Source of the DNA: Oscillatoria sp. FACHB-1406
GTDB lineage: Bacteria > Cyanobacteriota > Cyanobacteriia > Cyanobacteriales > Spirulinaceae
Assembly (NCBI RefSeq): GCF_014698145.1
Contig: NZ_JACJSM010000003.1
Location: 248,001-312,000, forward strand
DNA: 64,000 bases
Reading direction: 5' to 3'
A model generated the notes under the pieces. It was not told the DNA's origin. It saw nothing but the letters and a program-made list of their open reading frames with translations, and did no database searches. Of the stretch, positions 1 through 64,000 are shown piece after piece; within the stretch, counting starts at the first letter, position 1; each line of letters starts with the position of its first letter. Both the position numbers and the translations under genes were made by a program.

Positions 1-113
1 TAAGCCATCGCTTCGGGATAGTTAAGTTTCAATCCTTTAGCTTTGCGTCTTTCGGCTAACAGAGCAGCCGTGAAAACGAGCAGTTTATCTTTTTCTTGAG
101 GAGTGAGTTGCAT
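1..113 (-). CDS. ureA: Urease gamma subunit, N-terminal part (cut by window edge)
   Basis: The minus strand from an ATG at 113 reads [20 protein letters not shown] and continues with [18 protein letters not shown], which is the conserved start of urease gamma. This subunit assembles with the beta and alpha subunits into the cytoplasmic nickel enzyme that hydrolyses urea. Only about 37 of the usual 100 residues are present, because the gene leaves the window on the left. It lies 88 bp downstream of ureD on the same strand, the usual cyanobacterial order ureD-ureA. The identification comes from recognising the family sequence. Confidence 0.9.
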
Positions 114-201
114 AAAAGAATTTGTGGCTAGTAATTCGTAATTTTTGGTGCGTAATTGGTAATGGAAAATTGGGAAGACGAAATAGAGAATCAATTAAGA
201 G

Positions 202-1056
202 CTATTGCCAAACGCGAGGTAAGATCGGAGAACTTTGGGCATTGGCAAGGCGCAAGAGTCGCCAAACTTCTATAAACCATTTCCTAACTTCGGCGGTTGA
301 ATCGCCTCGGTATCGACAGAGCAATCCGCCTGCTTGAGTGCGGGTTGCGCCAAACTGTCCGGCTTGAGATTTCTTTTGGATAATACCAGAGTCGATGAGA
401 TTTCTCACGCGCGCTAGCAATTCTTCAGAGACGGGTTTGCCGATGTAAATCAAGCTGCCGACGAGGGGATATCCGGCGAGGGCGTTAGCGCTGGTGCAGT
501 TTTCTTCGCTCCCTTGAAGGCGCTGGCGATCGATCCAGAGAGGTTTTCCTTGCTGCCAAATTTCAAAACGCGATCGCCATTCGCCGTGCAAAAATCGCTC
601 GTTGCGGGCGCTGCGTCCAAAGCGGGCGATCTCCCAACCCAGAAAACTCGCTCCCGGCGCGAGTTCGACGCGCGTCTGCTGTTGGTAATCTGCCCCCTCA
701 AAAAGAATGGTTTCCGGTGGCAACCATTCCAAACTCGCTTCGGGTTCGAGGTTAAACGCTGTGGTGTAGCGGGCGAGTTGACCGTTGCTGCGATAGACTT
801 TGGTAGCAGCGGGCGCAGTGATGAGGGCGCGGCTGTGGGGGAGGAGGTGGATAGTCGCAGAAAGGCGATCGCCCCCGACAATGCCCCCCGCTGTGTGTAA
901 CATAACCGTATGGCACACTTGCGGCCCTTCGGGGTAAAAAGGACGCTGCACTTTTAAGGGCGCTCGAGCGTAGGCGCGGGCGATGCGCGTTGCATCGTCG
1001 CAATGGCGGTAAACCAGATCGAGACAACCTTGCCAGCCTGATAGCTCGTCACTCAT
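202..1056 (-). CDS. ureD: Urease accessory protein UreD (UreH)
   Basis: 284 residues, the normal length of UreD. UreD acts with UreF and UreG as the chaperone scaffold that inserts nickel into apo-urease. Typical blocks are visible: PQVCHTVMLHTAGGIVGGD near residue 45, TAPAATKVYRS near 80, and LEWLPPETILFEGA near 110. It is the first urease gene seen on this strand, with ureA following after a short AT-rich gap (114-201) that holds imperfect GTAATT repeats. No nickel riboswitch or regulator site was recognised upstream. Confidence 0.92.
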   Translation of the reverse strand: MSDELSGWQGCLDLVYRHCDDATRIARAYARAPLKVQRPFYPEGPQVCHTVMLHTAGGIVGGDRLSATIHLLPHSRALITAPAATKVYRSNGQLARYTTAFNLEPEASLEWLPPETILFEGADYQQQTRVELAPGASFLGWEIARFGRSARNERFLHGEWRSRFEIWQQGKPLWIDRQRLQGSEENCTSANALAGYPLVGSLIYIGKPVSEELLARVRNLIDSGIIQKKSQAGQFGATRTQAGGLLCRYRGDSTAEVRKWFIEVWRLLRLANAQSSPILPRVWQ

Positions 1057-1137
1057 AATTTATTTACGATTTATTTATAGAATTGGAGAATTTCCAATTT
1101 ATCACCCAAAACTCGCTCATTTATAATTCATTTTGTA

Positions 1138-1596
1138 GTGGAATCTCAAACTGAAAAAACGATCCTTCCCGTCATTGGTTGGCGGGAGTTTTTATCGCTT
1201 CCCGAACTGGGAATCGACAAAATAAAAGCCAAAATCGACACGGGGGCGCGTTCTTCAGCTTTACACGCCTTTGATATCGAACATTTTGAACGAGATGGAG
1301 TTCCGAGCGTGCGTTTTAAAGTCCATCCCGAGCAGCGCAATGGTAACGTTACCGCGATCGCGGAAGCCCCGCTTTTAGACGAGCGCCACGTTCGCAATTC
1401 GGGCGGACAGACGCAAATGCGCCCGGTGATTCAAACGACGATTGGACTGGGGGAAAGACGTTGGGCGATCGAATTGACGCTTACCAATCGAGATGCAATG
1501 GGTTTTAGAATGCTCTTAGGACGGCAAGGAATACGTCGGCAGTTTTGGGTCGATGCGGGACGTTCCTTCCTCTGGAGCAGTGGGAAAGAAGTTTAA
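1138..1596 (+). CDS. RimB-like retropepsin-type aspartic protease (COG4067)
   Basis: 152 residues from a GTG start; no ATG lies near the conserved beginning. The segment KAKIDTGARSSALHA near residues 30-45 carries the DTGA-type catalytic motif of the retropepsin-like family known as the RimK-associated or 'ATP-dependent zinc' protease. In Pseudomonas the homologue RimB removes glutamates that RimK adds to ribosomal protein S6. It lies 18 bp upstream of rimK and is probably co-transcribed with it. Family assignment is firm; the S6 role is inferred from the neighbour and from known RimB biology. Confidence 0.85.
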   Translation: MESQTEKTILPVIGWREFLSLPELGIDKIKAKIDTGARSSALHAFDIEHFERDGVPSVRFKVHPEQRNGNVTAIAEAPLLDERHVRNSGGQTQMRPVIQTTIGLGERRWAIELTLTNRDAMGFRMLLGRQGIRRQFWVDAGRSFLWSSGKEV

Positions 1597-1614
1597 CTTT
1601 ATTAAAAAAGTACG

Positions 1615-2529
1615 ATGAAAATTGCCATCTTATCTCAAGATGCGTCTCTCTACTCGACTAAGCGGCTTTTAGATGCCGGAGAGAAGCAGGGACACGAAAT
1701 GCGCGCGATTAACTATTTGCGCTGTTATATGAATATAACGTCCCACAAGCCGACGATTATGTATCAAGGCAAACCGTTAGAAGATTTTGATGCAGTTATC
1801 CCGCGTATTGGAGCCTCGAGAACGTTTTACGGGACGGCAGTGGTGAGACAGTTTGAGGTGATGGGGGTATTCAGTACGAATGACTCGCAGGCAATTTCGC
1901 GATCGCGCGATAAGTTGCGCTGCCTGCAAATCCTTGCTCGTAAAGGCATCGGACTGCCGGTTACGGGTTTTGCCCACGCCACAGAAGATATCGACGGTTT
2001 AATCGAAACAGTGGGCGGTGCGCCTTTGGTGATTAAATTGTTAGAAGGAACTCAAGGAATTGGGGTGGTTTTAGCGGAAACGCAGCAAGCAGCAAAGTCA
2101 GTGATCGAAGCCTTTCGCGGTTTGGATGCCAATATTTTGGTGCAAGAATATATCAAGGAAGCGGGAGGGGCAGATTTGCGCTGTTTCGTTGTCGGTGATA
2201 AGGTTGTAGCGGCAATGAAACGCCAGGGCGCGCCGGGAGAATTTCGCTCGAACTTGCATCGCGGCGGCAAAGCGGAGAAAGTCAAGCTAACGCCAGAGGA
2301 ACGCAGTACGGCCGTGCGATCGGCTAAAGCAATGGGACTGCGCGTGGCGGGAGTAGACTTGTTGCGCTCCAATCACGGTCCAGTGGTTATGGAAGTGAAC
2401 TCTTCCCCCGGACTGGAGGGAATTGAAAAGGCGACGGGGGTTGATGTGGCAGGGAAGACGATCGAGTTTGTGGCAAAAAGTGCAGCCGAGGCGAAAAACC
2501 GCGCGCCGCTCGATCGCGTTCAATATTAG
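1615..2529 (+). CDS. rimK: Ribosomal protein S6--L-glutamate ligase (ATP-grasp)
   Basis: 304 residues, full length for RimK. This ATP-grasp enzyme adds glutamate residues to the C-terminus of ribosomal protein S6. Visible are the N-terminal [18 protein letters not shown] block, the nucleotide-binding segment [19 protein letters not shown] near 142-160, [20 protein letters not shown] near 175-195, and the metal/ATP site [15 protein letters not shown] near 260-274. It is the middle gene of a tight operon with a RimB-like protease upstream and a zinc amidohydrolase 24 bp downstream. Some RimK homologues make polyglutamate, so the substrate is not certain. Confidence 0.93.
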
Positions 2530-2553
2530 CGATAAGGAGATAGCAAGCGACGA

Positions 2554-3564
2554 GTGACGGGAGAAAAAGTAGGGGAGAATCGCTCCGAAGAGGGAGGCAA
2601 TAGGCTCGTTATTGCGGGTCGCGCGATCGCCCCCGGACGGCGCTACCGCTTAGAAATTCCCGTCGCTTCCCTGCCGACGCAAACTTTACTCTCTCTACCC
2701 GTTATCGTCATCAACGGTTGCGAACCCGGGCCGAGGTTATGGTTGAGCGCTGCGATTCACGGCGATGAAATTAACGGCGTAGAAATTATTCACCAAGTTT
2801 TGCAGCACGTCCGACCGGAAAATCTGCGCGGTACGCTGATTGCCGTTCCCATCGTTAATGTTTTTGGTTTTATCGCTCAATCTCGCTATCTCCCCGATCG
2901 CCGGGATCTCAATCGTTGCTTTCCCGGTTCGCCGACGGGTTCCCTCGCTTCCCGTCTCGCTCACCTGTTTATGACAGAAGTTGTCCGCCACAGTACCCAC
3001 GGGATCGATCTGCATACAGCCTCCGATCGCCGCACGAATTTACCTCAGATTCGCGCCAATATTGAAGATGAGGAAACCCATCGCTGTGCGAGGGCCTTCA
3101 GCGCGCCCGTAACGCTACACGCCACCATTCGCGATGGTTCCTTGCGCCAAGCCGCCGCCCAGCGCAATATTCCGACCCTCCTCTACGAAGCGGGCGAAAT
3201 TCTCCGCTTCGATCCCGAATCGATTCGCATTGGGGTTGAAGGCATTTTGCGCGTGATGGCTCACCTGCAAATGCACGATTCTTTTATTTTGTCAACCCCC
3301 GTATCGACGGTGGAAATCGTCGCCTCGAAATGGATTCGCGCTTCTCGTAGCGGTATTTTGCACGTCAAAGTCGCGTTAGGCGAACGAGTCCAGAAAAAGC
3401 AACTGCTGGGGAAGATTACCGATGCGTTTAGCGAACGCACGACTCATGTACGCGCGCCCTTCGTTGGAATTGTCATCGGGTTTTGCCATAATCCCCTCGT
3501 CAATCAGGGAGACGGCGTTTTTCACCTCGGCGCGATCGGCTCGACCGAGAAAGCGATGGAGTGA
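2554..3564 (+). CDS. Succinylglutamate desuccinylase/aspartoacylase family protein (COG3608)
   Basis: 336 residues from GTG at 2554. The zinc-carboxypeptidase-like fold is indicated by AAIHGDEINGVEI near residue 67 (His and Glu ligands of the HxxE motif), by RRDLNRCFPG near 114-123 and by GIDLHTA near 150 (third ligand His). The C-terminal part (about 250-330, with LHVKVALGERVQKKQLLG) resembles a biotinyl/lipoyl-like beta domain common in this family. It follows rimK by 24 bp. Together with the RimB-like protease this makes a three-gene set that could add and trim glutamyl residues. Its exact substrate is unknown. Confidence 0.8.
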   Translation: MTGEKVGENRSEEGGNRLVIAGRAIAPGRRYRLEIPVASLPTQTLLSLPVIVINGCEPGPRLWLSAAIHGDEINGVEIIHQVLQHVRPENLRGTLIAVPIVNVFGFIAQSRYLPDRRDLNRCFPGSPTGSLASRLAHLFMTEVVRHSTHGIDLHTASDRRTNLPQIRANIEDEETHRCARAFSAPVTLHATIRDGSLRQAAAQRNIPTLLYEAGEILRFDPESIRIGVEGILRVMAHLQMHDSFILSTPVSTVEIVASKWIRASRSGILHVKVALGERVQKKQLLGKITDAFSERTTHVRAPFVGIVIGFCHNPLVNQGDGVFHLGAIGSTEKAME

Positions 3565-3621
3565 CGCTATAATTAAAGATTCACGCTCTCGCGAGTTTTA
3601 AAATCGAATCCTGGGATTGAG

Positions 3622-4089
3622 ATGGGCGAAAAAGACGACGGGTTTAAAATTATTAGCGATAATCGTCAAGCGCGTTACCTCTACGAAATTCTCGAAACCT
3701 ACGAGGCGGGAATTGAGTTGGTGGGAACGGAAGTGAAATCGATTCGCGCCGGACGGGTGAATTTGCGGGATGCTTACGGATTAATTCGCAATGGCGAAGC
3801 ATGGCTGTTGAACGGGCATATTTCCCCCTATCAAGCCAGTGGCGATTATTTTAACCACGATCCGCGCCGCACGCGCAAGTTATTGTTAAAGCGCAAGGAA
3901 ATTAGCAAGTTAGTCGGACAGTTGGAACAGCAAGGTTTAACGCTGGTTCCGTTGAAGATGTATTTTAAGCGCGGTTGGGTGAAGGTGAGTTTGGGCTTAG
4001 GGCGCGGCAAGAAATTGCACGATAAGCGCGAGGCGATTAAGGAACGCGATGATAAGCGACAAATGCAGCGCGCGCTCAAACAGTTTTAA
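3622..4089 (+). CDS. smpB: SsrA-binding protein SmpB
   Basis: 155 residues, normal length. SmpB binds tmRNA and brings it to stalled ribosomes for trans-translation. Conserved blocks are DNRQARYLYEILETYEAGI near 14-32, GTEVKSIRAGRVNLRDAY near 36-53, and the basic tail GRGKKLHDKREAIKERD near 126-142. It is the fourth plus-strand gene in a row after the rim genes, separated from the third by 57 bp. No tmRNA gene was recognised in this window. Confidence 0.95.
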   Translation: MGEKDDGFKIISDNRQARYLYEILETYEAGIELVGTEVKSIRAGRVNLRDAYGLIRNGEAWLLNGHISPYQASGDYFNHDPRRTRKLLLKRKEISKLVGQLEQQGLTLVPLKMYFKRGWVKVSLGLGRGKKLHDKREAIKERDDKRQMQRALKQF

Positions 4090-4110
4090 CTTTTGAGGGG
4101 ATTTTGGGAA

Positions 4111-4155
4111 TTAAATCACTCTGAAAAAAGTAAAATCGCTGTCGAATTCCGAAAG
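4111..4155 (+). repeat. 45-bp direct repeat, left copy (IS-end-like)
   Basis: Begins TTAAATCACTCTGAAAAAAG and ends GAATTCCGAAAG. It matches 4816-4860 at about 39 of 45 positions in the same orientation. Its first part also matches the left end of the IS at 55695-55721. The two copies bracket the toxin-antitoxin pair. Confidence 0.8.
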
Positions 4156-4214
4156 GTAGGCTTACACTCGGATGGCTCAATCTGGCTTTGTAAATAGCTT
4201 GCTAACAACTACAG

Positions 4215-4505
4215 CTATTTACGGCTTTTCCAGTATCCAGGTTTTCGGCTACAATGCATCACTGCCAAAATCAGAATGTAGTCTTGCTCGATTGTATAGA
4301 GAATCCCATAGGGAAATTTGCGCGTCATACATCGCCGAATATCCTCATCAATCGCGATATAACGAGTAGGCGATTCTCTAATCCGATAAACTGCATCCTC
4401 AATAGCATTGATAAATGCCTGCGCCAACTCAACCCGCTGTTCTAAATAGTATTGAACAGCCTCAGCATATTCTGTGAGAGCTTCAGTGTGAAAGACATAC
4501 CTCAT
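4215..4505 (-). CDS. ParE/RelE-family toxin
   Basis: 96 residues, typical for the ParE/RelE plasmid-stabilisation superfamily. The start MRYVFHTEALTEYAEAVQYY and later KFPYGILYTIEQDYILILAVMHCSRKPGYW are the classic N- and C-terminal signatures of the fold. Toxins of this family poison gyrase or cleave mRNA on the ribosome; which applies here cannot be read. The start overlaps the end of the upstream antitoxin by 4 bp (ATGA arrangement), so the two are translationally coupled. Both lie between 45-bp direct repeats. Confidence 0.85.
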   Translation of the reverse strand: MRYVFHTEALTEYAEAVQYYLEQRVELAQAFINAIEDAVYRIRESPTRYIAIDEDIRRCMTRKFPYGILYTIEQDYILILAVMHCSRKPGYWKSRK

Positions 4506-4732
4506 TGCTCGAGCAACCGCCTAACTCGAGCTAAACCTTCTTCTCCTGGAATGGGCTGCACAGAACCGTTACGAATCCGATCTCGTCGTTTCTTGGCTTC
4601 AGTAACCCAAGTTGCCTGAACGGTTGGATCGGTCTCAAACTCTAGGCTTTCGACTAGCTTGTCTGCTAGAAGCGCCCTAGAAACACTAGGGAGAGCTAAG
4701 AGTTCTTCTGTTAACTGCTCAATTGACCGCAT
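4502..4732 (-). CDS. Antitoxin, addiction-module component family
   Basis: 76 residues. The start MRSIEQLTEELLALPSVSRA followed by LLADKLVESLE is typical of the short helical 'putative addiction module component' antitoxins that pair with ParE/RelE toxins. The middle contains the acidic and basic helices usual for toxin wrapping (TWVTEAKKRRDRIRNG). It is upstream of and overlaps the toxin by 4 bp. As in related pairs it probably represses its own promoter, but no operator was identified. Confidence 0.82.
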   Translation of the reverse strand: MRSIEQLTEELLALPSVSRALLADKLVESLEFETDPTVQATWVTEAKKRRDRIRNGSVQPIPGEEGLARVRRLLEQ

Positions 4733-5097
4733 AGATCCTCACAGGATAGAAAATCTTGTTTACAATTTTAGCAAAATTCCACCTATCAACGTATTTGCCT
4801 TTCCCCTTATCCCGCTTAAATCACTCTGGGGAAAGTAAAATCGTTAGCGAATTCCGAAAGTCTCACTGAAACTAGAATTTCGCGATGCAGCTTTGTAAAT
4901 AACGGTGAAGTCGATCGGCAATAGGCACTTTTAAGGCGCAGCAGAGTATTTTGATTGCCGCTCCAACGAAGCTTAGAGTAAAAAATTTAGCACCTCAATA
5001 AATTTGAAAATAGTCTGACATAGAATCGAGATTTTCTAATGGATAGTAGAGAAGCTATATGCCGAGATTTTATCATTCACAATTTATACCTCATCAT
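4733..5097. other. Intergenic region with one IS-end-like repeat
   Basis: A 365-bp gap between the antitoxin and the adenylate cyclase. It holds the right 45-bp direct repeat (4816-4860), preceded by TTATCCCGCTTAAATCACTC, which closely copies the terminal inverted repeat of the IS at 55687. The rest is AT-rich with heptamer-like CATCATTCATAATT sequence near 5090. No gene was recognised. Confidence 0.6.
4816..4860 (+). repeat. 45-bp direct repeat, right copy (IS-end-like)
   Basis: Begins TTAAATCACTCTGGGGAAAG and ends GAATTCCGAAAG. It is preceded at 4808-4815 by TTATCCCGC-type sequence, which extends the match to the left TIR of the 55.7-kb IS. It is in the same orientation as the copy at 4111-4155. 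Confidence 0.8.
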
Positions 5098-7449
5098 TCA
5101 TAATTTCCCAACCAGCCAATAAGTATCCATTTTGCCTTTCCCTTTAATTGGAATTTGACCGCGATACTCAAATTTGTAGTGCGATCGCAAACTATCCCGA
5201 ACCGCTTGCGTCACCTGAATGCGTCCGGGAACGCCATGAGATTCCATACGGCTGGCAATATTCACCGTATCGCCCCAAAGATCGTAGATGAATTTTTTAA
5301 GGCCGATCACGCCAGCAACGACCGGGCCGGTGTGAATGCCAACGCGAATGCTTAAATTGAAGTTGCGATCGCCGTTAAACTGCGCGATCGCATCCTGAAC
5401 GTCGAGGGCGAAATCAGCCACCGCTGCAATATTATTAGGATGGTGTTCGGGAATGCCGCTTACAAGCATATAAGCATCGCCAATCGTCTTAATCTTCTCG
5501 AGTTTGTGCAATTCCGTCAGGCGATCGAACTGGGAAAAAATATCGTTCAATAAGTTCACCAACTCCAGCGGCGATAATTCGCCCGCAATCCCCGTAAACC
5601 CTACGATATCGGCAAATAAAACGGTAGCTCTATCGAATTTTTCGGCAATGGTTCGATCGTTGAGCTTTAGTTTCGCCGCGATTTTAGCCGGAAGAATATT
5701 TAACAATAACCGTTCTGCCCGCTGCTGTTGGTCTCGCAAAGCAAGTTCGGTAGCAAGGCGTTGGGTGATATCGCGAAACATCGCCTGAATCGCAATCTCT
5801 TCCCCTTTGCCCTGCTTGCTACTAATACTCCCTTCAATCTCGATCCGTCGATTGGCAATAGTCAGGAGCGTCGTTCGCATTTGTTCGATTCTTTCGCCGT
5901 ACAAAGCTCGGCGGAAGTTCTTAGCAAACTCAATCCTTTGCCCGAGCGGCAGCAGATCGAACATCGATCTTTGTTTGAGTTCTTGCCAACTGTAACCGAG
6001 GGCTTGCTGACAAGCGCGATTGGCATACAGAAATCGACCGCGAACGTCAAACGACCAAATTAAATCGCTCGCGTTTTCAAACAAATCGCGATAGCGTTCC
6101 TCGCTTTCTGCTAAAGCTGCTTCTGCTCGCTTGCGCTGAAAAAATTGTGCTAAGTTCGTTCCGATCGTATCCAGAATTTGCAGCAGATTTTCATCGGGGG
6201 ATTTAGCTTCGGAATTGAGAAAGAGCATGACCCCATACTTATCTTGTCCGCTTTTAATCGGAATCGCTAGCATCAAGGAATGTTGCGATCCCGCAGGGCT
6301 TCGCGAAGCGGCACGCGCGTTGAGAGGCATCTCCTGCGAACCTCCATCGAGGATCGAGAGAATGCACCATTGGGGCTGACCGGACTGCCAAGCATAACGG
6401 GCTAAATTTTCGCGCTCGGTGTTCGTTTGCGCTTGTAGTTGCCAAGTGCGGACTTCCTCCGACGGTTTCTGCCAAGTTGCAACGGGTTTTAAGTCGAGCG
6501 AAATTTCGGATTCGACCAACCACATTTCTCCAGTCAGCCAATCTAAATTTTCGCAGAGCGTTTCGAGAATGGGCTGTAGAGCGAGTTCGACGCTAGCAGA
6601 GGTGGATAGGATTTGAGCGACTCGATACTGGGCGGCAACTCGTCGCTGAGCCTGCCGAGTGGCGGTAATATCGCGACCGATGTAGAGAAATTCGCTGCCG
6701 CTGTGGGGATCCGCAGCGATGGAAGAGCAAGAAAAGGCGACCAAAAGTTGTTTGCCGGTTTTGGTCGAACAGTGCATCTCCAGTTCTCGAATGGATTCCG
6801 AGCGCGTTGTTAGCGACTGATGCAGTTCCTCAAAAACGAAGCGTTCGTCAGTAATAATGCGGGTAATCGGCTGACCGATCGATTCGGAGCGAGCGTAGCC
6901 GAACCACTCTAAGGCGGAGCGATTGACGGTTTTGATGATGCCATCGGCTCGCACGACGAAAAGCGCATCGGCGATCGATTCGATGACTTTATGTATATAT
7001 TCGTGAGAAGCCTCGAGGGAGGCCATCATCAAGCTCATTTCGTTCGTGCTTTGCACGAGAGTTTGCTCGAGGTTCATGCGATCGCTGACGTTCTCGAGGG
7101 TTGCGAGCAGTTTGGGGGGCGACTCGCAGTGCGCTCGCAAACACACGATTTGTAAGTCTAAGTAGGCAACTGTCCCCTGTACGGACGGTTCATGAAACGT
7201 CCCGAGCGATCGCGCGATCGCTCTAATCTCAAATCGCTCGCTTTCGCCTCGAACGATCGCTTCAAGGCAATCTTCAGCACCGAACAGTTCCGGAAAGCCC
7301 GAGCGGATATCTTCCCCCGCTCGTAACAGTTCCGGGGACTCGACAAAGCTACAAGCGCGTGCTGATGTTCTAACAACTCGCAGTTCGGGATCCAGTAAGA
7401 CGTACTCAATCCCTCGGGCGGATAAGAGTTCCTCTATAGCTTCGTGCAT
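5098..7449 (-). CDS. Class III adenylate cyclase with PAS and GAF sensor domains
   Basis: 783 residues without evident membrane helices. A PAS-like N-terminus is followed by a PAS domain (about 150-270), a GAF domain (about 290-440), a second PAS (about 455-570) and a C-terminal class III cyclase domain (about 600-780). In the cyclase the metal-binding Asp residues lie in FADIVGF (about D614) and GDAYM (about D658). The purine-selecting Lys (KIKTIGDAY, about K654) and Asp (DLWGDTVN, about D723), and the catalytic Asn and Arg (TVNIASRM), are all present, which predicts ATP rather than GTP. A REP-like DNA insert (6285-6312) adds about ten residues to the GAF domain. It probably makes cAMP in response to a small ligand or light; the signal is unknown. 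Confidence 0.9.
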   Translation of the reverse strand: MHEAIEELLSARGIEYVLLDPELRVVRTSARACSFVESPELLRAGEDIRSGFPELFGAEDCLEAIVRGESERFEIRAIARSLGTFHEPSVQGTVAYLDLQIVCLRAHCESPPKLLATLENVSDRMNLEQTLVQSTNEMSLMMASLEASHEYIHKVIESIADALFVVRADGIIKTVNRSALEWFGYARSESIGQPITRIITDERFVFEELHQSLTTRSESIRELEMHCSTKTGKQLLVAFSCSSIAADPHSGSEFLYIGRDITATRQAQRRVAAQYRVAQILSTSASVELALQPILETLCENLDWLTGEMWLVESEISLDLKPVATWQKPSEEVRTWQLQAQTNTERENLARYAWQSGQPQWCILSILDGGSQEMPLNARAASRSPAGSQHSLMLAIPIKSGQDKYGVMLFLNSEAKSPDENLLQILDTIGTNLAQFFQRKRAEAALAESEERYRDLFENASDLIWSFDVRGRFLYANRACQQALGYSWQELKQRSMFDLLPLGQRIEFAKNFRRALYGERIEQMRTTLLTIANRRIEIEGSISSKQGKGEEIAIQAMFRDITQRLATELALRDQQQRAERLLLNILPAKIAAKLKLNDRTIAEKFDRATVLFADIVGFTGIAGELSPLELVNLLNDIFSQFDRLTELHKLEKIKTIGDAYMLVSGIPEHHPNNIAAVADFALDVQDAIAQFNGDRNFNLSIRVGIHTGPVVAGVIGLKKFIYDLWGDTVNIASRMESHGVPGRIQVTQAVRDSLRSHYKFEYRGQIPIKGKGKMDTYWLVGKL
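6285..6312. repeat. REP-like short repeat inside a coding sequence
   Basis: GCGATCCCGCAGGGCTTCGC followed by GAAGCGGC. It contains complementary arms and is read in frame as part of AASRSPAGSQ in the GAF domain of the adenylate cyclase. A relative sits at 22836-22867, also inside a gene. Confidence 0.6.
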
Positions 7450-7722
7450 AATTGCTCGTAGGGATAGATGCAGTTCGGGTTCGCTAACTGAAAAATACTA
7501 CTTCTATTTTTCCCTAAAATTTGCATTTTTTAGCTTCAAAAACTAGAAAAAATACAGAAAAGTTGAGAAATTTTGATAAAAGCTCTCCTGTATTTTTAGA
7601 GATCGATCTCCGTAATTACACGGCAGATTCGGGTTCAGACTCGATAATAGTTTTTCTCGGTTCAGAGAAATTAAGGATTAACCATCCATTGGATTATCCG
7701 CATTCTTCAAGATTTACCCGTT

Positions 7723-8265
7723 TCAGGAGGCGGATAAAGGCTGGAGCATTTTGCGAGCGAGAGTATCAAAAATTCCTTGGACGTTTTCTCCCGTTTTAGC
7801 TGAAGTCTTGTAAAGGGCTAAAACCTGCTCCGTTTGTTGGTTGCGCGCCAGTTCTGCAAGCTTCTCTAACTTTTGAGGTTCGACCAAATCGGTCTTATTC
7901 AACGTGAGGATAATGATTCCCTTCGGATTAACCGAGAGAAAAAGTTTAATATGGTCGCAGAAGCGTTCGATTGTTTCCGGGCGAGTGACATCGCCTACGA
8001 TTAATGCTCCTTTTGCACCTTGTAGGTAACTCGGCGCGATCGACTTAAATTTTGTGTGACCTTCGAGATCCCAAATTAACAACTTAACGTTCTTAGGAGT
8101 TCCAGAGCGATCGCCGATCGCTTCCACAACTTTATGAGAAATCTTCACGCCAACCGTAGAGAGATACTGATCGCTAAACTGCCCATCAACAAAGCGGCGA
8201 ATCAGACTGGTTTTGCCCACGCCAAAGTCGCCGATCGTACACATTTTTTGAGAAATTATTGTCAT
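7723..8265 (-). CDS. Ras/Rab-like small GTPase
   Basis: 180 residues, a single G domain. The P-loop is GDFGVGKTS (residues 12-20), switch I carries YLSTVGVKI (Thr near 37), G3 is WDLEGHTKF (Asp66, Gly69), G4 is NKTD (123-126) and G5 is TSAKTG (154-159). This is the arrangement of Rab and MglA-type GTPases. The position of the catalytic Gln of Ras/Rab is His70 here, which may mean slow intrinsic hydrolysis and dependence on a partner. There is no lipidation motif at the C-terminus. It starts 6 bp after the end of the OmpA/roadblock-like gene, so the two are almost certainly co-transcribed and likely functional partners. Confidence 0.9.
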   Translation of the reverse strand: MTIISQKMCTIGDFGVGKTSLIRRFVDGQFSDQYLSTVGVKISHKVVEAIGDRSGTPKNVKLLIWDLEGHTKFKSIAPSYLQGAKGALIVGDVTRPETIERFCDHIKLFLSVNPKGIIILTLNKTDLVEPQKLEKLAELARNQQTEQVLALYKTSAKTGENVQGIFDTLARKMLQPLSAS

Positions 8266-8271
8266 TAAAGT

Positions 8272-10569
8272 TTAATTAACTGCATTAGGGTCGAGAGTGG
8301 GCGCGAGCACTTCAAAACGAACGCATTGTCTCAGCCAATCCGGAGCGCTTGTCCCGACATCCGAAGGCCCGCCCGTCAAACCTCGGACTTGCAAGCGATC
8401 GCTAGTAATTCCTCGTTCGAGCAGAGCGGTGCGAACCGCAGTTGCTCGCCGAAACCCGAGTTGGGACGAAATTTCTCCTTCTGAAGGCGGACTGTAACCA
8501 ATAATCTCGATTTGTAAGTCGGGATACTGGTTCAAGATACGAACGACTGACTCAATTTTAACTTTAAGGTCGATCGATTGGATTTGAGTGCTGTCTTTCG
8601 CAAAGTAAATTCTTGTGGAAATATTGATGCTGGGGAGGCCGAAGGCCGTGCTGACATTGCTAATGCCCGGAATTTGCTCGAAGGCTCGCGTCGCTTTTTG
8701 GATCGCTGCCGTACTTTTTACCATCCCTGAAAGAATTACTTTACCGCGAGTTGGCAGTTCGCCGGTATTCGGTAAGGTTTCGTAACGAGCGTTAATCGCC
8801 ATACCGGATTCTTGGTTGAGGAGCGCTTCGACTCGCTTGACTTCGGCACGAACGCGATCGGGATCGGGGGGGATATCGACGGCTAAGATGCGATTGTTGA
8901 GTTGCTGCTTGGAAGCGAGGAAGGGAGTAACAAGGGTAGTGGCTTTGTCGCGCAGAGTCGGGCTGGGAACTCGCCCTTGTAGGGTTAATTGCTCGCGGTT
9001 GGCTCTGACGTTAAAGCGATAGACGGAGAGTTCGGGGTTGTCGTAAAGCGCCGAGAGGACGCTTCTTTCGAGTTGGTGGTTGAAGGCTTGCTGGCGTTGG
9101 TGCAAGTGCCAAGGGATGCCAATCGCGAGGGCAATCGCTCCAGCAACTCCGAGGAGCATCCAAGGAATCGCTTTCGGTTTTACCGATTTGTCCTCAATTT
9201 CCATTAAGCCTTCGATTAAGGGCGGAACGGCTTCGGGGAGGGTATCGGGATCGCCGTCAAAATCTTCGATCGCGTCGCCGTATTTCTGGATAATATAGCC
9301 CAGCGTGCCGCGAACTTTTTCAATGAAATCCGATGGCGGAGTTCCTTGGATGACAACGGCGAGATAGCAGTAGCCTGCGACTTCCAACAAAATTTTGGAA
9401 TCGCCGTATTCAATTTCGTTGAGTTCGGATTCGCCGGACGGGGCGATACATTCTTTGACAAAACTCCGAATCGCCGTGAGCATTCCGCCGATCATTTCGG
9501 CATCCAGGGTAAGCGCGTCGGAGAGGTGAGTTTGGGCAATGACGAGTCCAGAACTCTTGTGAATCAGGAAGACGGCTTTGATGCGCGCGGGCATCGATTC
9601 GGTGAAGATTAGTTCGGCTTCGGATACGCCCTGAAGCCGAGCGCGAACTTTGCGTTTGACGCTTTCGGAGGTAAGAGTTTCGGAGAGTTTGCGATTGATC
9701 TCTTGAATCGCTTCGGCGATGTAGCGCTTGATGATACCGCCGATGATGGGGTAGAGGGCATCAACCATTGCATCGCGTTCGAGTTCGACTTGCTGCTTGA
9801 TGGCGCGTCCCATTTCCGGGGCGAGGACTTGAGCGATGGAGTTGCGATCGAGTCGGACTTGTTCGCGGATTGCCGCTCCCATTGCCGGCGCGATCGCTTT
9901 CACGATTTCATGAGGTGCATCTCTGATTTCTTGGGAGATGGCTGCCGGGATGATTTTGGCCAGAACGCCACTCATGGCATCTCGATCTTGTCGGGCGCGC
10001 TGGTCGATGATGCCGTCGGCAATGGGATATAAGGCCTGACAAACGTCTTCCCGGGATTGCTGGACTTTGCGATCGAGCAGTTCGGCAACCACCGGCATTA
10101 GCAGTTCGATTAAAGCATCGGAATCGGAGATTTGATGGTGGAGAGTGCGGATTTGGTGGCTGAGTTGCTTGACTTGTTCTTCTGACTCATTGTCGGAGCC
10201 GACAATGAGTTCGCGCAACTGCGCGAAAATTTCCGATTCGGGATCGCCGTCCGCGTTAGGAGCGGGCGGGTTAGTGGATTCGGGCGCGAGGGTGCTTTGA
10301 GGTGCGATCGCGCTTTCCGGTTCGACGGTAGGGAGGGCGGCTTCGACCTCAACCCAATTGACAACGAGATCGTCTGCCGCTTGCGATCGCGATTCCGAGG
10401 TTGGATCGGAGGTCGGGGAACTGTCAGCCGCTTCTGGGAGGGTTGAGGGTTTTGGGGACGAGTTTCCTTCAATTAAATTAAACAGAAGCGAGAGTTGATC
10501 TTCTAGCTCCTCGGCTGACTCGTCCCTTGAGGAGCGAGGTGGTTCGGAAAAGCGATCTGATAAAGTCAT
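8272..10569 (-). CDS. Membrane protein: helical repeats, roadblock-like domain, TM helix, OmpA-like domain
   Basis: 765 residues. Residues 1-110 are acidic and low in complexity. About 150-290 contains several roughly 28-residue helical repeats of the type ALYPIxxGIIxxxxxxxRDAM. About 310-440 (KAVFLIHKSSGLVIAQ, later ILLEVAGYCYLAVVIQG) looks like a roadblock/LC7 fold, the fold of MglB-type GTPase partners. One membrane helix lies near 462-480 (WMLLGVAGAIALAIGI). Next come BON-like segments (about 490-630) and an OmpA-like peptidoglycan-binding domain (about 640-755; IYFAKDSTQIQ, IEIIGYSPPSEGE, RRATAVRTALLERGI). It lies 6 bp before the GTPase gene and 69 bp after a coiled-coil gene. The roadblock call is by pattern and position, and is inference. 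Confidence 0.8.
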   Translation of the reverse strand: MTLSDRFSEPPRSSRDESAEELEDQLSLLFNLIEGNSSPKPSTLPEAADSSPTSDPTSESRSQAADDLVVNWVEVEAALPTVEPESAIAPQSTLAPESTNPPAPNADGDPESEIFAQLRELIVGSDNESEEQVKQLSHQIRTLHHQISDSDALIELLMPVVAELLDRKVQQSREDVCQALYPIADGIIDQRARQDRDAMSGVLAKIIPAAISQEIRDAPHEIVKAIAPAMGAAIREQVRLDRNSIAQVLAPEMGRAIKQQVELERDAMVDALYPIIGGIIKRYIAEAIQEINRKLSETLTSESVKRKVRARLQGVSEAELIFTESMPARIKAVFLIHKSSGLVIAQTHLSDALTLDAEMIGGMLTAIRSFVKECIAPSGESELNEIEYGDSKILLEVAGYCYLAVVIQGTPPSDFIEKVRGTLGYIIQKYGDAIEDFDGDPDTLPEAVPPLIEGLMEIEDKSVKPKAIPWMLLGVAGAIALAIGIPWHLHQRQQAFNHQLERSVLSALYDNPELSVYRFNVRANREQLTLQGRVPSPTLRDKATTLVTPFLASKQQLNNRILAVDIPPDPDRVRAEVKRVEALLNQESGMAINARYETLPNTGELPTRGKVILSGMVKSTAAIQKATRAFEQIPGISNVSTAFGLPSINISTRIYFAKDSTQIQSIDLKVKIESVVRILNQYPDLQIEIIGYSPPSEGEISSQLGFRRATAVRTALLERGITSDRLQVRGLTGGPSDVGTSAPDWLRQCVRFEVLAPTLDPNAVN

Positions 10570-10638
10570 CGCGGCTTATCCCCTCGGGCAACGACACCAC
10601 TGGCTCGCATTTGAAGGCTTAAAGTTTCTCAGTTCGAG

Positions 10639-11229
10639 CTATTCTGACATAATCTCTGCGGAAAGTTCGGGATCGACTGCCGCCTTGAGTGCCGGAACGA
10701 AGTCTTCTCCCCTCAAACGCATTCCCAATTCAAATAAGATGGAAGCCATATCTTCTCTGGCTAGTTTACCATCCCGCAGCATTCCGAAACGGCTGTCGAG
10801 TTCTTCAAAGACTTGGACTCGCAGGGCGCGGATGTCATCTTGAAGCTTTTCGCGATTATCGGAGAATTGGGTGCGGAGCGTATCGGTTTTTTGGTCGAGG
10901 GCTTCGTCGATCGCAGCTAGCTGGTTGCTGAACTTTTGGTCGAGCCGTTCTACTTGTTGGCGGCGTTCGGAGAGTTCTTCTTGAGTATGGGTGGCTAAGG
11001 ATTTGAGGCGTTTTTCTAAGGCGTTCGTTGCCGATTGAATTTCGAGGCGAAGCGAGCTTTTGATATCGTCAAGACGAGCGCTGAGGTCTTGGTGCAAAAG
11101 GGAGAGTTCGGATTCAATTTGCGAGAAGCGACCTTCGTAGTCTCGCAGTTGGGAGCCTACCAAAATTTCTCTGATTTTATCGAGATTGCCGAGGCGATCG
11201 CGCATTTCTTCTCTGCTCATATCACTCAT
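10639..11229 (-). CDS. Coiled-coil protein, first gene of the GTPase operon
   Basis: 196 residues, almost wholly helical and charged. Heptad-rich sequence runs from about residue 25 to 150 (SQIESELSLLHQDLSARLDD, later REKLQDDIRALRVQVFEELD), with a conserved-looking C-terminal cap (ARED, ILFELGMRLRGEDF). There is no membrane helix or signal peptide, so it is probably cytoplasmic. The gap to the OmpA/roadblock-like gene is 69 bp, and the three genes share a strand. It may be an oligomeric scaffold for the GTPase module. I do not recognise a named family. Confidence 0.8.
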   Translation of the reverse strand: MSDMSREEMRDRLGNLDKIREILVGSQLRDYEGRFSQIESELSLLHQDLSARLDDIKSSLRLEIQSATNALEKRLKSLATHTQEELSERRQQVERLDQKFSNQLAAIDEALDQKTDTLRTQFSDNREKLQDDIRALRVQVFEELDSRFGMLRDGKLAREDMASILFELGMRLRGEDFVPALKAAVDPELSAEIMSE

Positions 11230-11412
11230 ATTGATAGATAGCTCCGAAAACTGATTGTAATGTTAAATTGCTGTAATTCTTGAATCCTATCATTAAGGCT
11301 TAGGTTTCCACGGCGCGAACCCAAGGAATCGCGCTGTGGAAACTGGGAAGGGATATTAACGCCCCTAAAACTGTTTGTCTCCCTGTCAAGCGCTCTTGAG
11401 AAGGCAAACGGC

Positions 11413-12573
11413 TCAGCTTTTCGCGCGCAACTCCTCGATCGCGTCGCGTTCTGGGGGTTCTCGGTGGGGCGGAATTTGCCGCGCGTCGGTAATTAGCCAA
11501 TCGAGGGCGGCAGCTTGCAAATCGATGGAAGCTCCGCTTTTATCGACGCAGTAGCGACCGAAGACCAGTTTATCGACCAGTCTAACCCCCGCTCCCAAAC
11601 GCGAGTATTCAAAAATGACACTGTTATCCACTGTGGCATCTTTACAAATCCAGCAGTTGGGACCGATCATCGTTGGGCCGACAATGGTCGCCCCATCTTC
11701 AATCCGAGTCATGCCGCCAATATAAACCGGCCCTTGAATCGAAATTTTATCCCAGTTGGCTGCAACGTTAAGACCGGTGTAAATTCCGGGCGCGATTTCG
11801 GTTCCGGGAATGGACACATTTTTAATCTCGCCGGTTAAAACGCCGCGAACCGCCTGCCAGTAGTCGGGGACTTTTCCGATATCGACCCATTCAAAGTCCA
11901 TTGGGATGCCGTAGAAGGGGGCTTCCATCTCGACCAGTTTGGGAAAGAGTTCGCTACCGAGGTCGTATTCTTGGTTGGGGGGAATGTAGTCGATGATTTC
12001 CGGCTCGAAGATATAAATCCCGGTATTGATCTCGGTACTGAGCGCTTCTTCAATGCTGGGTTTTTCTTGGAAGGCTGTAATGCGCCCGTCCTCGTTAGTG
12101 ACGACAACACCGTAGCTAGAAACCTGGTCTTTGGGGACGGTTTTTGTAACAATACTCGCGATCGCACCTTTTTCTTTATGAGCTTTAACCGCCGCCGTTA
12201 AATCTAAATCGATCAACGCATCGCCGCAGAGGACAATAAAGGTATCGTCGAAGAAAGGGTTGAAATCTTGAACGCGTCTCAGACCGCCCGCAGACCCCAA
12301 AGCCTCCCCAATCAATCGACCGTCTTCAATGCGTCCTTCAAACGAATAAGCAATGTGAACCCCAAAGCGCTGCCCGTCGCGGAAATAACTTTCAAGTTCT
12401 TCAGCGAGATGGCTGACATTGACCATCACTTCGTTGAAGCCATGCGCGCGCAGTAACTCCAGCAAAAACTCCATCACGGGTTTTTGTAAAATCGGAATCA
12501 AAGGCTTGGGAATCGTATAAGTAATCGGACGAACGCGCGTTCCCTTCCCAGCCGCCAAAATCATGGCCTTCAT
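11413..12573 (-). CDS. Sugar-1-phosphate nucleotidyltransferase (NDP-sugar pyrophosphorylase)
   Basis: 386 residues. The N-terminal Rossmann-like domain starts MKAMILAAGKGTRVRPITYT, the signature G-x-G-T-R-x(3)-T loop, followed by PKPLIPI and the metal Asp in VLCGDALID near 112. The C-terminal part (about 255-350; TEIAPGIYTG, VYIGGMTRIEDGATIVGP) is a left-handed beta helix as in glucose-1-phosphate and mannose-1-phosphate nucleotidyltransferases. It makes an activated sugar for polysaccharide or glycan synthesis. The exact nucleotide and sugar cannot be read from motifs. It stands alone, 183 bp upstream of the coiled-coil gene on the same strand. Confidence 0.88.
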   Translation of the reverse strand: MKAMILAAGKGTRVRPITYTIPKPLIPILQKPVMEFLLELLRAHGFNEVMVNVSHLAEELESYFRDGQRFGVHIAYSFEGRIEDGRLIGEALGSAGGLRRVQDFNPFFDDTFIVLCGDALIDLDLTAAVKAHKEKGAIASIVTKTVPKDQVSSYGVVVTNEDGRITAFQEKPSIEEALSTEINTGIYIFEPEIIDYIPPNQEYDLGSELFPKLVEMEAPFYGIPMDFEWVDIGKVPDYWQAVRGVLTGEIKNVSIPGTEIAPGIYTGLNVAANWDKISIQGPVYIGGMTRIEDGATIVGPTMIGPNCWICKDATVDNSVIFEYSRLGAGVRLVDKLVFGRYCVDKSGASIDLQAAALDWLITDARQIPPHREPPERDAIEELRAKS

Positions 12574-13299
12574 GTCTTTTCCACTCCTTGACCCTACCTA
12601 CACCACAACATTATGCGTGATGGAGCGCGATTACCGCCACTGGGTTAATCGCAAAGCGGCAAAGAGCGATCTGGCCTATGAATCTTGAATTGTAGGTTTT
12701 ATTACTGGGTTTTATTAAATCATGCCCGGGCAATTCCTCAACAGCGACGCAACCCCAAGCGCGGGCTACTGCTTTCGGTCGGTTCTGGAACCTTATACCA
12801 GTTCCCAATCCCGATCGCTAAATTTTATAGCCATCGTCAAGGCAGTTAGGACAAAATTGGGTAGGGGCGAATGGCATTCGCCATTGGTGTCAACTTAAGC
12901 ACGAGTGTTTGTTATAGCGTCATCCCAGCCCTCACCCCCCCGACCCCCCTCTCCCAATTTTGGGCGAGGGGGGAGAAGAATTCTCTGTTGCTCCCCTCTC
13001 CCAGAGTTGGGAGAGGGGCTGGGGGTGAGGGCGATTCCGCTTTATGAGTGGGTTTCACCCTAAGTTGACACCAATGGGCATTCGCCCGGTTTTCCACCCA
13101 TCGAATTGTCCTCATCGATGTGTCTATTGCTATATCTGTAGGGGCGCGCAGAACCGTAAAAAACCAATGAGAACTGGTATTAGTGCAATTCTCCCCCATC
13201 CTCCTCTCGCGTTGAGACCCGGATCGAGCTATCATCTATACCTAAATGTCAATACGTCCTCTCGTTGGTCGGGGTTCGGGTTCTGATTCTGGAGTTTTG
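12574..13299. other. Intergenic region holding a family A element
   Basis: 726 bp without a supportable gene. It contains a palindrome copy of the GGGCGAATG-type (around 12864-12881, restored at 13077-13087) into which a 195-bp family A element has inserted. Short open frames here are not gene-like. Confidence 0.6.
12882..13076. mobile_element. Family A MITE-like element, copy 1 (195 bp)
   Basis: Starts CATTGGTGTCAACTTAAG and ends CTAAGTTGACACCAATG, a near-perfect terminal inverted repeat. It is flanked by perfect 9-bp direct duplications GGCATTCGC at 12873-12881 and 13077-13085. The interior is G/C-run-rich (CCCCTCTCCCA, GGGAGAGGGGC) with strong hairpin potential and no open frame. The sequence without the insertion matches the intact paralogous site at 60697-60743. 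Confidence 0.88.
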
Positions 13300-13572
13300 A
13301 TGGAGAATAACGAAAGCTATCTGAATCATCCAACATTCGGTCTGCTTTACAAAATTTGCTCGGTGGAAGCGAATCAAGAACTGTTTACGACGCTCTACGC
13401 TCAGCGTCTTTTTTTCTTAGTGACTAGCAGTACGAACGGCGTATCTTTTGCGCCGATTGGTCGCTCGGACGCTCGCCTCTTGGTAGAAAATCGGATGCGC
13501 CAACTTCGCCGCCTCGGTTCCTTGTCCGAGTATGCAGAGCTTCAAGGCATTCATCGAAAAACCTGGATTTGA
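13300..13572 (+). CDS. pipX: PipX, PII-interacting coactivator of NtcA
   Basis: 90 residues from ATG at 13300. An in-frame ATG exists 54 bp upstream, but the conserved family sequence begins at MENNESYLNHPTFGLLY, so the later start is chosen. PipX is a small cytoplasmic protein that shuttles between the PII protein and the nitrogen regulator NtcA, linking 2-oxoglutarate and ADP/ATP status to NtcA activity. Hallmarks are NHPTFGLLYKIC, LYAQRLFFLVT, FAPIGRSDARLLVENR and MRQLRRLGSLSEY. Its neighbours are mobile elements on both sides, so no operon is suggested. Confidence 0.93.
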   Translation: MENNESYLNHPTFGLLYKICSVEANQELFTTLYAQRLFFLVTSSTNGVSFAPIGRSDARLLVENRMRQLRRLGSLSEYAELQGIHRKTWI

Positions 13573-13591
13573 AATCAATAAACCCTAACCT

Positions 13592-13785
13592 GAACGGCAC
13601 TGAAATAAGAGTTGAAAATTTCCCAAAGCATTGATATAGTGTTTTTCGTTTGCGTGAGGTACAGTTCTAAAAATCAAATCGTTAGGGGCGAATACCATTC
13701 GCCCGCTGGGTGTACCTCATCCATGTGAAAACTGCTATATTTCGTAGGGTAGGCAGCGCCCATCAGCCTTAAGTCAGTGCCGTTC
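13592..13785. mobile_element. Family B MITE-like element, copy 1 (194 bp)
   Basis: Left end GAACGGCACTGAAATAAG, right end CTTAAGTCAGTGCCGTTC (inverted repeats). Perfect 11-bp direct duplications AACCCTAACCT flank it (13581-13591 and 13786-13796). The right duplication reaches the stop codon of the minus-strand pilin gene. Inside is a further imperfect inverted pair beginning ATATAG near 13635 and ending CTATAT near 13740, around a GGGCGAATACCATTCGCCC palindrome, which suggests a second nested element. Confidence 0.85.
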
Positions 13786-13795
13786 AACCCTAACC

Positions 13796-14428
13796 TCAGT
13801 AGCAATATTTACCGCTATCATTCGCTTTCGGCTGCTCCCGAGCTAGGCGCATCGCTCCAATAACTGTCGAAACGATCACGCAGCGCTTGAGCTTGCCGCC
13901 CTTTTCCGGTTGTAACGCGATTCGTCCCAAAGCTTGCAGCGAAGTCGAACCGCACTCATCGTCAATATCGTAAACCGGACAACCATGACGGTTAAAAAGA
14001 ACTCGTCCTTGTTCGTTGACTGTTCTAATCGTCGTTTCTGGGTCGATGCGAACGCCACGCTCTAAATTTTGCCAATATGCCTCATTATTGAGAACCGTCG
14101 CTGGAATAAACTCACCGTTGCTCGCCAGATGAATCGCCCACTGAACGCGGTTGTTCTTTTCCCGGAGACTGAACTGCCAAGTCAGCTTATCGCGCGTCGC
14201 ATTGCTCTTCGCCGCCATCAGCGCTTGAAAAACCTCACTGCGCGACTTATTAAGTTGGTGGCGCTGCACGAAAGCCAGCCAACCCGGAACCGCAATCCCC
14301 GCTACGATCCCGATGATAACAACGACCACTAACAATTCGATTAACGTGATGCCGATCGCATCTGCCGATCTCACTTTAGCCGCATGACTCGCCGCCGCTA
14401 GCAAGCGTAACTTCAAGGTAGGTTGCAT
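13796..14428 (-). CDS. Type IV pilin-like / pseudopilin protein
   Basis: 210 residues from ATG at 14428; an upstream in-frame ATG at 14461 gives 11 unconserved residues. A prepilin-peptidase site is visible as G followed by ITLIELLVVVVIIGIVAGIA, with Glu at +5 of the mature protein. The mature part contains two Cys pairs (HGCPVYDIDDECG; KRCVIV...KYCY). It is the last of five minus-strand genes running from hpsA, 69 bp after another pseudopilin. It probably contributes to the pilus-like apparatus that drives polysaccharide secretion and gliding. The stop codon abuts a family B element. Confidence 0.82.
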   Translation of the reverse strand: MQPTLKLRLLAAASHAAKVRSADAIGITLIELLVVVVIIGIVAGIAVPGWLAFVQRHQLNKSRSEVFQALMAAKSNATRDKLTWQFSLREKNNRVQWAIHLASNGEFIPATVLNNEAYWQNLERGVRIDPETTIRTVNEQGRVLFNRHGCPVYDIDDECGSTSLQALGRIALQPEKGGKLKRCVIVSTVIGAMRLAREQPKANDSGKYCY

Positions 14429-14497
14429 TATCCCCTGACTCTGATACAACGGGTTATACAACCTATCATTCCCACCGCCGTTAAAAAATCAACTATC

Positions 14498-15247
14498 TTA
14501 CGGACAGCCCTCTGCATTGCTGTTCGCATCGTACTGGCGACGGCCGGGAGTCAGCCCGCCCAGGAGCGTCCGCACCATTACGCAACGTTTCGAGCCTGGA
14601 ACTGCTTCGGTGGATCCTGTGCCTTTCGGCTGCGCGAGAACGATACTCAAAGTGCTTTTGAGAGGATCGGGATCGTCGGTTCCTAAACTCACAGGTTCTT
14701 TAAGTACCCCCATCTCATCAAACGTAATACTCCGAATTTCATCATTTTGCTCTTTAATGACCTCGATCTTTGCATTTTCAATCGTATTACTCCCTTTTTT
14801 CAGATTTGTTAAAACCAAAACTTGACCGCTCTTTAATCCAATATCTTTCCCCAATCTTCCTGAACTCCAATAAGAGTTCATCGCTGCATCAGGTGAAGAC
14901 TTTAATGACCCCGAACTTTCGTAAAGAAGTCTAGTCGGGTGAATTGCCGCTTGAGGTAGTTTTGTGTCGGGATCGATGCGAAAACTAAGACTATAATCCA
15001 ACTTTTTCTTTTTCGCTTCGCTTTGAGCTTCTCTGACTTTTTGAAGAACTTCATTATAAGTAGCATTAACACGGCGTTGTTGCATAAAGCCAAGCCACCC
15101 TGGAGCAGCAATAGCAGCAATAACGCCGATAATAACAACAACAACTAATAACTCAATTAGAGTAAATCCACTCTTTTCTTTCGATTCAGGAGCGGCACGA
15201 GTTGAAAGCAAGAGTTGTTTAAAAAGTTTATGCTTGAGCAAGCGCAT
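14498..15247 (-). CDS. Type IV pilin-like / pseudopilin protein
   Basis: 249 residues. A positively charged leader (MRLLKHKLFKQLL) precedes a prepilin-peptidase site G-FTLIELLVVVVIIGVIAAIA near residues 27-47, with Glu+5. The mature domain is hydrophilic, with paired Cys near the C-terminus (SKRCVMVRTL...NAEGCP) like its neighbour at 13796-14428. The two probably arose by duplication: they share GWLGFMQQ/GWLAFVQR after the helix. It lies 105 bp downstream of hpsC. In other cyanobacteria the pseudopilin after hpsC is called hpsD, but I cannot be sure of a one-to-one match. Confidence 0.82.
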   Translation of the reverse strand: MRLLKHKLFKQLLLSTRAAPESKEKSGFTLIELLVVVVIIGVIAAIAAPGWLGFMQQRRVNATYNEVLQKVREAQSEAKKKKLDYSLSFRIDPDTKLPQAAIHPTRLLYESSGSLKSSPDAAMNSYWSSGRLGKDIGLKSGQVLVLTNLKKGSNTIENAKIEVIKEQNDEIRSITFDEMGVLKEPVSLGTDDPDPLKSTLSIVLAQPKGTGSTEAVPGSKRCVMVRTLLGGLTPGRRQYDANSNAEGCP

Positions 15248-15352
15248 TGTTTTTCTCTCTGTAGCTTAACGTAACATTCAAGGATTTTAAATTAATAAAA
15301 GGGGTAACGATAAATATCCAACTAAACTCAATTCATCTAGGCGACTCTTAAT

Positions 15353-16438
15353 TTACTCTCTCAATCCACCTATCCCTCGAACTTCTGCTGTTGCAGTCGG
15401 AAAGTAAGACGAGAGTTTTTTCAAAGCGTCATTGCTATAATCTGGATTGCCGGAACGGATCGGTGTAATTCTTGCCCAAGCATTGCCTCTGAGGAAAACT
15501 CGAGCGATATTCTTTTCCGTGTTGACGCAAACATAGAAACCAGGAGAGGGTTTGGGTGTTGTATCTGGTTTTGTTATCGTCCATCTATTTACTTGATTGG
15601 AATCCAAATCTACTGGGCAAGTCTGAAATTTTTTCTCGGACTGCCCATTGTCAACCTCGGTGCGATCGATGTAATCAACTACAATTTGCATATCATTGGC
15701 TGAATAGGTCTCGTTTGCTCGCTCCCACTGATTCATTTTTTCAGCAACAGTTGCCCCGCCCAAATTAAGATCGAACATCTTAAATCCCGGTCTTCTTTCT
15801 TTGCGAGAGCGCCCTGATGCCTCGTAATCGCCCTTAAGATTTTTGACCCCATCAGTAATTTCAAAGCGTCCGATACGAGCAGCCGATGACCAAGGATCTG
15901 TAGAACTATCGTCTTTGATTAGATAATAGGTGACTAAGGAATACACAAAAGTATCGTCACAGTTTGCCGCATTACTAGGCTCATTACAATTAACCCCACC
16001 CCCACTAGCAGAATCTCTCGCTATAGCATCTGTAACCCTACGTCGCTTCCAAAATGCTAAAACTGGAACGCAGTTTGAAGATTTACAACCGCTTATGTCG
16101 CCTGTATTTGGAGGAATTTGATCTTTGATTCCAGAATCAGCAGAAGTCGTACTGCGATTCCTTGTCAACCCCTTCACTGGGTCGTAGATGAACACTGCTT
16201 GCTGCAAATCTCTAGCAATGAAATCGGCAGCAGCTTGAATTTCTTGTTCTGAAGTTGCTTTTGCCTGTTCTCGGCGGTCTGTATCGAGTAAATTCACAGC
16301 TAAGCCCAGCAAAGGAGTAATTACAAAAAACGCAATTAGCAAAGCAACGAGGATTTCAATTAAGGTAAAACCGTCGCTCGATTGAGAAACTTTGACCTGT
16401 TTGAGGCGAGTTGCAATTAAAAATTTAAGAGTTTCCAT
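15353..16438 (-). CDS. hpsC: Hormogonium polysaccharide secretion pseudopilin HpsC
   Basis: 361 residues. A prepilin site G-FTLIEILVALLIAFFVITPL near residues 23-44 is followed by the block DTDRREQAKATSEQEIQAAA and RDLQQAVFIYDP, which I recognise from HpsC proteins. The product should be processed by PilD and act as a minor pseudopilin in the type IV pilus-like system that exports hormogonium polysaccharide. It sits between hpsB upstream (70 bp) and a further pseudopilin downstream (105 bp). Confidence 0.85.
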   Translation of the reverse strand: METLKFLIATRLKQVKVSQSSDGFTLIEILVALLIAFFVITPLLGLAVNLLDTDRREQAKATSEQEIQAAADFIARDLQQAVFIYDPVKGLTRNRSTTSADSGIKDQIPPNTGDISGCKSSNCVPVLAFWKRRRVTDAIARDSASGGGVNCNEPSNAANCDDTFVYSLVTYYLIKDDSSTDPWSSAARIGRFEITDGVKNLKGDYEASGRSRKERRPGFKMFDLNLGGATVAEKMNQWERANETYSANDMQIVVDYIDRTEVDNGQSEKKFQTCPVDLDSNQVNRWTITKPDTTPKPSPGFYVCVNTEKNIARVFLRGNAWARITPIRSGNPDYSNDALKKLSSYFPTATAEVRGIGGLRE

Positions 16439-16508
16439 AGTTTTATCTACGCTGGTGGGGAGAGAAGTTACATTTATTCACTGCCAAAGTATTAAATATA
16501 AAATTTTG

Positions 16509-17153
16509 TCAACTTGCCGGAATTTCTGTTGTCAATTCTACGACTGGAGCAACACGATTGCCACTTCCACCAGCAAGAATACTAGCTTTGCTTTCAGGTT
16601 TGTTAGGGCTTTTTTTGAGCAGAGTTAATCCAGCCCCAAACGAGTCGGCGCGATAAACTCGTATACTTAGTAAGTAACTACTTCCATTAGAAGTTAAAGC
16701 TCTAGCTGCTTGGATTACAAAGTCTTTGCGATCGTCTGCTGTGGTACACTCGCCATTATTATTGCGATCTACGCAATATAAAATGGATGCCTGACCGACT
16801 TCAGGATTTGCACAATAACCCCCATATGTACTTATATCAGCTTTGTTACAACTAAGACTTGTGGCTGGAGCATCAAGCTTACTAAGGGTTTCAGCAGGAG
16901 TTCCGTTTGGAGAAACTATTGGAGGGGGCTTAAGCGAGGTAGAGCGTACTGAGTCGAGGTAAGCAGTGGCAGCTTGCGAGGCAAGTTCGACGCGCCGCGC
17001 TTGGATGCGAGTCGCAGCAGCAAAAGCAAGCACGGGACCAATCGCTACAATCAACAGAGTAACAATGACAATAGCAAGCAAACCCTCGATAATGGTCAGA
17101 CCTTGGGTATTATCTTTGAGCAGGTGTCGGAGGAGTTTGAGTTTAAAGTTCAT
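16509..17153 (-). CDS. hpsB: Hormogonium polysaccharide secretion pseudopilin HpsB
   Basis: 214 residues from ATG at 17153. A longer frame from GTG at 17240 would begin inside a strong hairpin (17202-17238), so the shorter start is preferred. The hydrophobic segment QGLTIIEGLLAIVIVTLLIV with Glu+5 after G marks a prepilin-like N-terminus. The sequence RIQARRVELASQAATAYLDS that follows is typical of HpsB. It is the second gene of the hps cluster, 114 bp after hpsA. Confidence 0.83.
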   Translation of the reverse strand: MNFKLKLLRHLLKDNTQGLTIIEGLLAIVIVTLLIVAIGPVLAFAAATRIQARRVELASQAATAYLDSVRSTSLKPPPIVSPNGTPAETLSKLDAPATSLSCNKADISTYGGYCANPEVGQASILYCVDRNNNGECTTADDRKDFVIQAARALTSNGSSYLLSIRVYRADSFGAGLTLLKKSPNKPESKASILAGGSGNRVAPVVELTTEIPAS

Positions 17154-17201
17154 GGTCGGTACTCGGTCAGTGATGGATGCTCGACTTAGAGACTGGGGTT
17201 T

Positions 17202-17238
17202 GAAGTTCCACCAAGCGCTTAGCTTGGTGAAGAACTTC
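17202..17238. promoter_or_regulatory. Hairpin between hpsA and hpsB
   Basis: GAAGTTC (17202-17208) pairs with GAACTTC (17232-17238), and ACCAAGC (17210-17216) pairs with GCTTGGT (17222-17228). The result is a 14-bp interrupted stem in the hpsA-hpsB leader. It could be an attenuator or an RNA processing site that lowers hpsB relative to hpsA. There is no T-run, so a plain terminator is less likely. Confidence 0.6.
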
Positions 17239-17267
17239 ACATTGTTAATCTCTACATTTATTTGCCT

Positions 17268-20200
17268 TTAAGGAGAAACACAATTTTGAGGGCGTTGGTC
17301 GTTATTGACGGCTGGTCTTGTATTTCCTCTTGGGTCTCCTGCGTTTGTGAACTGAGTTGCACATAACAGCGTTTTCGTCCATGCGTCATCGCGGCTGGTT
17401 TCTCGGTAATATTCGCTGGGTGCTTCACTGGAGTTGCGATTCAGTTTCTTAGCCAAAGCATCTGGAAGCTGCGAGAGTAAGCCGACATCAAAACCCCATT
17501 GACGCGATGGTGCTTCGTAAGTCTGGTTGCGTTGACCGTTTGCTTTGTAGAACTGAGGATAGCGGAAGAGAAAGTCGTTAGTAGCATTAGCTGCTGCAAT
17601 CGTCGTCGTAAAGGTTCCATTAACATTGGCTACAGGGTCTAAAAGATGCCAATAGGGACCCGTTGCATAAGCGCTACGTTTAAGCTGAATGAACGAGCCT
17701 TCAATTCTGGCGCGATATGATACCGTGCTGCCGCTAACCTGACGGTCTCTTGCCCAGTTTTCCGTAAAGTGAGGAAAGTTAGCCAGAGCGCCATTAAATT
17801 CTTGCGTCCGTCCGGGGCTATCACCAGCGATTAAGATTGCGTTAAAGCTGGGTGCTATAGAGTCCGTACTATTTGCCCAGGGCAACCAATGATTCTGATA
17901 CTGATTACCTCGGTTAATAGCACCTATCATTGTTGAATCGTCAGTTTTTTCAGTGACGTGAATCTGAAGAATAGGAACTAAGAGGGGTTGTGCCTTGGTT
18001 GCATCTTCTTCTGGCTCAATCGTTCCATTACTATTCAAATCCTTCGTTTGTCCGGCACGAACCTTTCTGTTTAAGTCATCCGCAAAGTACAGCTTTTTAT
18101 CAGACTTGTAAATTTCGTTGTCAGGGAATTTATAGCGATCGTCACCATCTACAGTTCGGAACAGTAGAGTATTGTCTGTTGATGTCTGGGGAGGAGAGCC
18201 TGCATCGCACGTAATCGTTCCTCCGGCGGCTGTTGTCAATTCAACATTATCCTTAGAAGTGTAACATTTGATTGTATTGCTATCGATTCCTAAAGGGATA
18301 GGAGCTTTCGTGTTGTCTAAAATGAGGCTCCCCTCAGAGGGTAAAGGAGAAACGGCTACTCCATTTACTTTGATACCTGTGATATCTGGAGTTTGGCGTA
18401 AGAATGCAACGCGACGAGCGTATTTTTGATAATCTGGCTGGGGCGGTCGAGCAGTTGTACCCGCTTTATAAGTAGAACTGAGTTTGGTATTGATTGTACC
18501 GTCGCCAATTTTGTTGGAAGCTTTTATCGTCCCATCAACCGACCAATCTTTTCCGGAGTCGCACTCAGATATTAGGAGCTTTGTACAAGTTTCCATCAAA
18601 TATTCTGAGAATTTATTCCGACGCTGAATCGGTGTAACAAAGTTGTTGAAGTAGGAGCTATACAGCCGTGGATTAGAGTCTTTCTCTGCGTAATTTTTAT
18701 CCTTATATTTGTCTGATATCCCTGCCACCGTCATTTCGCTGGAGAGACCGTTCGTGACAAAGTTATTGTCAAAGAAGCCATTATCGAGGCGCTTCTCCTC
18801 GATTGAGTCTATAGCTGGGGTGGAATTTTTTGCCTCTACTACAAATTTTGTTAGATCGTCGGTCGTTCGAGGGACTTTGATATTGCGGAAGCCGTTATCC
18901 ACCTGATTATTTCTCAGATCGAAATCGCCTTCATTACGGAAACCAAAGCGGAAACTATCGGAGAGGAGAGAGATGGTATCGGCAAGAATAGATACAGAGC
19001 GCCATTGATCTCCCGGATTGCAATTAAGTCGAGGGTCATCCTTGCGGCAAGCAAAGGAGGTATCGAGCGTCGTTCGGTCATAGAATTGAGACCAGGAGGG
19101 ATCGCTTTGCAATTTAATGTCCGAAAATTCCTCTCTGTCGTGAACATTAAAGCCTGGAGTATTCGTTACCGAGTCGCCAGCAGCGGACTGGGCTTTAATG
19201 TAAACTGGGAGATTTGAAGCAAGAATCAGACCTTTTTCTTCGGCTCTGAATTTATTGTCAGGCGCTCGCGCAATGCGTCGGCCGTTAATGAGCAAAACGC
19301 CGCTGGAACGCCGGGTGGGGTCTAGCCAGAAATCTGTGGCGCTGAGGCGATCTTTAGGACGAGGTTTGCCGGGTTCGCTCGTATCTAATTCGTGTTTGGC
19401 GAGTTCCAGACTAGTCTGGTCTGCTGCTGGTGCCGAACCGCTTCCCCACGGTAATGCTTGTTTGTTGCTGGCATCGGGCAGTGCATCATCGCGGGAAACA
19501 TAAACGATGCCACTGTTCGGTATTAAATATTCATCAACATTACCGAAGACTTGACCTACAGTTTGCTTGCGCAGTACGTCGAGATCGAGAACAGTCGCTC
19601 TGATTTCCATCGGTTGGCGCAGTTCGATTGGACGGTCGTATTCAGAGCGCTTACTACTGTTATTATTAACAGTTTTCTCATTGATAAACTTCGTTTGCGA
19701 CTTGTCGGTTGGTTGAAAAGAGTAACTTGTATCGTCGTAGCTATTTTCACTCGGCTTGTTTTCCGTTCCTCGGTCGTATTCAAGTTGTTTAACTTCCCGA
19801 GCGTCTAGAAACGCAATTTCTTGAATAGCGCCGTGGGGCAATCTCCCAATCGGCGTGCTTTCGTTGGGAGTAATTGTACTTCCTGCCAATCCGAGAATGT
19901 TTAAAGCACAGAGGGTAGAGTCAATCGCTGTTTTTTCAGAACGCGTGCGGTCTCCATGAGACTTCGATAGCGCTTGGCGTAATAAGGGGTTGACTAAGCG
20001 ACCGTTGGGGTAGACCAATTCGGCTTGTTGAAGTAAATCTGCATCGTTTTGACCCGTACCGGATGAAGTTCTACCAACCCCATAAGTAATACCGTTGTTG
20101 GATTGACCGTCTGCGGTACCATCCACGTTGTATTTGTTGACGGTATCACTGGCGGAGATGGGGAAATAGGCTAACCCTCCACTGACATTTGCATCGGCAC

Positions 20201-22463
20201 GATTTTGGGCTGTATTGCTGTCGGTCGGGTCGTAGTAACTGCTAACGCAGGCAATAGGTTCTTCGCCGTTCCTATAGGTATAGTGGTATACTGCGCTGGC
20301 TCGCATCCGCAGGAAAGGACGGTTTTTACTGCCTGCCGGATCTCGATCTTTAAGCGTATCTGCTGTGAGCCACGGGATCGCAGTCGGTGATATATCGATG
20401 TCTCCAGGTTTAGCAGCGTTAGGAATTGCTGGCATCCAGTCCGGCCACACTATCTTTGAGGCTGAATTCATATCATTGGGTTTGGCAGGTAAATAAACCC
20501 CAGCCCCAGTGACGATTCGCAATCCTCCTTTATCATCAAGGGAATTGTCAGGGTATGTAGCACTATCTTTTTCCCAGCTACCGTTGCGATCGGTTTGACC
20601 GATATCGACACCCTGTGAGACTTGAGATTTGCGATAGCGAATTGCATCGCTACCTTTCCATTTGGTTGCTTCGATTGACTGCTGACCTGCCTCGTTAGTA
20701 AATTCACCCCTGTTGGTTTCAAAATTCTTTGTCTTTTCGTTATAGAAAGAAGCAGGTAGACCGTTGCCGACTAGGATACGATCGCCAATCTCTTTCTCAT
20801 TGATCCGAGTTTTCGGATCGAGGGCGGGCAATTGTTCTGGCAACAAGTTTAACTTCGTTGTCGTGGCAGTTTTTCTGCTTTTCTTTGCGTCGTTATCAAT
20901 AAGTTCAGTCGGAAATATCCAATTTTTGTTTCTGGGACGAAGCCAATCAGTCCCTTCTCCATCAATTGCATCGGCGGTAGACAAGTTCTCCTCAACTCCA
21001 AAAGGTACTTCGGCGTAAGGAACTCGGCGAGTCAAGTCTCTAAACCATTGATTCAATGCTTTTTCTCTTGCTTCACTCTCTGTCATTTTATCTTCAGTCA
21101 CAAATCGAGTTGTATTGTTTCTGACTGATTCTGGATCTGATGAAGAATTTGCATTTTTTTCGAGGGCTGCCTTAACTAACAAAGCGATTCTGTCTTCATA
21201 AGCCTTATTGTTGTAAGCAAGAACATCTGCATCGTCATTTACTGATGATTCTGATTTTTGAGAAATATAATTTGTATTAACAGTTGGTTTATTTCCTTTA
21301 CCTGGAAAAAGATGAATATTGGTAGGCTTGAGATTTCCGGTTGTACCAATAATTCCGAAGCCAACGTTCCCACCCACTAAGATTTTGCCGTTTTCTTCCT
21401 CGTAAAAACAAGAGTTAGGGCTACTAACCTGATAAATTCTTAAGTTTTCAGAGTTACTATTAGCCGAAATTACAAGATTACTGCTTGTGAGAACCCGTCC
21501 GTTGAGTTTGAGCGGCGCACCAGAGTAGAGATTTAAGTCATCTTCATAGACAACGGCATTATTCCCAAAAGGAATTTTTACTCGGTCTTGCTGATACTCT
21601 AAACCCGTAAAACCCCTATTTCCACTGTAATTTTCATATTTATCATTATTGGCTCCTAGGTCAGCCTGATCTTTGTTAGTAATGGGTACGGTTACGGTAT
21701 AAACATAAAAACTCTTTTTCAAATTGCCGCTGACTCGGAACCAACCATCTGCCCCGACTAAACTAGCACTTGTTCCTGCGGCAGCGCAGTTAGCGGTAAG
21801 CTTGACGTTATCTTGGGGAGGCGTTCTCGCTTCAAGGGGCGATCTCTCACGAGAAAAACCCTTCGCATCTTTAGGCGGTGTCCGGAAGTAAATCCCGTAC
21901 AGCGTGAAGCTATCAAACTTACCATTATTGTCAGTATCTACAGGATAGCGCCATGCTGTCGTTGAAACTTTATCATTAGGCAGTCCATTATTCTGGGGCG
22001 TGCCGTTAGGTATATCTACGGCAAGCTGAACGCGAATTTCGTCGCTTAGATTGTACTGAGTGGATTTAAGTACGCTGTAAAAGGATAAATCGGAGGGCGC
22101 ACCTTGAGGCAGGTTGGGATCGGTGAAGAGTTTGTCGATTTTCTTTTTAGCGCGCTCGATCGCGGGTAACGAAGCATTCAACGTTACCTGGTTCACCCGA
22201 TAGTTACTAGCATTCTTAGCGCGATCGGTGGAGCGAATGACGATCGCGGTGGTCAACAGCGTCACCACCAAAATTACCATCACGGCAGTGGGCAGGACAA
22301 AACCGGCTGTCGCGCGATCGCGATTCCGCCCGTTCGCCCGCAGTCTCCGAAGCGTCCAGTCCTTCAAACTGTCGAGCAAAAGACTTATTTTTCGCAGGAT
22401 TTCGCTGGAGATGCGGCGAAAGGCTTTGATAAAGGGCTTGGGTTTGCGTCTGGAATTAGACAT
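17268..22463 (-). CDS. hpsA: Hormogonium polysaccharide biosynthesis protein HpsA
   Basis: 1731 residues, the usual very large size of HpsA. A long basic N-terminus (MSNSRRKPKPFIKAFRRIS) leads to one hydrophobic segment GFVLPTAVMVILVVTLLTTA near residues 54-75, followed by NASLPAIERAKKKIDKLF. This is the PilX-like start of this family. The rest is a long extracytoplasmic region rich in Asn, Asp, Ser and Thr, with few Cys. In Nostoc, hps genes are needed for hormogonium polysaccharide and gliding. It heads a five-gene minus-strand cluster with hpsB, hpsC and two pseudopilins, and is divergent from the glycosylase gene at 22798. Confidence 0.87.
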   Translation of the reverse strand: MSNSRRKPKPFIKAFRRISSEILRKISLLLDSLKDWTLRRLRANGRNRDRATAGFVLPTAVMVILVVTLLTTAIVIRSTDRAKNASNYRVNQVTLNASLPAIERAKKKIDKLFTDPNLPQGAPSDLSFYSVLKSTQYNLSDEIRVQLAVDIPNGTPQNNGLPNDKVSTTAWRYPVDTDNNGKFDSFTLYGIYFRTPPKDAKGFSRERSPLEARTPPQDNVKLTANCAAAGTSASLVGADGWFRVSGNLKKSFYVYTVTVPITNKDQADLGANNDKYENYSGNRGFTGLEYQQDRVKIPFGNNAVVYEDDLNLYSGAPLKLNGRVLTSSNLVISANSNSENLRIYQVSSPNSCFYEEENGKILVGGNVGFGIIGTTGNLKPTNIHLFPGKGNKPTVNTNYISQKSESSVNDDADVLAYNNKAYEDRIALLVKAALEKNANSSSDPESVRNNTTRFVTEDKMTESEAREKALNQWFRDLTRRVPYAEVPFGVEENLSTADAIDGEGTDWLRPRNKNWIFPTELIDNDAKKSRKTATTTKLNLLPEQLPALDPKTRINEKEIGDRILVGNGLPASFYNEKTKNFETNRGEFTNEAGQQSIEATKWKGSDAIRYRKSQVSQGVDIGQTDRNGSWEKDSATYPDNSLDDKGGLRIVTGAGVYLPAKPNDMNSASKIVWPDWMPAIPNAAKPGDIDISPTAIPWLTADTLKDRDPAGSKNRPFLRMRASAVYHYTYRNGEEPIACVSSYYDPTDSNTAQNRADANVSGGLAYFPISASDTVNKYNVDGTADGQSNNGITYGVGRTSSGTGQNDADLLQQAELVYPNGRLVNPLLRQALSKSHGDRTRSEKTAIDSTLCALNILGLAGSTITPNESTPIGRLPHGAIQEIAFLDAREVKQLEYDRGTENKPSENSYDDTSYSFQPTDKSQTKFINEKTVNNNSSKRSEYDRPIELRQPMEIRATVLDLDVLRKQTVGQVFGNVDEYLIPNSGIVYVSRDDALPDASNKQALPWGSGSAPAADQTSLELAKHELDTSEPGKPRPKDRLSATDFWLDPTRRSSGVLLINGRRIARAPDNKFRAEEKGLILASNLPVYIKAQSAAGDSVTNTPGFNVHDREEFSDIKLQSDPSWSQFYDRTTLDTSFACRKDDPRLNCNPGDQWRSVSILADTISLLSDSFRFGFRNEGDFDLRNNQVDNGFRNIKVPRTTDDLTKFVVEAKNSTPAIDSIEEKRLDNGFFDNNFVTNGLSSEMTVAGISDKYKDKNYAEKDSNPRLYSSYFNNFVTPIQRRNKFSEYLMETCTKLLISECDSGKDWSVDGTIKASNKIGDGTINTKLSSTYKAGTTARPPQPDYQKYARRVAFLRQTPDITGIKVNGVAVSPLPSEGSLILDNTKAPIPLGIDSNTIKCYTSKDNVELTTAAGGTITCDAGSPPQTSTDNTLLFRTVDGDDRYKFPDNEIYKSDKKLYFADDLNRKVRAGQTKDLNSNGTIEPEEDATKAQPLLVPILQIHVTEKTDDSTMIGAINRGNQYQNHWLPWANSTDSIAPSFNAILIAGDSPGRTQEFNGALANFPHFTENWARDRQVSGSTVSYRARIEGSFIQLKRSAYATGPYWHLLDPVANVNGTFTTTIAAANATNDFLFRYPQFYKANGQRNQTYEAPSRQWGFDVGLLSQLPDALAKKLNRNSSEAPSEYYRETSRDDAWTKTLLCATQFTNAGDPRGNTRPAVNNDQRPQNCVSP

Positions 22464-22797
22464 GATCGTTCGGTTAAGATTGGTCCCTGACTTGCAAAGG
22501 ATTGAAGTGCGTTGGGTTGAAGCGCGGTGTCGTTCGGGAGCGCTCGACTTGAAAACCCTCGGTTAATCCGTTCTCGCTCGTGCTTCTATATTGCAGAGGA
22601 TACCCACCTACACCCAAAAAGCGATCGCGCTCTTGGCTCGATGATAGAAAAGGCGATCGGTAATTTAAACCATGTCAGTTCGATGACCTCAGATCGCGCG
22701 AGCGAACCCGCGACGCGCTCCCGCAGGTATCCACGTATATATTGTAAAACTTGGGGATGTGGCGCTATCAGCTTTCTTTGTTTTTCTCGTTTGAGTT
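22464..22797. other. Divergent intergenic region upstream of hpsA
   Basis: 334 bp between hpsA (minus) and the DNA glycosylase (plus). It must carry both promoters, but I could not identify boxes with confidence. It includes HIP1 sites and a GC-rich patch near 22695-22735 (GCGCGAGCGAACCCGCGAC) that resembles REP-type repeats. Confidence 0.4.
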
Positions 22798-23496
22798 ATG
22801 AATTCCGAAGCACAACTTGCAGAATACTTTCAACGCAATCCCGCAGGGATCCGCTTCGCGGGGCGCGTCCAGTGGTTTCGCCGCCAACTGACGGCTTGGG
22901 GAAAGGTGAATCTGCGCGATTTTCCTTGGCGCAACACGCGCGATGCTTATGCCATTTTCGTGGCTGAATGTTTGCTACAAAAAACCGATGCAGCAACCGT
23001 GTTGCCTTTTTACAAAACGTTTCTAGAACGCTATCCAACTTTATCGGATTTAGCCGCCGCTTCCGTTGCAGAGGTGGGGGAGTTGCTGCAACCATTAGGC
23101 TTGTTTTTTCGCGCAGAACGCTTGGTTGAGGCGGCAAAATTACTGCAAACTCAATACGATGGCAAAATTCCGCAAACGGAAGCTGAGTTGCTGAAACTGC
23201 CGGGAGTGGGGAAATATACGGCGCGATCGCTCCTTGCCCACGCCTTCGCCCAGCCCGCCAGCATTCTCGATACTAACGTTGCGCGCATTTTCGAGCGTTT
23301 TTTTGGGCTGCAAGGCGATCGCGTTAAATCTCGCTGTCCTATTCTTTGGAAAGCTACCGAAATCGCACTTCCCGCCAGCAATGTCAGCCGTTGGAACTTA
23401 ATTTTACTTGACTTTGGGGCAGCAGTATGTACCGCTCGCAATCCCCGTTGCGGCGAATGTCCATTGCGATCGCGCTGTCAATTCCTCAACCATTAG
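22798..23496 (+). CDS. HhH-GPD DNA glycosylase, MIG/MutY-like, with Fe-S cluster
   Basis: 232 residues. The helix-hairpin-helix is LPGVGKYTARSLL (Tyr near 140), and the catalytic Asp lies 18 residues on in ILDTNVARIFERFFG (about Asp158). Four Cys at the C-terminus (C-x6-C-x2-C-x5-C in CTARNPRCGECPLRSRC) form a 4Fe-4S loop. FPWRNTRDAY and VAECLLQKT near residues 40-65 match MutY. However, the C-terminal NUDIX-like domain of MutY is absent, and the residue after GVGK is Tyr, as in MIG thymine-DNA glycosylase; EndoIII has Lys and MutY usually Ser. A G:T mismatch thymine glycosylase is therefore likely. A REP-like insert (22836-22867) encodes part of NPAGIRFAGR near the start. Confidence 0.82.
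   Translation: MNSEAQLAEYFQRNPAGIRFAGRVQWFRRQLTAWGKVNLRDFPWRNTRDAYAIFVAECLLQKTDAATVLPFYKTFLERYPTLSDLAAASVAEVGELLQPLGLFFRAERLVEAAKLLQTQYDGKIPQTEAELLKLPGVGKYTARSLLAHAFAQPASILDTNVARIFERFFGLQGDRVKSRCPILWKATEIALPASNVSRWNLILLDFGAAVCTARNPRCGECPLRSRCQFLNH
22836..22867. repeat. REP-like short repeat inside the glycosylase gene
   Basis: GCAATCCCGCAGGGATCCGC followed by TTCGCGGGGCGC. The two internal inverted arms CCCGC and GCGGG are visible. It is read in frame near residue 14 and resembles 6285-6312. Confidence 0.6.
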
Positions 23497-23555
23497 TACA
23501 AAAATACAAAGCATCGCTTAAACTAGAAAACAAAGCTTCTCGAGGCAATAACGCT

Positions 23556-24284
23556 ATGACTCTTTCCCTCGATCGCGAAATTATCTACCCCGACAGCGAC
23601 GGACAACCAATGGCTGACAATACCCTACAATATCGCTGGATTGTCTTAATCAAAGAAAATCTCGAACTTCTGTTCGCTGAGAATCCCGAAGTTTTTGTCG
23701 CGGGGGACTTGCTTTGGTATGCAGTGGAAGGTTCGCCCAAAATACGCCTCGCTCCTGATGTTATGGTAGCCTTCGGGCGACCCAAAGGCGATCGGGGTTC
23801 TTACCAACAGTGGAAAGAAGGCAACATCGCCCCGCAAGTTGTTTTTGAGATTCTTTCCCCTGGAAATCGCCTCAAAGAGATGGTAAAAAAGTTCCATTTC
23901 TACGAGCAATATGGGGTAGAAGAATATTACATTTACGACCCCGACGATAACGAACTCACTGGATTACTTCGCGAAGAAGATAAGTTGAATGTTATCGAAG
24001 AAATGGATGGTTTTACGAGTCCGAGATTGGGCATTCGTTTCGCTTTAACGCCGGAAACGCTGGAAATTTATCGTCCCGATGGGCGAAAGTTTTTGACAAT
24101 GCTCGAACTCGAACAAAGAGTCGAACAAGCAACTCAACGCGCAGAACAAGAAGCTCAACGCGCGGAACAAGCAACTCAACGCGCCGAACAAGAAGCTCAA
24201 CGCGCTGAACAAGCAACTCAACGCGCCGAACGATTAGCCGCTCAACTGAGAGCATTAGGAATCGATCCCGATAGCGAGAGTTGA
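23556..24284 (+). CDS. Uma2 family endonuclease with C-terminal heptad repeats
   Basis: 242 residues from ATG at 23556 (MTLSLDREI). The frame is open further upstream into the glycosylase gene, but that part is not conserved-looking. Uma2 (DUF820) proteins are PD-(D/E)XK nuclease-fold proteins expanded in cyanobacteria. Visible are IRLAPDVMVAFGRPKGDRGS, PQVVFEILSPGNRLKEMV (the ExL motif) and YGVEEYYIYDPDDNELTG. The C-terminus has repeated seven-residue units EQ-x-x-Q-R-A forming a predicted coiled coil, from tandem 21-bp DNA repeats (about 24120-24235). The biological role of this family is unsettled. Confidence 0.85.
   Translation: MTLSLDREIIYPDSDGQPMADNTLQYRWIVLIKENLELLFAENPEVFVAGDLLWYAVEGSPKIRLAPDVMVAFGRPKGDRGSYQQWKEGNIAPQVVFEILSPGNRLKEMVKKFHFYEQYGVEEYYIYDPDDNELTGLLREEDKLNVIEEMDGFTSPRLGIRFALTPETLEIYRPDGRKFLTMLELEQRVEQATQRAEQEAQRAEQATQRAEQEAQRAEQATQRAERLAAQLRALGIDPDSES
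24120..24235 (+). repeat. In-frame 21/42-bp tandem repeats in the Uma2 gene
   Basis: Alternating units such as GAACAAGCAACTCAACGCGC and GAACAAGAAGCTCAACGCGC recur about five times. Each unit codes for seven residues, so gain or loss of a unit keeps the frame and changes coiled-coil length. Confidence 0.75.
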
Positions 24285-24327
24285 TAGCGAACAAATTGCC
24301 GTGTAATCGGAATCAATTAATTCCTAA

Positions 24328-24360
24328 AGGTAAGGGCATAGCACTGCTATTTCCTTACCT
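24328..24360. terminator. Bidirectional terminator-like hairpin
   Basis: AGGTAAGG (24328-24335) pairs with CCTTACCT (24353-24360), with an inner ATAG/CTAT pairing. It lies between the convergent Uma2 and MoaD-like genes, where a shared terminator is expected. There is no long T-tract. Confidence 0.5.
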
Positions 24361-24406
24361 ATCTTGTTGTTATGCCCCAACAAACTATTCAACTTTCCCG
24401 AACGTA

Positions 24407-24682
24407 TTAACCCCCCGCAACCGCCGGGACAATACTGACTTCATCCCCATCTTTCAATACTGTTTCCATTCCTTGCAGGAAGCGAATATCTTCGCTATCG
24501 ACGTACACATTTAAAAAGCGGCGAAGTTTGCCTTCTTCATCGCAAATTCGCGCTTTAATTCCCGGAAAATCACTTTCAAGAGCCTCGATTAATTCAGTGA
24601 TATTACTCCCCGAAACTTCAATCGTCGCTTGCTCTTTAGTATATTTTTGTAATGCAGTCGGTACTAAAACTTTTACAGCCAT
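24407..24682 (-). CDS. MoaD/ThiS-family ubiquitin-like sulfur carrier
   Basis: 91 residues ending in Gly-Gly (SIVPAVAGG), the activated tail of beta-grasp sulfur carriers such as MoaD, ThiS and CysO. Blocks [27 protein letters not shown] and [15 protein letters not shown] fit the MoaD subfamily. It lies 122 bp downstream of thrC on the same strand. This position beside threonine synthase and away from molybdopterin genes suggests a carrier for another pathway, perhaps cysteine or another thiol-containing product. That role is inference; no adenylating partner is seen here. Confidence 0.85.
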
Positions 24683-24804
24683 TTTTTCAGCGAACAGTTA
24701 TTCAGTGAACAGTTATCAGTAGAGAGAGAACAGCGGACAATTGAATTGGAGAAATGCGATCGCGATCGGCGAACAACTATCAATTGTCCATTGTCCGTTA
24801 TTCA

Positions 24805-26109
24805 TTAAACCAGAACGGGCTGCCAATCCAAGCGCTCTAATGCTTGCGCCCGCTCCCAAGCCCGCTCGAAGCTGTCGAGTTTGGCATCAATCGTGAAAGT
24901 TTCGCCAATCGAACCTTGGACGGCTTCTTGGGTTTTTAAGCCGTTGCCGGTGATGTAAACAACGGTGGTTTCTTCGGGATCGATTTTACCGGCTTCGACT
25001 AATTTTTTCAGCACGGCAATCGTCGTTCCGCCCGCTGTTTCGGTGAAAATGCCTTCGGTTTCGGCGAGCAATTTAATCCCTTCAATGATTTCGGCATCGT
25101 TAGCAGATTCAATTGTGCCGTTCGTCTTCCGAGCTAATTCTAAAGCATAAACGCCGTCGGCGGGATTGCCGATCGCGATCGATTTTGCAATGGTATTCGG
25201 TTTCACTGGAGCGACAAAATCGCGTCCTTCTTTAAAGGCTTGCGCGACGGGCGAACATCCTTCTGCTTGCGCGCCGCTGAACCGCACGGCTTTATCTTCG
25301 ACTAAACCAACCTTGACGAACTCTTGGAAGCCTTTATGGATTTTATTGTAAAGAGAACCGGACGCGATCGGAGCAACGATATGGTCGGGAAGCTTCCAAC
25401 CCAATTGTTCTGCTACTTCAAAGCCTAACGTTTTCGAGCCTTCGGAATAATAAGGACGCAAGTTAATATTGACAAATCCCCAGCCGTATGTATTGGCAAT
25501 TTCCGAGCAGAGGCGGTTCACTTGGTCGTAGTTGCCCTTAACCGCCATCACCGTGGGATTGTAGATTAGCGTACCCAGGACTTTCCCGGCTTCCAAATCG
25601 GCGGGAATAAACACGCAGCAGTCTAAACCGGCATGGGCTGCGATCGCGGCGGTAGAATTGGCTAAATTCCCCGTACTCGCGCAGGAAACCGTCGTGAAAC
25701 CTAACTCTCTAGCGCGACTCAGCGCCACTGACACCACCCGATCCTTAAAGCTTAAGGTGGGCATATTCACCGCGTCATTCTTAATGTAGAGATTTTTTAA
25801 ACCCAAGCGACGAGCGAGACGCTGCGACTTCACCAGCGGAGTCATCCCCGTTCCCACGTCGATATAGTTATCCGTGACGACGGGGAGAAAGTCGCGGTAG
25901 CGCCAAATGGAGTTTGGACCGGCGGCGATGCTTTCGCGAGTGACGCGAGAGCGGATTAAATCGTAATCGTAAGCGACTTCGAGCGGGGAGAACGTTTCCT
26001 CGCAAACATACAGCGCGCCCGGTTCGTACTCAATCCCGCCTTCTTTGGAGACGAGTTTATTAAAGGTTGCGGTTGAAGCGGTTTTGTCAGTTGCGATCGC
26101 CTGGGTCAT
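24805..26109 (-). CDS. thrC: Threonine synthase
   Basis: 434 residues from ATG at 26109 (MTQAIATDK). The frame stays open 78 bp further, but those residues are unlike the family. The enzyme converts O-phosphohomoserine to threonine with PLP. The PLP Lys is in MPTLSFKDRVVSVALS near residue 120. The phosphate-binding segment SCASTGNLANSTAAIAAHAG and the late ETAGGTTIAVLKKLVEAG are present. A MoaD-like carrier gene follows downstream, and the region upstream is divergent from pflB. Confidence 0.93.
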   Translation of the reverse strand: MTQAIATDKTASTATFNKLVSKEGGIEYEPGALYVCEETFSPLEVAYDYDLIRSRVTRESIAAGPNSIWRYRDFLPVVTDNYIDVGTGMTPLVKSQRLARRLGLKNLYIKNDAVNMPTLSFKDRVVSVALSRARELGFTTVSCASTGNLANSTAAIAAHAGLDCCVFIPADLEAGKVLGTLIYNPTVMAVKGNYDQVNRLCSEIANTYGWGFVNINLRPYYSEGSKTLGFEVAEQLGWKLPDHIVAPIASGSLYNKIHKGFQEFVKVGLVEDKAVRFSGAQAEGCSPVAQAFKEGRDFVAPVKPNTIAKSIAIGNPADGVYALELARKTNGTIESANDAEIIEGIKLLAETEGIFTETAGGTTIAVLKKLVEAGKIDPEETTVVYITGNGLKTQEAVQGSIGETFTIDAKLDSFERAWERAQALERLDWQPVLV

Positions 26110-26515
26110 CTTCGGGTTCTCTCCATTTCCATCAGTTAGTGGCAGATAGTAGCACGCCCCAAAAACCCCGTCAAACAATCCCGACAAAAAAAGTCGGGAT
26201 TAAAAGTTGAGGGTTGAAACCTTTGCTAGAGTGTCGCTTTTACCCATTTGACCTCTAATCCCCAATGCCGTAATACCATCAGGGTAATTGTTAAGATTTT
26301 TAAAGCAAGGAATGTAGAAACTGTCTCCAACTTTCTCCAACCCATCCTCACAAGTTCCCCAAAATCTTCTCCTATAACTAGAGGTATAGGACGTTATACT
26401 CATTCCCGATCGCGATGTTTCCCGCCCGATTCAGCTTAGGAAATGATGCTTATCCCCAATCGTCGCGCTACCGGGAGGAGTGACAAGACCTCTACACACA
26501 ATGGGAGATGCAACG
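26110..26515. other. Divergent thrC-pflB intergenic region
   Basis: 406 bp between thrC (minus) and pflB (plus), presumably with both promoters. It holds the hairpin at 26177-26201. The start of pflB is placed at 26516 because GGGAGA at 26503-26508 lies seven bases before that ATG. Other frames in this stretch are not gene-like. Confidence 0.5.
26177..26201. promoter_or_regulatory. Hairpin in the thrC-pflB divergent region
   Basis: AATCCCGAC (26177-26185) and GTCGGGATT (26193-26201) form a perfect 9-bp stem with a 7-base A-rich loop. It lies 68 bp upstream of the thrC start. It could be a leader structure or an operator. Confidence 0.45.
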
Positions 26516-28747
26516 ATGACAGTCGAACAATGGAATGAATTCAACCCCGGCAATTGGACAAAAGAGGTGGATGTCCGCGATTTCATTCAAAAGAATTACA
26601 CCCCTTTTGAAGGCGATGAATCGTTTTTAGTGGGGGCAACTTCTCGTACTGAAGAACTTTGGCAACAAGTCGCTCAGTTAATGATTAAAGAACGAGAAAA
26701 AGGCATTCTCGATGCCGATACCGCGATCGCATCTACCATTGTCTCCCACGCTCCGGGCTACATTGATAAAGATATAGAACAAATTGTCGGTTTGCAAACC
26801 GATAAACCCCTCAAACGTGCCATCATGCCTTTAGGCGGCATTCGCGTCGTGAAAGCTTCCCTCGAAGCTTACGGTTACAAACTCGATCCCGCCACTGAAG
26901 AAATTTTTACGAAATATCGCAAAACCCACAACGATGGTGTTTTCGATGCTTATACCAAAGAAATGCGTTTAGCGCGGCATTCTGGCATTATTACCGGGCT
27001 GCCCGATGCTTACGGACGCGGGCGAATTATTGGCGATTATCGCCGCGTTGCTTTGTATGGAGTCAACCGCTTAATTGACGATAAAAAAACGCAATTAGAA
27101 TCGCTAGAAGTTGACGCGATCGATGAACCCATTATTCAACTGCGCGAAGAGATTAACGAACAAATCAAAGCTTTGTTTGAACTCATCGCAATGGGACAAA
27201 GTTATGGTTTCGATCTCTCGCGTCCGGCTGCCAATGCAAAAGAAGCCGTTCAATGGCTTTATTTAGCTTATTTAGCCGCTGTGAAAGAACAAAATGGCGC
27301 GGCAATGTCTCTCGGTCGCGTTTCCACTTTCCTTGATATTTACTTCGATCGCGACCTGAAAGCGGGTACGATGACCGAATCGGAATTGCAAGAACTTATC
27401 GACCATTTCGTCATGAAATTGCGGATGGTTCGTTTCCTCCGCACTCCCGATTACAATCAACTATTTTCCGGCGATCCAACTTGGGTAACAGAAGCAATTG
27501 GCGGGATGGGTGAAGATGGTCGTTCGTTAGTTACGCGCACCAGTTTTCGCGTCCTTAATACCCTTTATACATTAGGCCCTGCCCCCGAACCCAACTTAAC
27601 CGTATTGTGGTCGGAACGCTTGCCCAAAGCCTTTAAGCGTTTCTGTGCGAAAGTATCCACAGAAACCAGTTCGATTCAGTACGAAAACGACGACTTACAA
27701 CGTCCGTACTGGGGGGATGATTACGCGATCGCGTGCTGCGTTTCCGCCATGCGCGTCGGCAAACAAATGCAATTTTTCGGCGCGCGAGTCAACCTTGCAA
27801 AATGCCTGTTGTATGCGATTAATGGCGGCAAAGATGAAAAATCTGGCGAACAAATCGCCCCTGCTTATGCACCGATTACCGCAGAATATTTGGATTATAA
27901 CGAAGTAATGCAGCGCTTCGATCGCATGATGGACTGGTTGGCGAAGGCGTATATTAATACCCTCAATGTCATCCATCGGATGCACGATAAATATTGCTAC
28001 GAACGGATCGAAATGGCACTGCACGATCGCGACGTTTTCCGGACGATGGCTTGCGGAATTGCCGGACTATCCGTAGTAGCCGATTCGCTTTCCGCGATTC
28101 AGTATGCAAAGGTGAAAGTTATCCGCGATGACAAGGGTTTAGCGGTTGATTACGAAATCGAAGACGACTTCCCGAAATATGGTAACAACGACGATCGCGC
28201 CGATAGTATTGCGGTTGATTTGGTGAAAGGTTTCATGAATAAACTCAAGAAGCATAAAACTTATCGCAATGCAATCCCCACGCAATCTGTTTTAACAATT
28301 ACCTCGAACGTCGTTTACGGGAAGAAAACCGGCAGTACGCCCGACGGACGCAAAGCGGGCGAACCCTTCGCACCTGGTGCAAACCCGATGCACGGACGCG
28401 ATCGCAACGGCGCGATCGCATCCCTTGCTTCCGTGGCAAAACTGCCTTATGCTTACGCCCAAGACGGCATTTCTAACACCTTCTCCGTCGTCCCAGCGGC
28501 CCTCGGAAAGACAGAACGCGATCGCTTAAATAACCTCGTCGGAATGCTGGATGGATACTTCCACGATGGCGGACATCACATCAATGTGAATGTCTTAAAT
28601 CGCGACACATTATTAGATGCGATGGAGCATCCCGAACTGTATCCGCAACTCACAATTCGCGTTTCCGGTTATGCGGTGAACTTCATTAAATTAACCCGCG
28701 AACAACAGTTAGATGTGATTAAACGAACCTTCCACGAACGGTTTTAA
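26516..28747 (+). CDS. pflB: Pyruvate formate-lyase (formate C-acetyltransferase)
   Basis: 743 residues from ATG at 26516, chosen because GGGAGA lies seven bases upstream and the family sequence starts there ([20 protein letters not shown]). An earlier in-frame GTG exists at 26480. The enzyme splits pyruvate with CoA into acetyl-CoA and formate in anaerobic fermentation. The catalytic Cys-Cys pair is in [14 protein letters not shown] (about Cys407-Cys408), and the glycyl radical site is [20 protein letters not shown] (about Gly718). No radical-SAM activase gene (pflA) lies next to it, so activation must come from elsewhere in the genome. The gene is found in only some cyanobacteria, typically mat-forming or night-fermenting ones. 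Confidence 0.95.
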
Positions 28748-28770
28748 ATAATGGATAATTGATAATGGAC

Positions 28771-28884
28771 GAATGGCACTGAAATAAGAGTCAAAAAATC
28801 GCCTGTAGAGACGTTGTATACAACGTCTCTACAGATAATTTCGTAGGGTGGGCAGCGCCCACCAGCCTTAAGTCAGTTCCATTC
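28771..28884. mobile_element. Family B MITE-like element, copy 2 (about 114 bp)
   Basis: Left end GAATGGCACTGAAATAAG, right end CTTAAGTCAGTTCCATTC. The interior has a perfect 28-bp palindrome (28805-28832) and a GGGTGGGCAGCGCCCACC palindrome. No duplication flanks it: the left flank is TGATAATGGAC and the right GACAACCCCTC. One side has therefore been rearranged, probably together with the truncated family A copy that follows. Confidence 0.78.
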
Positions 28885-29276
28885 GACAACCCCTCTCCCG
28901 CCCCCCCTCATTCCCCCCCAATTCTGGGCTACTGTGTACACACATCTCGATCGCGGAACCGTTTCGGAACATTCCGATGTCTCAAGAGCCGATGGCTCGT
29001 TTCTCTTTCTCAATAAGCTTGAGTTGTTAAGAATCAACTCTGAATTGTGAAAGCCTTGCCTAGCAAGGCTTATACAGATTGGGGGTCTCAATTTTCTACT
29101 TGTGTGTACACAGTAGCCAATTCTGGGGGGGAAGACAGAGGATGCTTCGCTGTTTGTCGAACGGCGAGGGGGGAGAAGAATTCTCTCTTGCTCCCCTCTC
29201 CCAGGGTTGGGAGAGGGGATGGGGGTGAGGGCGATTCCACTTTCTGAGTGGGGTTTCACCTTAAGTTGACGCTAAT
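28885..29276. mobile_element. Family A element, copy 2: left end missing, interrupted by family C
   Basis: The right end TTAAGTTGACGCTAATG (to 29276) and the CCCTCTCCCA/GGGAGAGGGG interior match copy 1 at 12882-13076. The left terminus is absent; it abuts family B copy 2. A 190-bp family C element (28928-29117) splits the CCCAATTTTGGG-like part of the interior. Confidence 0.75.
28928..29117. mobile_element. Family C MITE-like element (190 bp), nested in family A
   Basis: Perfect 17-bp terminal inverted repeats GCTACTGTGTACACACA (28928-28944) and TGTGTGTACACAGTAGC (29101-29117). Perfect 9-bp target duplication CAATTCTGG at 28919-28927 and 29118-29126. The interior has hairpins (AAGCCTTGC/GCAAGGCTT near 29051-29071) and no gene. 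Confidence 0.88.
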
Positions 29277-29306
29277 GAGCATTGCTATGTCCTCTCTATT
29301 CAGCCT

Positions 29307-29414
29307 TCACTTTTTCCAAGGCCATTTCGTCCCCATTTCAGTTAAAGCAGAGAAGACCAAATAGAGGATGAGAACGGCAATACCAGCTAAAAAAGTAACG
29401 AAGTCTTGATTCAC
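29307..29414 (-). CDS. Possible 35-residue single-pass membrane protein
   Basis: From GTG at 29414 the minus strand reads MNQDFVTFLAGIAVLILYLV, then FSALTEMGTKWPWKK and stop. It has one membrane helix and a basic, Trp-containing tail. Size and topology resemble small subunits of photosynthetic or NDH complexes, but I do not recognise the family. No clear ribosome site precedes the GTG. It could be a chance frame, though such a clean helix and tail between mobile elements is notable. Confidence 0.4.
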   Translation of the reverse strand: MNQDFVTFLAGIAVLILYLVFSALTEMGTKWPWKK

Positions 29415-29530
29415 GATCGATTGTCAATTATCTATTCAGAGTAGGGCGAGTATTGCCGCCATTCTTGAAAAATTCAAACTTGCTACCTTGCCCACCCTAC
29501 TAGCTATAGCAATTATTCATTATAAATTAT

Positions 29531-29557
29531 CCATTATCCATTATCCATTATCCATTA
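29531..29557 (+). repeat. Heptamer array CCATTAT x4
   Basis: Four contiguous CCATTAT units, the last one short by a base. This is an STRR-like cyanobacterial heptanucleotide repeat, related in style to arrays at 37148-37307. Confidence 0.8.
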
Positions 29558-29568
29558 ACTTGTGTTAT

Positions 29569-29666
29569 GCTGAGTAGCGGCACTGTACTACACGCTGAGC
29601 TATCGTTCGGGTTCATTAAGCCCGACGGGTGCGGCAACCGCTGGATTGAGCGCATACCGCTACAGC
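29569..29666 (+). ncRNA. Possible structured RNA upstream of tRNA pair
   Basis: GCTG and TAGCGG (29569-29580) pair with CCGCTA and CAGC (29657-29666), which closes about 98 nt. Inside, CGGG/CCCG around TTCATTAA (near 29608-29624) and GCGG-CAA-CCGC (29630-29640) form hairpins. The central CGGGTTCATTAAGCCCG loop looks like a decayed CAU anticodon arm. It may be a degenerate tRNA of the array that follows, or an unrelated RNA. Confidence 0.3.
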
Positions 29667-29685
29667 GAAATGGGGCAGTTCCACT

Positions 29686-29757
29686 GTTTGATTAGCTCAT
29701 GAGGAAGAGTATTCGACGAATCGTCGAAGCGAGTAGGTTCGACTCCTACATCAAACT
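29686..29757 (+). tRNA. tRNA-like gene with abnormal anticodon loop
   Basis: 72 nt folding as a cloverleaf. The acceptor stem is GTTTGAT/ATCAAAC, the D stem GCTC/GAGT, the anticodon stem TTCGA/TCGAA, and the T arm GTAGG-TTCGACT-CCTAC. The loop is CGAATCG, which lacks U33 and would give a formal AAT anticodon. The arm is a 17-nt near-perfect palindrome. CCA is not encoded. It is a degenerate or unusual tRNA of a small array, 2 bp before the next tRNA. Confidence 0.6.
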
Positions 29758-29759
29758 CC

Positions 29760-29832
29760 GGGAAATTAGCTCATTTGGTAGAGCGATCGGCTCATAATCG
29801 ATTGGTAGCAGGTTCGATTCTTGCATTTTCCA
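29760..29832 (+). tRNA. tRNA with CAT anticodon (Met, or Ile after lysidine modification)
   Basis: A complete cloverleaf: acceptor GGGAAAT/ATTTTCC, D arm GCTCATTTGGTAGAGC, anticodon stem ATCGG/TCGAT with loop CTCATAA, and T arm GCAGG-TTCGATT-CTTGC. Discriminator A is followed by encoded CCA (29833-29835). The first pair is G-C, so it is not an initiator. Whether it reads AUG or AUA cannot be decided without its modification. Confidence 0.8.
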
Positions 29833-29835
29833 CCA

Positions 29836-30218
29836 AGCAATACCCTCGCCGGGGTTACAGGCACCTTGTTTGGGACAAGGCTAATGTTTTGTTAATAAGT
29901 TCTGCGATGGAGGTGTTTGTTCTGTTTCATCGCTACGGCGGCGGAATAGGGCAGCAGTGAGGAAGCTTGCGCTGATGTCGTTCTCCTTCTCTCGAGTCTA
30001 TCCCTTCGTGCGTTTCCGGTTAAACGCAGCGAACGGTAGATTTGGCGGCAGCCGGTTAGGTTGACGGTTTCCTGTTTTGCAGGAGGCTGCAACTTCACCG
30101 CTGCTCGCCTTAATCCAGATTAGGAGAGGCATTCAGCCCGCAACCGAACTGAAAACCACCTCTGTTGGCAGGACTTGAAATATTTATGTAATATATAAAT
30201 GTACAAGCTGTATTGCTT
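29836..30218. other. Non-coding region after the tRNA pair
   Basis: 383 bp with several hairpins but no recognised gene. CCTTG-TTTGGGA-CAAGG (29864-29880) looks like a tRNA-Pro anticodon arm without a matching T arm. GCAGCC...CCTG-TTTTG-CAGG...GGCTGC (near 30048-30090) forms a longer stem. This may be a decayed continuation of the tRNA array. Confidence 0.4.
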
Positions 30219-31817
30219 ATGAATCTTCTTCGTCGCCTGCAATGGCCGAAACTATCCTTTAAGTTACCGAATCTTTCCATGTGGAAAACGTTTTATATCA
30301 AACCCAACGAAATTGGATTGTTATACCATCGCAGCGATTTCCAAAAAATCCTGCGATCGGGGACTTATACTTATTGGGGTCGCCATTATTCGGTGCGAAC
30401 GAACGATTTAAACTATCCGCAGGCGAATATTGAAAATTTAGAGCTTTTACTCCGTACCAATGCAGCGGAATTAAACGAACATCTCCTGGTAGTAAGGACA
30501 GAGTTCAACCAAGCCGCGTTAGTGCGTTTGGGACAAAATTGGATTACCGTCCCGCCCGATCGCGTTATTGCCTTCTGGCGCGGTTTCATTGACGTTGAGG
30601 CGCACCTGTTCAACCTGGAAGAAGATTTGCAACTGCCCGCGAATTTCGTTCAAAAAATTCGCCGCACTGCTTCTTTAAGCGGGGTTAAAAAGGTTCAGAT
30701 TTCTGAGGCTGAAATTGGCTTGCTGTACGTGCAAAATAACTTCGTGCGTCCGTTAGAGCCGGGAGAATATGCGTTTTGGTGTTTCGAGAACGAAGTTTAC
30801 GTTCAAACCTTAAGTCGCCTGATTCCAAATCCCAATTTTCCGCTAGAAAAAGTGTTGATTGAAAATCATCCCGATTTTGTCAACGCTTACTGTACTGCGG
30901 TCGAATTGTCAAGCAATTCAGTGGCAATTGTGCGCGATCGCGGTAAAGCGATCGCGATTCTTCCCCCATGCAGCCAAAAACTCTTTTGGCAAGGCGTTGA
31001 AGTCGAAACCATCGACATTAGCAACAATCCCAAACTGCCCCAAAGTTTAGTTGCGGAATTAGTTTCCGGCTCGCAAGAAACGGTTGCGTTAAGTCACAAT
31101 TTCTTGCATATTTGTCACGTTAATGCCCAGCACGTCGGCTTGCTGTATATCGATCGCGAATTTCGCGAACAACTTCCCGCTGGAATTCATGCTTGGTGGA
31201 TGTTCGGACGCTCGTTTCAAACAGAAGTTTTCGATCTGCGCCAGCAAACATTGGAAGTGTCGGGACAAGATATTTTGTCGCAAGATAAAGTGCCTTTGCG
31301 CGTTAACTTGACGGCGGGCTATCGCATTGTCGATCCGCTAACGGCGCGCAATACGTTGTCGGACATTACGCAGTATTTGTACAAAGAACTTCAGTTTGCG
31401 CTGCGGGCTGCGGTGGGCGAAAAAAGCTTAGATGCGTTACTTGAAGATAAAGGCGGGATCGATCGCGGAATTTCCGACTACATCCGCACTAAAACCGCCG
31501 ATTATGGCATTGCGATCGACTCGGTAGGCGTGAAAGATATCATCCTTCCCGGCGAAATCAAAACTATCTTAAGCAAAGTCGTCGAAGCCGAAAAATCTGC
31601 CGAAGCAAATACCATTCGCCGCCGCGAAGAAACGGCAGCAACTCGCAGTATGTTAAATACCGCGAAAGTGATGGAAAATAACCCCGTTGCTCTGCGTTTG
31701 AAAGAGTTAGAAATTCTGGAACGAATTGCTGACAAAATCGACAAAATTCAAGTCAATGGTAGCTTGGATAGCATCTTAACGGAGTTGATTCAGATCGAAC
31801 GCCGGAATAATGGATGA
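30219..31817 (+). CDS. SPFH/band-7 (slipin-type) protein with triplicated N-terminal motif
   Basis: 532 residues from the first ATG at 30219. The C-terminal part, about 330-500 (SQDKVPLRVNLTAGYRIVDP, LYKELQFALRAAVGEKSLD, KTADYGIAIDSVGVKDIILP), is a prohibitin/slipin (SPFH) domain, followed by an AEKSAEANTIRRREETAATR helix. The motif EIGLLY or HVGLLY plus a GxYxxW-like turn recurs near residues 32, 165 and 305, which shows an unusual triplication. There is no strong N-terminal membrane helix. It probably scaffolds membrane microdomains; the partner is unknown. The stop codon overlaps the left end of a family B element. Confidence 0.82.
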   Translation: MNLLRRLQWPKLSFKLPNLSMWKTFYIKPNEIGLLYHRSDFQKILRSGTYTYWGRHYSVRTNDLNYPQANIENLELLLRTNAAELNEHLLVVRTEFNQAALVRLGQNWITVPPDRVIAFWRGFIDVEAHLFNLEEDLQLPANFVQKIRRTASLSGVKKVQISEAEIGLLYVQNNFVRPLEPGEYAFWCFENEVYVQTLSRLIPNPNFPLEKVLIENHPDFVNAYCTAVELSSNSVAIVRDRGKAIAILPPCSQKLFWQGVEVETIDISNNPKLPQSLVAELVSGSQETVALSHNFLHICHVNAQHVGLLYIDREFREQLPAGIHAWWMFGRSFQTEVFDLRQQTLEVSGQDILSQDKVPLRVNLTAGYRIVDPLTARNTLSDITQYLYKELQFALRAAVGEKSLDALLEDKGGIDRGISDYIRTKTADYGIAIDSVGVKDIILPGEIKTILSKVVEAEKSAEANTIRRREETAATRSMLNTAKVMENNPVALRLKELEILERIADKIDKIQVNGSLDSILTELIQIERRNNG

Positions 31818-31928
31818 ATGGCACTGAAATAAGAAGGAACAAATTGCCCGTAGAGACGTTGTATACAACGTCTCTACGATAATTTTTTAGGGTGGGCAGC
31901 GCCCATCAGCCTTAAGTCAGTGCCATTT
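31816..31928. mobile_element. Family B MITE-like element, copy 3 (113 bp)
   Basis: Left end GAATGGCACTGAAATAAG, right end CTTAAGTCAGTGCCATTT. Perfect 11-bp target duplication GAATAATGGAT at 31805-31815 and 31929-31939. It inserted at the slipin stop codon and recreated it. The interior contains the 28-bp palindrome (31850-31877) and a GGGTGGGCAGCGCCCA block. Confidence 0.88.
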
Positions 31929-31982
31929 GAATAATGGATGAATTGCACTCCCTGAGAGGCGATAGGACTGCTTCAAGTTCTA

Positions 31983-33026
31983 CTATGAATTTCCTAAATC
32001 GGCGATAACATCGACTAAACTGGTGACGACGCGAGTAAAGCGATCGAAATCAATTTTATCGACGGTATCGTCGATTGTATGATAATAAGGGTAGCGATAA
32101 GGAGCCGTATCGGTAATCATAATTCCGGGGTATCCAACCTGCCAAAACGACCAATGATCCGACCAACCCACGCCGGGAACTTTGTTGGGGAGGGAAGCAC
32201 CTTCTGAGGGGAAAGACGCATGGCGGCGAAAGGAAGCGATTGCACCTCTCACTAACGATCCCGATTCGAGATTGCCGATAAAAGCTAGAAAATTGCCGCG
32301 ACTGGGATAAAATAAACCAATCGGAAATGGATATTTTTGAGAGCCGATCGCGTCGGAAAAATAACCGATGGTTTCCAAACTCAGCATCGCTACGATCTTT
32401 TCATTCTTCTGCTTCAAAGCGCGCGCATAGACCAAACTCCCCATATCTTCCGTCCAGTTAAACGGCGGTTCTTCGTTAGTAAATTCAACAAAACGAAGCG
32501 TGCGTTTTGGGGCGCGATCGGCAAAAATTTTAGCTAATTCTAAGGTTGCGACAGCCCCCGTTCCGTTATCATTAGCGCCCGGACTTGTAAAGGCGGAATC
32601 GTAATGTCCGCCAATAACAACAATTTCATCTGGTTTCTCACTTCCGAGTTTTTCGGCTTCGAGGTTGTAGTAAGATTGACCGTCAATTTTATAGTCTTGT
32701 TGCTTGACTTGATATCCAGCTTTAGTTAACTCTTGCTGCAAAAAAGTTTTGGCTTCATTGAGCTTTTCATAACGCCCTTCGTTGCGGCTGCCAATTTCAC
32801 CGGCAAGTTTTTGTAAGTCTTGCTGAAGTAACTCTTTAAGCACAATCTCATCTTTTTGTAAAGGCTTGAAATCGCCTTGGTAGCTTGTTCCCGGCATCCA
32901 AATTAAGACGAAATACGCCCAAATTGTAGCCAGCGCGAAAGTCGATAGCAAGATCGCGATACGAATTAAAGCAGGGCGCGTAACAAGCTTTAATTTGAAT
33001 GAATTTCTCCTTGAAGGTTTGGGCAT
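31983..33026 (-). CDS. M28 family zinc aminopeptidase, membrane-anchored
   Basis: 347 residues from ATG at 33026. One N-terminal membrane helix (ALIRIAILLSTFALATIWAY) anchors it, and the rest is outside the cytoplasm. The M28 di-zinc ligands are visible as GGHYDS, GANDNGTGAVA, FTNEEPP (catalytic Glu and Glu ligand), an Asp in the later segment, and YYHTIDDTVDKID (last His). It should remove N-terminal residues from peptides. It is 18 bp downstream of the cysteine desulfurase gene on the same strand, so co-transcription is likely although no functional link is evident. Confidence 0.87.
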   Translation of the reverse strand: MPKPSRRNSFKLKLVTRPALIRIAILLSTFALATIWAYFVLIWMPGTSYQGDFKPLQKDEIVLKELLQQDLQKLAGEIGSRNEGRYEKLNEAKTFLQQELTKAGYQVKQQDYKIDGQSYYNLEAEKLGSEKPDEIVVIGGHYDSAFTSPGANDNGTGAVATLELAKIFADRAPKRTLRFVEFTNEEPPFNWTEDMGSLVYARALKQKNEKIVAMLSLETIGYFSDAIGSQKYPFPIGLFYPSRGNFLAFIGNLESGSLVRGAIASFRRHASFPSEGASLPNKVPGVGWSDHWSFWQVGYPGIMITDTAPYRYPYYHTIDDTVDKIDFDRFTRVVTSLVDVIADLGNS

Positions 33027-33044
33027 AACCAATAGATTGCTAAG

Positions 33045-34220
33045 TTAACGTCCGATCGCGACGGGTTCGGGGATCAGACGTTGCAAAACTTGCTGGAGTA
33101 CCATCGCCGTCCAGTCGATATCGGCAACCGTTGTTTCCCTACCAAAAGTCAGACGAATCCCCGATCGCGCCCTCAGTTCCGAATAGCCCATCGCTGTCAA
33201 CGCCAAGCTAGGATTGAGTTTGCCGCTCTGACAGGCAGAACCGGAACTAATCCCAATCCCCGCTAAATTAAGTTGGCGCACCAGGGTTCTCCCTGTCATA
33301 TTACTGAGTTTCGCGACATCCTCCGTCAGACAAAAGCTGGTGTGGTGGGGAAGGCGTTCGGCGAGATCCCCCGTGGGGACGAGGTAAGGCGAATCGGCAA
33401 GTAAACCGAAGAGGCGATCGCGCAACGCCATCAAACGCTGCGTTTCTGCTGCCAGTTCCTCCGCCGCCAACTCCGCCGCCACCCCAAAAGCCGCGATCGC
33501 GGGAACCGCCTGCGTCCCCGATCGCCATCTTCCCTCCTGTCCTCCCCCCGCCAACAGCGGCACCAGGGACAGCCCCGGACGCAGGTACAGCGCCCCAACC
33601 CCTTGCGGGCCGTACAGTTTGTGGCTCGAAAGCGAGAGCATATCTACGCCCAACTGCTCGACATTCAGCGGCAAACGACCGGCCACTTGTACCGCATCGG
33701 TATGAAACAGTACGCCGCGATCGCGACAAATTTGCGCCAACTCCGCGATCGGTTGGAGGGTTCCCACCTCGCTTTGCCCGTAAACAATTGAAACTAAAAC
33801 CGTATTTTCACGCAGTGCCGCCGCTAAATCCGCCGGTTCGACTCGCCCGCAACGATTGACGGGCAGTTCTGTTACTTCCCATCCCCATTGTTCCAGCAAC
33901 TTCGCCGGTTCTGCGATCGCAGAATGTTCTACGCTCGAAATAATCAAATGTTGGGGGCTGCGAAACTGGCGCGCTACGCCCATCACCGCTAAATTATCCG
34001 CCTCCGTACCGCCGGAGGTAAAAATAATCGAATCCGGAACTGAAGCCCGAATTAGGGCAGCAACTTGACTCCGGGCAGCTTCAATAATCGTCGCTGCTCG
34101 TTCGCCCCAAGCGTGTAAGCTGGAGGGATTGCCCCACTGCTGGCTAGAAATTTCCTGCCAACAAGCGATCGCTTCCGGACGCGGGGGAGTGGTTGCACTG
34201 TAATCGAGATAGATTTGCAT
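33045..34220 (-). CDS. Cysteine desulfurase (NifS/IscS family)
   Basis: 391 residues. A PLP enzyme that takes sulfur from cysteine for Fe-S clusters and thiolation. The start MQIYLDYSATTPPRPEA is diagnostic. The PLP Lys is in SLSSHKLYGPQG (about residue 201), with the His before it, and the active-site Cys is in GISSGSACQSGKLNPS (about 330). No iscU or sufBCD genes are next to it, so it probably acts as a stand-alone IscS-type donor. The M28 peptidase gene follows at 18 bp. Confidence 0.93.
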   Translation of the reverse strand: MQIYLDYSATTPPRPEAIACWQEISSQQWGNPSSLHAWGERAATIIEAARSQVAALIRASVPDSIIFTSGGTEADNLAVMGVARQFRSPQHLIISSVEHSAIAEPAKLLEQWGWEVTELPVNRCGRVEPADLAAALRENTVLVSIVYGQSEVGTLQPIAELAQICRDRGVLFHTDAVQVAGRLPLNVEQLGVDMLSLSSHKLYGPQGVGALYLRPGLSLVPLLAGGGQEGRWRSGTQAVPAIAAFGVAAELAAEELAAETQRLMALRDRLFGLLADSPYLVPTGDLAERLPHHTSFCLTEDVAKLSNMTGRTLVRQLNLAGIGISSGSACQSGKLNPSLALTAMGYSELRARSGIRLTFGRETTVADIDWTAMVLQQVLQRLIPEPVAIGR

Positions 34221-34495
34221 ATGATGCTTAATGAGTGCTGGTGAGATGGTATTTCAACTAAGGAACTATCCCCGCTTGGCGGAATTTAAAGTTCAATGAT
34301 TTTCTTAATCTATTGTCCATTATTGATGAGACTCTAGTAACGGAGAGCGCGAACGGTCAGCAAGTTCGCACTTTTTGAAATCGAGCGGGGGAACCAATTT
34401 TTAACGTTTAATGTTTAGTTTTGAGTGCTAGGAAGTCCGAGCTTTCCTCGGATTGCCCGATCGCGCTGTTTGATGTTTAATTCCGCAAAGCACCC

Positions 34496-34876
34496 TTAAC
34501 CGCCCGGTTTGCAAACGTTGTAATCTTCGTGGGAAACGACCTCTTGGGGAACCAGATTGCTCCCACAATCGCGACAGATTAAGCGGTAGTTGCGCGTCAC
34601 GGGAATGCTGATAATAAAGCGATCGTGGCGAAGGCGCTTGCCCCTAAACTCCCGATAATCCCGTTGTGTAGCAATCCCTACCAGAATTTGACGCGCTTTG
34701 AGAACTACATTCCTAGGAAGAGCGCTCAAATCGATAGGATCCTCGGCAAAAGTCGCTTCCCATTGCTGTCTTTCTTCTCTTTTCTTTGCCAAGTTGTCTT
34801 GCTTCTGAGCGCAACGATGGCAGATTTGACCGTATCCTTTATGACCGCAGGGAAAACTCTTTTTTCGTCTAGCCAT
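34496..34876 (-). CDS. Small putative zinc-binding protein
   Basis: 126 residues from ATG at 34876 (MARRKKSF); an ATG six bases upstream is an alternative. Two Cys clusters, FPCGHKGYGQICHRCAQ near the start and LICRDCGSN near residue 100, could bind zinc. Between them is a basic helix (KKREERQQW) and ALPRNVVLKARQILVG. It looks like a conserved cyanobacterial hypothetical, and I do not know its function. A heptamer-poor gap of 275 bp separates it from the cysteine desulfurase gene. Confidence 0.72.
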   Translation of the reverse strand: MARRKKSFPCGHKGYGQICHRCAQKQDNLAKKREERQQWEATFAEDPIDLSALPRNVVLKARQILVGIATQRDYREFRGKRLRHDRFIISIPVTRNYRLICRDCGSNLVPQEVVSHEDYNVCKPGG

Positions 34877-35118
34877 ATCCATCGTGCGGCTTGAACCCGC
34901 ATCCTTTAACGCTACGAACGATAGTCTGTCGGTCGGGAGCGTTAAGAAAATTCCAAATCCCCCGCCAACATCTCCCAATTTCCTTATCCAACTATTATAG
35001 GAGACGACGAGCGACGGGAGTATTGTATACAAAGTCTCTACGATTGCCTACAAGATCTTCGGGTTCTGAGTTTAACGATCGCACCTCGCCGTTTTTCTTA
35101 ACGCCATCAATTTTGCTC

Positions 35119-35571
35119 TCAGTAATCAGCGAATAAAGATGACTTTTCCGGATCGATCGGCCAATCTTCATTCTGACCGCCAACAATTAAATTTTCGATC
35201 CGAACGTATTCTTTGCTTAATTGCCGCAACGCATTAATTAATAAATCTAAGGCGAGAGGATCGCTCGTTCCTAAATCCAGCCAACACCGCCCCCAATCGC
35301 GATAATATTCAAAATCGCTCATATTGTGCATGGGAGCCATCATTATGCTTTCAGGAACTGCGTTATTGTAATCGAAATAGCTTAAGTCGTCTCCCATTTC
35401 TGCAATTTGTAAGTTTTCGCCATTAAAAGCGCCGAGTTTTCCTAAGTAATACCAGGAATTAAAAACTTCTTCGACATACTGCTGTTCCATCGGAGAAGGA
35501 GTATTTTCAAACTGCAACCAAATCCATACATCGAACGGATCGACTTCTCTAAATTGAACGTTCATCGTCAT
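35119..35571 (-). CDS. DUF3531 family protein
   Basis: 150 residues; the conserved family start is the second Met (MNVQFREVDPFDVWIWL). Recognised blocks are QYVEEVFNSWYYLGKLGAFN, DFEYYRDWGRCWLDLGTSDP, INALRQLSKEYVRIENLIVGG and QNEDWP. The family is widespread in cyanobacteria and chloroplast-bearing plants, which implies a housekeeping role in oxygenic phototrophs, but that role is unknown to me. It is probably cytoplasmic. Confidence 0.85.
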   Translation of the reverse strand: MTMNVQFREVDPFDVWIWLQFENTPSPMEQQYVEEVFNSWYYLGKLGAFNGENLQIAEMGDDLSYFDYNNAVPESIMMAPMHNMSDFEYYRDWGRCWLDLGTSDPLALDLLINALRQLSKEYVRIENLIVGGQNEDWPIDPEKSSLFADY

Positions 35572-35634
35572 TAATAAAGTTAGCTCTGTCTCTAGAGTAG
35601 AGGGGAACAGTGATTAATGATTCCCCCTACCTAA

Positions 35635-36468
35635 CTATCTTATCGCTAAAGTTTGCTTGCGCTTAGGGGGAGGGAAGATTCGATCGAGTTGCTGAATATC
35701 TGCTGGTGTTAATTGAAGTTCTAAAGCGCTGTAGTTCTCTAAGAGGCGATCGCGGTTGCTACTTTTGGGGATCGAAATAACGTTATCTTGGTGCAGCAGC
35801 CAACTGAGAGCGATTTGAGTGGGGGTTGCATTATACTTTGTCGCGATCGCTTGCAAGCCAGAATGCCTCACAAACGCCCCTTGTTCCAAAGGACAATAAG
35901 CCATAATCGGGATCTTTCGCTGCCGACACCAAGGCAATAAATCCCATTCGATTCCTCGCCGCATCAGATTGTAGAGAACTTGATCGGTGGCTAAAGCCGA
36001 GCCTCCGGCTAAAGCTAGAGCTTCTTCCATATCGTCCGTATCGAAATTACTCACGCCATAATCGAGGATTTTGCCACTTTGTTGTAAGTATTGTAAAGCT
36101 TCAAGGGTTTCGGATAAAGGGGTGGAACCTCGCCAGTGCAGTAGATATAAATCTAAATAATCGGTTTCGAGGCGGGATAACGAGCGATCGCAAGCTCGAA
36201 GAACCCCTTGGTAACTCGCATTGTGGGGATAAAACTTACTGACTAAATAGATGCGATCGCGGCAACCGGCGATCGCTTTAGCGACAATCTTTTCTGCCCC
36301 TCCTTCCCCATACATTTCTGCCGTATCGATCAGCGTCATCCCCAAATCGATGCCGAAACGCAACGCCTCAATCTCAGTTTGTTGCTGGCTGGCTTTTTCG
36401 CCCATCCGCCAAGTTCCCTGTCCCAAAATAGGTATTTTTCTACCGGAGGGGAGTGATAATGTTTTCAT
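35635..36468 (-). CDS. Aldo/keto reductase
   Basis: 277 residues from ATG at 36468 (MKTLSLPSGRKIPILGQGTW). A TIM-barrel NADPH-dependent carbonyl reductase. The catalytic tetrad is seen as Asp-Tyr in LIDTAEMYGEGGAE, Lys in YLVSKFYPHN and His in LYLLHWRG. The cofactor-binding end is SIPKSSNRDRLLENY. The substrate is not predictable. It is 28 bp downstream of the response regulator on the same strand, so read-through from the two-component operon is possible. Confidence 0.92.
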   Translation of the reverse strand: MKTLSLPSGRKIPILGQGTWRMGEKASQQQTEIEALRFGIDLGMTLIDTAEMYGEGGAEKIVAKAIAGCRDRIYLVSKFYPHNASYQGVLRACDRSLSRLETDYLDLYLLHWRGSTPLSETLEALQYLQQSGKILDYGVSNFDTDDMEEALALAGGSALATDQVLYNLMRRGIEWDLLPWCRQRKIPIMAYCPLEQGAFVRHSGLQAIATKYNATPTQIALSWLLHQDNVISIPKSSNRDRLLENYSALELQLTPADIQQLDRIFPPPKRKQTLAIR

Positions 36469-36496
36469 GAATTGGGGGTGCTTTTCTAGCGAGAGT

Positions 36497-37144
36497 TTAA
36501 GATTCGATGAGATTTTTTTGCAAAGCAATAACAGCCGCTTGAGTGCGATCGCGCGCGTCCAGTTTTTTCAAAATCGCGCGGACGTGAACTCGTACCGTTC
36601 CGGGAGCGATATATAAAATTTGAGAAATTTCGCGATCGGTTTTACCATCAATAATTAAAGCAAGAATTTCCTGTTCTCGCCCCGTTAAAACAGGATGCGA
36701 TCGCTCCGAATTCTCATTTTCGCTGCCATAACCTTCAAAAGCGGCTCGAATTTCCATCGTTGCTGCCGCATCCCACCACGAAGCCCCCGCCGCCACCGAC
36801 TGAAGCGCGAGAATCAACGTTTGCGACGGCGCGCCCTTAAGACAATAGCCCCGCGCCCCGGCTTGAATGAGGCGATCGATCGAGGCTTTTTGCGTCTGGG
36901 ACGTTAAAACTAAGATCGGTAAATCGGGGCATAATTGGCGAATTTGTCGGCAAGCTTCCGCCCCCCCCAGTCCCGGCAAACCAATATCCAAAATCACGAT
37001 ATCCAGCGCGCGACTCTTCACAATTTCGAGGGCAGTTTCCCCATCTTCCGCCTCTGCCACCACTTCCAGCCCCGGTTCTCTTTCCAGGCGGACGCGCAAA
37101 CCGAGACGAAACAGTTCGTCGTCCTCCACGACCAAAATTTTCAT
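36497..37144 (-). CDS. NarL/LuxR-type response regulator
   Basis: 215 residues from ATG at 37144 (MKILVVEDDELFRLG). A longer frame from 37225 merely translates a heptamer array and is rejected. The receiver domain has acidic residues in VEDDE, phospho-Asp in IVILDIGLPGLGG (about 54), Thr/Ser in LVLTSQ and Lys in YCLKGAP. The C-terminal LuxR helix-turn-helix is HPVLTGREQEILALI...TDREISQIL...TVRVHVRAIL. It is downstream of the histidine kinase gene, with a 150-bp repeat tract between them, and the pair diverges from the kdp genes. It may regulate kdp, although classical KdpE is of OmpR type. Confidence 0.9.
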   Translation of the reverse strand: MKILVVEDDELFRLGLRVRLEREPGLEVVAEAEDGETALEIVKSRALDIVILDIGLPGLGGAEACRQIRQLCPDLPILVLTSQTQKASIDRLIQAGARGYCLKGAPSQTLILALQSVAAGASWWDAAATMEIRAAFEGYGSENENSERSHPVLTGREQEILALIIDGKTDREISQILYIAPGTVRVHVRAILKKLDARDRTQAAVIALQKNLIES

Positions 37145-37147
37145 TGA

Positions 37148-37225
37148 TAATTCGCAATTTGTAATTCGTAATTCGTAATTCGCAATTTGTAATTCGTAAT
37201 TCGTAATTCGTAATTCGTAATTCAT
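37148..37225. repeat. Heptamer array of TAATTCG units
   Basis: About ten tandem units of TAATTCG and variants (CAATTTG) upstream of the response regulator start. It is read on the minus strand as a meaningless repeat of ELRITNY. It occupies the leader of the regulator gene. Confidence 0.85.
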
Positions 37226-37242
37226 AACTCATAACTTCCCCT

Positions 37243-37307
37243 TCATCACTCATCACTCATCACTCATCACTCATCACTCATTATTCATTATTCATTATTC
37301 ATCACTC
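37243..37307. repeat. Heptamer array of TCATCAC/TCATTAT units
   Basis: Tandem CATCACT and CATTATT units. The array runs into the 3' end of the histidine kinase frame and supplies its last codons (SDE and stop at 37295). Confidence 0.85.
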
Positions 37308-38347
37308 CAAGGGAGAGTTGGCAGTCTGAAAGCAAAAATTGCTCCTCTCGGATGGCGATTCTCTGCCCAAATTGTACCGCCGTGCGCGTCGATAATCTGA
37401 CGGGATAAATAAAGCCCCAGTCCCGAACCTTTTGCTTGACGATCGCTCTGTCCCCGATAAAATCGTTCAAATAAGTGAGGAAGTTCTTCGGGTTCGATAC
37501 CGCCGCCATTATCCAACACTTTGAGGCTGTGGTAAGAGGTTCCCGCCTCCAAAATTACCTCGACTCGTTCGCCGCGCGGGGAATGATCGATCGCGTTTGT
37601 CAATAAATTCGCGATCGCGCGCTGAAGTTGTTCTGCATCGCCCTTAACCCACAAAAACTGGCGAAAATTCGACGGACTATAGCGAACGGTAATACAGACT
37701 CGACGACTCGCTGCTAATTCCGTCACCATCGTTACCACTTCTTCGACAATCGCGCCCAAATCCACGGCTTCGAGAGTGAGTTTCAAGCCCTCATTATCGT
37801 TGCGATAGACATCGAGTAAGGTTTCAACCAGTTTTAAGGTGGCTTGATGGCTGCGAACCATCATCGCTAACACGGGTTGCTGGCGGGATTCTACCGCCCC
37901 AAAACTGCCCCGTTGAAAGGCTTTGAGCGTTTCAATTGCGCCGAGGAGTGGGGTTTTGAGATCGTGGGCTAAAGTCGAGGCAAAGTCTTCGCGGACGCTG
38001 GCGAGTTTTTCTTGGGATTCTAAGCGCGCTTGTTGCTGGAGAAGGGTTTGTTGGTAAGTGCGGTTGCGATCGCTCAATAAACCCGTGACAATCAGGGCTA
38101 AAGTTGCGATCGCGCGGCTGGCGATCGTTGGGGTTTTAACCATATCCAGCCCCGGCAGCCAAATATTGAGCAAGGTGACAATACAAGCCGCTAGCGTTAC
38201 CCAAAACGTCGTTTTTCGACTGGCATGAGTGCTAGCAAGCAAAATCGGGCCGATATAGAGATAACTGAAAACATAGTCGGGGGGCGTGGAAAACTCGAGG
38301 GATAGCACGATGGCAAACAGCCCGGTTTCCAACCAAATCATTTTCAT
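37295..38347 (-). CDS. Membrane-bound sensor histidine kinase
   Basis: 350 residues. The N-terminal part holds about four membrane segments (residues 5-95) without a large periplasmic loop, so it senses within or near the membrane. The DHp domain has the phospho-His in STLAHDLKTPLLGAIE (about His127). ATP-binding motifs are NLLTNAIDHS (N box), VLDNGGGIEPEEL (G1), FERFYRG (F) and GSGLGLYLSRQI (G2). It diverges from kdpA with 239 bp between, and the response regulator follows. Because the KdpD encoded at 44.1 kb lacks a kinase domain, this kinase is a good candidate partner. Confidence 0.9.
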   Translation of the reverse strand: MKMIWLETGLFAIVLSLEFSTPPDYVFSYLYIGPILLASTHASRKTTFWVTLAACIVTLLNIWLPGLDMVKTPTIASRAIATLALIVTGLLSDRNRTYQQTLLQQQARLESQEKLASVREDFASTLAHDLKTPLLGAIETLKAFQRGSFGAVESRQQPVLAMMVRSHQATLKLVETLLDVYRNDNEGLKLTLEAVDLGAIVEEVVTMVTELAASRRVCITVRYSPSNFRQFLWVKGDAEQLQRAIANLLTNAIDHSPRGERVEVILEAGTSYHSLKVLDNGGGIEPEELPHLFERFYRGQSDRQAKGSGLGLYLSRQIIDAHGGTIWAENRHPRGAIFAFRLPTLPWSDE

Positions 38348-38586
38348 ACGATTAACTAATCAAGGTTAACTAATCACTTTTAACAATTGCCTATTTCATT
38401 CGACTAAAAATTACCATAAACGCCAATCTATCCCTTGTAATCCTTACCAAATTATTACACCATCTAATTTACAGTTATCAGTTGTTCGGGGCAAGCTTTC
38501 AAATTTCAACCTTTTTGTCGGAACAAAGATGTGTGAATTTCTCACCCCCTAACAAGGTTAAATTTTAACAATCGCTCGTAATTGCT

Positions 38587-40272
38587 ATGTTACAAGGATG
38601 GATTCAAATTTTCCTAACGATCGCGATCGTTGTGGCAATTTCGCCGTTTTTCGGTCGCTATATGGCGCGCGTCTTTTTGGGCGAACGAACGCTTCTCGAT
38701 CCAGTTCTGACACCGTTAGAACGGCTTCTGTATTCGCTTAGTGGCGTGCGCGCGCGTGAAGAAATGACCGGGTGGCAGTATGCCCGCGCTATTTTAATGA
38801 GTAATGCTGTCATGCTGGTGTTTATCTTCGCAATCTTCTTGCTTCAGGGCGCGTTACCGTTTAATCCCACTGGATTGGGCGCGCCTTCTTGGGATTTAGC
38901 GCTGCACACTGCGATCTCTTTTCTCACCAATACCAATCAACAACATTATTCCGGCGAAACCACTTACAGTTACTTCACTCAATTTGCAGCTTTGGGTTTC
39001 ATGATGTTTGTTTCCGCTGCAACGGGTTTAGCGGTTGGGATTGCTTTTATTCGCGGCTTAACGGGGCGAGCGTTGGGCAATTTCTATGTCGATTTAATTC
39101 GCTCGATTACCCGCATTTTACTGCCAATTAGTCTTGTTGGCGCGATCGCGTTTATCGCCGCCGGAATGCCCGAAACGCTAGCAGGGGCGCTGGTGGTTCC
39201 CACCTTAGAAAATCCTGAAATCAGTCAAGCGATCGCGCGCGGGCCGGTTGCCCATTTTGAAATCATTAAAGAATTAGGCGAAAATGGCGGCGGTTTCTTC
39301 GGTATTAATTCCGCTCATCCCTTTGAAAATCCCAACGGTTTCACCAATCTCATTCAACTGATTGCTATTCTCTCAATTCCTTCCTCGCTGATTATTACCT
39401 ACGGTATTTTTGCGAATAATTTAAAGCAAGCGTGGATGGTTTATAGCATTCCTCTGGCGCTTTTAGTCCTGTTTGTCGTTATTACTGCGATCGGCGAATA
39501 TCGCGGCAATCCAGAAGTTAACACTGTTTTAGGCAGCAATCTTGCCCCCAACCTCGAAGGAAAAGAAGTTCGCTTCGGCTGGGCAAACTCTGCCCTTTAT
39601 GCCGTCATTACAACCGCGACGATGTGCGGTGCGGTGAACGCAATGCACGATTCTTTAATGCCGAATGGCGGCTTTGTTACTTTGGCGAATATGTTCTTAC
39701 AAATCGTCTTCGGCGGACAGGGAACCGGCACGGCTTATCTGTTTGCCTACTTAATTTTAGCTGTCTTCGTTACGGGGTTAATGGTTGGAAGAACGCCGGA
39801 ATTTTTAGGGCGAAAAATTGAAAAACGAGAAGTCGTTCTCGCTAGTTTCTTGATTTTAATGGTACATCCGATCGCAATTCTCATTCCCGCCGCGATCGCC
39901 CTTTCCTTCCCCCAACTTGCCGGAATTAGCAATCCCGGCTTTCACGGACTGTCTCAAGTTATCTACGAATATACCTCCGCCGCTGCGAACAACGGTTCCG
40001 GCTTTGAAGGATTAGGCGATAACACCCTTTGGTGGAATTTGAGTACCAGTTTCAGCTTGCTAGCCGGACGCTACATCCCCATCGTCGCCCTACTCCTCCT
40101 CGCCGATAGTATGTCTCGCAAACATCCCGTTCCCGCAACTATCGGCACGCTGCGGACGGATACCGGACTTTTTACCGGCGTAACGGCGGGCATCATCCTT
40201 ATTTTAGGCGCGCTAACGTTCTTTCCCGTCCTGGCTTTAGGGCCAGTAGCCGAAGCATTTCAAATTTTCTAG
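38587..40272 (+). CDS. kdpA: Potassium-transporting ATPase, K+-binding subunit KdpA
   Basis: 561 residues with about ten membrane helices, the normal size. KdpA is the channel-like subunit that binds K+ in the high-affinity KdpFABC pump. Selectivity-filter-like segments are visible: [14 protein letters not shown] near 118, [20 protein letters not shown] near 236, [10 protein letters not shown] near 343 and [15 protein letters not shown] near 466. It is the first gene of a kdpA-B-F-like-C-D run and diverges from a two-component system. Confidence 0.96.
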
Positions 40273-40275
40273 TCA

Positions 40276-40295
40276 GGGCGAATGGCCATTCGCCC
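40276..40295. repeat. Perfect 20-bp palindrome between kdpA and kdpB
   Basis: GGGCGAATGGCCATTCGCCC. It belongs to the dispersed GGGCGAAT..ATTCGCCC palindromes also seen near 12866, 13686 and 60716. It could form a hairpin in the kdpA-kdpB transcript. Confidence 0.8.
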
Positions 40296-40343
40296 CTACA
40301 GTCTCCTTTTCTCAGGTGTGGGGCTTCCCAAGACGCATTTTGA

Positions 40344-42500
40344 ATGGTTAAAACTATGATTAACAAAGACGAATCATCCCCTTCCCATCCACAGCGAAGA
40401 AGCGATCGCCGCGACAATCGCAAGCATACCCCAAAAGTCGATCGCAGCGGGCTGTATCAGCGCGCCATTCGCGAAGCCTTTCTCAAACTCAATCCTCGCG
40501 TTGCCGTCCGCAATCCCGTGATGTTTGTGGTGTGGTTGGGAACGTTGGTGGCACTACTCGTCACCTTAAATCCGAACATTTTCGGGACGGTAACGGGAGA
40601 TTTAAACCAACAGCGCTTGCTGAATGGCATTATTACGCTCATCCTCTTTTTTACGGTGCTTTTTGCGAACTTTGCCGAGGCGGTAGCGGAAGGACGGGGG
40701 AAAGCGCAGGCGGATGCGTTGCGATCGACGCGCAGCGATACAACGGCTCGTAAATTGCTCCCCGATGGTACGATTCAGGAGGTGAGTTCGACGGATTTAC
40801 ATCGGGGCGATCGCGTCAAAGTCATTGCCGGCGATATCATTCCGGCGGATGGCGAAGTGCTGCAAGGCATCGGTTCGGTGGATGAATCGGCGATTACGGG
40901 CGAATCCGCGCCGGTATTGAAGCAACCGGGAACGGATATCGCCAGTTCGGTAACGGGCGGTACGCGCCTACTCTCCGATGAATTGGTGCTACAAATTACC
41001 TCAGATCCCGGGCAAGGATTTATCGATCGCATGATTGCCCTCGTAGAAGGCGCAGAACGCAGCAAAACGCCGAACGAAATCGCTTTAACGGTATTATTAG
41101 CCGTTTTAACCCAAGTCTTTTTAATTGTCGTCGCCACGACTCCCGCCCTCTCCAGTTATATTGCCAACTTTCTAGACAGTGCCATCGGTACGGAAGCGGG
41201 AAATAGTTTGCGTTCGGGAACCAGCATCGCGATTCTCATTTCGCTGCTGGTCGCGCTGATTCCCACAACGATTGGCGGTTTACTCAGCGCCATTGGGATT
41301 GCGGGAATGGATCGCGTCGCTCAGTTTAATGTTATCGCAACTTCCGGGCGCGCGGTCGAAGCTTGCGGCGATATCAATACTTTAGTATTGGATAAAACGG
41401 GGACGATTACTCTCGGCAACCGTTTAGCCGATGAATTTATCCCGGTTAATAACCATTCTTTAGAAGAAGTTGCCGAAATTTGCGCGATCGCGAGTATCTT
41501 TGACGAAACTCCAGAAGGACGCTCCATCGTCCGTCTCGCCGAAAAAATGGGGGAAATTCCCGCTCTAGACTCTCACACGGCAGAAGGCATCGAATTTTCC
41601 GCCCGCACGCGCATAAGCGGCACAGATTGGCAGGGGAAGGAGTATCGTAAAGGGGCTGTCGATGCGATTAAAGGATTCGTGCGTTCTCGCGGCGGACAAG
41701 TCCCCGACAGTCTCGACGCAGCCTACGAACGCGTTTCCCACCTCGGCGGCACTCCCCTTGCCGTTTGCAAAGGCAATGACATCTACGGCGTAATTTACCT
41801 CAAAGATATCGTAAAACCGGGACTGAGAGAACGTTTCGACCAACTTCGACGGATGGGCGTAACAACGATTATGCTAACCGGCGACAATCGAATTACCGCC
41901 TCAGTGATTGCCAAAGAAGCGGGAGTCGATGACTTCATCGCCGAAGCGACACCGGAAAACAAAATCGAAGTTATTCGCGCCGAACAAGCGCAAGGGAAGC
42001 TGGTGGCGATGACGGGTGACGGAACCAACGACGCGCCCGCCCTCGCGCAAGCGAACGTCGGTTTAGCGATGAATTCCGGCACGCAAGCGGCGAAGGAAGC
42101 GGCAAATATGGTCGATTTAGATTCCGATCCGACCAAGTTAATCGATTTGGTGACGATTGGCAAACAATTGTTGATTACGCGCGGTGCTTTGACGACATTT
42201 TCCGTTGCTAACGATATCGCGAAATATTTTGCGATTATCCCCACGATTTTTGCAGCGGCTGGCATTGGCGCGTTAAATATTATGGGCTTAAAAAGCGCTC
42301 AATCCGCGATCGTTTCGGCTTTGATTTATAACGCGCTGATTATCCCCGCTTTAATTCCCCTAGCGTTGCGTGGCGTAGAATTCCGCCCGCTTGCAGCAGA
42401 TCGCTTGTTACAGCGCAATATTCTCGTTTATGGCTTGGGCGGGATTATTGCCCCGTTTATTGCGATTAAAGCGATCGATTTAGTTTTACCTCTTTCTTGA
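40344..42500 (+). CDS. kdpB: Potassium-transporting ATPase, ATP-binding subunit KdpB
   Basis: 718 residues from ATG at 40344; a second ATG at 40356 is possible. A P-type ATPase that energises K+ uptake. The phosphorylated Asp is in LVLDKTGTITLGNR (about residue 350), the actuator motif is ITGESAPV, and the hinge is MTGDGTNDAPALAQANVG near 555. Membrane segments lie near 58-110 and 225-310 and at the C-terminus. It is 71 bp after kdpA, with a palindrome in the gap. Confidence 0.96.
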   Translation: MVKTMINKDESSPSHPQRRSDRRDNRKHTPKVDRSGLYQRAIREAFLKLNPRVAVRNPVMFVVWLGTLVALLVTLNPNIFGTVTGDLNQQRLLNGIITLILFFTVLFANFAEAVAEGRGKAQADALRSTRSDTTARKLLPDGTIQEVSSTDLHRGDRVKVIAGDIIPADGEVLQGIGSVDESAITGESAPVLKQPGTDIASSVTGGTRLLSDELVLQITSDPGQGFIDRMIALVEGAERSKTPNEIALTVLLAVLTQVFLIVVATTPALSSYIANFLDSAIGTEAGNSLRSGTSIAILISLLVALIPTTIGGLLSAIGIAGMDRVAQFNVIATSGRAVEACGDINTLVLDKTGTITLGNRLADEFIPVNNHSLEEVAEICAIASIFDETPEGRSIVRLAEKMGEIPALDSHTAEGIEFSARTRISGTDWQGKEYRKGAVDAIKGFVRSRGGQVPDSLDAAYERVSHLGGTPLAVCKGNDIYGVIYLKDIVKPGLRERFDQLRRMGVTTIMLTGDNRITASVIAKEAGVDDFIAEATPENKIEVIRAEQAQGKLVAMTGDGTNDAPALAQANVGLAMNSGTQAAKEAANMVDLDSDPTKLIDLVTIGKQLLITRGALTTFSVANDIAKYFAIIPTIFAAAGIGALNIMGLKSAQSAIVSALIYNALIIPALIPLALRGVEFRPLAADRLLQRNILVYGLGGIIAPFIAIKAIDLVLPLS

Positions 42501-42506
42501 ATTTCG

Positions 42507-42608
42507 ATCCCCCTAAATCCCCCTTGTTAAGGGGGACTTTGAGAACTAAGAAGGGAGAATATTGAAAACTTTCCAGTTCCACCCTTATTAAGGAGGGTTA
42601 GGGGGGAG
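42507..42608. repeat. Inverted-repeat element between kdpB and the kdpF-like gene
   Basis: Left end TCCCCCTAAATCCCCCTTG and right end AAGGAGGGTTAGGGGGGA are imperfect inverted repeats about 100 bp apart, with an inner CCCTTGTTAAGGG hairpin. It is a small MITE-like repeat inside the kdp operon. No target duplication was clear. Confidence 0.6.
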
Positions 42609-42689
42609 CGAACCAAATTTAACCGTTAAACTTCTTACGTCTGTCATCTTCCCCGCTCAAACCCTATCTTTTTCTAACTCCTCTATCCC

Positions 42690-42950
42690 ATGAAACGCAA
42701 TTCGTTTAATCCCTCTCTGCAATCTGTTGAAGACGCGATCGAGATTTGGCAAGAATGGCGCGATAAAAAATTACCTTTAGCATTATTTCTCGCGCTCTGC
42801 TTTAACCTTATTATCGCGCCGCTCGTGTTAGCCGCTAATGCCGAAACGCTTTCTCGATCTCAAGCTTGGGCATTAGGTTTATTAGGACTGGGAACAGTTG
42901 CTCTTTCGATTTATTTATTTGTCGTCATGTTCGCGCCGGAAAAGTTTTAG
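42690..42950 (+). CDS. Extended KdpF-like small membrane protein
   Basis: 86 residues with two membrane helices (LPLALFLALCFNLIIAPLVL near 29-48 and ALGLLGLGTVALSIYLFVVM near 60-80). The C-terminus LSIYLFVVMFAPEKF matches the pattern of KdpF, the roughly 29-residue stabilising subunit of KdpFABC, and the gene lies between kdpB and kdpC. The first 50 residues are extra relative to enterobacterial KdpF. The name is inferred from position and the C-terminal motif. Confidence 0.7.
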   Translation: MKRNSFNPSLQSVEDAIEIWQEWRDKKLPLALFLALCFNLIIAPLVLAANAETLSRSQAWALGLLGLGTVALSIYLFVVMFAPEKF

Positions 42951-43009
42951 AAGATCGGGCTGCCGATTCTCGCTCTGAGAGACTCTCTATCAACCTTTTC
43001 TTAAAAACC

Positions 43010-43037
43010 GTAGAGACGTTGTATACAACGTCTCTAC
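43010..43037. repeat. 28-bp perfect palindrome upstream of kdpC
   Basis: Each half is GTAGAGACGTTGTA, giving a complete inverted repeat. Other copies are at 28805-28832, 31850-31877, 55103-55130 (two changes) and a decayed one near 35014-35041. Confidence 0.85.
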
Positions 43038-43091
43038 AGCCAAAACAGGAATATTCAATTCCTCACGATTCACCATTAACAATTTACTAAT

Positions 43092-43691
43092 ATGACTTTT
43101 GCACGCGAAATAAGTAGAGCTATTCGCTCGACTTTAGTTCTCTGGATTCTAACCGCTATTATTTACCCCTTGGTGATGGTAGCATTCGGACAAATTGTTT
43201 TTCCTTTTCAAGCGAACGGCAGTATTTTAAAAGATGGCAGCGGAAAAGCGATCGGTTCGGCTTTAATCGGGCAACCCTTTAGTAGCGATCGCTATTTTAA
43301 CAGCCGTCCCAGCAGCACAAGCTACAGTACCGCAGATCCGAACAATGATAAGGATGGGATCCTTAAAACCGGCGTTTCTGGGGCGAGTAATTTAGCTCCT
43401 TCCAATCCCGATTTAATCAAGAGAGTTCGGGAGACGACGGAGAAATTAAAACAGGCAGAAATACAACCCACTGCCGATCTCGTCTATACTTCTGGCTCTA
43501 GTCTCGACCCGCATATTACCCCCGAAGCGGCGCGATCGCAAGTTTCCCGCATTGCCAAAGCGCGACAACTTCAACCCCAGCAATTAAACCTTCTAATTGC
43601 TCAAAATACGGACGGACGCAGTTTAGGAATATTTGGCGAACCGGGGATTAATGTGTTGAGGTTGAATCTCGCGTTAGATGCTTTGAAATAG
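43092..43691 (+). CDS. kdpC: Potassium-transporting ATPase subunit KdpC
   Basis: 199 residues. One N-terminal membrane helix (LVLWILTAIIYPLVMVAFGQ), then the periplasm-facing domain with GSALIGQPFSSDRYFNSRPS and LDPHITPEAARSQVSRIAKA, both hallmarks of KdpC. KdpC aids assembly and K+ affinity of the KdpFABC complex. It is 141 bp after the KdpF-like gene, with a palindromic repeat in the gap, and about 390 bp before kdpD. Confidence 0.95.
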   Translation: MTFAREISRAIRSTLVLWILTAIIYPLVMVAFGQIVFPFQANGSILKDGSGKAIGSALIGQPFSSDRYFNSRPSSTSYSTADPNNDKDGILKTGVSGASNLAPSNPDLIKRVRETTEKLKQAEIQPTADLVYTSGSSLDPHITPEAARSQVSRIAKARQLQPQQLNLLIAQNTDGRSLGIFGEPGINVLRLNLALDALK

Positions 43692-43699
43692 TTGCTAAT

Positions 43700-44066
43700 A
43701 TCAATTTGAGCTAACGATGCCAGTTCTAAACTTCTCTCGATTTTGAGAACAATGGTGCGTTACGCTTTGCTAACACACCCGACTTTCTTCTATTGATTTG
43801 AGATAATGTTGTCAGTTCTAAACTTCTCATAATTTTTAGAATAATGGTGCGTTACGCTTCGCTAACACATCCTATTTTCTTCTATCAGTTTGAGATAATG
43901 TTGCCAGTTCCAAACTTCTCCTGATTTTTAGAATAATGGTGCGTTACGCTTCGCTAACACACCCTACTTTTTTCCATGAATTTGAGCTAACGGTGCAAAT
44001 TCTAAACTTCTCTCGAATTTTAGAATAATGGTGCGTTACGCTTCGCTAACACACCCTACTTTTTAC
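43700..44066 (+). repeat. Four tandem copies of an approximately 90-bp repeat upstream of kdpD
   Basis: Each unit contains TTTGAG(A/C)TAA, (T/C)CTAAACTTCTC and ATGGTGCGTTACGCTTCGCT followed by AACACACC. The unit hairpin GTGCGTTA/TAACACAC can form. It fills the kdpC-kdpD gap. A related single copy in the opposite sense is near 58035-58210. Confidence 0.85.
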
Positions 44067-44081
44067 GATTCACGATCGACG

Positions 44082-45191
44082 ATGTACAATCCTTCTTTAC
44101 CTTCACAGCAACGGGGAAAACATAAGATTTTTATCGGCATGGCTCCGGGTGTGGGGAAAACTTTCCGAATGCTCGAGGAAGGACATCGCTTGCGCCAAGA
44201 AGGGATGGATGTCATTGTTGGTTTGCTGGAAACGCACAACCGTCAGGAAACTGCTCAACGAGCGGAAGGATTGGAAATTATCCCGCGACAACACATTAAC
44301 TATTCGGGGTCAATCTTAACTGAAATGGATGTCGATGCGATCCTAGCTCGACAACCGCAACTGGCGTTAATTGACGAACTCGCTCATACCAATATCCCCG
44401 GTTCTCAACGAGAAAAACGCTATCAAGATGTGGAGGTGATTTTAGAGGCGGGAATTGATGTTTATTCAACGGTGAATATTCAGCATATCGAGAGTTTAAA
44501 CGATCTTGTCGCGCGTATTACTGGTGTTGTCGTGCGCGAGCGAATTCCCGATCGCCTCCTCGAAGAAGCCGACCAAGTAGTTGTTATCGATGTTACACCA
44601 GAAACCTTAGAAGAACGGTTGAAAGATGGCAAGATTTATGCTATAGAAAAGGTTAACCAATCTCTACAAAATTTCTTTCAACGACGCAACCTGATTGCGC
44701 TGCGAGAATTAGCCCTGCGAGAAGTTGCCGATAATATCGAAGAAGAAGCGATCGAACAAGCCGCAAATAGTTCTCAACTAAATGCTCCTTTTTGCAACAT
44801 TCACGAGCGACTATTAGTGTGCGTTTCGACTTACCCAAATGCCGTTCAATTAATTCGACGCGGCGCGAGAATTGCGGGTTATATGCACGCTCCTTTTTAT
44901 TGTTTATTCGTTCAAGATCCGGAGCGATTTTTAACGAAAGCGGAAAGTTTGCACGTTGAAACCTGCGAGGGGTTGTGCGAGGAATTTGGAGGCGAGTTTG
45001 TTCGCGTTACGGACTCCGATAAAGTGAAAGCGATCGCGACGGTTGCCCAAAATTATCGCATTACGCAAATTGTTATCGGCGAAAGTCAGCGATCGCGCTG
45101 GCAACTGATTTTAAACGGATCGCTAACGCACAAACTCTTGCGATCGCTCAAAAATATCGACGTACATATCATTTCCACCGATAAGCGATAA
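44082..45191 (+). CDS. kdpD: Truncated KdpD: sensor and Usp domains only, no histidine kinase
   Basis: 369 residues from ATG at 44082; an earlier in-frame ATG belongs to the repeat unit. The KdpD N-terminal domain has Walker A GMAPGVGKTFRMLEEGHRL and Walker B QLALIDELAHTN, then VEVILEAGIDVYSTVNIQHI. A universal-stress-protein domain follows (about 235-369; HERLLVCVSTYPNAVQL, ITQIVIGESQRSRW). The four membrane helices and kinase of enterobacterial KdpD are missing, as is usual in cyanobacteria. Its output must pass through another protein. A two-component pair lies 6 kb away at the other end of the kdp genes. Confidence 0.92.
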   Translation: MYNPSLPSQQRGKHKIFIGMAPGVGKTFRMLEEGHRLRQEGMDVIVGLLETHNRQETAQRAEGLEIIPRQHINYSGSILTEMDVDAILARQPQLALIDELAHTNIPGSQREKRYQDVEVILEAGIDVYSTVNIQHIESLNDLVARITGVVVRERIPDRLLEEADQVVVIDVTPETLEERLKDGKIYAIEKVNQSLQNFFQRRNLIALRELALREVADNIEEEAIEQAANSSQLNAPFCNIHERLLVCVSTYPNAVQLIRRGARIAGYMHAPFYCLFVQDPERFLTKAESLHVETCEGLCEEFGGEFVRVTDSDKVKAIATVAQNYRITQIVIGESQRSRWQLILNGSLTHKLLRSLKNIDVHIISTDKR

Positions 45192-45193
45192 CC

Positions 45194-46588
45194 CTACCAA
45201 CCGCGATCGCGTGCCACTTGCAACCATCGTTTCCGTAGTTTTTGCAATCCGGAAGGCTTGCGATCGCGCTCTTGCTGCCACTGAAACGCCACCCGCTCGA
45301 CAATCTCCGAGAGTGAGGGCGAAAGCGTCGGAAATCGCAGCAAATCCCCAATTTTAAGGCGATTTTGCACGGCTAGAGCGATGGGGGCGATGGATTCTGC
45401 TGCTTGCAATCCGACGAGATGCGCGCCAAGGATTTCGCCGTCGGAGTGCAAAACGAGTTTGCAAAATCCGGCGCTCCCTTCCTGCACCCAAGCTTGCGAT
45501 ACGCCTTTATAATAGTCCCGCACCGCGATCGCATCCTCTCCATAATGATGTCTGGCTTGCGCCTCCGTCATCCCCACCCGCGCGAGATTCGGCTCGATAA
45601 AAATCGCACGTGCTAGAAAATGGTAATTAACGGCAAATCTCGGTAAAAATAAAGCGTTTTTGACGGCAATTCCCGCTTCGTAGCGGGCGATGTGGGCGAG
45701 AGGATAGCCGCCTAACAAACTCCCGCAGGCATAAATGCGAGGATTAGCGGTTTGTAACTTCTCGTTGACGGATATCTCGTTCGATCGCGCGATCGCGCCG
45801 ACTCCCTCTAAATTTAAACCCCGCACGGCTGGAACGCCCTCAATCGCGAGCAAAATTTCTGCGGCTTCGATCGCTCGATTGCCCGCTTGCAGCCACTTTG
45901 CACCGGCGATTTGGCGGACTTGGGTAACGGGGGCGCGCGTTAAAATGCGAATGCCTTCTGCTTCGAGTTGGGCTTGTATCCAGCGTTCTGCTTCAACATC
46001 TTCTGCCGGTAAAATGCGATCGCCCGCAACGATTACAGTAATCTGTTTGCCGAGGCGCTGCAAACTCTGGGAAAGTTCGATTGCGAGGGGACTACCGCCG
46101 ATAATGGCGAGATTGTTCGGGAGTGCCGCGTACTTTTCGGGCTGCCAAAGCGCATCGGGCGTAATGTAGCCGACTTCCTCGAGTCCTTCAATATCGGGAA
46201 TGAAAGGAACCGAACCTGTCGCCAATAGGTAAGCGCGCGATCGCAACTTTCGATTTTCTGCAATAAAAGCCCGATCGGGCAAGCGACAAAATTCCCCCGG
46301 CCCGGTTAAAATATCAACGCCTAACGCTGCCAAGGTAGAGAGAGAATGTTCGGCTTTTAAAGATGCGATCGCCGCCCGCGCTACTGCAATCCCTTCTTCG
46401 CCCCACGCTTCCCCCAGCTTCGCCCAACGCGCCAAGGTGCGACAGTAGAGAGATTCGGCGCTGCTGTCGATCGCGGTTGCAGGGGAGGTGACTAAAGCAA
46501 CGCGAGCATTGAGATTTACCGCTTTTGTTGCCGCATAAATCCCTTCAAAACTATCGCCAATGACAACGAGATCGAATTCAAATTTCAC
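45194..46588 (-). CDS. Degenerate pyridine nucleotide-disulfide oxidoreductase
   Basis: 464 residues with the overall fold of dihydrolipoamide dehydrogenase or mercuric reductase: an N-terminal FAD domain, an NAD domain (NNLAIIGGSPLAIELSQSLQ near 160), a second FAD motif (IYACGSLLGGYPLAHIA near 290) and a C-terminal dimerisation domain. Key residues are lost. The redox CxxxxC is reduced to a single Cys (SLYCRTLARW, about Cys49). The first glycine motif is GDSFEG, and the C-terminal active-site His is absent (FPTLSPSLSEIVE). A flavoprotein with altered chemistry or a non-catalytic role is likely. It converges on kdpD with 2 bp between the genes. Confidence 0.8.
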   Translation of the reverse strand: MKFEFDLVVIGDSFEGIYAATKAVNLNARVALVTSPATAIDSSAESLYCRTLARWAKLGEAWGEEGIAVARAAIASLKAEHSLSTLAALGVDILTGPGEFCRLPDRAFIAENRKLRSRAYLLATGSVPFIPDIEGLEEVGYITPDALWQPEKYAALPNNLAIIGGSPLAIELSQSLQRLGKQITVIVAGDRILPAEDVEAERWIQAQLEAEGIRILTRAPVTQVRQIAGAKWLQAGNRAIEAAEILLAIEGVPAVRGLNLEGVGAIARSNEISVNEKLQTANPRIYACGSLLGGYPLAHIARYEAGIAVKNALFLPRFAVNYHFLARAIFIEPNLARVGMTEAQARHHYGEDAIAVRDYYKGVSQAWVQEGSAGFCKLVLHSDGEILGAHLVGLQAAESIAPIALAVQNRLKIGDLLRFPTLSPSLSEIVERVAFQWQQERDRKPSGLQKLRKRWLQVARDRGW

Positions 46589-46671
46589 GAAGATAACTGG
46601 AAAGTGAAAAGTAACGAGTAACCCTTACCCAATACCTGTTAATCCCAGATTAGTAGGGGCGTATTGCATAC

Positions 46672-46866
46672 CATTGGTGTCAACTTAAGCTTAAACCTGC
46701 TCGCATAGCCCGCCTTGGGTTCAAACCCAAGGCTAATAACTCAAGTCCTATAAATAGGACTGGGAAATTCAAATGTATCCAACCCGTTTCAACGGGTTTC
46801 AGCTAATCGCTGTGGAACTTGAGTTCCACCGCTGGCTAAGTGTTTCACCTTAAGTTGACGCTAATG
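46672..46866. mobile_element. Family A MITE-like element, copy 3 (195 bp)
   Basis: Left end CATTGGTGTCAACTTAAG, right end CTTAAGTTGACGCTAATG. Perfect 9-bp target duplication ATTGCATAC at 46663-46671 and 46867-46875. The target is again a palindrome (GGGCGTAT/ATACGCCC). The interior differs from copy 1 and holds four hairpins: GCCTTGGGTT/AACCCAAGGC, AGTCCTAT/ATAGGACT, AACCCGTT/AACGGGTT and GTGGAACT/AGTTCCAC. Confidence 0.88.
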
Positions 46867-46890
46867 ATTGCATACGCCCGTCTCGATCCA

Positions 46891-47124
46891 CTAAAACGTT
46901 CCGAGTAAGGCGCGTTCAACTTCAGGAGCAAAGTCAATGAAAACAAAGAAATCGGCGCGATACAAATAATCTTCATCTTCATTATCAATAACGCGAATGT
47001 ATCCCGATTTTTTGGCATTCTCATCGGGGAGAATTTTATAAACTTTGCGGAGAGTTAATGAATCTGCATCTTCTGTCTGAATACAAATTGCATATTTAGA
47101 TGGTGTTTCTATAGTCGTATTCAT
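46891..47124 (-). CDS. Hypothetical protein, second gene of a pair
   Basis: 77 residues from ATG at 47124 (MNTTIETPSKYAICIQTEDA); an upstream frame start overlaps the neighbour. An acidic, beta-rich small protein (SLTLRKVYKILPDE, GYIRVIDNEDEDYLYRADFF). It begins 2 bp after the end of the gene at 47127-47360 and is surely co-transcribed. I recognise the type as a recurrent cyanobacterial small protein, without known function. Confidence 0.65.
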   Translation of the reverse strand: MNTTIETPSKYAICIQTEDADSLTLRKVYKILPDENAKKSGYIRVIDNEDEDYLYRADFFVFIDFAPEVERALLGTF

Positions 47125-47126
47125 CC

Positions 47127-47360
47127 TTAATCTAAAAAGCACTTGATTTTCATTTTCTTTTTGCCCATCCCATGAGCTTCAAACCAATGGACTTCTGCAA
47201 GGCGAATCTCTCCACTAAACAAACGAACTGTAGCTTCGCCTTTCAGCTTTCTCCAACGACTGCCGCCATATCGCTTTCGCAACAAAGGAAGAATACGAAT
47301 ACTGTTCCCCGTTGCAATTACTTCTATATTAACGATTTTTCCAAGAATTTCAAAATTCAT
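47127..47360 (-). CDS. Hypothetical protein, first gene of a pair
   Basis: 77 residues, basic (MNFEILGKIVNIEVIATGNS, RILPLLRKRYGGSRWRKLKG, HGMGKKKMKIKCFLD). It is followed after 2 bp by a small acidic protein gene. The opposite charges and tight coupling are reminiscent of toxin-antitoxin pairs, but no known toxin fold is recognised. The sequence EATVRLFSGEIRLAEVHWFE suggests a small beta-barrel. Confidence 0.65.
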   Translation of the reverse strand: MNFEILGKIVNIEVIATGNSIRILPLLRKRYGGSRWRKLKGEATVRLFSGEIRLAEVHWFEAHGMGKKKMKIKCFLD

Positions 47361-47432
47361 TAATATAGCAGTTCCTTTCCTCCCAATATAGTTGATGTTC
47401 GCAAGTTCTTGGCGAACGAAGATATCCGTTGA

Positions 47433-48578
47433 CTAAAGCCCGCGCAATGCTTCTAACAAGCGTTGATTTTCTTCAGGCGTGCGAACGGCAATGCGAAAAT
47501 AGCGATCGCCCAGTTCGGGAAAACTGAGGCAATCTCGAATTAAAATACGATGCTTTTTGAGCAACCTCATTTGCAATTGAGAAACCGAGCGATCGCACCG
47601 AACGAATAAGAAGTTAGCGGCCCCCTCAAAAGGGTCTAATCCTTCTAAAGCTTGAAGACCTTTAATTAACTCGGCTTTGGCTGGCGGCAACCACTCCATT
47701 GTTTTTTGCGCGAAGGCAGTATCTTGGAGGGCTGCGATCGCGGCAGCTTCCGCCAGGACGTTGACCGGCCAGGGATCGCGCCACTTTTGCCAGCGGGCGA
47801 GGCGATCGGGATGCGCGATCGCGTAGCCCAAACGCAATCCCGGCAAGCTGTAGAACTTAGTGAGCGATCGCAAGACAACTAAATTCTTAAATTCTTTCAC
47901 CCACCCTACCAAACTTGCTTGTTCTGCGGGCGCTAAAAAGTCCATAAAGGCTTCGTCCGCAACGATTAGGTCAAATTCGGTCAATAGGGGTAAAAGCGTT
48001 TCTAAACTCCAAATTTTGCCCGTAGGATTGTGAGGATTATTCAACAATAAGCCGCGCTGGGGAGGGTGCAACCAGCGATACATTGCCCCCCCAACCGGCC
48101 AGCGATGGCCCTCAAAGAGCGGTAGATGGGTAGAAGCGTCTTCATTGTGGGGAGCGATCGCAAAACTCGGAAGCGGAAGCGCCCGATTATCGATCTGCAA
48201 GGCATTTTTGCAAACCGTCGCCCCGAAGGTTTCTAGAGCGCGATCGTAATCTCGGAAAGTCGGCGCGATCGTCTCGATTATCCCCAATTGAGCCAGTTCT
48301 CGCCCCGCCCAAGTCAGCAATTCCGCCGAACCATTTCCCGGCAAAACCCAGGCTGGATCGAGATCGTGATGTTGGGCTAAGGCAGAACGTAACTGAGAGT
48401 AATGCGGATCTGGATAGGCAGCGATCGCACCCAGTCCCCGCCCAATTGCTGCGATCGCGCTTTCCGGAGGACCGAGGGGATTGATGCTCGCGGAAAAATC
48501 CAAAATCGAGGTCGGGGGACAACCGGCCAGAGCCGCTGCCCAGGCTAAATTTCCCCCGTGAATAGGTCGATTCTTCAT
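47433..48578 (-). CDS. cobD: L-threonine-O-3-phosphate decarboxylase (cobalamin synthesis)
   Basis: 381 residues from ATG at 48578 (MKNRPIHGGNLAWAAALAG). A fold-type I PLP enzyme related to histidinol-phosphate aminotransferase that makes the aminopropanol linker of cobalamin. HGGN at the start, ILDFSASINPLGPP, NNPHNPTGKIW, VADEAFMDF and the PLP Lys in VLRSLTKFYSLPGLRLGY are all typical. No other cobalamin gene is next to it. Cyanobacteria usually make pseudocobalamin, so its exact linker role may differ. Confidence 0.86.
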   Translation of the reverse strand: MKNRPIHGGNLAWAAALAGCPPTSILDFSASINPLGPPESAIAAIGRGLGAIAAYPDPHYSQLRSALAQHHDLDPAWVLPGNGSAELLTWAGRELAQLGIIETIAPTFRDYDRALETFGATVCKNALQIDNRALPLPSFAIAPHNEDASTHLPLFEGHRWPVGGAMYRWLHPPQRGLLLNNPHNPTGKIWSLETLLPLLTEFDLIVADEAFMDFLAPAEQASLVGWVKEFKNLVVLRSLTKFYSLPGLRLGYAIAHPDRLARWQKWRDPWPVNVLAEAAAIAALQDTAFAQKTMEWLPPAKAELIKGLQALEGLDPFEGAANFLFVRCDRSVSQLQMRLLKKHRILIRDCLSFPELGDRYFRIAVRTPEENQRLLEALRGL

Positions 48579-48605
48579 CCGATACACTCATCTGAAGATG
48601 AAGCG

Positions 48606-48890
48606 TTAGGACTCTGGCGGCGAAACCTTATCCTTGAACAACTTGCCAGCAGAAAAGGCAGGAACTTTGGTTGCCTTAATTTCCATTTTCTCGCCGGTTT
48701 TCGGATTGCGGCCTTCGCGAGCTTGGCGATCGCGCGATTCAAACGAACCAAAGCCCACCAGCGTCACCTTGTCCCCTTGGGACACGGCTTCCATAATTGC
48801 TTCTAGGGTTGCCGTTAAGACAGCATCCGCCTGTTTTTTAGTGACAGTCGCTTTTTGAGCGACCTTATCGACTAAATCTCCTTTATTCAC
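48606..48890 (-). CDS. hup: HU-family nucleoid protein
   Basis: 94 residues, standard for HU. MNKGDLVDKVAQKATVTKKQ, VTLVGFGSFESRDRQAREGR and NPKTGEKMEIKATKVPAFSA are the textbook HU blocks, including the Pro of the DNA-intercalating arm. It binds and bends DNA as a dimer. It is 27 bp upstream of cobD on the same strand; the two may share a transcript. Confidence 0.96.
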   Translation of the reverse strand: MNKGDLVDKVAQKATVTKKQADAVLTATLEAIMEAVSQGDKVTLVGFGSFESRDRQAREGRNPKTGEKMEIKATKVPAFSAGKLFKDKVSPPES

Positions 48891-49481
48891 GGGTAATCTC
48901 CTTTATTTTCGCGATTGTATCGATCGATTTAGGTTCGACTTTGAGTAATTACTTCCCAAAGATGAACGATTTTTCGGTTAAAACCCCCGAGAACGCCATA
49001 GGCTGGAAGTTTCACGCTCATTATTCTACGCTTATTCGCCGGTTGTGGATCGCTGAAAGCTTTAATTTATATAGATTTTGTCAATTTTTTATGAATTTTC
49101 AGCCCTTGCTGGAACCAAATGCAAGCCAAAAAGCACGGTTCGTATAAACTGAAACCCAGATTGAGAAAGCGTTTCAGGGAAAAACTACCAAGGCGAGGGG
49201 CGATCGCGAACCAAGATAGTGCTTACTGCAACAGAACGATGCGATCGAAGCAGCGCCTAGGTTTAATTGCTTATTCCCTGCCCATTCCCAATCGCGATGA
49301 CTAAATTTTTCGCGGTAGGGGCAGCCGCATTGCTATGCCCTCTTGAGGAATCGTGCAAAATCAATCAGAAAAGGCTGAAGTATACCATTGGTTCGTTTTG
49401 GGTGAGCGCTTCGAGTTTTCCTATGTTAGTATCACTATTAACACTACTACCCCTCTTAATAAGTGATACTCAATCAAAAGC
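48891..49481. other. Intergenic region between hup and hicA
   Basis: 591 bp with the divergent promoters of hup and hicA, not resolved to boxes. It includes a GCAGCCGCATTGCTATGCCC repeat near 49320-49341, repeated near 50275-50296 after hicB. The pair brackets the HicAB module. No gene is convincing here. Confidence 0.5.
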
Positions 49482-49745
49482 ATGAGTCAAAATCGAATTA
49501 GCGACATCGTAGCCTCAATGCGGCGAAGTCCGGCTAATATTCGGTTTTCGGCTTTAGAAAAAGTCTGCGAGCATTATTTTGGCAGAGCGCGTCAGCAGGG
49601 AAGTCATCTTATTTATAAAACCCCGTGGCCAGGAGACCCTCGCGTCAATATTCAAGAAGGAAAAGGGGGGAAAGCGAAAGCTTACCAAATTAAACAAGTC
49701 CTAGAAGCGATTGAGAAAATAGAGAGGCAAAGCAACGATGACTAA
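49482..49745 (+). CDS. hicA: HicA-family toxin
   Basis: 87 residues. The dsRBD-like HicA fold is indicated by the catalytic His in QQGSHLIYKTPW near residue 45, and by VNIQEGKGGKAKAYQIKQVL. HicA toxins cleave mRNA. Its end overlaps hicB by 8 bp, so the two are translationally coupled, in the usual toxin-first order. Confidence 0.85.
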   Translation: MSQNRISDIVASMRRSPANIRFSALEKVCEHYFGRARQQGSHLIYKTPWPGDPRVNIQEGKGGKAKAYQIKQVLEAIEKIERQSNDD

Positions 49746-50073
49746 AGAAATCGACCCCAACCACTACACTTACCGCATTACTTGGTCAGAAGAAGATGGC
49801 GAGTACGTGGGGCTATGCGCGGAATTTCCGAGCTTATCGCATCTTGACGAAGATCGGAGCAGCGCTTTAGAAGGCATTTGTGCATTGGTTTGCGATGTGG
49901 TCGAAGATCTCAAAACCTCACAAGAGCCAATCCCCGAACCTATTGCCGATCGAAAATATAGTGGCAACCTTCAACTTAGAATGCCACCCCACATACACCG
50001 AAAGCTGGTCACTGAGGCAATGGAAGAAGGAGTTAGCCTCAATCGCTATATCAACTCAAAATTAGGGGCTTAA
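49738..50073 (+). CDS. hicB: HicB-family antitoxin
   Basis: 111 residues. The N-terminal partially degraded RNase H fold (YTYRITWSEEDGEYVGLCAE, FPSLSHL) neutralises HicA, and the C-terminal ribbon-helix-helix (LQLRMPPHIHRKLVTEAMEE, SLNRYINSKL) binds the operon promoter. It overlaps hicA by 8 bp. Confidence 0.87.
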   Translation: MTKEIDPNHYTYRITWSEEDGEYVGLCAEFPSLSHLDEDRSSALEGICALVCDVVEDLKTSQEPIPEPIADRKYSGNLQLRMPPHIHRKLVTEAMEEGVSLNRYINSKLGA

Positions 50074-50163
50074 GATCGCGCGCTTGGAAAAGTCCTCTAG
50101 GCTACTCATGGTGTGGGGGGGTGGAGATTTTAAAGATACCTGGTATCGATCGCGCCTAATCGG

Positions 50164-50273
50164 GTAGGGTGGGCAGCGCCCACCAGCCAAGACTTTGGTG
50201 CTATATCGCGGTAGCCGGTCTAGTAGGGTAGGCAGCGCCCACCAGCCAAGACTTTGGTGCTATATCGCGGTAG
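50164..50273 (+). repeat. Two tandem copies of a 59-bp-period repeat
   Basis: Each copy starts TAGGGT(G/A)GGCAGCGCCCACC and runs through AGCCAAGACTTTGGTGCTAT and ATCGCGGTAG. The GGCAGCGCC palindrome recurs in family B elements. It is downstream of hicB and just beyond the 3' end of the subtilase gene. Confidence 0.8.
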
Positions 50274-50328
50274 GGGCAGCCGCAATGCTATGCCCTCTTA
50301 ATAAATCGTGCGAATTACGAACTACGCA

Positions 50329-53300
50329 TTATGCCAACTTCGCTACCCAAGCATCGCGCCCACCCTTAGACGTTCCTCCAAAACTCCCCGAAGTCAACCC
50401 CGCCACATAAATCCCCTCGCTCCCCACCGCGATTCCCGTCGCCCCCTCGTTACTGCTACTCCCAAACTGCTGCTTCCACAACAGCGCCCCCCGCGCATCG
50501 TACTTCGCCACAAACGCATCCTCTGCCCCCGCAGCCGTTTTCAGCGTCCCGCTCGTCGTCCCTGTGATATAAACCCCCGTCGCATCCGCCGCAATCCCCG
50601 TCGCCACATCCGCTTGCGGCGTACCGAGGTTTCGCTTCCAAGCTAACGTCCCATCACCATCAAACTGAGCAACCCACGCATCCCCCTCACCATAATACGT
50701 CCCACCCAAACCCGAGCGATCGCCGTGAATACCTGCCCAGTAAGCATCGTGGTCGCCCAACCAGTCCCCAGGATCGCCAGCATAAGCGTCTCCCAGCCAT
50801 CCCTTCGTTTGCCCCGCCAAATAAACGCGCCCTTGCGGATCCACCGCCACCCCCAACGCCTCATCGCTCGCCACAGTCCCCAACTGCTTCACCCACTGCT
50901 GCATTCCATCCTTGTTGAACTTCGCCACCCAAGCATCCTTATCCCCCGCTTTCCCATCGCCCAACAGCCCTTGCGTCACCCCCGCGATATAAACATTCCC
51001 CAGCGAATCCGCAGCTACACCATTCGCCTCATCCCAAGCACCCGAACCCACTTGTTTGACCCAAATTCGGTTGCCATTGCTATCAAACTTCGCAACAAAA
51101 GCATCCGCTTGCCCTTGATTCGTCCCGCCAAGATTGCCTTGGGTATAACCCGTCAAATAAACGGCCCCATCCGCCCCCATTGTTATCGCCCCTTTCGAGA
51201 TGTCATAGCCCGTATTGGTCTGACTGCTCGAACTGCTTAAAAACTTCTTCCAAAGCAACTGACCGCTACTGTTATATTTAGCCAACCAAGCATCGCGACT
51301 GCCGCCCAGTTCGCCATCCGTCCAGCCTGTAATATAGGAATTTCCTGCCGCATCAACGGCAATTCCCTTCGCTTCGTCGTAACCCAAGGTTCCGTCTTGT
51401 TGAACCCATTTTAAAGTTCCAGTTTTATCGTACTTAGCAACAAACGCATCGCTCAATCCAGCGCTAGAGCCTTCTAAATTTCCTGCCGTTCGACCCGTGA
51501 TATAGGCATTCCCCGCTGCATCAATTGCCACGCTGTTAGCAGCATCAAATACAGAGGTTCCGAGTTGCTGTTTCCAGGCAATTTTGGGGTTAGTGTCTAG
51601 GATCGTTACCTGAGCGCGTTCGGTAGAAATTGCATAGGCAGAATTAGTTTTTAAGAAAATATCTACCTGTCTCTCTAAATCTCCTTTTAGAGGTTCGATA
51701 TCAAGTAAAACTGAATCTTGACCGGCAGGGATTTTTATTGTCTCTGATATTTCTTTAAAATCAATACCATTTTTTGCTTGGAATCTCCAATCTCGATGAA
51801 CATAGAGTTCAATACTCAAAGGGTTACTCAAATCGTCTCCTGTACGGGTAATTGTAAATTGACCGGGTTCTCCTCCCAGGAAAGTAGAAGCTTTCGTTGC
51901 CTCAATTTTCACTGATGGCTTATTGTCACTGTCCCAAAGAATTCCAGGTATGCGATCGTAAACTCTGTTATTACCGGTTGAAAATTTATAAGTAGGGTCT
52001 GGCGTTAGTATTATTTCAAAGTCCTCATCTCCTTCTACTAAATTGTCTTTAATTGGCACAATCCCAAAGTAAAAATCATTTTCTCCAGCAGGGATGGTGA
52101 GATTCACAGGAATTATGTAATCTACACCTTTTTCTGCTTTACCTTGCATAGAGTAATAAACGTCTAAAGGTTTTGAAATGTCTCCCCCAACTCGGCGCAA
52201 TAAAAATTGTTCCCCTTTTTCAGATTCTGATGTTGAAGCAAAGGTATGAGCAGCTATGCCAGGATTTCCTCCATACCATTCTGCAAGAAGAGTTAGTTCG
52301 GGAATGTTAACATCTTTAATTGTTACCGCATCAATGTCCTGCTCGCCGACTTCGTAGCTTTCATTTTCTTTGAGTTTCAAGCGTACAGTTTGCGGCCACT
52401 CAGTTTGATTATCGGCAAAGGGCTGCACCTTGAAAGTTGCTGAAGAAGCGCCAGCCGGAATCGTGATGCTCCCCGGTAATTCTTCATAGTCAATTCCAGG
52501 TTTTGCTTTTGGTCGCGACCAATGGTATTCACCCAATAAATCGTAATTAACCGTTAAGGGAAACTTGTTACTTCCGGTGCGATAAACCGTAAACTCTCCC
52601 GTATCTCCACTCTCGCTCGCATCCGCATCCGTCGCTTTAATTGTCACCGTCGGTTGCGCCCCATAAAGGTTCAACTTCCACTGATTCCAAGTTCCCGTTT
52701 CCCCCGTTTTCTTATCGCGAACTTCCAACTTCCAATCCCCCTTCGCCGACTCTCCCCAAGAGCGCGTTGAAGTAAATACCCACTTTTTATAGACACTATC
52801 CGTATCGCCCCGCGCTTCCGCTAAAACAGAGCGCGTTCCATCCGGAGAAACCAACACCACTTCCAAATCTTCCGGGCGAGAATGCGTTGCATCAAACATC
52901 ACCTCCGCCCATTCCACCGTAATATCTTCGTTAATCGTGACGCTATCCGTTACCGCAGCCCCATTACCCGGAATCGCTTTCTTAAACGTCTTCAAACCGC
53001 CGGTAACTTTCACCTCCGTCCCCACCAACGTCCAATCCTTCGCCGCCTTCACCGCTGCTTCCGCATCAATTACCCCAAACCCATACTTATCGTTCGTCCA
53101 ATACCCCGCCGCATTCTGTCGCCAGCCCACATCATTAGGATCGGTCTTCCTTGACGTTTCCACTAAAATGTGCTGTACGTCCCGCCGCGTTAAATTATGA
53201 TTCGCATCCAGCATCAACGCCACCACCCCCGAAGTTAGCGCCGCCGCCGCCGAAGTCCCCTTGGAGATGCTTTGCGGGCGGTTCGGATGGGCGTAAGCCG

Positions 53301-55461
53301 ACACAATCGGCGCAATATCATCGCCGCCCGGAGCCGAAACGAACACCGAAGCCCCCGCCTCGCTATAACTCGCTTGTAGACCATTATGGTCTAATGCTGC
53401 CACCGCGATCGCATAACGAGAATTCGCATAGCCATCGTAATTAACATTCCCCTCATACTCCTGTCCGTTCCCCGCCGCCCAAACAAAAATACCGCCTTTC
53501 CCTTCTCGTCCCTGCGTCGCTGTCGTATGCAGCACCATTTGCGCTAAAGGATCGGGCGCTTCCAGTTTGTTTGAATCATCCGACGGCCCCCAACTATTAT
53601 TAAAAATGTCGATATCGTCTTTGAGATAAGACAAAGTATCGGCTTGTGTTAGGTCAGTTGGTAAGGCATTAGGAACTAACCGCAAACCCACAACAGAAGC
53701 TTTTGGAGCCGTACCAAATAACCCGCTCTCGCCCTTTCCCGCTGCCAAACTTGCCATCGCCGTTCCGTGAGAATCGGCAGCATTTAAACCCGGTACGGGA
53801 CTAATATAAGGCAGGGGATTAGGATCGTAAATTCCGCCGACTTTCTCAAAAAAATCCCGACTTAAATCGCTGCGATAGTTATCCTTTAAACTCGGATGAT
53901 TGTATTGAATTCCATCGTCAACAATCCCAATCGTTATACCATTGCCTTTGTAACCCAAATTCCACGCCGGAACCACATTAAGATCGGCGTGCGGCGTTCC
54001 TCCCGTTTGTCCGGCATTATGTAACTGCCAGTAGGGAGTATTATCGGGCAAAGCATCGCGCAATTCGTGATGCTGCGGGACTAAAGGATAGGCAAATTCA
54101 ACGCCCGTTAGCGATTCTAATTGCACCCCAATTTGAGTCGTATCGCGATTCGGTGCAAACTCCCAAAGATAGGTATTGGGAATATGCCCCACCGCGCCTT
54201 TATTTTCCGCTTCCAATAATGTTAATAAATCGGGAGAAAGTTCGTTGCTGCTAACTCCGACAATCCATTGATGGGTTTGAGCGAGTTGTTCGGGTTCGTA
54301 ACTGTTAAGGTCTTCAGCGCGTTCTATAGCATACTGAACCACATCGGGAAGATGTTCGGAGATAGGAATTTCTTGCCCTCGGAAGGTGGCATATTCAACT
54401 AAAGATTGACCGATTTCAGTGTTGCGCCAATCCTGGGCAGGATTGATAACTTCATTGAGATGAACTGCATCGCCCGTAGCCCCGCGAATTTGAAATACGA
54501 GGTCGTTATAATCTTTATCAGTGCGCCCGTCAATGCGTAAATCTTCAAAAGCAAATGTATGTCCGTCGCCGGTTACGTCGCCGATTTGTCCGAACTGCAA
54601 TCCGTCGTCAGGATTTGCTGTTGCGAGGGAAAAGAGCGGGCGAAGATTTTTCGGTAAAGTGGCATTAGGGTCGTTTAAAATATTCCAAACTTCTTCCGCC
54701 GTTCCATTCGGAATTAAGATTGCGCCCCAATGCGAACCCGCTTCTAAATGGAATGTTTTAATATTGCTATAAGTTCCCGAATTAAAGTTGCCTTCGCCAA
54801 CGTTGCCGCTAAATCTTGCGCCTTCGCTGAGGTCGTCAATGGCGATAAAACCGAGAGGAGAAGATGAAGATTGAGAAGAGTCAAGAACGCGGTGCAGGGC
54901 TTCGAGTATAAAGTCTTGGGAACCGGGTTCGTACTGGTCGATTCCTTGTAAGTTAAAGAGAGCAAGTTGTCCTTGGTAGGAACCGCCATCCCAAAGGTAA
55001 TCGATTTCAACTTCGCCCGTATCGCTGACGGTAAAGATGCCGGAAGTAAAAAGGTCTAAATTAGTTTCGGGAACGGAAAAAACGTCGTTAATTGCGGAAA
55101 CAGCAGGGACGTTGTATACAACGTCTCTACCTGCGGCAATATCGGCGGAAGAATCGGCTAATAAATCGGGGTCGCCGTCGGCATCAAAAAAGGGAATTTC
55201 CTCGAGATTATCGAGGTCGAGGCGATCGGGAGCCGTAACATGAGATAAATCGATCGCGTCGTGGGCGTGAGTTTCGACGCTGGTATCGTGGAAACTCACC
55301 TCGGATAAGTCTTTCTGTTCGTCAAAGTCGGGAGTCTCATCGCCGAAATCGAGCGGCAATCCGGAGGGAGTCAGGATGGGTTCGAGGAGAAAGGTTTTTC
55401 CTCTGTTTTTACGTTGCGGTTGCGGTTGTTCGGAGAAGAGGCTTTTGAGGAAGTGGAGCAT
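50329..55461 (-). CDS. Giant S8 (kexin-like) subtilase with DUF4114, P, Calx-beta and SBBP domains
   Basis: 1710 residues. A linker of about 150 residues without an obvious signal peptide leads to DUF4114 (about 150-320; FEDLRIDGRTDKDYNDLVFQ). The subtilase domain follows (about 480-840), with Asp in GIVDDGIQYNHP (about 513), His in DSHGTAMASL (about 564), Asn in NNSWG and Ser in SKGTSAAAALTSG (about 733). A proprotein-convertase P domain follows (about 850-960). Three Calx-beta domains come next (about 965-1290), then at least seven SBBP beta-propeller repeats (AKYDKTGTLKWVQQ-type). It is probably exported, perhaps by type I secretion, as a calcium-binding surface or secreted protease. A palindromic repeat is embedded near residues 111-119. 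Confidence 0.88.
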   Translation of the reverse strand: MLHFLKSLFSEQPQPQRKNRGKTFLLEPILTPSGLPLDFGDETPDFDEQKDLSEVSFHDTSVETHAHDAIDLSHVTAPDRLDLDNLEEIPFFDADGDPDLLADSSADIAAGRDVVYNVPAVSAINDVFSVPETNLDLFTSGIFTVSDTGEVEIDYLWDGGSYQGQLALFNLQGIDQYEPGSQDFILEALHRVLDSSQSSSSPLGFIAIDDLSEGARFSGNVGEGNFNSGTYSNIKTFHLEAGSHWGAILIPNGTAEEVWNILNDPNATLPKNLRPLFSLATANPDDGLQFGQIGDVTGDGHTFAFEDLRIDGRTDKDYNDLVFQIRGATGDAVHLNEVINPAQDWRNTEIGQSLVEYATFRGQEIPISEHLPDVVQYAIERAEDLNSYEPEQLAQTHQWIVGVSSNELSPDLLTLLEAENKGAVGHIPNTYLWEFAPNRDTTQIGVQLESLTGVEFAYPLVPQHHELRDALPDNTPYWQLHNAGQTGGTPHADLNVVPAWNLGYKGNGITIGIVDDGIQYNHPSLKDNYRSDLSRDFFEKVGGIYDPNPLPYISPVPGLNAADSHGTAMASLAAGKGESGLFGTAPKASVVGLRLVPNALPTDLTQADTLSYLKDDIDIFNNSWGPSDDSNKLEAPDPLAQMVLHTTATQGREGKGGIFVWAAGNGQEYEGNVNYDGYANSRYAIAVAALDHNGLQASYSEAGASVFVSAPGGDDIAPIVSAYAHPNRPQSISKGTSAAAALTSGVVALMLDANHNLTRRDVQHILVETSRKTDPNDVGWRQNAAGYWTNDKYGFGVIDAEAAVKAAKDWTLVGTEVKVTGGLKTFKKAIPGNGAAVTDSVTINEDITVEWAEVMFDATHSRPEDLEVVLVSPDGTRSVLAEARGDTDSVYKKWVFTSTRSWGESAKGDWKLEVRDKKTGETGTWNQWKLNLYGAQPTVTIKATDADASESGDTGEFTVYRTGSNKFPLTVNYDLLGEYHWSRPKAKPGIDYEELPGSITIPAGASSATFKVQPFADNQTEWPQTVRLKLKENESYEVGEQDIDAVTIKDVNIPELTLLAEWYGGNPGIAAHTFASTSESEKGEQFLLRRVGGDISKPLDVYYSMQGKAEKGVDYIIPVNLTIPAGENDFYFGIVPIKDNLVEGDEDFEIILTPDPTYKFSTGNNRVYDRIPGILWDSDNKPSVKIEATKASTFLGGEPGQFTITRTGDDLSNPLSIELYVHRDWRFQAKNGIDFKEISETIKIPAGQDSVLLDIEPLKGDLERQVDIFLKTNSAYAISTERAQVTILDTNPKIAWKQQLGTSVFDAANSVAIDAAGNAYITGRTAGNLEGSSAGLSDAFVAKYDKTGTLKWVQQDGTLGYDEAKGIAVDAAGNSYITGWTDGELGGSRDAWLAKYNSSGQLLWKKFLSSSSSQTNTGYDISKGAITMGADGAVYLTGYTQGNLGGTNQGQADAFVAKFDSNGNRIWVKQVGSGAWDEANGVAADSLGNVYIAGVTQGLLGDGKAGDKDAWVAKFNKDGMQQWVKQLGTVASDEALGVAVDPQGRVYLAGQTKGWLGDAYAGDPGDWLGDHDAYWAGIHGDRSGLGGTYYGEGDAWVAQFDGDGTLAWKRNLGTPQADVATGIAADATGVYITGTTSGTLKTAAGAEDAFVAKYDARGALLWKQQFGSSSNEGATGIAVGSEGIYVAGLTSGSFGGTSKGGRDAWVAKLA
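55103..55130. repeat. 28-bp palindromic repeat inside the subtilase gene
   Basis: Matches the 43010-43037 palindrome with two changes (GCAGGGAC for GTAGAGAC). On the minus strand it codes for RDVVYNVP in the N-terminal linker of the subtilase. It is a dispersed repeat tolerated in a coding region. Confidence 0.8.
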
Positions 55462-55686
55462 CGTTTTGGTTGGTAGAACGCAGCGGAGCGTAATGATTTG
55501 CCGATCGCTCGAATTACGGCGTGCAACAATGAGCTACACCTGCTCGAGTTTTCGACCTCGCTCGATTGAGGGTCTTATGTCCCTGAATCGAGTCTCCTTA
55601 CTGGTTAACTCGTTTTTTTCTGCGTTATTTTACGCAGGTCGGCAAAAATCGTTACAAAACTTTGCAATAACCGCTTTTACGGGAGC

Positions 55687-56741
55687 TATCCCGCTTAAAT
55701 CACTCTGGGGGAGGTAAAATCAATCAAGGAAGGGTGAAAAGGAGATAGAGGAGCGTGATAGCGCCACGAGTTGCTAAGGCCACGCTTCGATGTGTAGACG
55801 AGTACTGTTCCTTTTACAGAAACCTGTTTTCAGATGTGAGAAGTTTTGAAGCCTTTAAATATCTACACATCGGAATACTGAGCGACCTCAAAAGAAAAAG
55901 TCTCCCGGAAATTGCACTCTTGGTAGGATTAGAAAACCCTCAAGGACTGCAACATTTTCTCAATCACTCCCCCTGGGACATAAAAAAGCTCAGAGAGCGC
56001 AGAATCTCCCGGCTGAAAAGAGCGATTATAGGGCGAAAAATCTTGCTAGTAGTGGATGAAACCGGAGACCGAAAAAAAGGCAACAGTACCGACTATACAG
56101 CCCGCCAGTATCTGGGGAAACTCGGAAAAATAGACCGGGGAATGGTTTCGGTAGTAATTTATGGAGTGCTCGAAGGAATCACCTTTCCAATTCTGTTTGA
56201 AATCTACAAACCGAAAAAAACGCTTAAAGCGGAGGATAGATACCAGACGAAAACCGAGATAGCGGCTCGACTGGTGAGAGAAATCGTCGCTCTCGGCTTT
56301 GAAGTTGAGATGGTGTTAGCTGATAGCTTATACGGAGAAAGTGAGACAACATTTATCGAAGAATTAGAGAAGCTCAAGCTGAACTTCATCGTCGCAATTC
56401 GGAGTAACCACGGAGTCTGGATGCCAAGAGGGTCAAAGGTGAGAGCGAACAAATGGCGAAAGTTTGACCGAATCATGAGCGGAGGTAAGGTTGAGGAACG
56501 TTACATTCGAGAGATAGTCTTTGGATGGAAGAACTGGCTCAATAATATTCGATTACTTTTGCAACCACTGGTCAGCTTTAATGCTCTTGTTGGTTGGTTA
56601 AAAATCTTTCCTATACCTCAGCTATCTCAACAATTATCTCGCTTAGTTGCGATTATGAATTTCTTTGTTGGTGCTGTTTCTGATGTGGGGGAGACTTTCG
56701 ATTTCCACTTTTCCTCTGCCTAAAGTGATTTAAGAGGGATA
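55687..56741. mobile_element. IS701-like insertion sequence (about 1055 bp, internally deleted)
   Basis: Terminal inverted repeats TATCCCGCTTAAATCACTCT (left) and, read inward from the right, TATCCCTCTTAAATCACTTT. One transposase frame lies inside (55755-56723). Target duplications are not clear. The right end touches the stop codon of the aminotransferase gene (56742-56744). Sequences like its left end occur alone at 4111 and 4808. Confidence 0.8.
55755..56723 (+). CDS. IS701-family transposase with internal deletion
   Basis: 322 residues from GTG at 55755, preceded by GAGGAG; family members are usually about 400. The catalytic Asp residues are in LLVVDETGDRKKGN (about 97) and MVLADSLYGES (about 192), and FIVAIRSNHGVW follows. 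After YIREIVFG (about residue 257) the sequence jumps to WKNWLNNIRLLLQPLVSFNA, which is near the C-terminus in relatives. The segment with YGFKQ/E (the third acidic residue) is therefore missing. The join keeps the frame. The protein is probably inactive; it could still bind the ends. Confidence 0.82.
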   Translation: MIAPRVAKATLRCVDEYCSFYRNLFSDVRSFEAFKYLHIGILSDLKRKSLPEIALLVGLENPQGLQHFLNHSPWDIKKLRERRISRLKRAIIGRKILLVVDETGDRKKGNSTDYTARQYLGKLGKIDRGMVSVVIYGVLEGITFPILFEIYKPKKTLKAEDRYQTKTEIAARLVREIVALGFEVEMVLADSLYGESETTFIEELEKLKLNFIVAIRSNHGVWMPRGSKVRANKWRKFDRIMSGGKVEERYIREIVFGWKNWLNNIRLLLQPLVSFNALVGWLKIFPIPQLSQQLSRLVAIMNFFVGAVSDVGETFDFHFSSA

Positions 56742-57911
56742 TTATCCTTTTAAAATATTCTTCAATCCTTTCACAAATCGTTCGATTCCTGCTGCCGCTG
56801 TTTCCGCTTGCAACGCGCCGTAAGCAACGCGCAAATAACAACCTTCCTCCATCCCAAACGTATTACCGGGAATCACCGCAACGCCATACTCGCGAATTAG
56901 CCACTCGACAAGGGCGAAAGAATCGAGGGAAGTGCGGACTTTAAGGAAGACGTAGAATGCGCCGTCAGCGGGGGCAAAGGTGCAATATTGTTCGAGACTT
57001 TGGAGCGAATTGAGGACGATTTCTCGCGCCGCAAAAATTGCTTCTTGGCGTTTTTCGCAATACGCTTTACCCGCCTTCAACGCGCCCAAAGCAGCATACT
57101 GCGAGACTACCGGCGGGCAAATTAAATTAGTATCTTGAATTTTCTCGACTGCTTCGAGAAGATGCTGCGGGATTACCATGTAACCGATGCGCCAACTCGC
57201 AAATCCATAGGCTTTAGAGAGACTGAACAGGGAAATTGTATGCGCGGCACTGTTGCTAAAAGAAGCGGGGGAAACGTGACGAACTCCGTTGTAAGTAAAG
57301 TATTCGTAAGCTTCGTCGTGGATGTGGTAGAGATTGCGCGCGCCACATAACTGATTGACGGCGTGCAGGGCGGATTCGGGGTAGACTGCCCCGGTGGGGT
57401 TATTGGGCGAAATGGTAACGATAGCGCGGGTTCTGGGGGTGATTGCTGCGGCGATTGCCTCGGGACGCAATTGATAGTTTTCGTCGGTGGGAACGAGAAC
57501 AGCGCGACATCCCGCGATCGCGATCGCCATCTCGTGATTAAAATAGTACGGTGTTTGCAGGATAATCTCATCTCCGGGCTGCGTAATCGCCAACACTGCA
57601 TTCATAAACGCCATATTGCCGCCTGCGGTGACGACAACAGCATTCTCTTCGTTCGTTGCAATGTTATTTTCCCGCTGCAACTTCTCCTCAATCGCCGCCA
57701 ATAGGGGCGGAATCCCGCGCACTGCCTTGTACTTGTGGTTATCGGGACTGGTGAGAAAATCTTGTAAGTGCGCGATCGCGTCCGGCGGCGGTTCGTAGTA
57801 AACTACCCCTTGCCCGAGAGAAATCGTACCGGGATGTTTGCGAATCAGTTCGCCTACGAGGGGAATAATCGGCGATTGCACCGCCTGCATTCGAGAAATT
57901 CTACCGTTCAT
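56742..57911 (-). CDS. PLP-dependent class I/II aminotransferase
   Basis: 389 residues. Fold-type I aminotransferase: ISLGQGVVYYEPPPDAI near 30, VVVTAGGNMAFMNAVLAI near 90, SPNNPTGAVYP near 170, HDEAYEYF near 200, and the PLP Lys in SLFSLSKAYGFASWRIGYM near 235. Arg of the C-terminal substrate site is in CYLRVAYG. It is similar to aspartate/aromatic aminotransferases, with substrate undetermined. The right end of the IS lies immediately after its stop codon, so the present terminator region was replaced by the insertion. Confidence 0.9.
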   Translation of the reverse strand: MNGRISRMQAVQSPIIPLVGELIRKHPGTISLGQGVVYYEPPPDAIAHLQDFLTSPDNHKYKAVRGIPPLLAAIEEKLQRENNIATNEENAVVVTAGGNMAFMNAVLAITQPGDEIILQTPYYFNHEMAIAIAGCRAVLVPTDENYQLRPEAIAAAITPRTRAIVTISPNNPTGAVYPESALHAVNQLCGARNLYHIHDEAYEYFTYNGVRHVSPASFSNSAAHTISLFSLSKAYGFASWRIGYMVIPQHLLEAVEKIQDTNLICPPVVSQYAALGALKAGKAYCEKRQEAIFAAREIVLNSLQSLEQYCTFAPADGAFYVFLKVRTSLDSFALVEWLIREYGVAVIPGNTFGMEEGCYLRVAYGALQAETAAAGIERFVKGLKNILKG

Positions 57912-58528
57912 ACTCTAATCTGCAAAACCCTCTAGTGCGATCGCAACTTTGCCCATCCGTGCTGCCGTCGTTCCCTCTATTTTAACCGATGCTGCCGCTG
58001 CCATGAAGCTCCATAGAATAATAGAAAGTACGGTTTGTTAGCGCCGCGTAACGCTTCAAAAAGTAGGGTGCGTTAGTGAGAGCGTAACGCACCATCTTAA
58101 AATCAACATTTCCGACAACTCCACGCCGTACAACCCCATCTTAAATGAGCATTCAACTCTTACTCCCCCGTCTTTACTCTTTAAAAAGTAGGGTACGTTA
58201 GCGTAGCGTCACCCACCATCGTTAAAATCGACATTTCCGACAAGTCTACTCCGTATAACTCCATCTTCAATAAGTATTAAAGCTATAGCTTACTCAAGAC
58301 TGTTTTAAAAATCACACTATAGAATTTAGCGATTGCAAACATCCACCAACTGCGACAATTTGCTAGAATAAAAAGTGCGCGATTGATATTCTTTTTGTAA
58401 AAAAATAAAGAATTACCACAATTGTCTTTATCAAAAAAACAAATTAATTGAGAGCTTAAGCAATGTAACTATTAAGAGCTACAGACTTTTTACCCTCAAT
58501 ATTAAACACCTTATTAACTTAATTGATA
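57912..58528. other. Intergenic region upstream of the MoxR/VWA pair
   Basis: 617 bp. It holds two direct copies of a roughly 95-bp unit (58058-58153 and 58183-58279) with a GTGCGTTA..TAACGCACC hairpin. From 58280 to 58528 it is AT-rich without recognised elements and probably carries the promoter for the downstream pair. Confidence 0.5.
58058..58279 (+). repeat. Direct duplication of an approximately 95-bp unit
   Basis: Both copies begin AAAAAGTAGGGT, share TTAAAATC(A/G)ACATTTCCGA and end with CCATCTT(A/C)AAT(G/A)AG(C/T)ATT, with a period of 125 bp. The first part is related to the kdpD-upstream repeat in the opposite sense. Confidence 0.75.
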
Positions 58529-59530
58529 ATGACTCCGACCGCCCTTAAAAATTATCTCGATAAACTTATTAGCAACCAACTCCAAATCAGTACGACCATC
58601 TGGGGGCCGCCAGGAATCGGTAAATCTAGCATTGTCGCCCAAGTCGCCCAACAGCAAAAAATCGACTTTGTAGACGTGCGTCTGTCCCAACTCGCTCCTA
58701 CCGATTTGCGCGGTTTACCCGTTCCAGAAGGCGGAATTTCTAAATGGTATCCCCCCGAATTCTTGCCCCGTCAAGGGAAAGGCATTTTATTTTTAGACGA
58801 ATTAAATATGGCCCCGCCCGCGATGCAAGGAATGGCACAGCAGCTTATTTTAGATCGGCGCGTCGGTAGCTACGAAGTGCCGGACGGCTGGTATATCTGG
58901 GCGGCTTGCAACCGCAAAGAAGACCGCGCCGCCGTCTTCGATATGCCCTCTCCCCTTGCCAATCGCTTTTTGCATCTCCACGTCGAACCCGACTTTGAAA
59001 GCTTCAAAATCTACGCCCTCAACCGAGGCTTGCACGAACAGGTTATCGCTTTCTTGTCCTTCCGTTCCTCGCTCCTACACAAACTCGATCCCCAGCAACC
59101 TGCGTGGCCCTCGCCCCGTTCTTGGGAGATGGCTTCCCAGTTGCATTTTGCGGGCATTGATATTGCTCCTGCCGTGGGCGATGGCGCGGCGGCGGAATTC
59201 GCGGCTTACCTCAAAGTTTACGAAAATCTACCCGATATTAATGCCATCCTCAACGGAGCCGGAAAAAATGTCGATTTTCCCCAAGAACCTTCCATTCGTT
59301 ATGCCGTGACGATTGGTTTGGCAGTGCGCGCCGAAAATGCAACTCAAGGTTACAGCGCCTTCGCTTGGCTCGATCGCACCGCCACCCCAGAATGGGTACA
59401 ATTGTTTGCAGTCGATCTCTTCCGTACTCTGCGCGCGCGCGGACAAATGGGCGCTCTAGCACAAATGGTTCAAAAAGACAAGCGCCTGCAAGATTTTCTC
59501 AAAGATTTTCAAGGATTGGTCTCTTTTTAA
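58529..59530 (+). CDS. MoxR-family AAA+ ATPase
   Basis: 333 residues from ATG at 58529 (MTPTALKNYLDKL). Walker A is WGPPGIGKSSIVAQ (about residues 25-38), Walker B is GILFLDELNMAPP (about 85-97), sensor-1 is WAACNRKED, and an Arg finger lies in SPLANRFLHL. MoxR ATPases act as chaperones or activators for partner proteins with VWA domains, often in protein or metal-cofactor maturation. Its stop overlaps the start of the next gene by one base (TAATG), so the two are tightly coupled. Confidence 0.9.
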   Translation: MTPTALKNYLDKLISNQLQISTTIWGPPGIGKSSIVAQVAQQQKIDFVDVRLSQLAPTDLRGLPVPEGGISKWYPPEFLPRQGKGILFLDELNMAPPAMQGMAQQLILDRRVGSYEVPDGWYIWAACNRKEDRAAVFDMPSPLANRFLHLHVEPDFESFKIYALNRGLHEQVIAFLSFRSSLLHKLDPQQPAWPSPRSWEMASQLHFAGIDIAPAVGDGAAAEFAAYLKVYENLPDINAILNGAGKNVDFPQEPSIRYAVTIGLAVRAENATQGYSAFAWLDRTATPEWVQLFAVDLFRTLRARGQMGALAQMVQKDKRLQDFLKDFQGLVSF

Positions 59531-60675
59531 TGGAAACCGCTCTCGACTTCAACCGCAGCATCACTGCATCCCTGCTACGATTGCGGGTGCGATCGCCGTT
59601 TTTCGCAACCCTCGCTTTATTTGCCCGCGTTCTGCCCTCAGCGACCCTATCCACCGCAGCAACCAACGGCAAAGATATATTTTTTAACCCCGAATTCTTA
59701 AGCAGTTTACCCCCCGCCCAACTCGATGGCGTTCTCTTGCATGAAGTCCTCCACGCCGCCTTGTTGCACGTCCTGCGAAGGGGGACAAGACAGCCCCAAT
59801 TGTGGAACGTTGCCGCCGATATTGTTGTCAATGGAGCCATTTCCGAACAAAACTGCTTTCAACTGCCCGAAGGTGCAATTCGCGACCCAAAATTAGAGAA
59901 ATTCAGCGTCGAAGAAATCTACGAATTGCTGTTAAAAAATCCCCCCAAAAATTGCACCTGCAACCTCGATTTACTCGAACCGTCTGGAGAGATGGGAGGA
60001 GATACCAAAGAAGGTATCGGAAACAGCGAATTAGAAGCGCATTGGAAAGCCGCCGTACAACAAGCGATCGCGATCGCCAGAACTGCTCAACAAGGCAGCA
60101 TTCCCGCCTCCTTACAGCGCGAACTCGGCACGATAACCGAACCGCAACTCGACTGGCGCACCTATCTCTGGCGCTACCTCGTGCGCACCCCCAACGATTT
60201 TACCGGATTCGATCGCCGCTTCCTCGGTCGCGGTCTTTACTTAGAAACCCTAGAAGGTGAAACCGTCCAAGTCTTTGTCGGGGTTGATACCAGCGGTTCG
60301 ATTAGCGAAACTGAAATGCGGCTGTTTTTAAGCGAAGTTAGCGGCATCCTCAGCGCCTATCCCCACCTCACCGGAGAATTGTACTACGTCGATGCCGAAG
60401 CTTACGGCCCCTACCCCCTCAACCCAAAAGGAGACATTCCCACCCCCGTAGGCGGCGGCGGGACTTCATTTATCCCCTTTTTCGATCGCGTCTTCCACAC
60501 CGACGGTTGCGGTTGGGACGGACAATCTAACGGCGTTTGCGTCTATCTCACCGATGGCTACGGGGCATTTCCTAGCGCGCCGCCCCCCTTACCCGTGTTG
60601 TGGGTTATTACGCCGGGAGGGTTAGACTCGCAGGAGTTTCCATTTGGCGAAACCGTGCGACTTTCAAGTTTTTAA
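59530..60675 (+). CDS. VWA-like protein with N-terminal metallopeptidase domain (DUF2201 type)
   Basis: 381 residues from ATG at 59530, chosen because it overlaps the stop of the ATPase gene. An HExxH motif (LLHEVLHAALLH, about residues 68-79) marks a putative zinc metallopeptidase domain. The C-terminal half has a VWA-like fold with the MIDAS-type sequence VFVGVDTSGSIS (about 248-259). The acidic stretch ELYYVDAEAYGP and CVYLTDGYG follow. It is the expected partner of the adjacent MoxR ATPase. The client and biological process are unknown. Confidence 0.87.
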   Translation: METALDFNRSITASLLRLRVRSPFFATLALFARVLPSATLSTAATNGKDIFFNPEFLSSLPPAQLDGVLLHEVLHAALLHVLRRGTRQPQLWNVAADIVVNGAISEQNCFQLPEGAIRDPKLEKFSVEEIYELLLKNPPKNCTCNLDLLEPSGEMGGDTKEGIGNSELEAHWKAAVQQAIAIARTAQQGSIPASLQRELGTITEPQLDWRTYLWRYLVRTPNDFTGFDRRFLGRGLYLETLEGETVQVFVGVDTSGSISETEMRLFLSEVSGILSAYPHLTGELYYVDAEAYGPYPLNPKGDIPTPVGGGGTSFIPFFDRVFHTDGCGWDGQSNGVCVYLTDGYGAFPSAPPPLPVLWVITPGGLDSQEFPFGETVRLSSF

Positions 60676-60715
60676 CACCAATCCCCAGAGGGATAGTTAG
60701 GACAAATTTGGGTAG

Positions 60716-60734
60716 GGGCGAATGGCATTCGCCC
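60716..60734. repeat. Intact palindrome GGGCGAATG-G-CATTCGCCC
   Basis: 9-bp arms with a 1-base centre, within GGACAAATTTGGGTAGGGGC context. It is the unoccupied counterpart of the site interrupted by the family A element at 12882-13076. Confidence 0.8.
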
Positions 60735-60761
60735 GGTTTTCTACTCACGTTCAGCACCTCC

Positions 60762-63700
60762 TCAATCGATGCGAACCCGGAATCGCATAAATCCCGTTTG
60801 ATTCGGCCCCGAATTGGGAATATTGCCCAACTTCGAGAACACCGCCCCATTCGGATTCGTCGTACCCGTCGGACAAGGCGGAATAATCGAATTCACCGGC
60901 GCGAGTGGCGAGAAAAACTGACCATTATCTCCATCCGCTGAATTTGTCTGTGAAGTTTCCGCTGTTCCTTGACGTAACAAAATACCGCTATCCCCACCAA
61001 AACTATTCGGAATAAACGTCGTCCGTTCCGGTACTAAATCGCAGACTCGCGCATTCGCCACCGGCTGATTTCCCGCAGCCAAATAGTAAACCGTATATTC
61101 GACCTCATCGCCACTTTGCAACCCTTGCACCTCCAGCAAACCAACCGGCTTCAGAGAAGTATTATTAAGCGTATTATCGTTAGCATCGCTCGGATCGTCG
61201 GTAAACGTAGTGAAATCAAGTCCGGCTATAGCCTGACCGTTGCGCGTCACATTCGTAATCCGCTTCACGAGGACAAAATTGCCACCCGTAGAGAGACTGC
61301 GCGGCGGAAGCTCAACTTGCGTAGAACGGGTGTAATTGTTGGGATTCAAACTGTTTCCGGGGGTCGTACTCAAATCGTCAACAGAATCATCAGCCACCCT
61401 TTCTTGGCTCTGTACGCCCGTTCCCGTTGCTTGCGCTCGGTTATTTAAGATCGCCCGAATCGACGTGGGGAAAACCTGGACGACGAAATTAATCTCCCGT
61501 CGTTGACCGATGGGTAACGTACTATTTGCCGCATCCAAAAGGTTGATGCTGCCGCTAGGACTGCCTGTAAACGTTGGATTAATTCTCAACGGATTTGACG
61601 TACTCGGCGTGCCGACTAAGGTAAATTGACCGCGTGCGGGCGTTCCCGCCGTATAAGTCAAACCGAAACCCAACGGATCTGCCGCCTCAAAATTCTCCGT
61701 AACTTGGACGTTGTTCAGGTCATCCGTTCCCGCATTTTCCACCACAATCGTATAAGGAACGTTATACCGACCGTCCCCTAAATCGACAATCGGGGGAGCG
61801 GTATCGGGCGCATCTTTAGAGGTTCCAATCCGAGGAATCGGCTGATTGAGCGGCAAAGCAACCCGCGTCGGAATATTGTTGTTGGTAGGGTCGCCATCGC
61901 CATCGGGATCGGGATTGGGATTATTAGGCGTTTGCCCGTTCGTCCCGTCGTTGGATAAGTCGCTAACTTCTTGACCGCCGCCGGTTCCCGTCCCCTTAAC
62001 TTGGTTATCCAACAGGAAGGGGAAGTTCACCGGGTCGAGATTGACCTGCACGCCGACGGTTAGAATTTGGCTTTGACCAATCGCTAAGGTACTGCCTGCT
62101 GCATTGAGCAAACCCGTATTCGCGTCGCTACCCGTAAAGCTACCATTCGCGGTCAGCGGCGCTGAGGTCGAAGGAGGAGCAATAATCGTATACTGTCCGA
62201 CTCCCGGCGCTCCCGGTACATACATCAAATCAAACTGAGAAGCGAAATCATCCGCGAGTTGAACGTTGGTTAAATCTACGTTGCCCGCATTGCGTACTGA
62301 GATGGCATACGTGATATTGAACAGACCGTCGTTAGGATCGGCTGGCGTTGCATCGATCGCATTTGTCGCACTCTTACCGACCCCAATCAGAGGTGTGGGA
62401 ATGGGCGGCAAAAGCAGGGGCGTGGGACGAGTATCGTCGTTGGGGTTGCCGTTGCCATTCGTATCCGGATTGGTGCTACTGGGGTCGTTAGGATCGAAAG
62501 TAGAATCGTCCGTTACAGGCGTATTGGGATTATTGGGGTCGATCCCGCTGGCGCGAACTTGGTTGTTGAGCGTAACGGGAAGATTGGCTGGATGGACTCG
62601 GACAACAAAGTTAATCGTCTCGCTTTGCCCGATGTCTAAACTGCTTCCTGCTGGGTTGAGTAAGTTAATGCTACCGCTCGTGCTGCCGGTAAAAGTCCCA
62701 TTGCCGCTTAAGGATCCCGTAGCGGTGGTGCTAATGACGGTATACTGACCGGAACCTGGATTTGCATTCGGCGTGTAGCCCAAACTCGACCAACCGGGAT
62801 CGACTTGATTCGATGGCGGAATCGGACCGGCAAAGTTTTCTTCCACTTGGATGTTGGTTAATCTAGCACCGCCATAGTTCTGGACGCGAATGGTATAGGG
62901 AACTTCATAAATACCGTTTCCGATATCCCGAGCCAGCCCGACAACTTTCGCAACCCCCAGTTTCGGCAGGTCGGGCTGAGCAACGCCGGGAAGGGGTGCG
63001 GGTGTTGGGCCGGTATCGTCGTTCGATCTAGCATTGCCGTTTGCGTCGGGGTTCGCGCCATTCACCGATAAATCAGTGGTTGGCTGGCCGCTCGTCGCAC
63101 CTGTGCCGCTGGCGGCGACTTGGTTATTGAGGTTGCCGGGAAGCAGGCTAGGATTGGGGCGGACTCGGGCGGTAAAGGTAATCGTGCCGCTGGCACCGAC
63201 GGCTAAAGTATTTCCCCCTCCAAGCAGGTTGATACCGGGAGCAGCACCACTGCCGGTAAACCCACCGTTGGGTACTGTCAGAGAGCCGCCAACAGTCGGG
63301 GGAGTGACAATGGTGTACTGTCCTATCAGAGGGCTGGTACTATTTGTATAGGCGAGACTCGACCAAATTGGATCCGGAGCATTTGCCGGTTGAAGAATAC
63401 CTGCAAAGTTTTCGACGACCTGAACGTTATTTAGGGCTTCGTTTCCTTCATTTTGGACGACGAGAGTGTAAGTAATGTCAAAAACTCCGGGTTGACCGGC
63501 GACAGGTTGAGGCGCACTACTCGCTTTAGCAACACCAATTTGCGGGATAGAACTGCCAGGGGGAATTGCGACTTGGGTAGGAGTATCGCCACCGGGAGCG
63601 CCTGGGTTGCCTGTAGGGGGATTAGGGCCATTATTGGATTTATCGGTGACGGTAATCGGCGAACCATTCGGCGGAGTATAAGCAGCGTTTGCCGTGACTT

Positions 63701-64000
63701 GGTTGTTCAAGAGTATTGGGGTATTACTCGGCGGACGAACCTCTACGGTCAGCGTTATTGTTTGAGTCTGATCGCGAGCTAGGGTGCTGTTCGCTGCGTT
63801 AAGAATATTGGTGTCGGTACTGCCGTTAAAGCCCGGATTTGGTGTTAAAGGTGCGGCGGCGGTGGGTCCGGCAGTAATGCGGTACTGCCCGGGCTGTAGC
63901 GGAGCCGTACCCAGGGCTAAACCAAATTGAGAAGCAAAGTTTTCCGTAACTTGAACGTTTGTAAGGTCTTTGTTACCCTGGTTTCTCACAGTTAGGGTGT
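60762..64000 (-). CDS. DUF11-repeat cell-surface protein, C-terminal part (cut by window edge)
   Basis: At least 1079 residues, still open at the right edge (the frame reads TLTVRNQGNKDLTNVQV without a start). Five roughly 190-residue repeats are visible, each with a YTIxVxNxGxxxLxNVQVxENF strand, a GQYTI segment, a SGSINLLNxAxSTLxIGQ turn and a TNPDxDGDPTxN-type Asp/Asn loop. The repeats match the DUF11/isopeptide-type beta-sandwich domains of large adhesins. A distinct C-terminal domain (GGNFVLVKRITNVTRNGQAI onwards) has three Cys. It is probably an extracellular or S-layer-like protein. Confidence 0.85.
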   Translation of the reverse strand, partial: TLTVRNQGNKDLTNVQVTENFASQFGLALGTAPLQPGQYRITAGPTAAAPLTPNPGFNGSTDTNILNAANSTLARDQTQTITLTVEVRPPSNTPILLNNQVTANAAYTPPNGSPITVTDKSNNGPNPPTGNPGAPGGDTPTQVAIPPGSSIPQIGVAKASSAPQPVAGQPGVFDITYTLVVQNEGNEALNNVQVVENFAGILQPANAPDPIWSSLAYTNSTSPLIGQYTIVTPPTVGGSLTVPNGGFTGSGAAPGINLLGGGNTLAVGASGTITFTARVRPNPSLLPGNLNNQVAASGTGATSGQPTTDLSVNGANPDANGNARSNDDTGPTPAPLPGVAQPDLPKLGVAKVVGLARDIGNGIYEVPYTIRVQNYGGARLTNIQVEENFAGPIPPSNQVDPGWSSLGYTPNANPGSGQYTVISTTATGSLSGNGTFTGSTSGSINLLNPAGSSLDIGQSETINFVVRVHPANLPVTLNNQVRASGIDPNNPNTPVTDDSTFDPNDPSSTNPDTNGNGNPNDDTRPTPLLLPPIPTPLIGVGKSATNAIDATPADPNDGLFNITYAISVRNAGNVDLTNVQLADDFASQFDLMYVPGAPGVGQYTIIAPPSTSAPLTANGSFTGSDANTGLLNAAGSTLAIGQSQILTVGVQVNLDPVNFPFLLDNQVKGTGTGGGQEVSDLSNDGTNGQTPNNPNPDPDGDGDPTNNNIPTRVALPLNQPIPRIGTSKDAPDTAPPIVDLGDGRYNVPYTIVVENAGTDDLNNVQVTENFEAADPLGFGLTYTAGTPARGQFTLVGTPSTSNPLRINPTFTGSPSGSINLLDAANSTLPIGQRREINFVVQVFPTSIRAILNNRAQATGTGVQSQERVADDSVDDLSTTPGNSLNPNNYTRSTQVELPPRSLSTGGNFVLVKRITNVTRNGQAIAGLDFTTFTDDPSDANDNTLNNTSLKPVGLLEVQGLQSGDEVEYTVYYLAAGNQPVANARVCDLVPERTTFIPNSFGGDSGILLRQGTAETSQTNSADGDNGQFFSPLAPVNSIIPPCPTGTTNPNGAVFSKLGNIPNSGPNQTGFMRFRVRID

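Follow-up and report, generated by a model that had tools for sequence, protein, structure and literature searches.

Gene order and domain layout

What does a small GTPase do when its gene stands in a row with genes for a coiled-coil protein and a membrane-spanning envelope protein? This question is raised by three intact, co-directional open reading frames on the minus strand (10639-11229, 8272-10569 and 7723-8265) of the 64,000-nucleotide stretch of DNA analysed here, referred to as the window. The original prediction described three co-directional genes with a 6-bp gap between the last two, and the ORF coordinates bear this out, positions 8266-8271 separating the 765-aa envelope protein gene from the GTPase gene. 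Missing from it were a fourth signalling gene of the set, encoding a class III cyclase, the BON domains of the envelope protein and the prior publication of the gene set. The features are the following.

10639..11229, minus strand: CC, coiled-coil protein, 196 aa, predicted cytoplasmic (ORF and sequence; homologue upstream of the longin gene)
8272..10569, minus strand: 765-aa envelope protein, helical repeats - predicted longin domain - one transmembrane (TM) helix - BON - OmpA (Pfam, model, hydropathy)
9700..10188, minus strand: helical-repeat region, residues about 128-290 (sequence)
9184..9591, minus strand: longin-like domain, residues 327-462, without a Pfam match (AlphaFold2 model, Foldseek, VIA-align)
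9109..9171, minus strand: single predicted TM helix, residues about 467-487 (hydropathy, one hydrophobic segment)
8635..9072, minus strand: BON region, residues about 500-645, predicted periplasmic (Pfam BON 7.9e-10, two stretches, best 608-640, over cut-off)
8380..8607, minus strand: OmpA-like domain, residues 655-730 (Pfam OmpA 8.5e-7, over cut-off)
7723..8265, minus strand: Rup-type Ras/Rab-like GTPase, 180 aa (Pfam Ras 5.7e-29)
5098..7449, minus strand: fourth gene, 783 aa, N-terminal PAS-Q, PAS, GAF, PAS and class III nucleotide cyclase (Pfam, sequence)
6955..7449, minus strand: PAS-Q domain, residues 1-165, common to the output genes at these loci (alignment, model, Foldseek, VIA)
5110..5646, minus strand: adenylate/guanylate cyclase catalytic domain, residues 602-780 (Pfam Guanylate_cyc 1.9e-66)

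The set is the described but uncharacterised 'Group 1 Rup' GTPase neighbourhood of Cyanobacteria and Mesorhizobium (Wuichet & Søgaard-Andersen 2014, PMC4316618), whose parts, according to the main text of that paper, are a Rup GTPase, a coiled-coil protein, a conserved domain-TM-OmpA protein and an output protein with a conserved N-terminal glutamine. In the window, a coiled-coil gene and a domain-TM-OmpA gene likewise lie beside the GTPase gene. A literature search found no laboratory study of this gene set, in print since 2014. A scan for promoter- and terminator-like sites returned fewer of them than shuffled sequences contain on average. Among the loci compared, the upstream sugar-nucleotidyltransferase gene (11413-12573) was found in the window copy only, which is a weak test, many loci ending short of that position.

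Conservation of the neighbourhood

The neighbourhood is conserved: genes for CC, longin/OmpA protein and GTPase stand in this order in distant cyanobacteria, too, and on plasmids of rhizobia, which is more than chance. At a threshold of E below 1e-40, the longin protein was found in 45 and the stand-alone GTPase in 45 of 386 sampled genomes of the phylum, both together in 44 and each alone in one. For 45 of 52 longin hits, a co-directional GTPase gene follows downstream at a distance below 2.5 kb. Among 80 named loci, a GTPase is present in 73 of 78 and a PAS-Q output in 67 of 75 assessable cases, while a CC homologue immediately precedes the longin gene in 73 of 79. Two of the five loci scored as lacking a GTPase have one outside the limits, on the opposite strand (L045) or about 1.5 kb further on (L081). 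An alignment query of genome contigs returned 238 relatives, of which the best 80 were kept, all with cyanobacterial titles; a full-length protein query of the contigs returned none.

The longin-GTPase pairing is kept at only 26-30% longin and 36-42% GTPase identity to the window (L146, L148-L153) and at five further divergent loci (L177-L181). A recognisable output gene downstream is absent at L149, one of the six divergent loci L148-L153, and at L158 and L161. CC itself is conserved at its ends, with about MRxRLGN..QIRDxLFG near the N-terminus and K.SR.D.AE.LFE near the C-terminus, and had no match over cut-off among the 25 Pfam families listed.

The mirror-tree analysis used those 107 of 125 trios that include a CC, after three truncated loci had been set aside. 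Partial correlations with the GTPase distances were 0.47 for the longin domain and 0.48 for the helical repeats, but these values say nothing about contact, since the periplasmic OmpA control correlates nearly as well (0.45).

A predicted longin fold in the envelope protein

The domain between the helical repeats and the membrane had originally been read as roadblock-like, of the MglB type, and structure prediction had been proposed for residues 300-450. The AlphaFold2 model obtained (residues 327-462; pLDDT 78.5, pTM 0.69, moderate confidence) does belong to the roadblock/longin superfamily, and it has the longin element order b1-b2-a1-b3-b4-b5-a2-a3 with an extra helix before b1. VAMP7 and Sec22b are among the top structural matches (VIA Z 13.3), Sec22b (1ifq_A) reaching a Foldseek TMt of 0.72 and superposing with an rmsd of 2.8 over 125. 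Chains of TRAPP, Mon1-Ccz1 and Fuzzy-Inturned are present among the VIA-align matches. Roadblock proteins match less well: MglB comes 20th in the Foldseek list (E 9.7e-4, TMt 0.43), and the Rag/Ragulator roadblock chains are also weaker matches than the longins. VIA-align served as a second look at the Foldseek matches, and the position of MglB outside the 50 listed there excludes nothing.

Profile searches gave no family assignment. The Robl_LC7 profile of Pfam matched neither the window protein nor any of 30 family members, and the longin families of Pfam matched none of 30 members. Against PDB profiles, the family found a longin, BET5, at a non-significant E of 1.3, and searches with alignments A1 and A5 gave nothing significant. 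Comparison with 11 cyanobacterial Robl_LC7 proteins by hhalign gave probabilities of 0.3% and 0.2%. The genome's single Robl_LC7 match lies elsewhere, in a Robl_LC7 - DUF4388 - MglA-like set. The predicted structure supports the superfamily assignment, with a longin rather than a roadblock as the best match. We take this domain to be the conserved domain of unknown function of the 2014 paper; relative to its main text (PMC4316618), the predicted longin fold, a sister of the roadblock fold, is new.

The remainder of the originally proposed layout, with helical repeats in the cytoplasm and OmpA in the periplasm, agrees with the single predicted TM helix, which would place the repeats and the longin-like domain on the cytoplasmic side. 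The last repeats are spaced by 23 residues (prolines at 228, 251 and 274). There are also longin/OmpA paralogues, about 1,200 aa long, with no adjoining GTPase (L154, L155, L175).

Anchoring to the cell wall, the other part of the original proposal, is uncertain in this genome. In Acinetobacter OmpA, an Asp and an Arg bind diaminopimelate. The window OmpA domain keeps the Arg, as do 107 of 107 aligned homologues, but the Asp of the GHxD motif is replaced (GYSPPSEG), so that the pair is incomplete. The canonical Asp is kept in 75 of the 107, read off the alignment with the window copy included; a looser motif search gave 93 of 125 including chance matches, and the alignment reading was used instead. 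Many Nostoc rows have GYSYDxx here, with the Asp shifted one place on and scored as lost.

The GTPase and its putative output enzymes

The presence of a Ras-like GTPase beside a one-TM envelope protein was confirmed. With 180 aa, the GTPase is a stand-alone member of the Ras superfamily below 240 aa, its G motifs are intact (G1 GDFGVGKTS, G3 WDLEGH, G4 NKTD, G5 TSAK) and its best relatives among solved structures are Rabs. MglA GTPases lack the G3 Asp; the window GTPase retains it and has no adjoining Robl_LC7 partner. The catalytic Gln of G3, which the main text of PMC4316618 states to be lacking in Group 1 Rup GTPases, is a His in the window. Against that statement, 21 of 119 homologous rows do carry Gln, counted after removal of identical stretches, with at least one pair (L141 and L161, both Gln) still representing one gene cut differently.

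The cyclase of the window, which we take to be adenylate-type from its Lys/Asp specificity residues (KIKTIGD, YDLWGD), probably makes cAMP. No Pfam family was called for its N-terminal PAS-Q domain, and the best match of the PAS-Q family among PDB profiles was the Rv1364c PAS domain (E 0.06). The model of the PAS-Q domain, on the other hand, has a PAS fold (pLDDT 92.1; Foldseek 3k3c, E 3.7e-7; VIA Z up to 10.2). Two glutamines are near-invariant, Q129 (72/74) and Q133 (73/74), found as LEQTLVQ in the window cyclase and placed by the model on the helix through which the chain exits the PAS fold; one of them may well be the conserved N-terminal glutamine of PMC4316618. Typical outputs given there are DGC/PDE proteins or histidine kinases. 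At the present loci, PAS-Q heads interchangeable outputs: histidine kinases, cyclases, GGDEF proteins (diguanylate cyclases) and a SpoIIE phosphatase. Typing by motif left 20 of 94 without an assigned type, four of which are by Pfam a hybrid kinase, two GGDEF proteins and the SpoIIE protein. The window's genome holds a further sequence hit by the PAS-Q profile, L162, which by Pfam is a short Trans_reg_C protein and was dropped. What appears new is thus an output N-terminus with a predicted PAS fold and a near-invariant QxxxQ, common to varied enzymes.

It has been speculated that the glutamine of Group 1 Rup outputs acts in trans (PMC4316618). The output enzyme would then be the GAP, its glutamine replacing the missing catalytic residue and turning Rup off, with the longin/OmpA protein as scaffold or GEF. 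Both the near-invariance of the glutamines and the loss of the G3 Gln from most of these GTPases are in line with this. However, PAS-Q partners of Gln-bearing GTPases keep QxxxQ in 18 of 20 cases, the other two being fragmentary L110 frames, so that G3 Gln and QxxxQ do not trade off, and the location on the exit helix makes a signalling or dimer role as likely. We consider a GAP function of the output unlikely.

A putative envelope-to-cytoplasm relay

We somewhat favour a different reading, in which the operon relays a signal from the envelope to the cytoplasm. The periplasmic BON/OmpA domains would bind or sense the envelope and be connected by the TM helix to the longin domain, which would be seated on the helical repeats and act together with the coiled-coil protein. 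The longin domain, probably dimeric, would bind Rup and set its nucleotide state, exchange being more likely than GAP activity; dimers of roadblock/longin domains serve as platforms for GTPases, mostly as GEFs (PMC10933270, PMC3521125). GTP-loaded Rup would then engage the PAS-Q domain of the output enzyme, and in this genome the contact would alter cAMP synthesis by the adenylate-type cyclase. An effector role for PAS-Q is supported by the varied outputs that it heads and by its persistence next to the GTPase in the four examined of five GTPases with no adjacent longin gene. The relay reading is weakened by the loss of the OmpA Asp, by the loci with no output gene, by the GTPase-free paralogues, and by the moderate confidence of the longin model together with the lack of a significant sequence-level longin match.

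Those paralogues also suit a purely structural or dimerisation role for the longin domain, with control of the GTPase left to the coiled-coil protein or to the GTPase itself. At L183, moreover, CC and longin stay adjacent with the GTPase elsewhere, and some longins have no GTPase role (PMC10933270). A longin without a GTPase in only one of 45 genomes in the phylum-wide sample argues against it, and we judge this explanation quite unlikely. An MglA/MglB-like module, in which a roadblock GAP domain and its GTPase set cell polarity, septum placement or motility as first proposed, is very improbable: roadblock and longin are related folds and roadblock chains do appear among the matches, but longins match better, Robl_LC7 is not detected in the domain, the GTPase is Rab-like with its G3 Asp, a true Robl_LC7 - DUF4388 - MglA-like set exists elsewhere in the genome, and the conserved neighbours are signalling output enzymes with no polarity or motility gene among them.

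Comparison with known systems

The relay proposed here shares with Group 1 Rup (PMC4316618) the GTPase, the coiled-coil protein, the domain-TM-OmpA protein and the glutamine-bearing output; the domain left unnamed in that paper's main text is here predicted to be a longin, and the output is a cyclase with a PAS-fold N-terminus. A comparison with the actinobacterial conservons (Cvn) was drawn in the same text. They too are GTPase operons with membrane and signalling components, but theirs are an MglB-like CvnB, an MglA-like CvnD and a histidine kinase, in place of longin, Rup and variable outputs. Myxococcus MglA-MglB likewise pairs a small GTPase with a roadblock/longin-superfamily protein; the present set differs in its retained G3 Asp, longin best match, TM/OmpA fusion and signalling-enzyme partners. 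BON-OmpA proteins such as Rv0899/ArfA have a TM segment followed by BON and OmpA, and Rv0899 also turned up as a PDB match; unlike the window protein, such proteins are not known to carry helical repeats or a longin domain in the cytoplasm.

In the longin Rab GEF platforms (TRAPP, Mon1-Ccz1, Fuzzy-Inturned), a longin fold is paired with a Rab-like GTPase, as predicted here. Unlike them, the present candidate is bacterial, membrane-spanning and fused to BON/OmpA, and its gene shares an operon-like row with that of the presumed GTPase. It is possible, if doubtful, that bacteria encode a genuine longin side by side with its Rab-like GTPase partner, as a transmembrane envelope sensor plugged into interchangeable PAS-fused outputs. 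Longin GTPase platforms have been viewed as a later derivative of MglB-type roadblocks (PMC3521125); if the pair is real, bacteria would have the platform of eukaryotic Rab GEFs as an arrangement of their own and not simply as such a derivative. The longin and PAS assignments turn a described but mute neighbourhood into a concrete, testable pathway, one that bears on the origin of longin-GTPase pairing in eukaryotic membrane traffic.

Gene content and conservation of the Rup locus

The window carries four co-directional genes, all of which (4/4) form start-to-stop open frames:

10639-11229, minus strand: CC, coiled-coil protein, 196 aa, open reading frame
8272-10569, minus strand: envelope protein, 765 aa, Pfam BON and OmpA
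7723-8265, minus strand: GTPase, 180 aa, Pfam Ras
5098-7449, minus strand: cyclase, 783 aa, Pfam PAS, GAF and Guanylate_cyc

The envelope protein gene is separated from the GTPase gene by 6 bp, and the latter from the cyclase gene by 273 bp. The predicted co-directional arrangement of coiled-coil, envelope protein and Ras-like GTPase genes with a 6-bp gap is confirmed by frames, strand and the Pfam Ras and OmpA matches. Two adjacent prepilin-like proteins (TLIELLVVVVIIG motif) are encoded at 13796-15247, minus strand; no link to the GTPase set was seen.

The large envelope protein is matched in 44 of 59 genomes, the source genome included, although in three of these (G040, G042 and G055) the match is confined to the BON/OmpA part. 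In most of 30 loci examined, a GTPase gene lies downstream of the large-protein gene, and in many CC is found upstream, inside the short flanks. Among the assessable members of 80 named loci, CC is present at 73/79, the GTPase at 73/78 and an output gene with an N-terminal PAS-fold domain bearing a QxxxQ motif (PAS-Q) at 67/75. Across 386 sampled genomes of the phylum, the longin domain of the envelope protein occurs in 45, a stand-alone GTPase in 45 (E <1e-40; weaker matches belong to long frames, of at least 673 aa) and both in 44; a GTPase is located within 2.5 kb downstream at 45 of the 52 longin matches. A Fisher p value for this co-occurrence disregards phylogeny and is not to be read literally. 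The gene neighbourhood of the original prediction is conserved.

The trio is also kept in divergent versions, at loci L148-L153 and L177-L181 (mostly from one family, with genome G056 from another) and on two rhizobial plasmids. In Mesorhizobium sp. WSM1497 the gene order is CC, OmpA, 'Rab family GTPase', cyclase. This plasmid locus (L146, 6888-12205) holds a complete four-gene set, followed downstream by another cyclase gene in opposite orientation.

Five of 50 GTPases have no adjoining longin, and all four of these that were examined (4/4) keep a PAS-Q output gene as neighbour. The locus therefore behaves as two pairs, CC with longin and GTPase with PAS-Q output. One contig (L190, 137-9447) combines a single Rup GTPase with three genes for PAS-Q outputs, and one of the three is placed between longin gene and GTPase gene. 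At L154 (6706-10317), L155 (7420-11034) and L175 (6056-9715) there are longin/OmpA paralogues some 1,200 aa long; no GTPase, coiled-coil or PAS-Q gene was found beside these.

The envelope protein carries a predicted longin-type domain

AlphaFold2 modelling of residues 285-462 with 29 homologues (pLDDT 78.5, pTM 0.69; several core blocks >90) yielded the order short helix, b1, b2, long helix, b3, b4, b5, long helix, short helix. The top Foldseek matches are longins (Ykt6, Sec22b, VAMP7) and adaptor sigma chains, which are themselves longin-like. VIA-align gave Z scores of 13.3 for VAMP7 and Sec22b, 12.5 for Ykt6, 11.4 for a Lokiarchaeal longin and 10.0 for Mon1-Ccz1. PMC10933270 describes how longin and roadblock differ; by that description the model shows a longin trait, a helix after the long C-terminal helix. 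A helix preceding b1, a roadblock-like trait, is present as well. Profile, Pfam and hhalign-type sequence comparisons supported neither longin nor roadblock.

The original prediction had proposed a roadblock-like domain, the fold of MglB, and a wall-anchored switch that could serve polarity, septum placement or motility. A fold of the roadblock/longin type was indeed predicted, but longins match best; in Foldseek, Rag/Ragulator roadblock chains appear from rank 17 down and MglB at rank 20.

Periplasmic peptidoglycan binding by the OmpA domain had likewise been proposed. An OmpA domain and a single TM helix (by hydropathy, as in 99 of 125 homologue frames) are predicted, and the Arg of the diaminopimelate site is kept; wall binding by this copy is nevertheless doubtful, because the Asp is absent, as it is in the two nearest relatives (L003 and L004). 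The BON domains may bind the wall instead. For the best longin/OmpA match, ten of the 12 family-mates (G001-G012) have an open frame longer than 1,000 aa (maximum 1293), the extra length lying beyond the aligned part; shorter frames are those of the window (767 aa), G006 (864 aa) and G008 (909 aa).

GTPase and output domain

The closest PDB relatives of the GTPase are Rabs. Over 119 rows, the G3 catalytic position is His in 59, Ser in 27, Gln in 21, Glu in 8 (6 read by eye from divergent rows), Arg in 2, Asn in 1 and unread in 1. The published lack of a G3 Gln in Rup is thereby qualified. The G3 motif is WDLAGE in the L146 GTPase, annotated 'Rab family GTPase', and WDxxGE in divergent cyanobacterial copies.

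The first 165 residues of the cyclase reappear in the fourth or fifth genes of the loci, at their beginning or close to it. They are modelled (pLDDT 92.1) as a PAS fold with a long exit helix bearing Q129 and Q133, conserved in 72/74 and 73/74, respectively. Wuichet and Søgaard-Andersen (2014) speculated that an N-terminal Gln of the output protein replaces the missing G3 Gln in trans, as a GAP would. However, partners of Gln-bearing GTPases keep QxxxQ in 18 of 20 cases, the other two being fragmentary frames of L110, which argues against simple replacement.

By motif, 94 complete output genes comprise 46 kinase-like, 28 class III cyclase-like and 20 without class. Of eight examples searched with Pfam, six are PAS-Q outputs, and the classes shown are an HK, a cyclase, a hybrid HK, two GGDEF proteins and a SpoIIE protein. 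In PAS-Q family A2, the Mycobacterium Rv1364c PAS domain is the first-ranked fold match and a weak profile match (E 0.06). Rv1364c, a sigma-factor regulator of the phosphatase-kinase type, fits the SpoIIE-type output. Among the divergent loci L148-L153, five of six have a HATPase gene downstream; L151 also has a cyclase and L149 neither. Both rhizobial plasmids (2/2) carry a cyclase. Inspection by eye located Q-x-x-x-Q near the same place in five of six such output proteins (L145, L146, L150, L151 and L152), L148 having a different spacing.

A putative signalling pathway and its relation to known systems

We propose that the envelope protein would relay a periplasmic state by way of its TM helix, and that the longin, on receiving it, would set the nucleotide state of Rup; GTP-Rup would in turn act on the output enzyme through the PAS-Q domain. 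Because of eukaryotic longin precedents only, the longin is cast as a putative GEF rather than a GAP. A distance test of domain-GTPase pairs did not discriminate for direct contact.

The GTPase set is a real, conserved and under-studied system, in outline already described (Wuichet and Søgaard-Andersen 2014; PMC4316618). According to that paper, no member of the Rup family had been characterised by experiment, and its main text contains neither 'adenylate cyclase' nor 'guanylate cyclase', 'PAS domain' or 'longin'. Beyond it, a search confined largely to open-access journal papers turned up only one unrelated paper for Rup GTPases and, judging by titles, abstract openings or text passages, none that assigns a longin to the system. 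The novelty of a longin in bacteria is weakened, since a table in PMC4917890 already enters 'Longin/Roadblock', lumped together, as present in Bacteria. The present analysis adds the assignment of longin and PAS folds, a cyclase as output, the organisation of the locus in two pairs and a testable pathway.

Any Robl_LC7 domain occurs in 6 of 39 genomes, the source genome counted. There, a true roadblock set (L163, G000:C1:452000-466000) has consecutive genes for a Robl_LC7 protein (5.7e-17), a DUF4388 protein and a GTPase of MglA-like type at 6460-8349, with a dCache/HAMP hybrid kinase-cyclase upstream. This locus is a second and separate small-GTPase set of the same genome.
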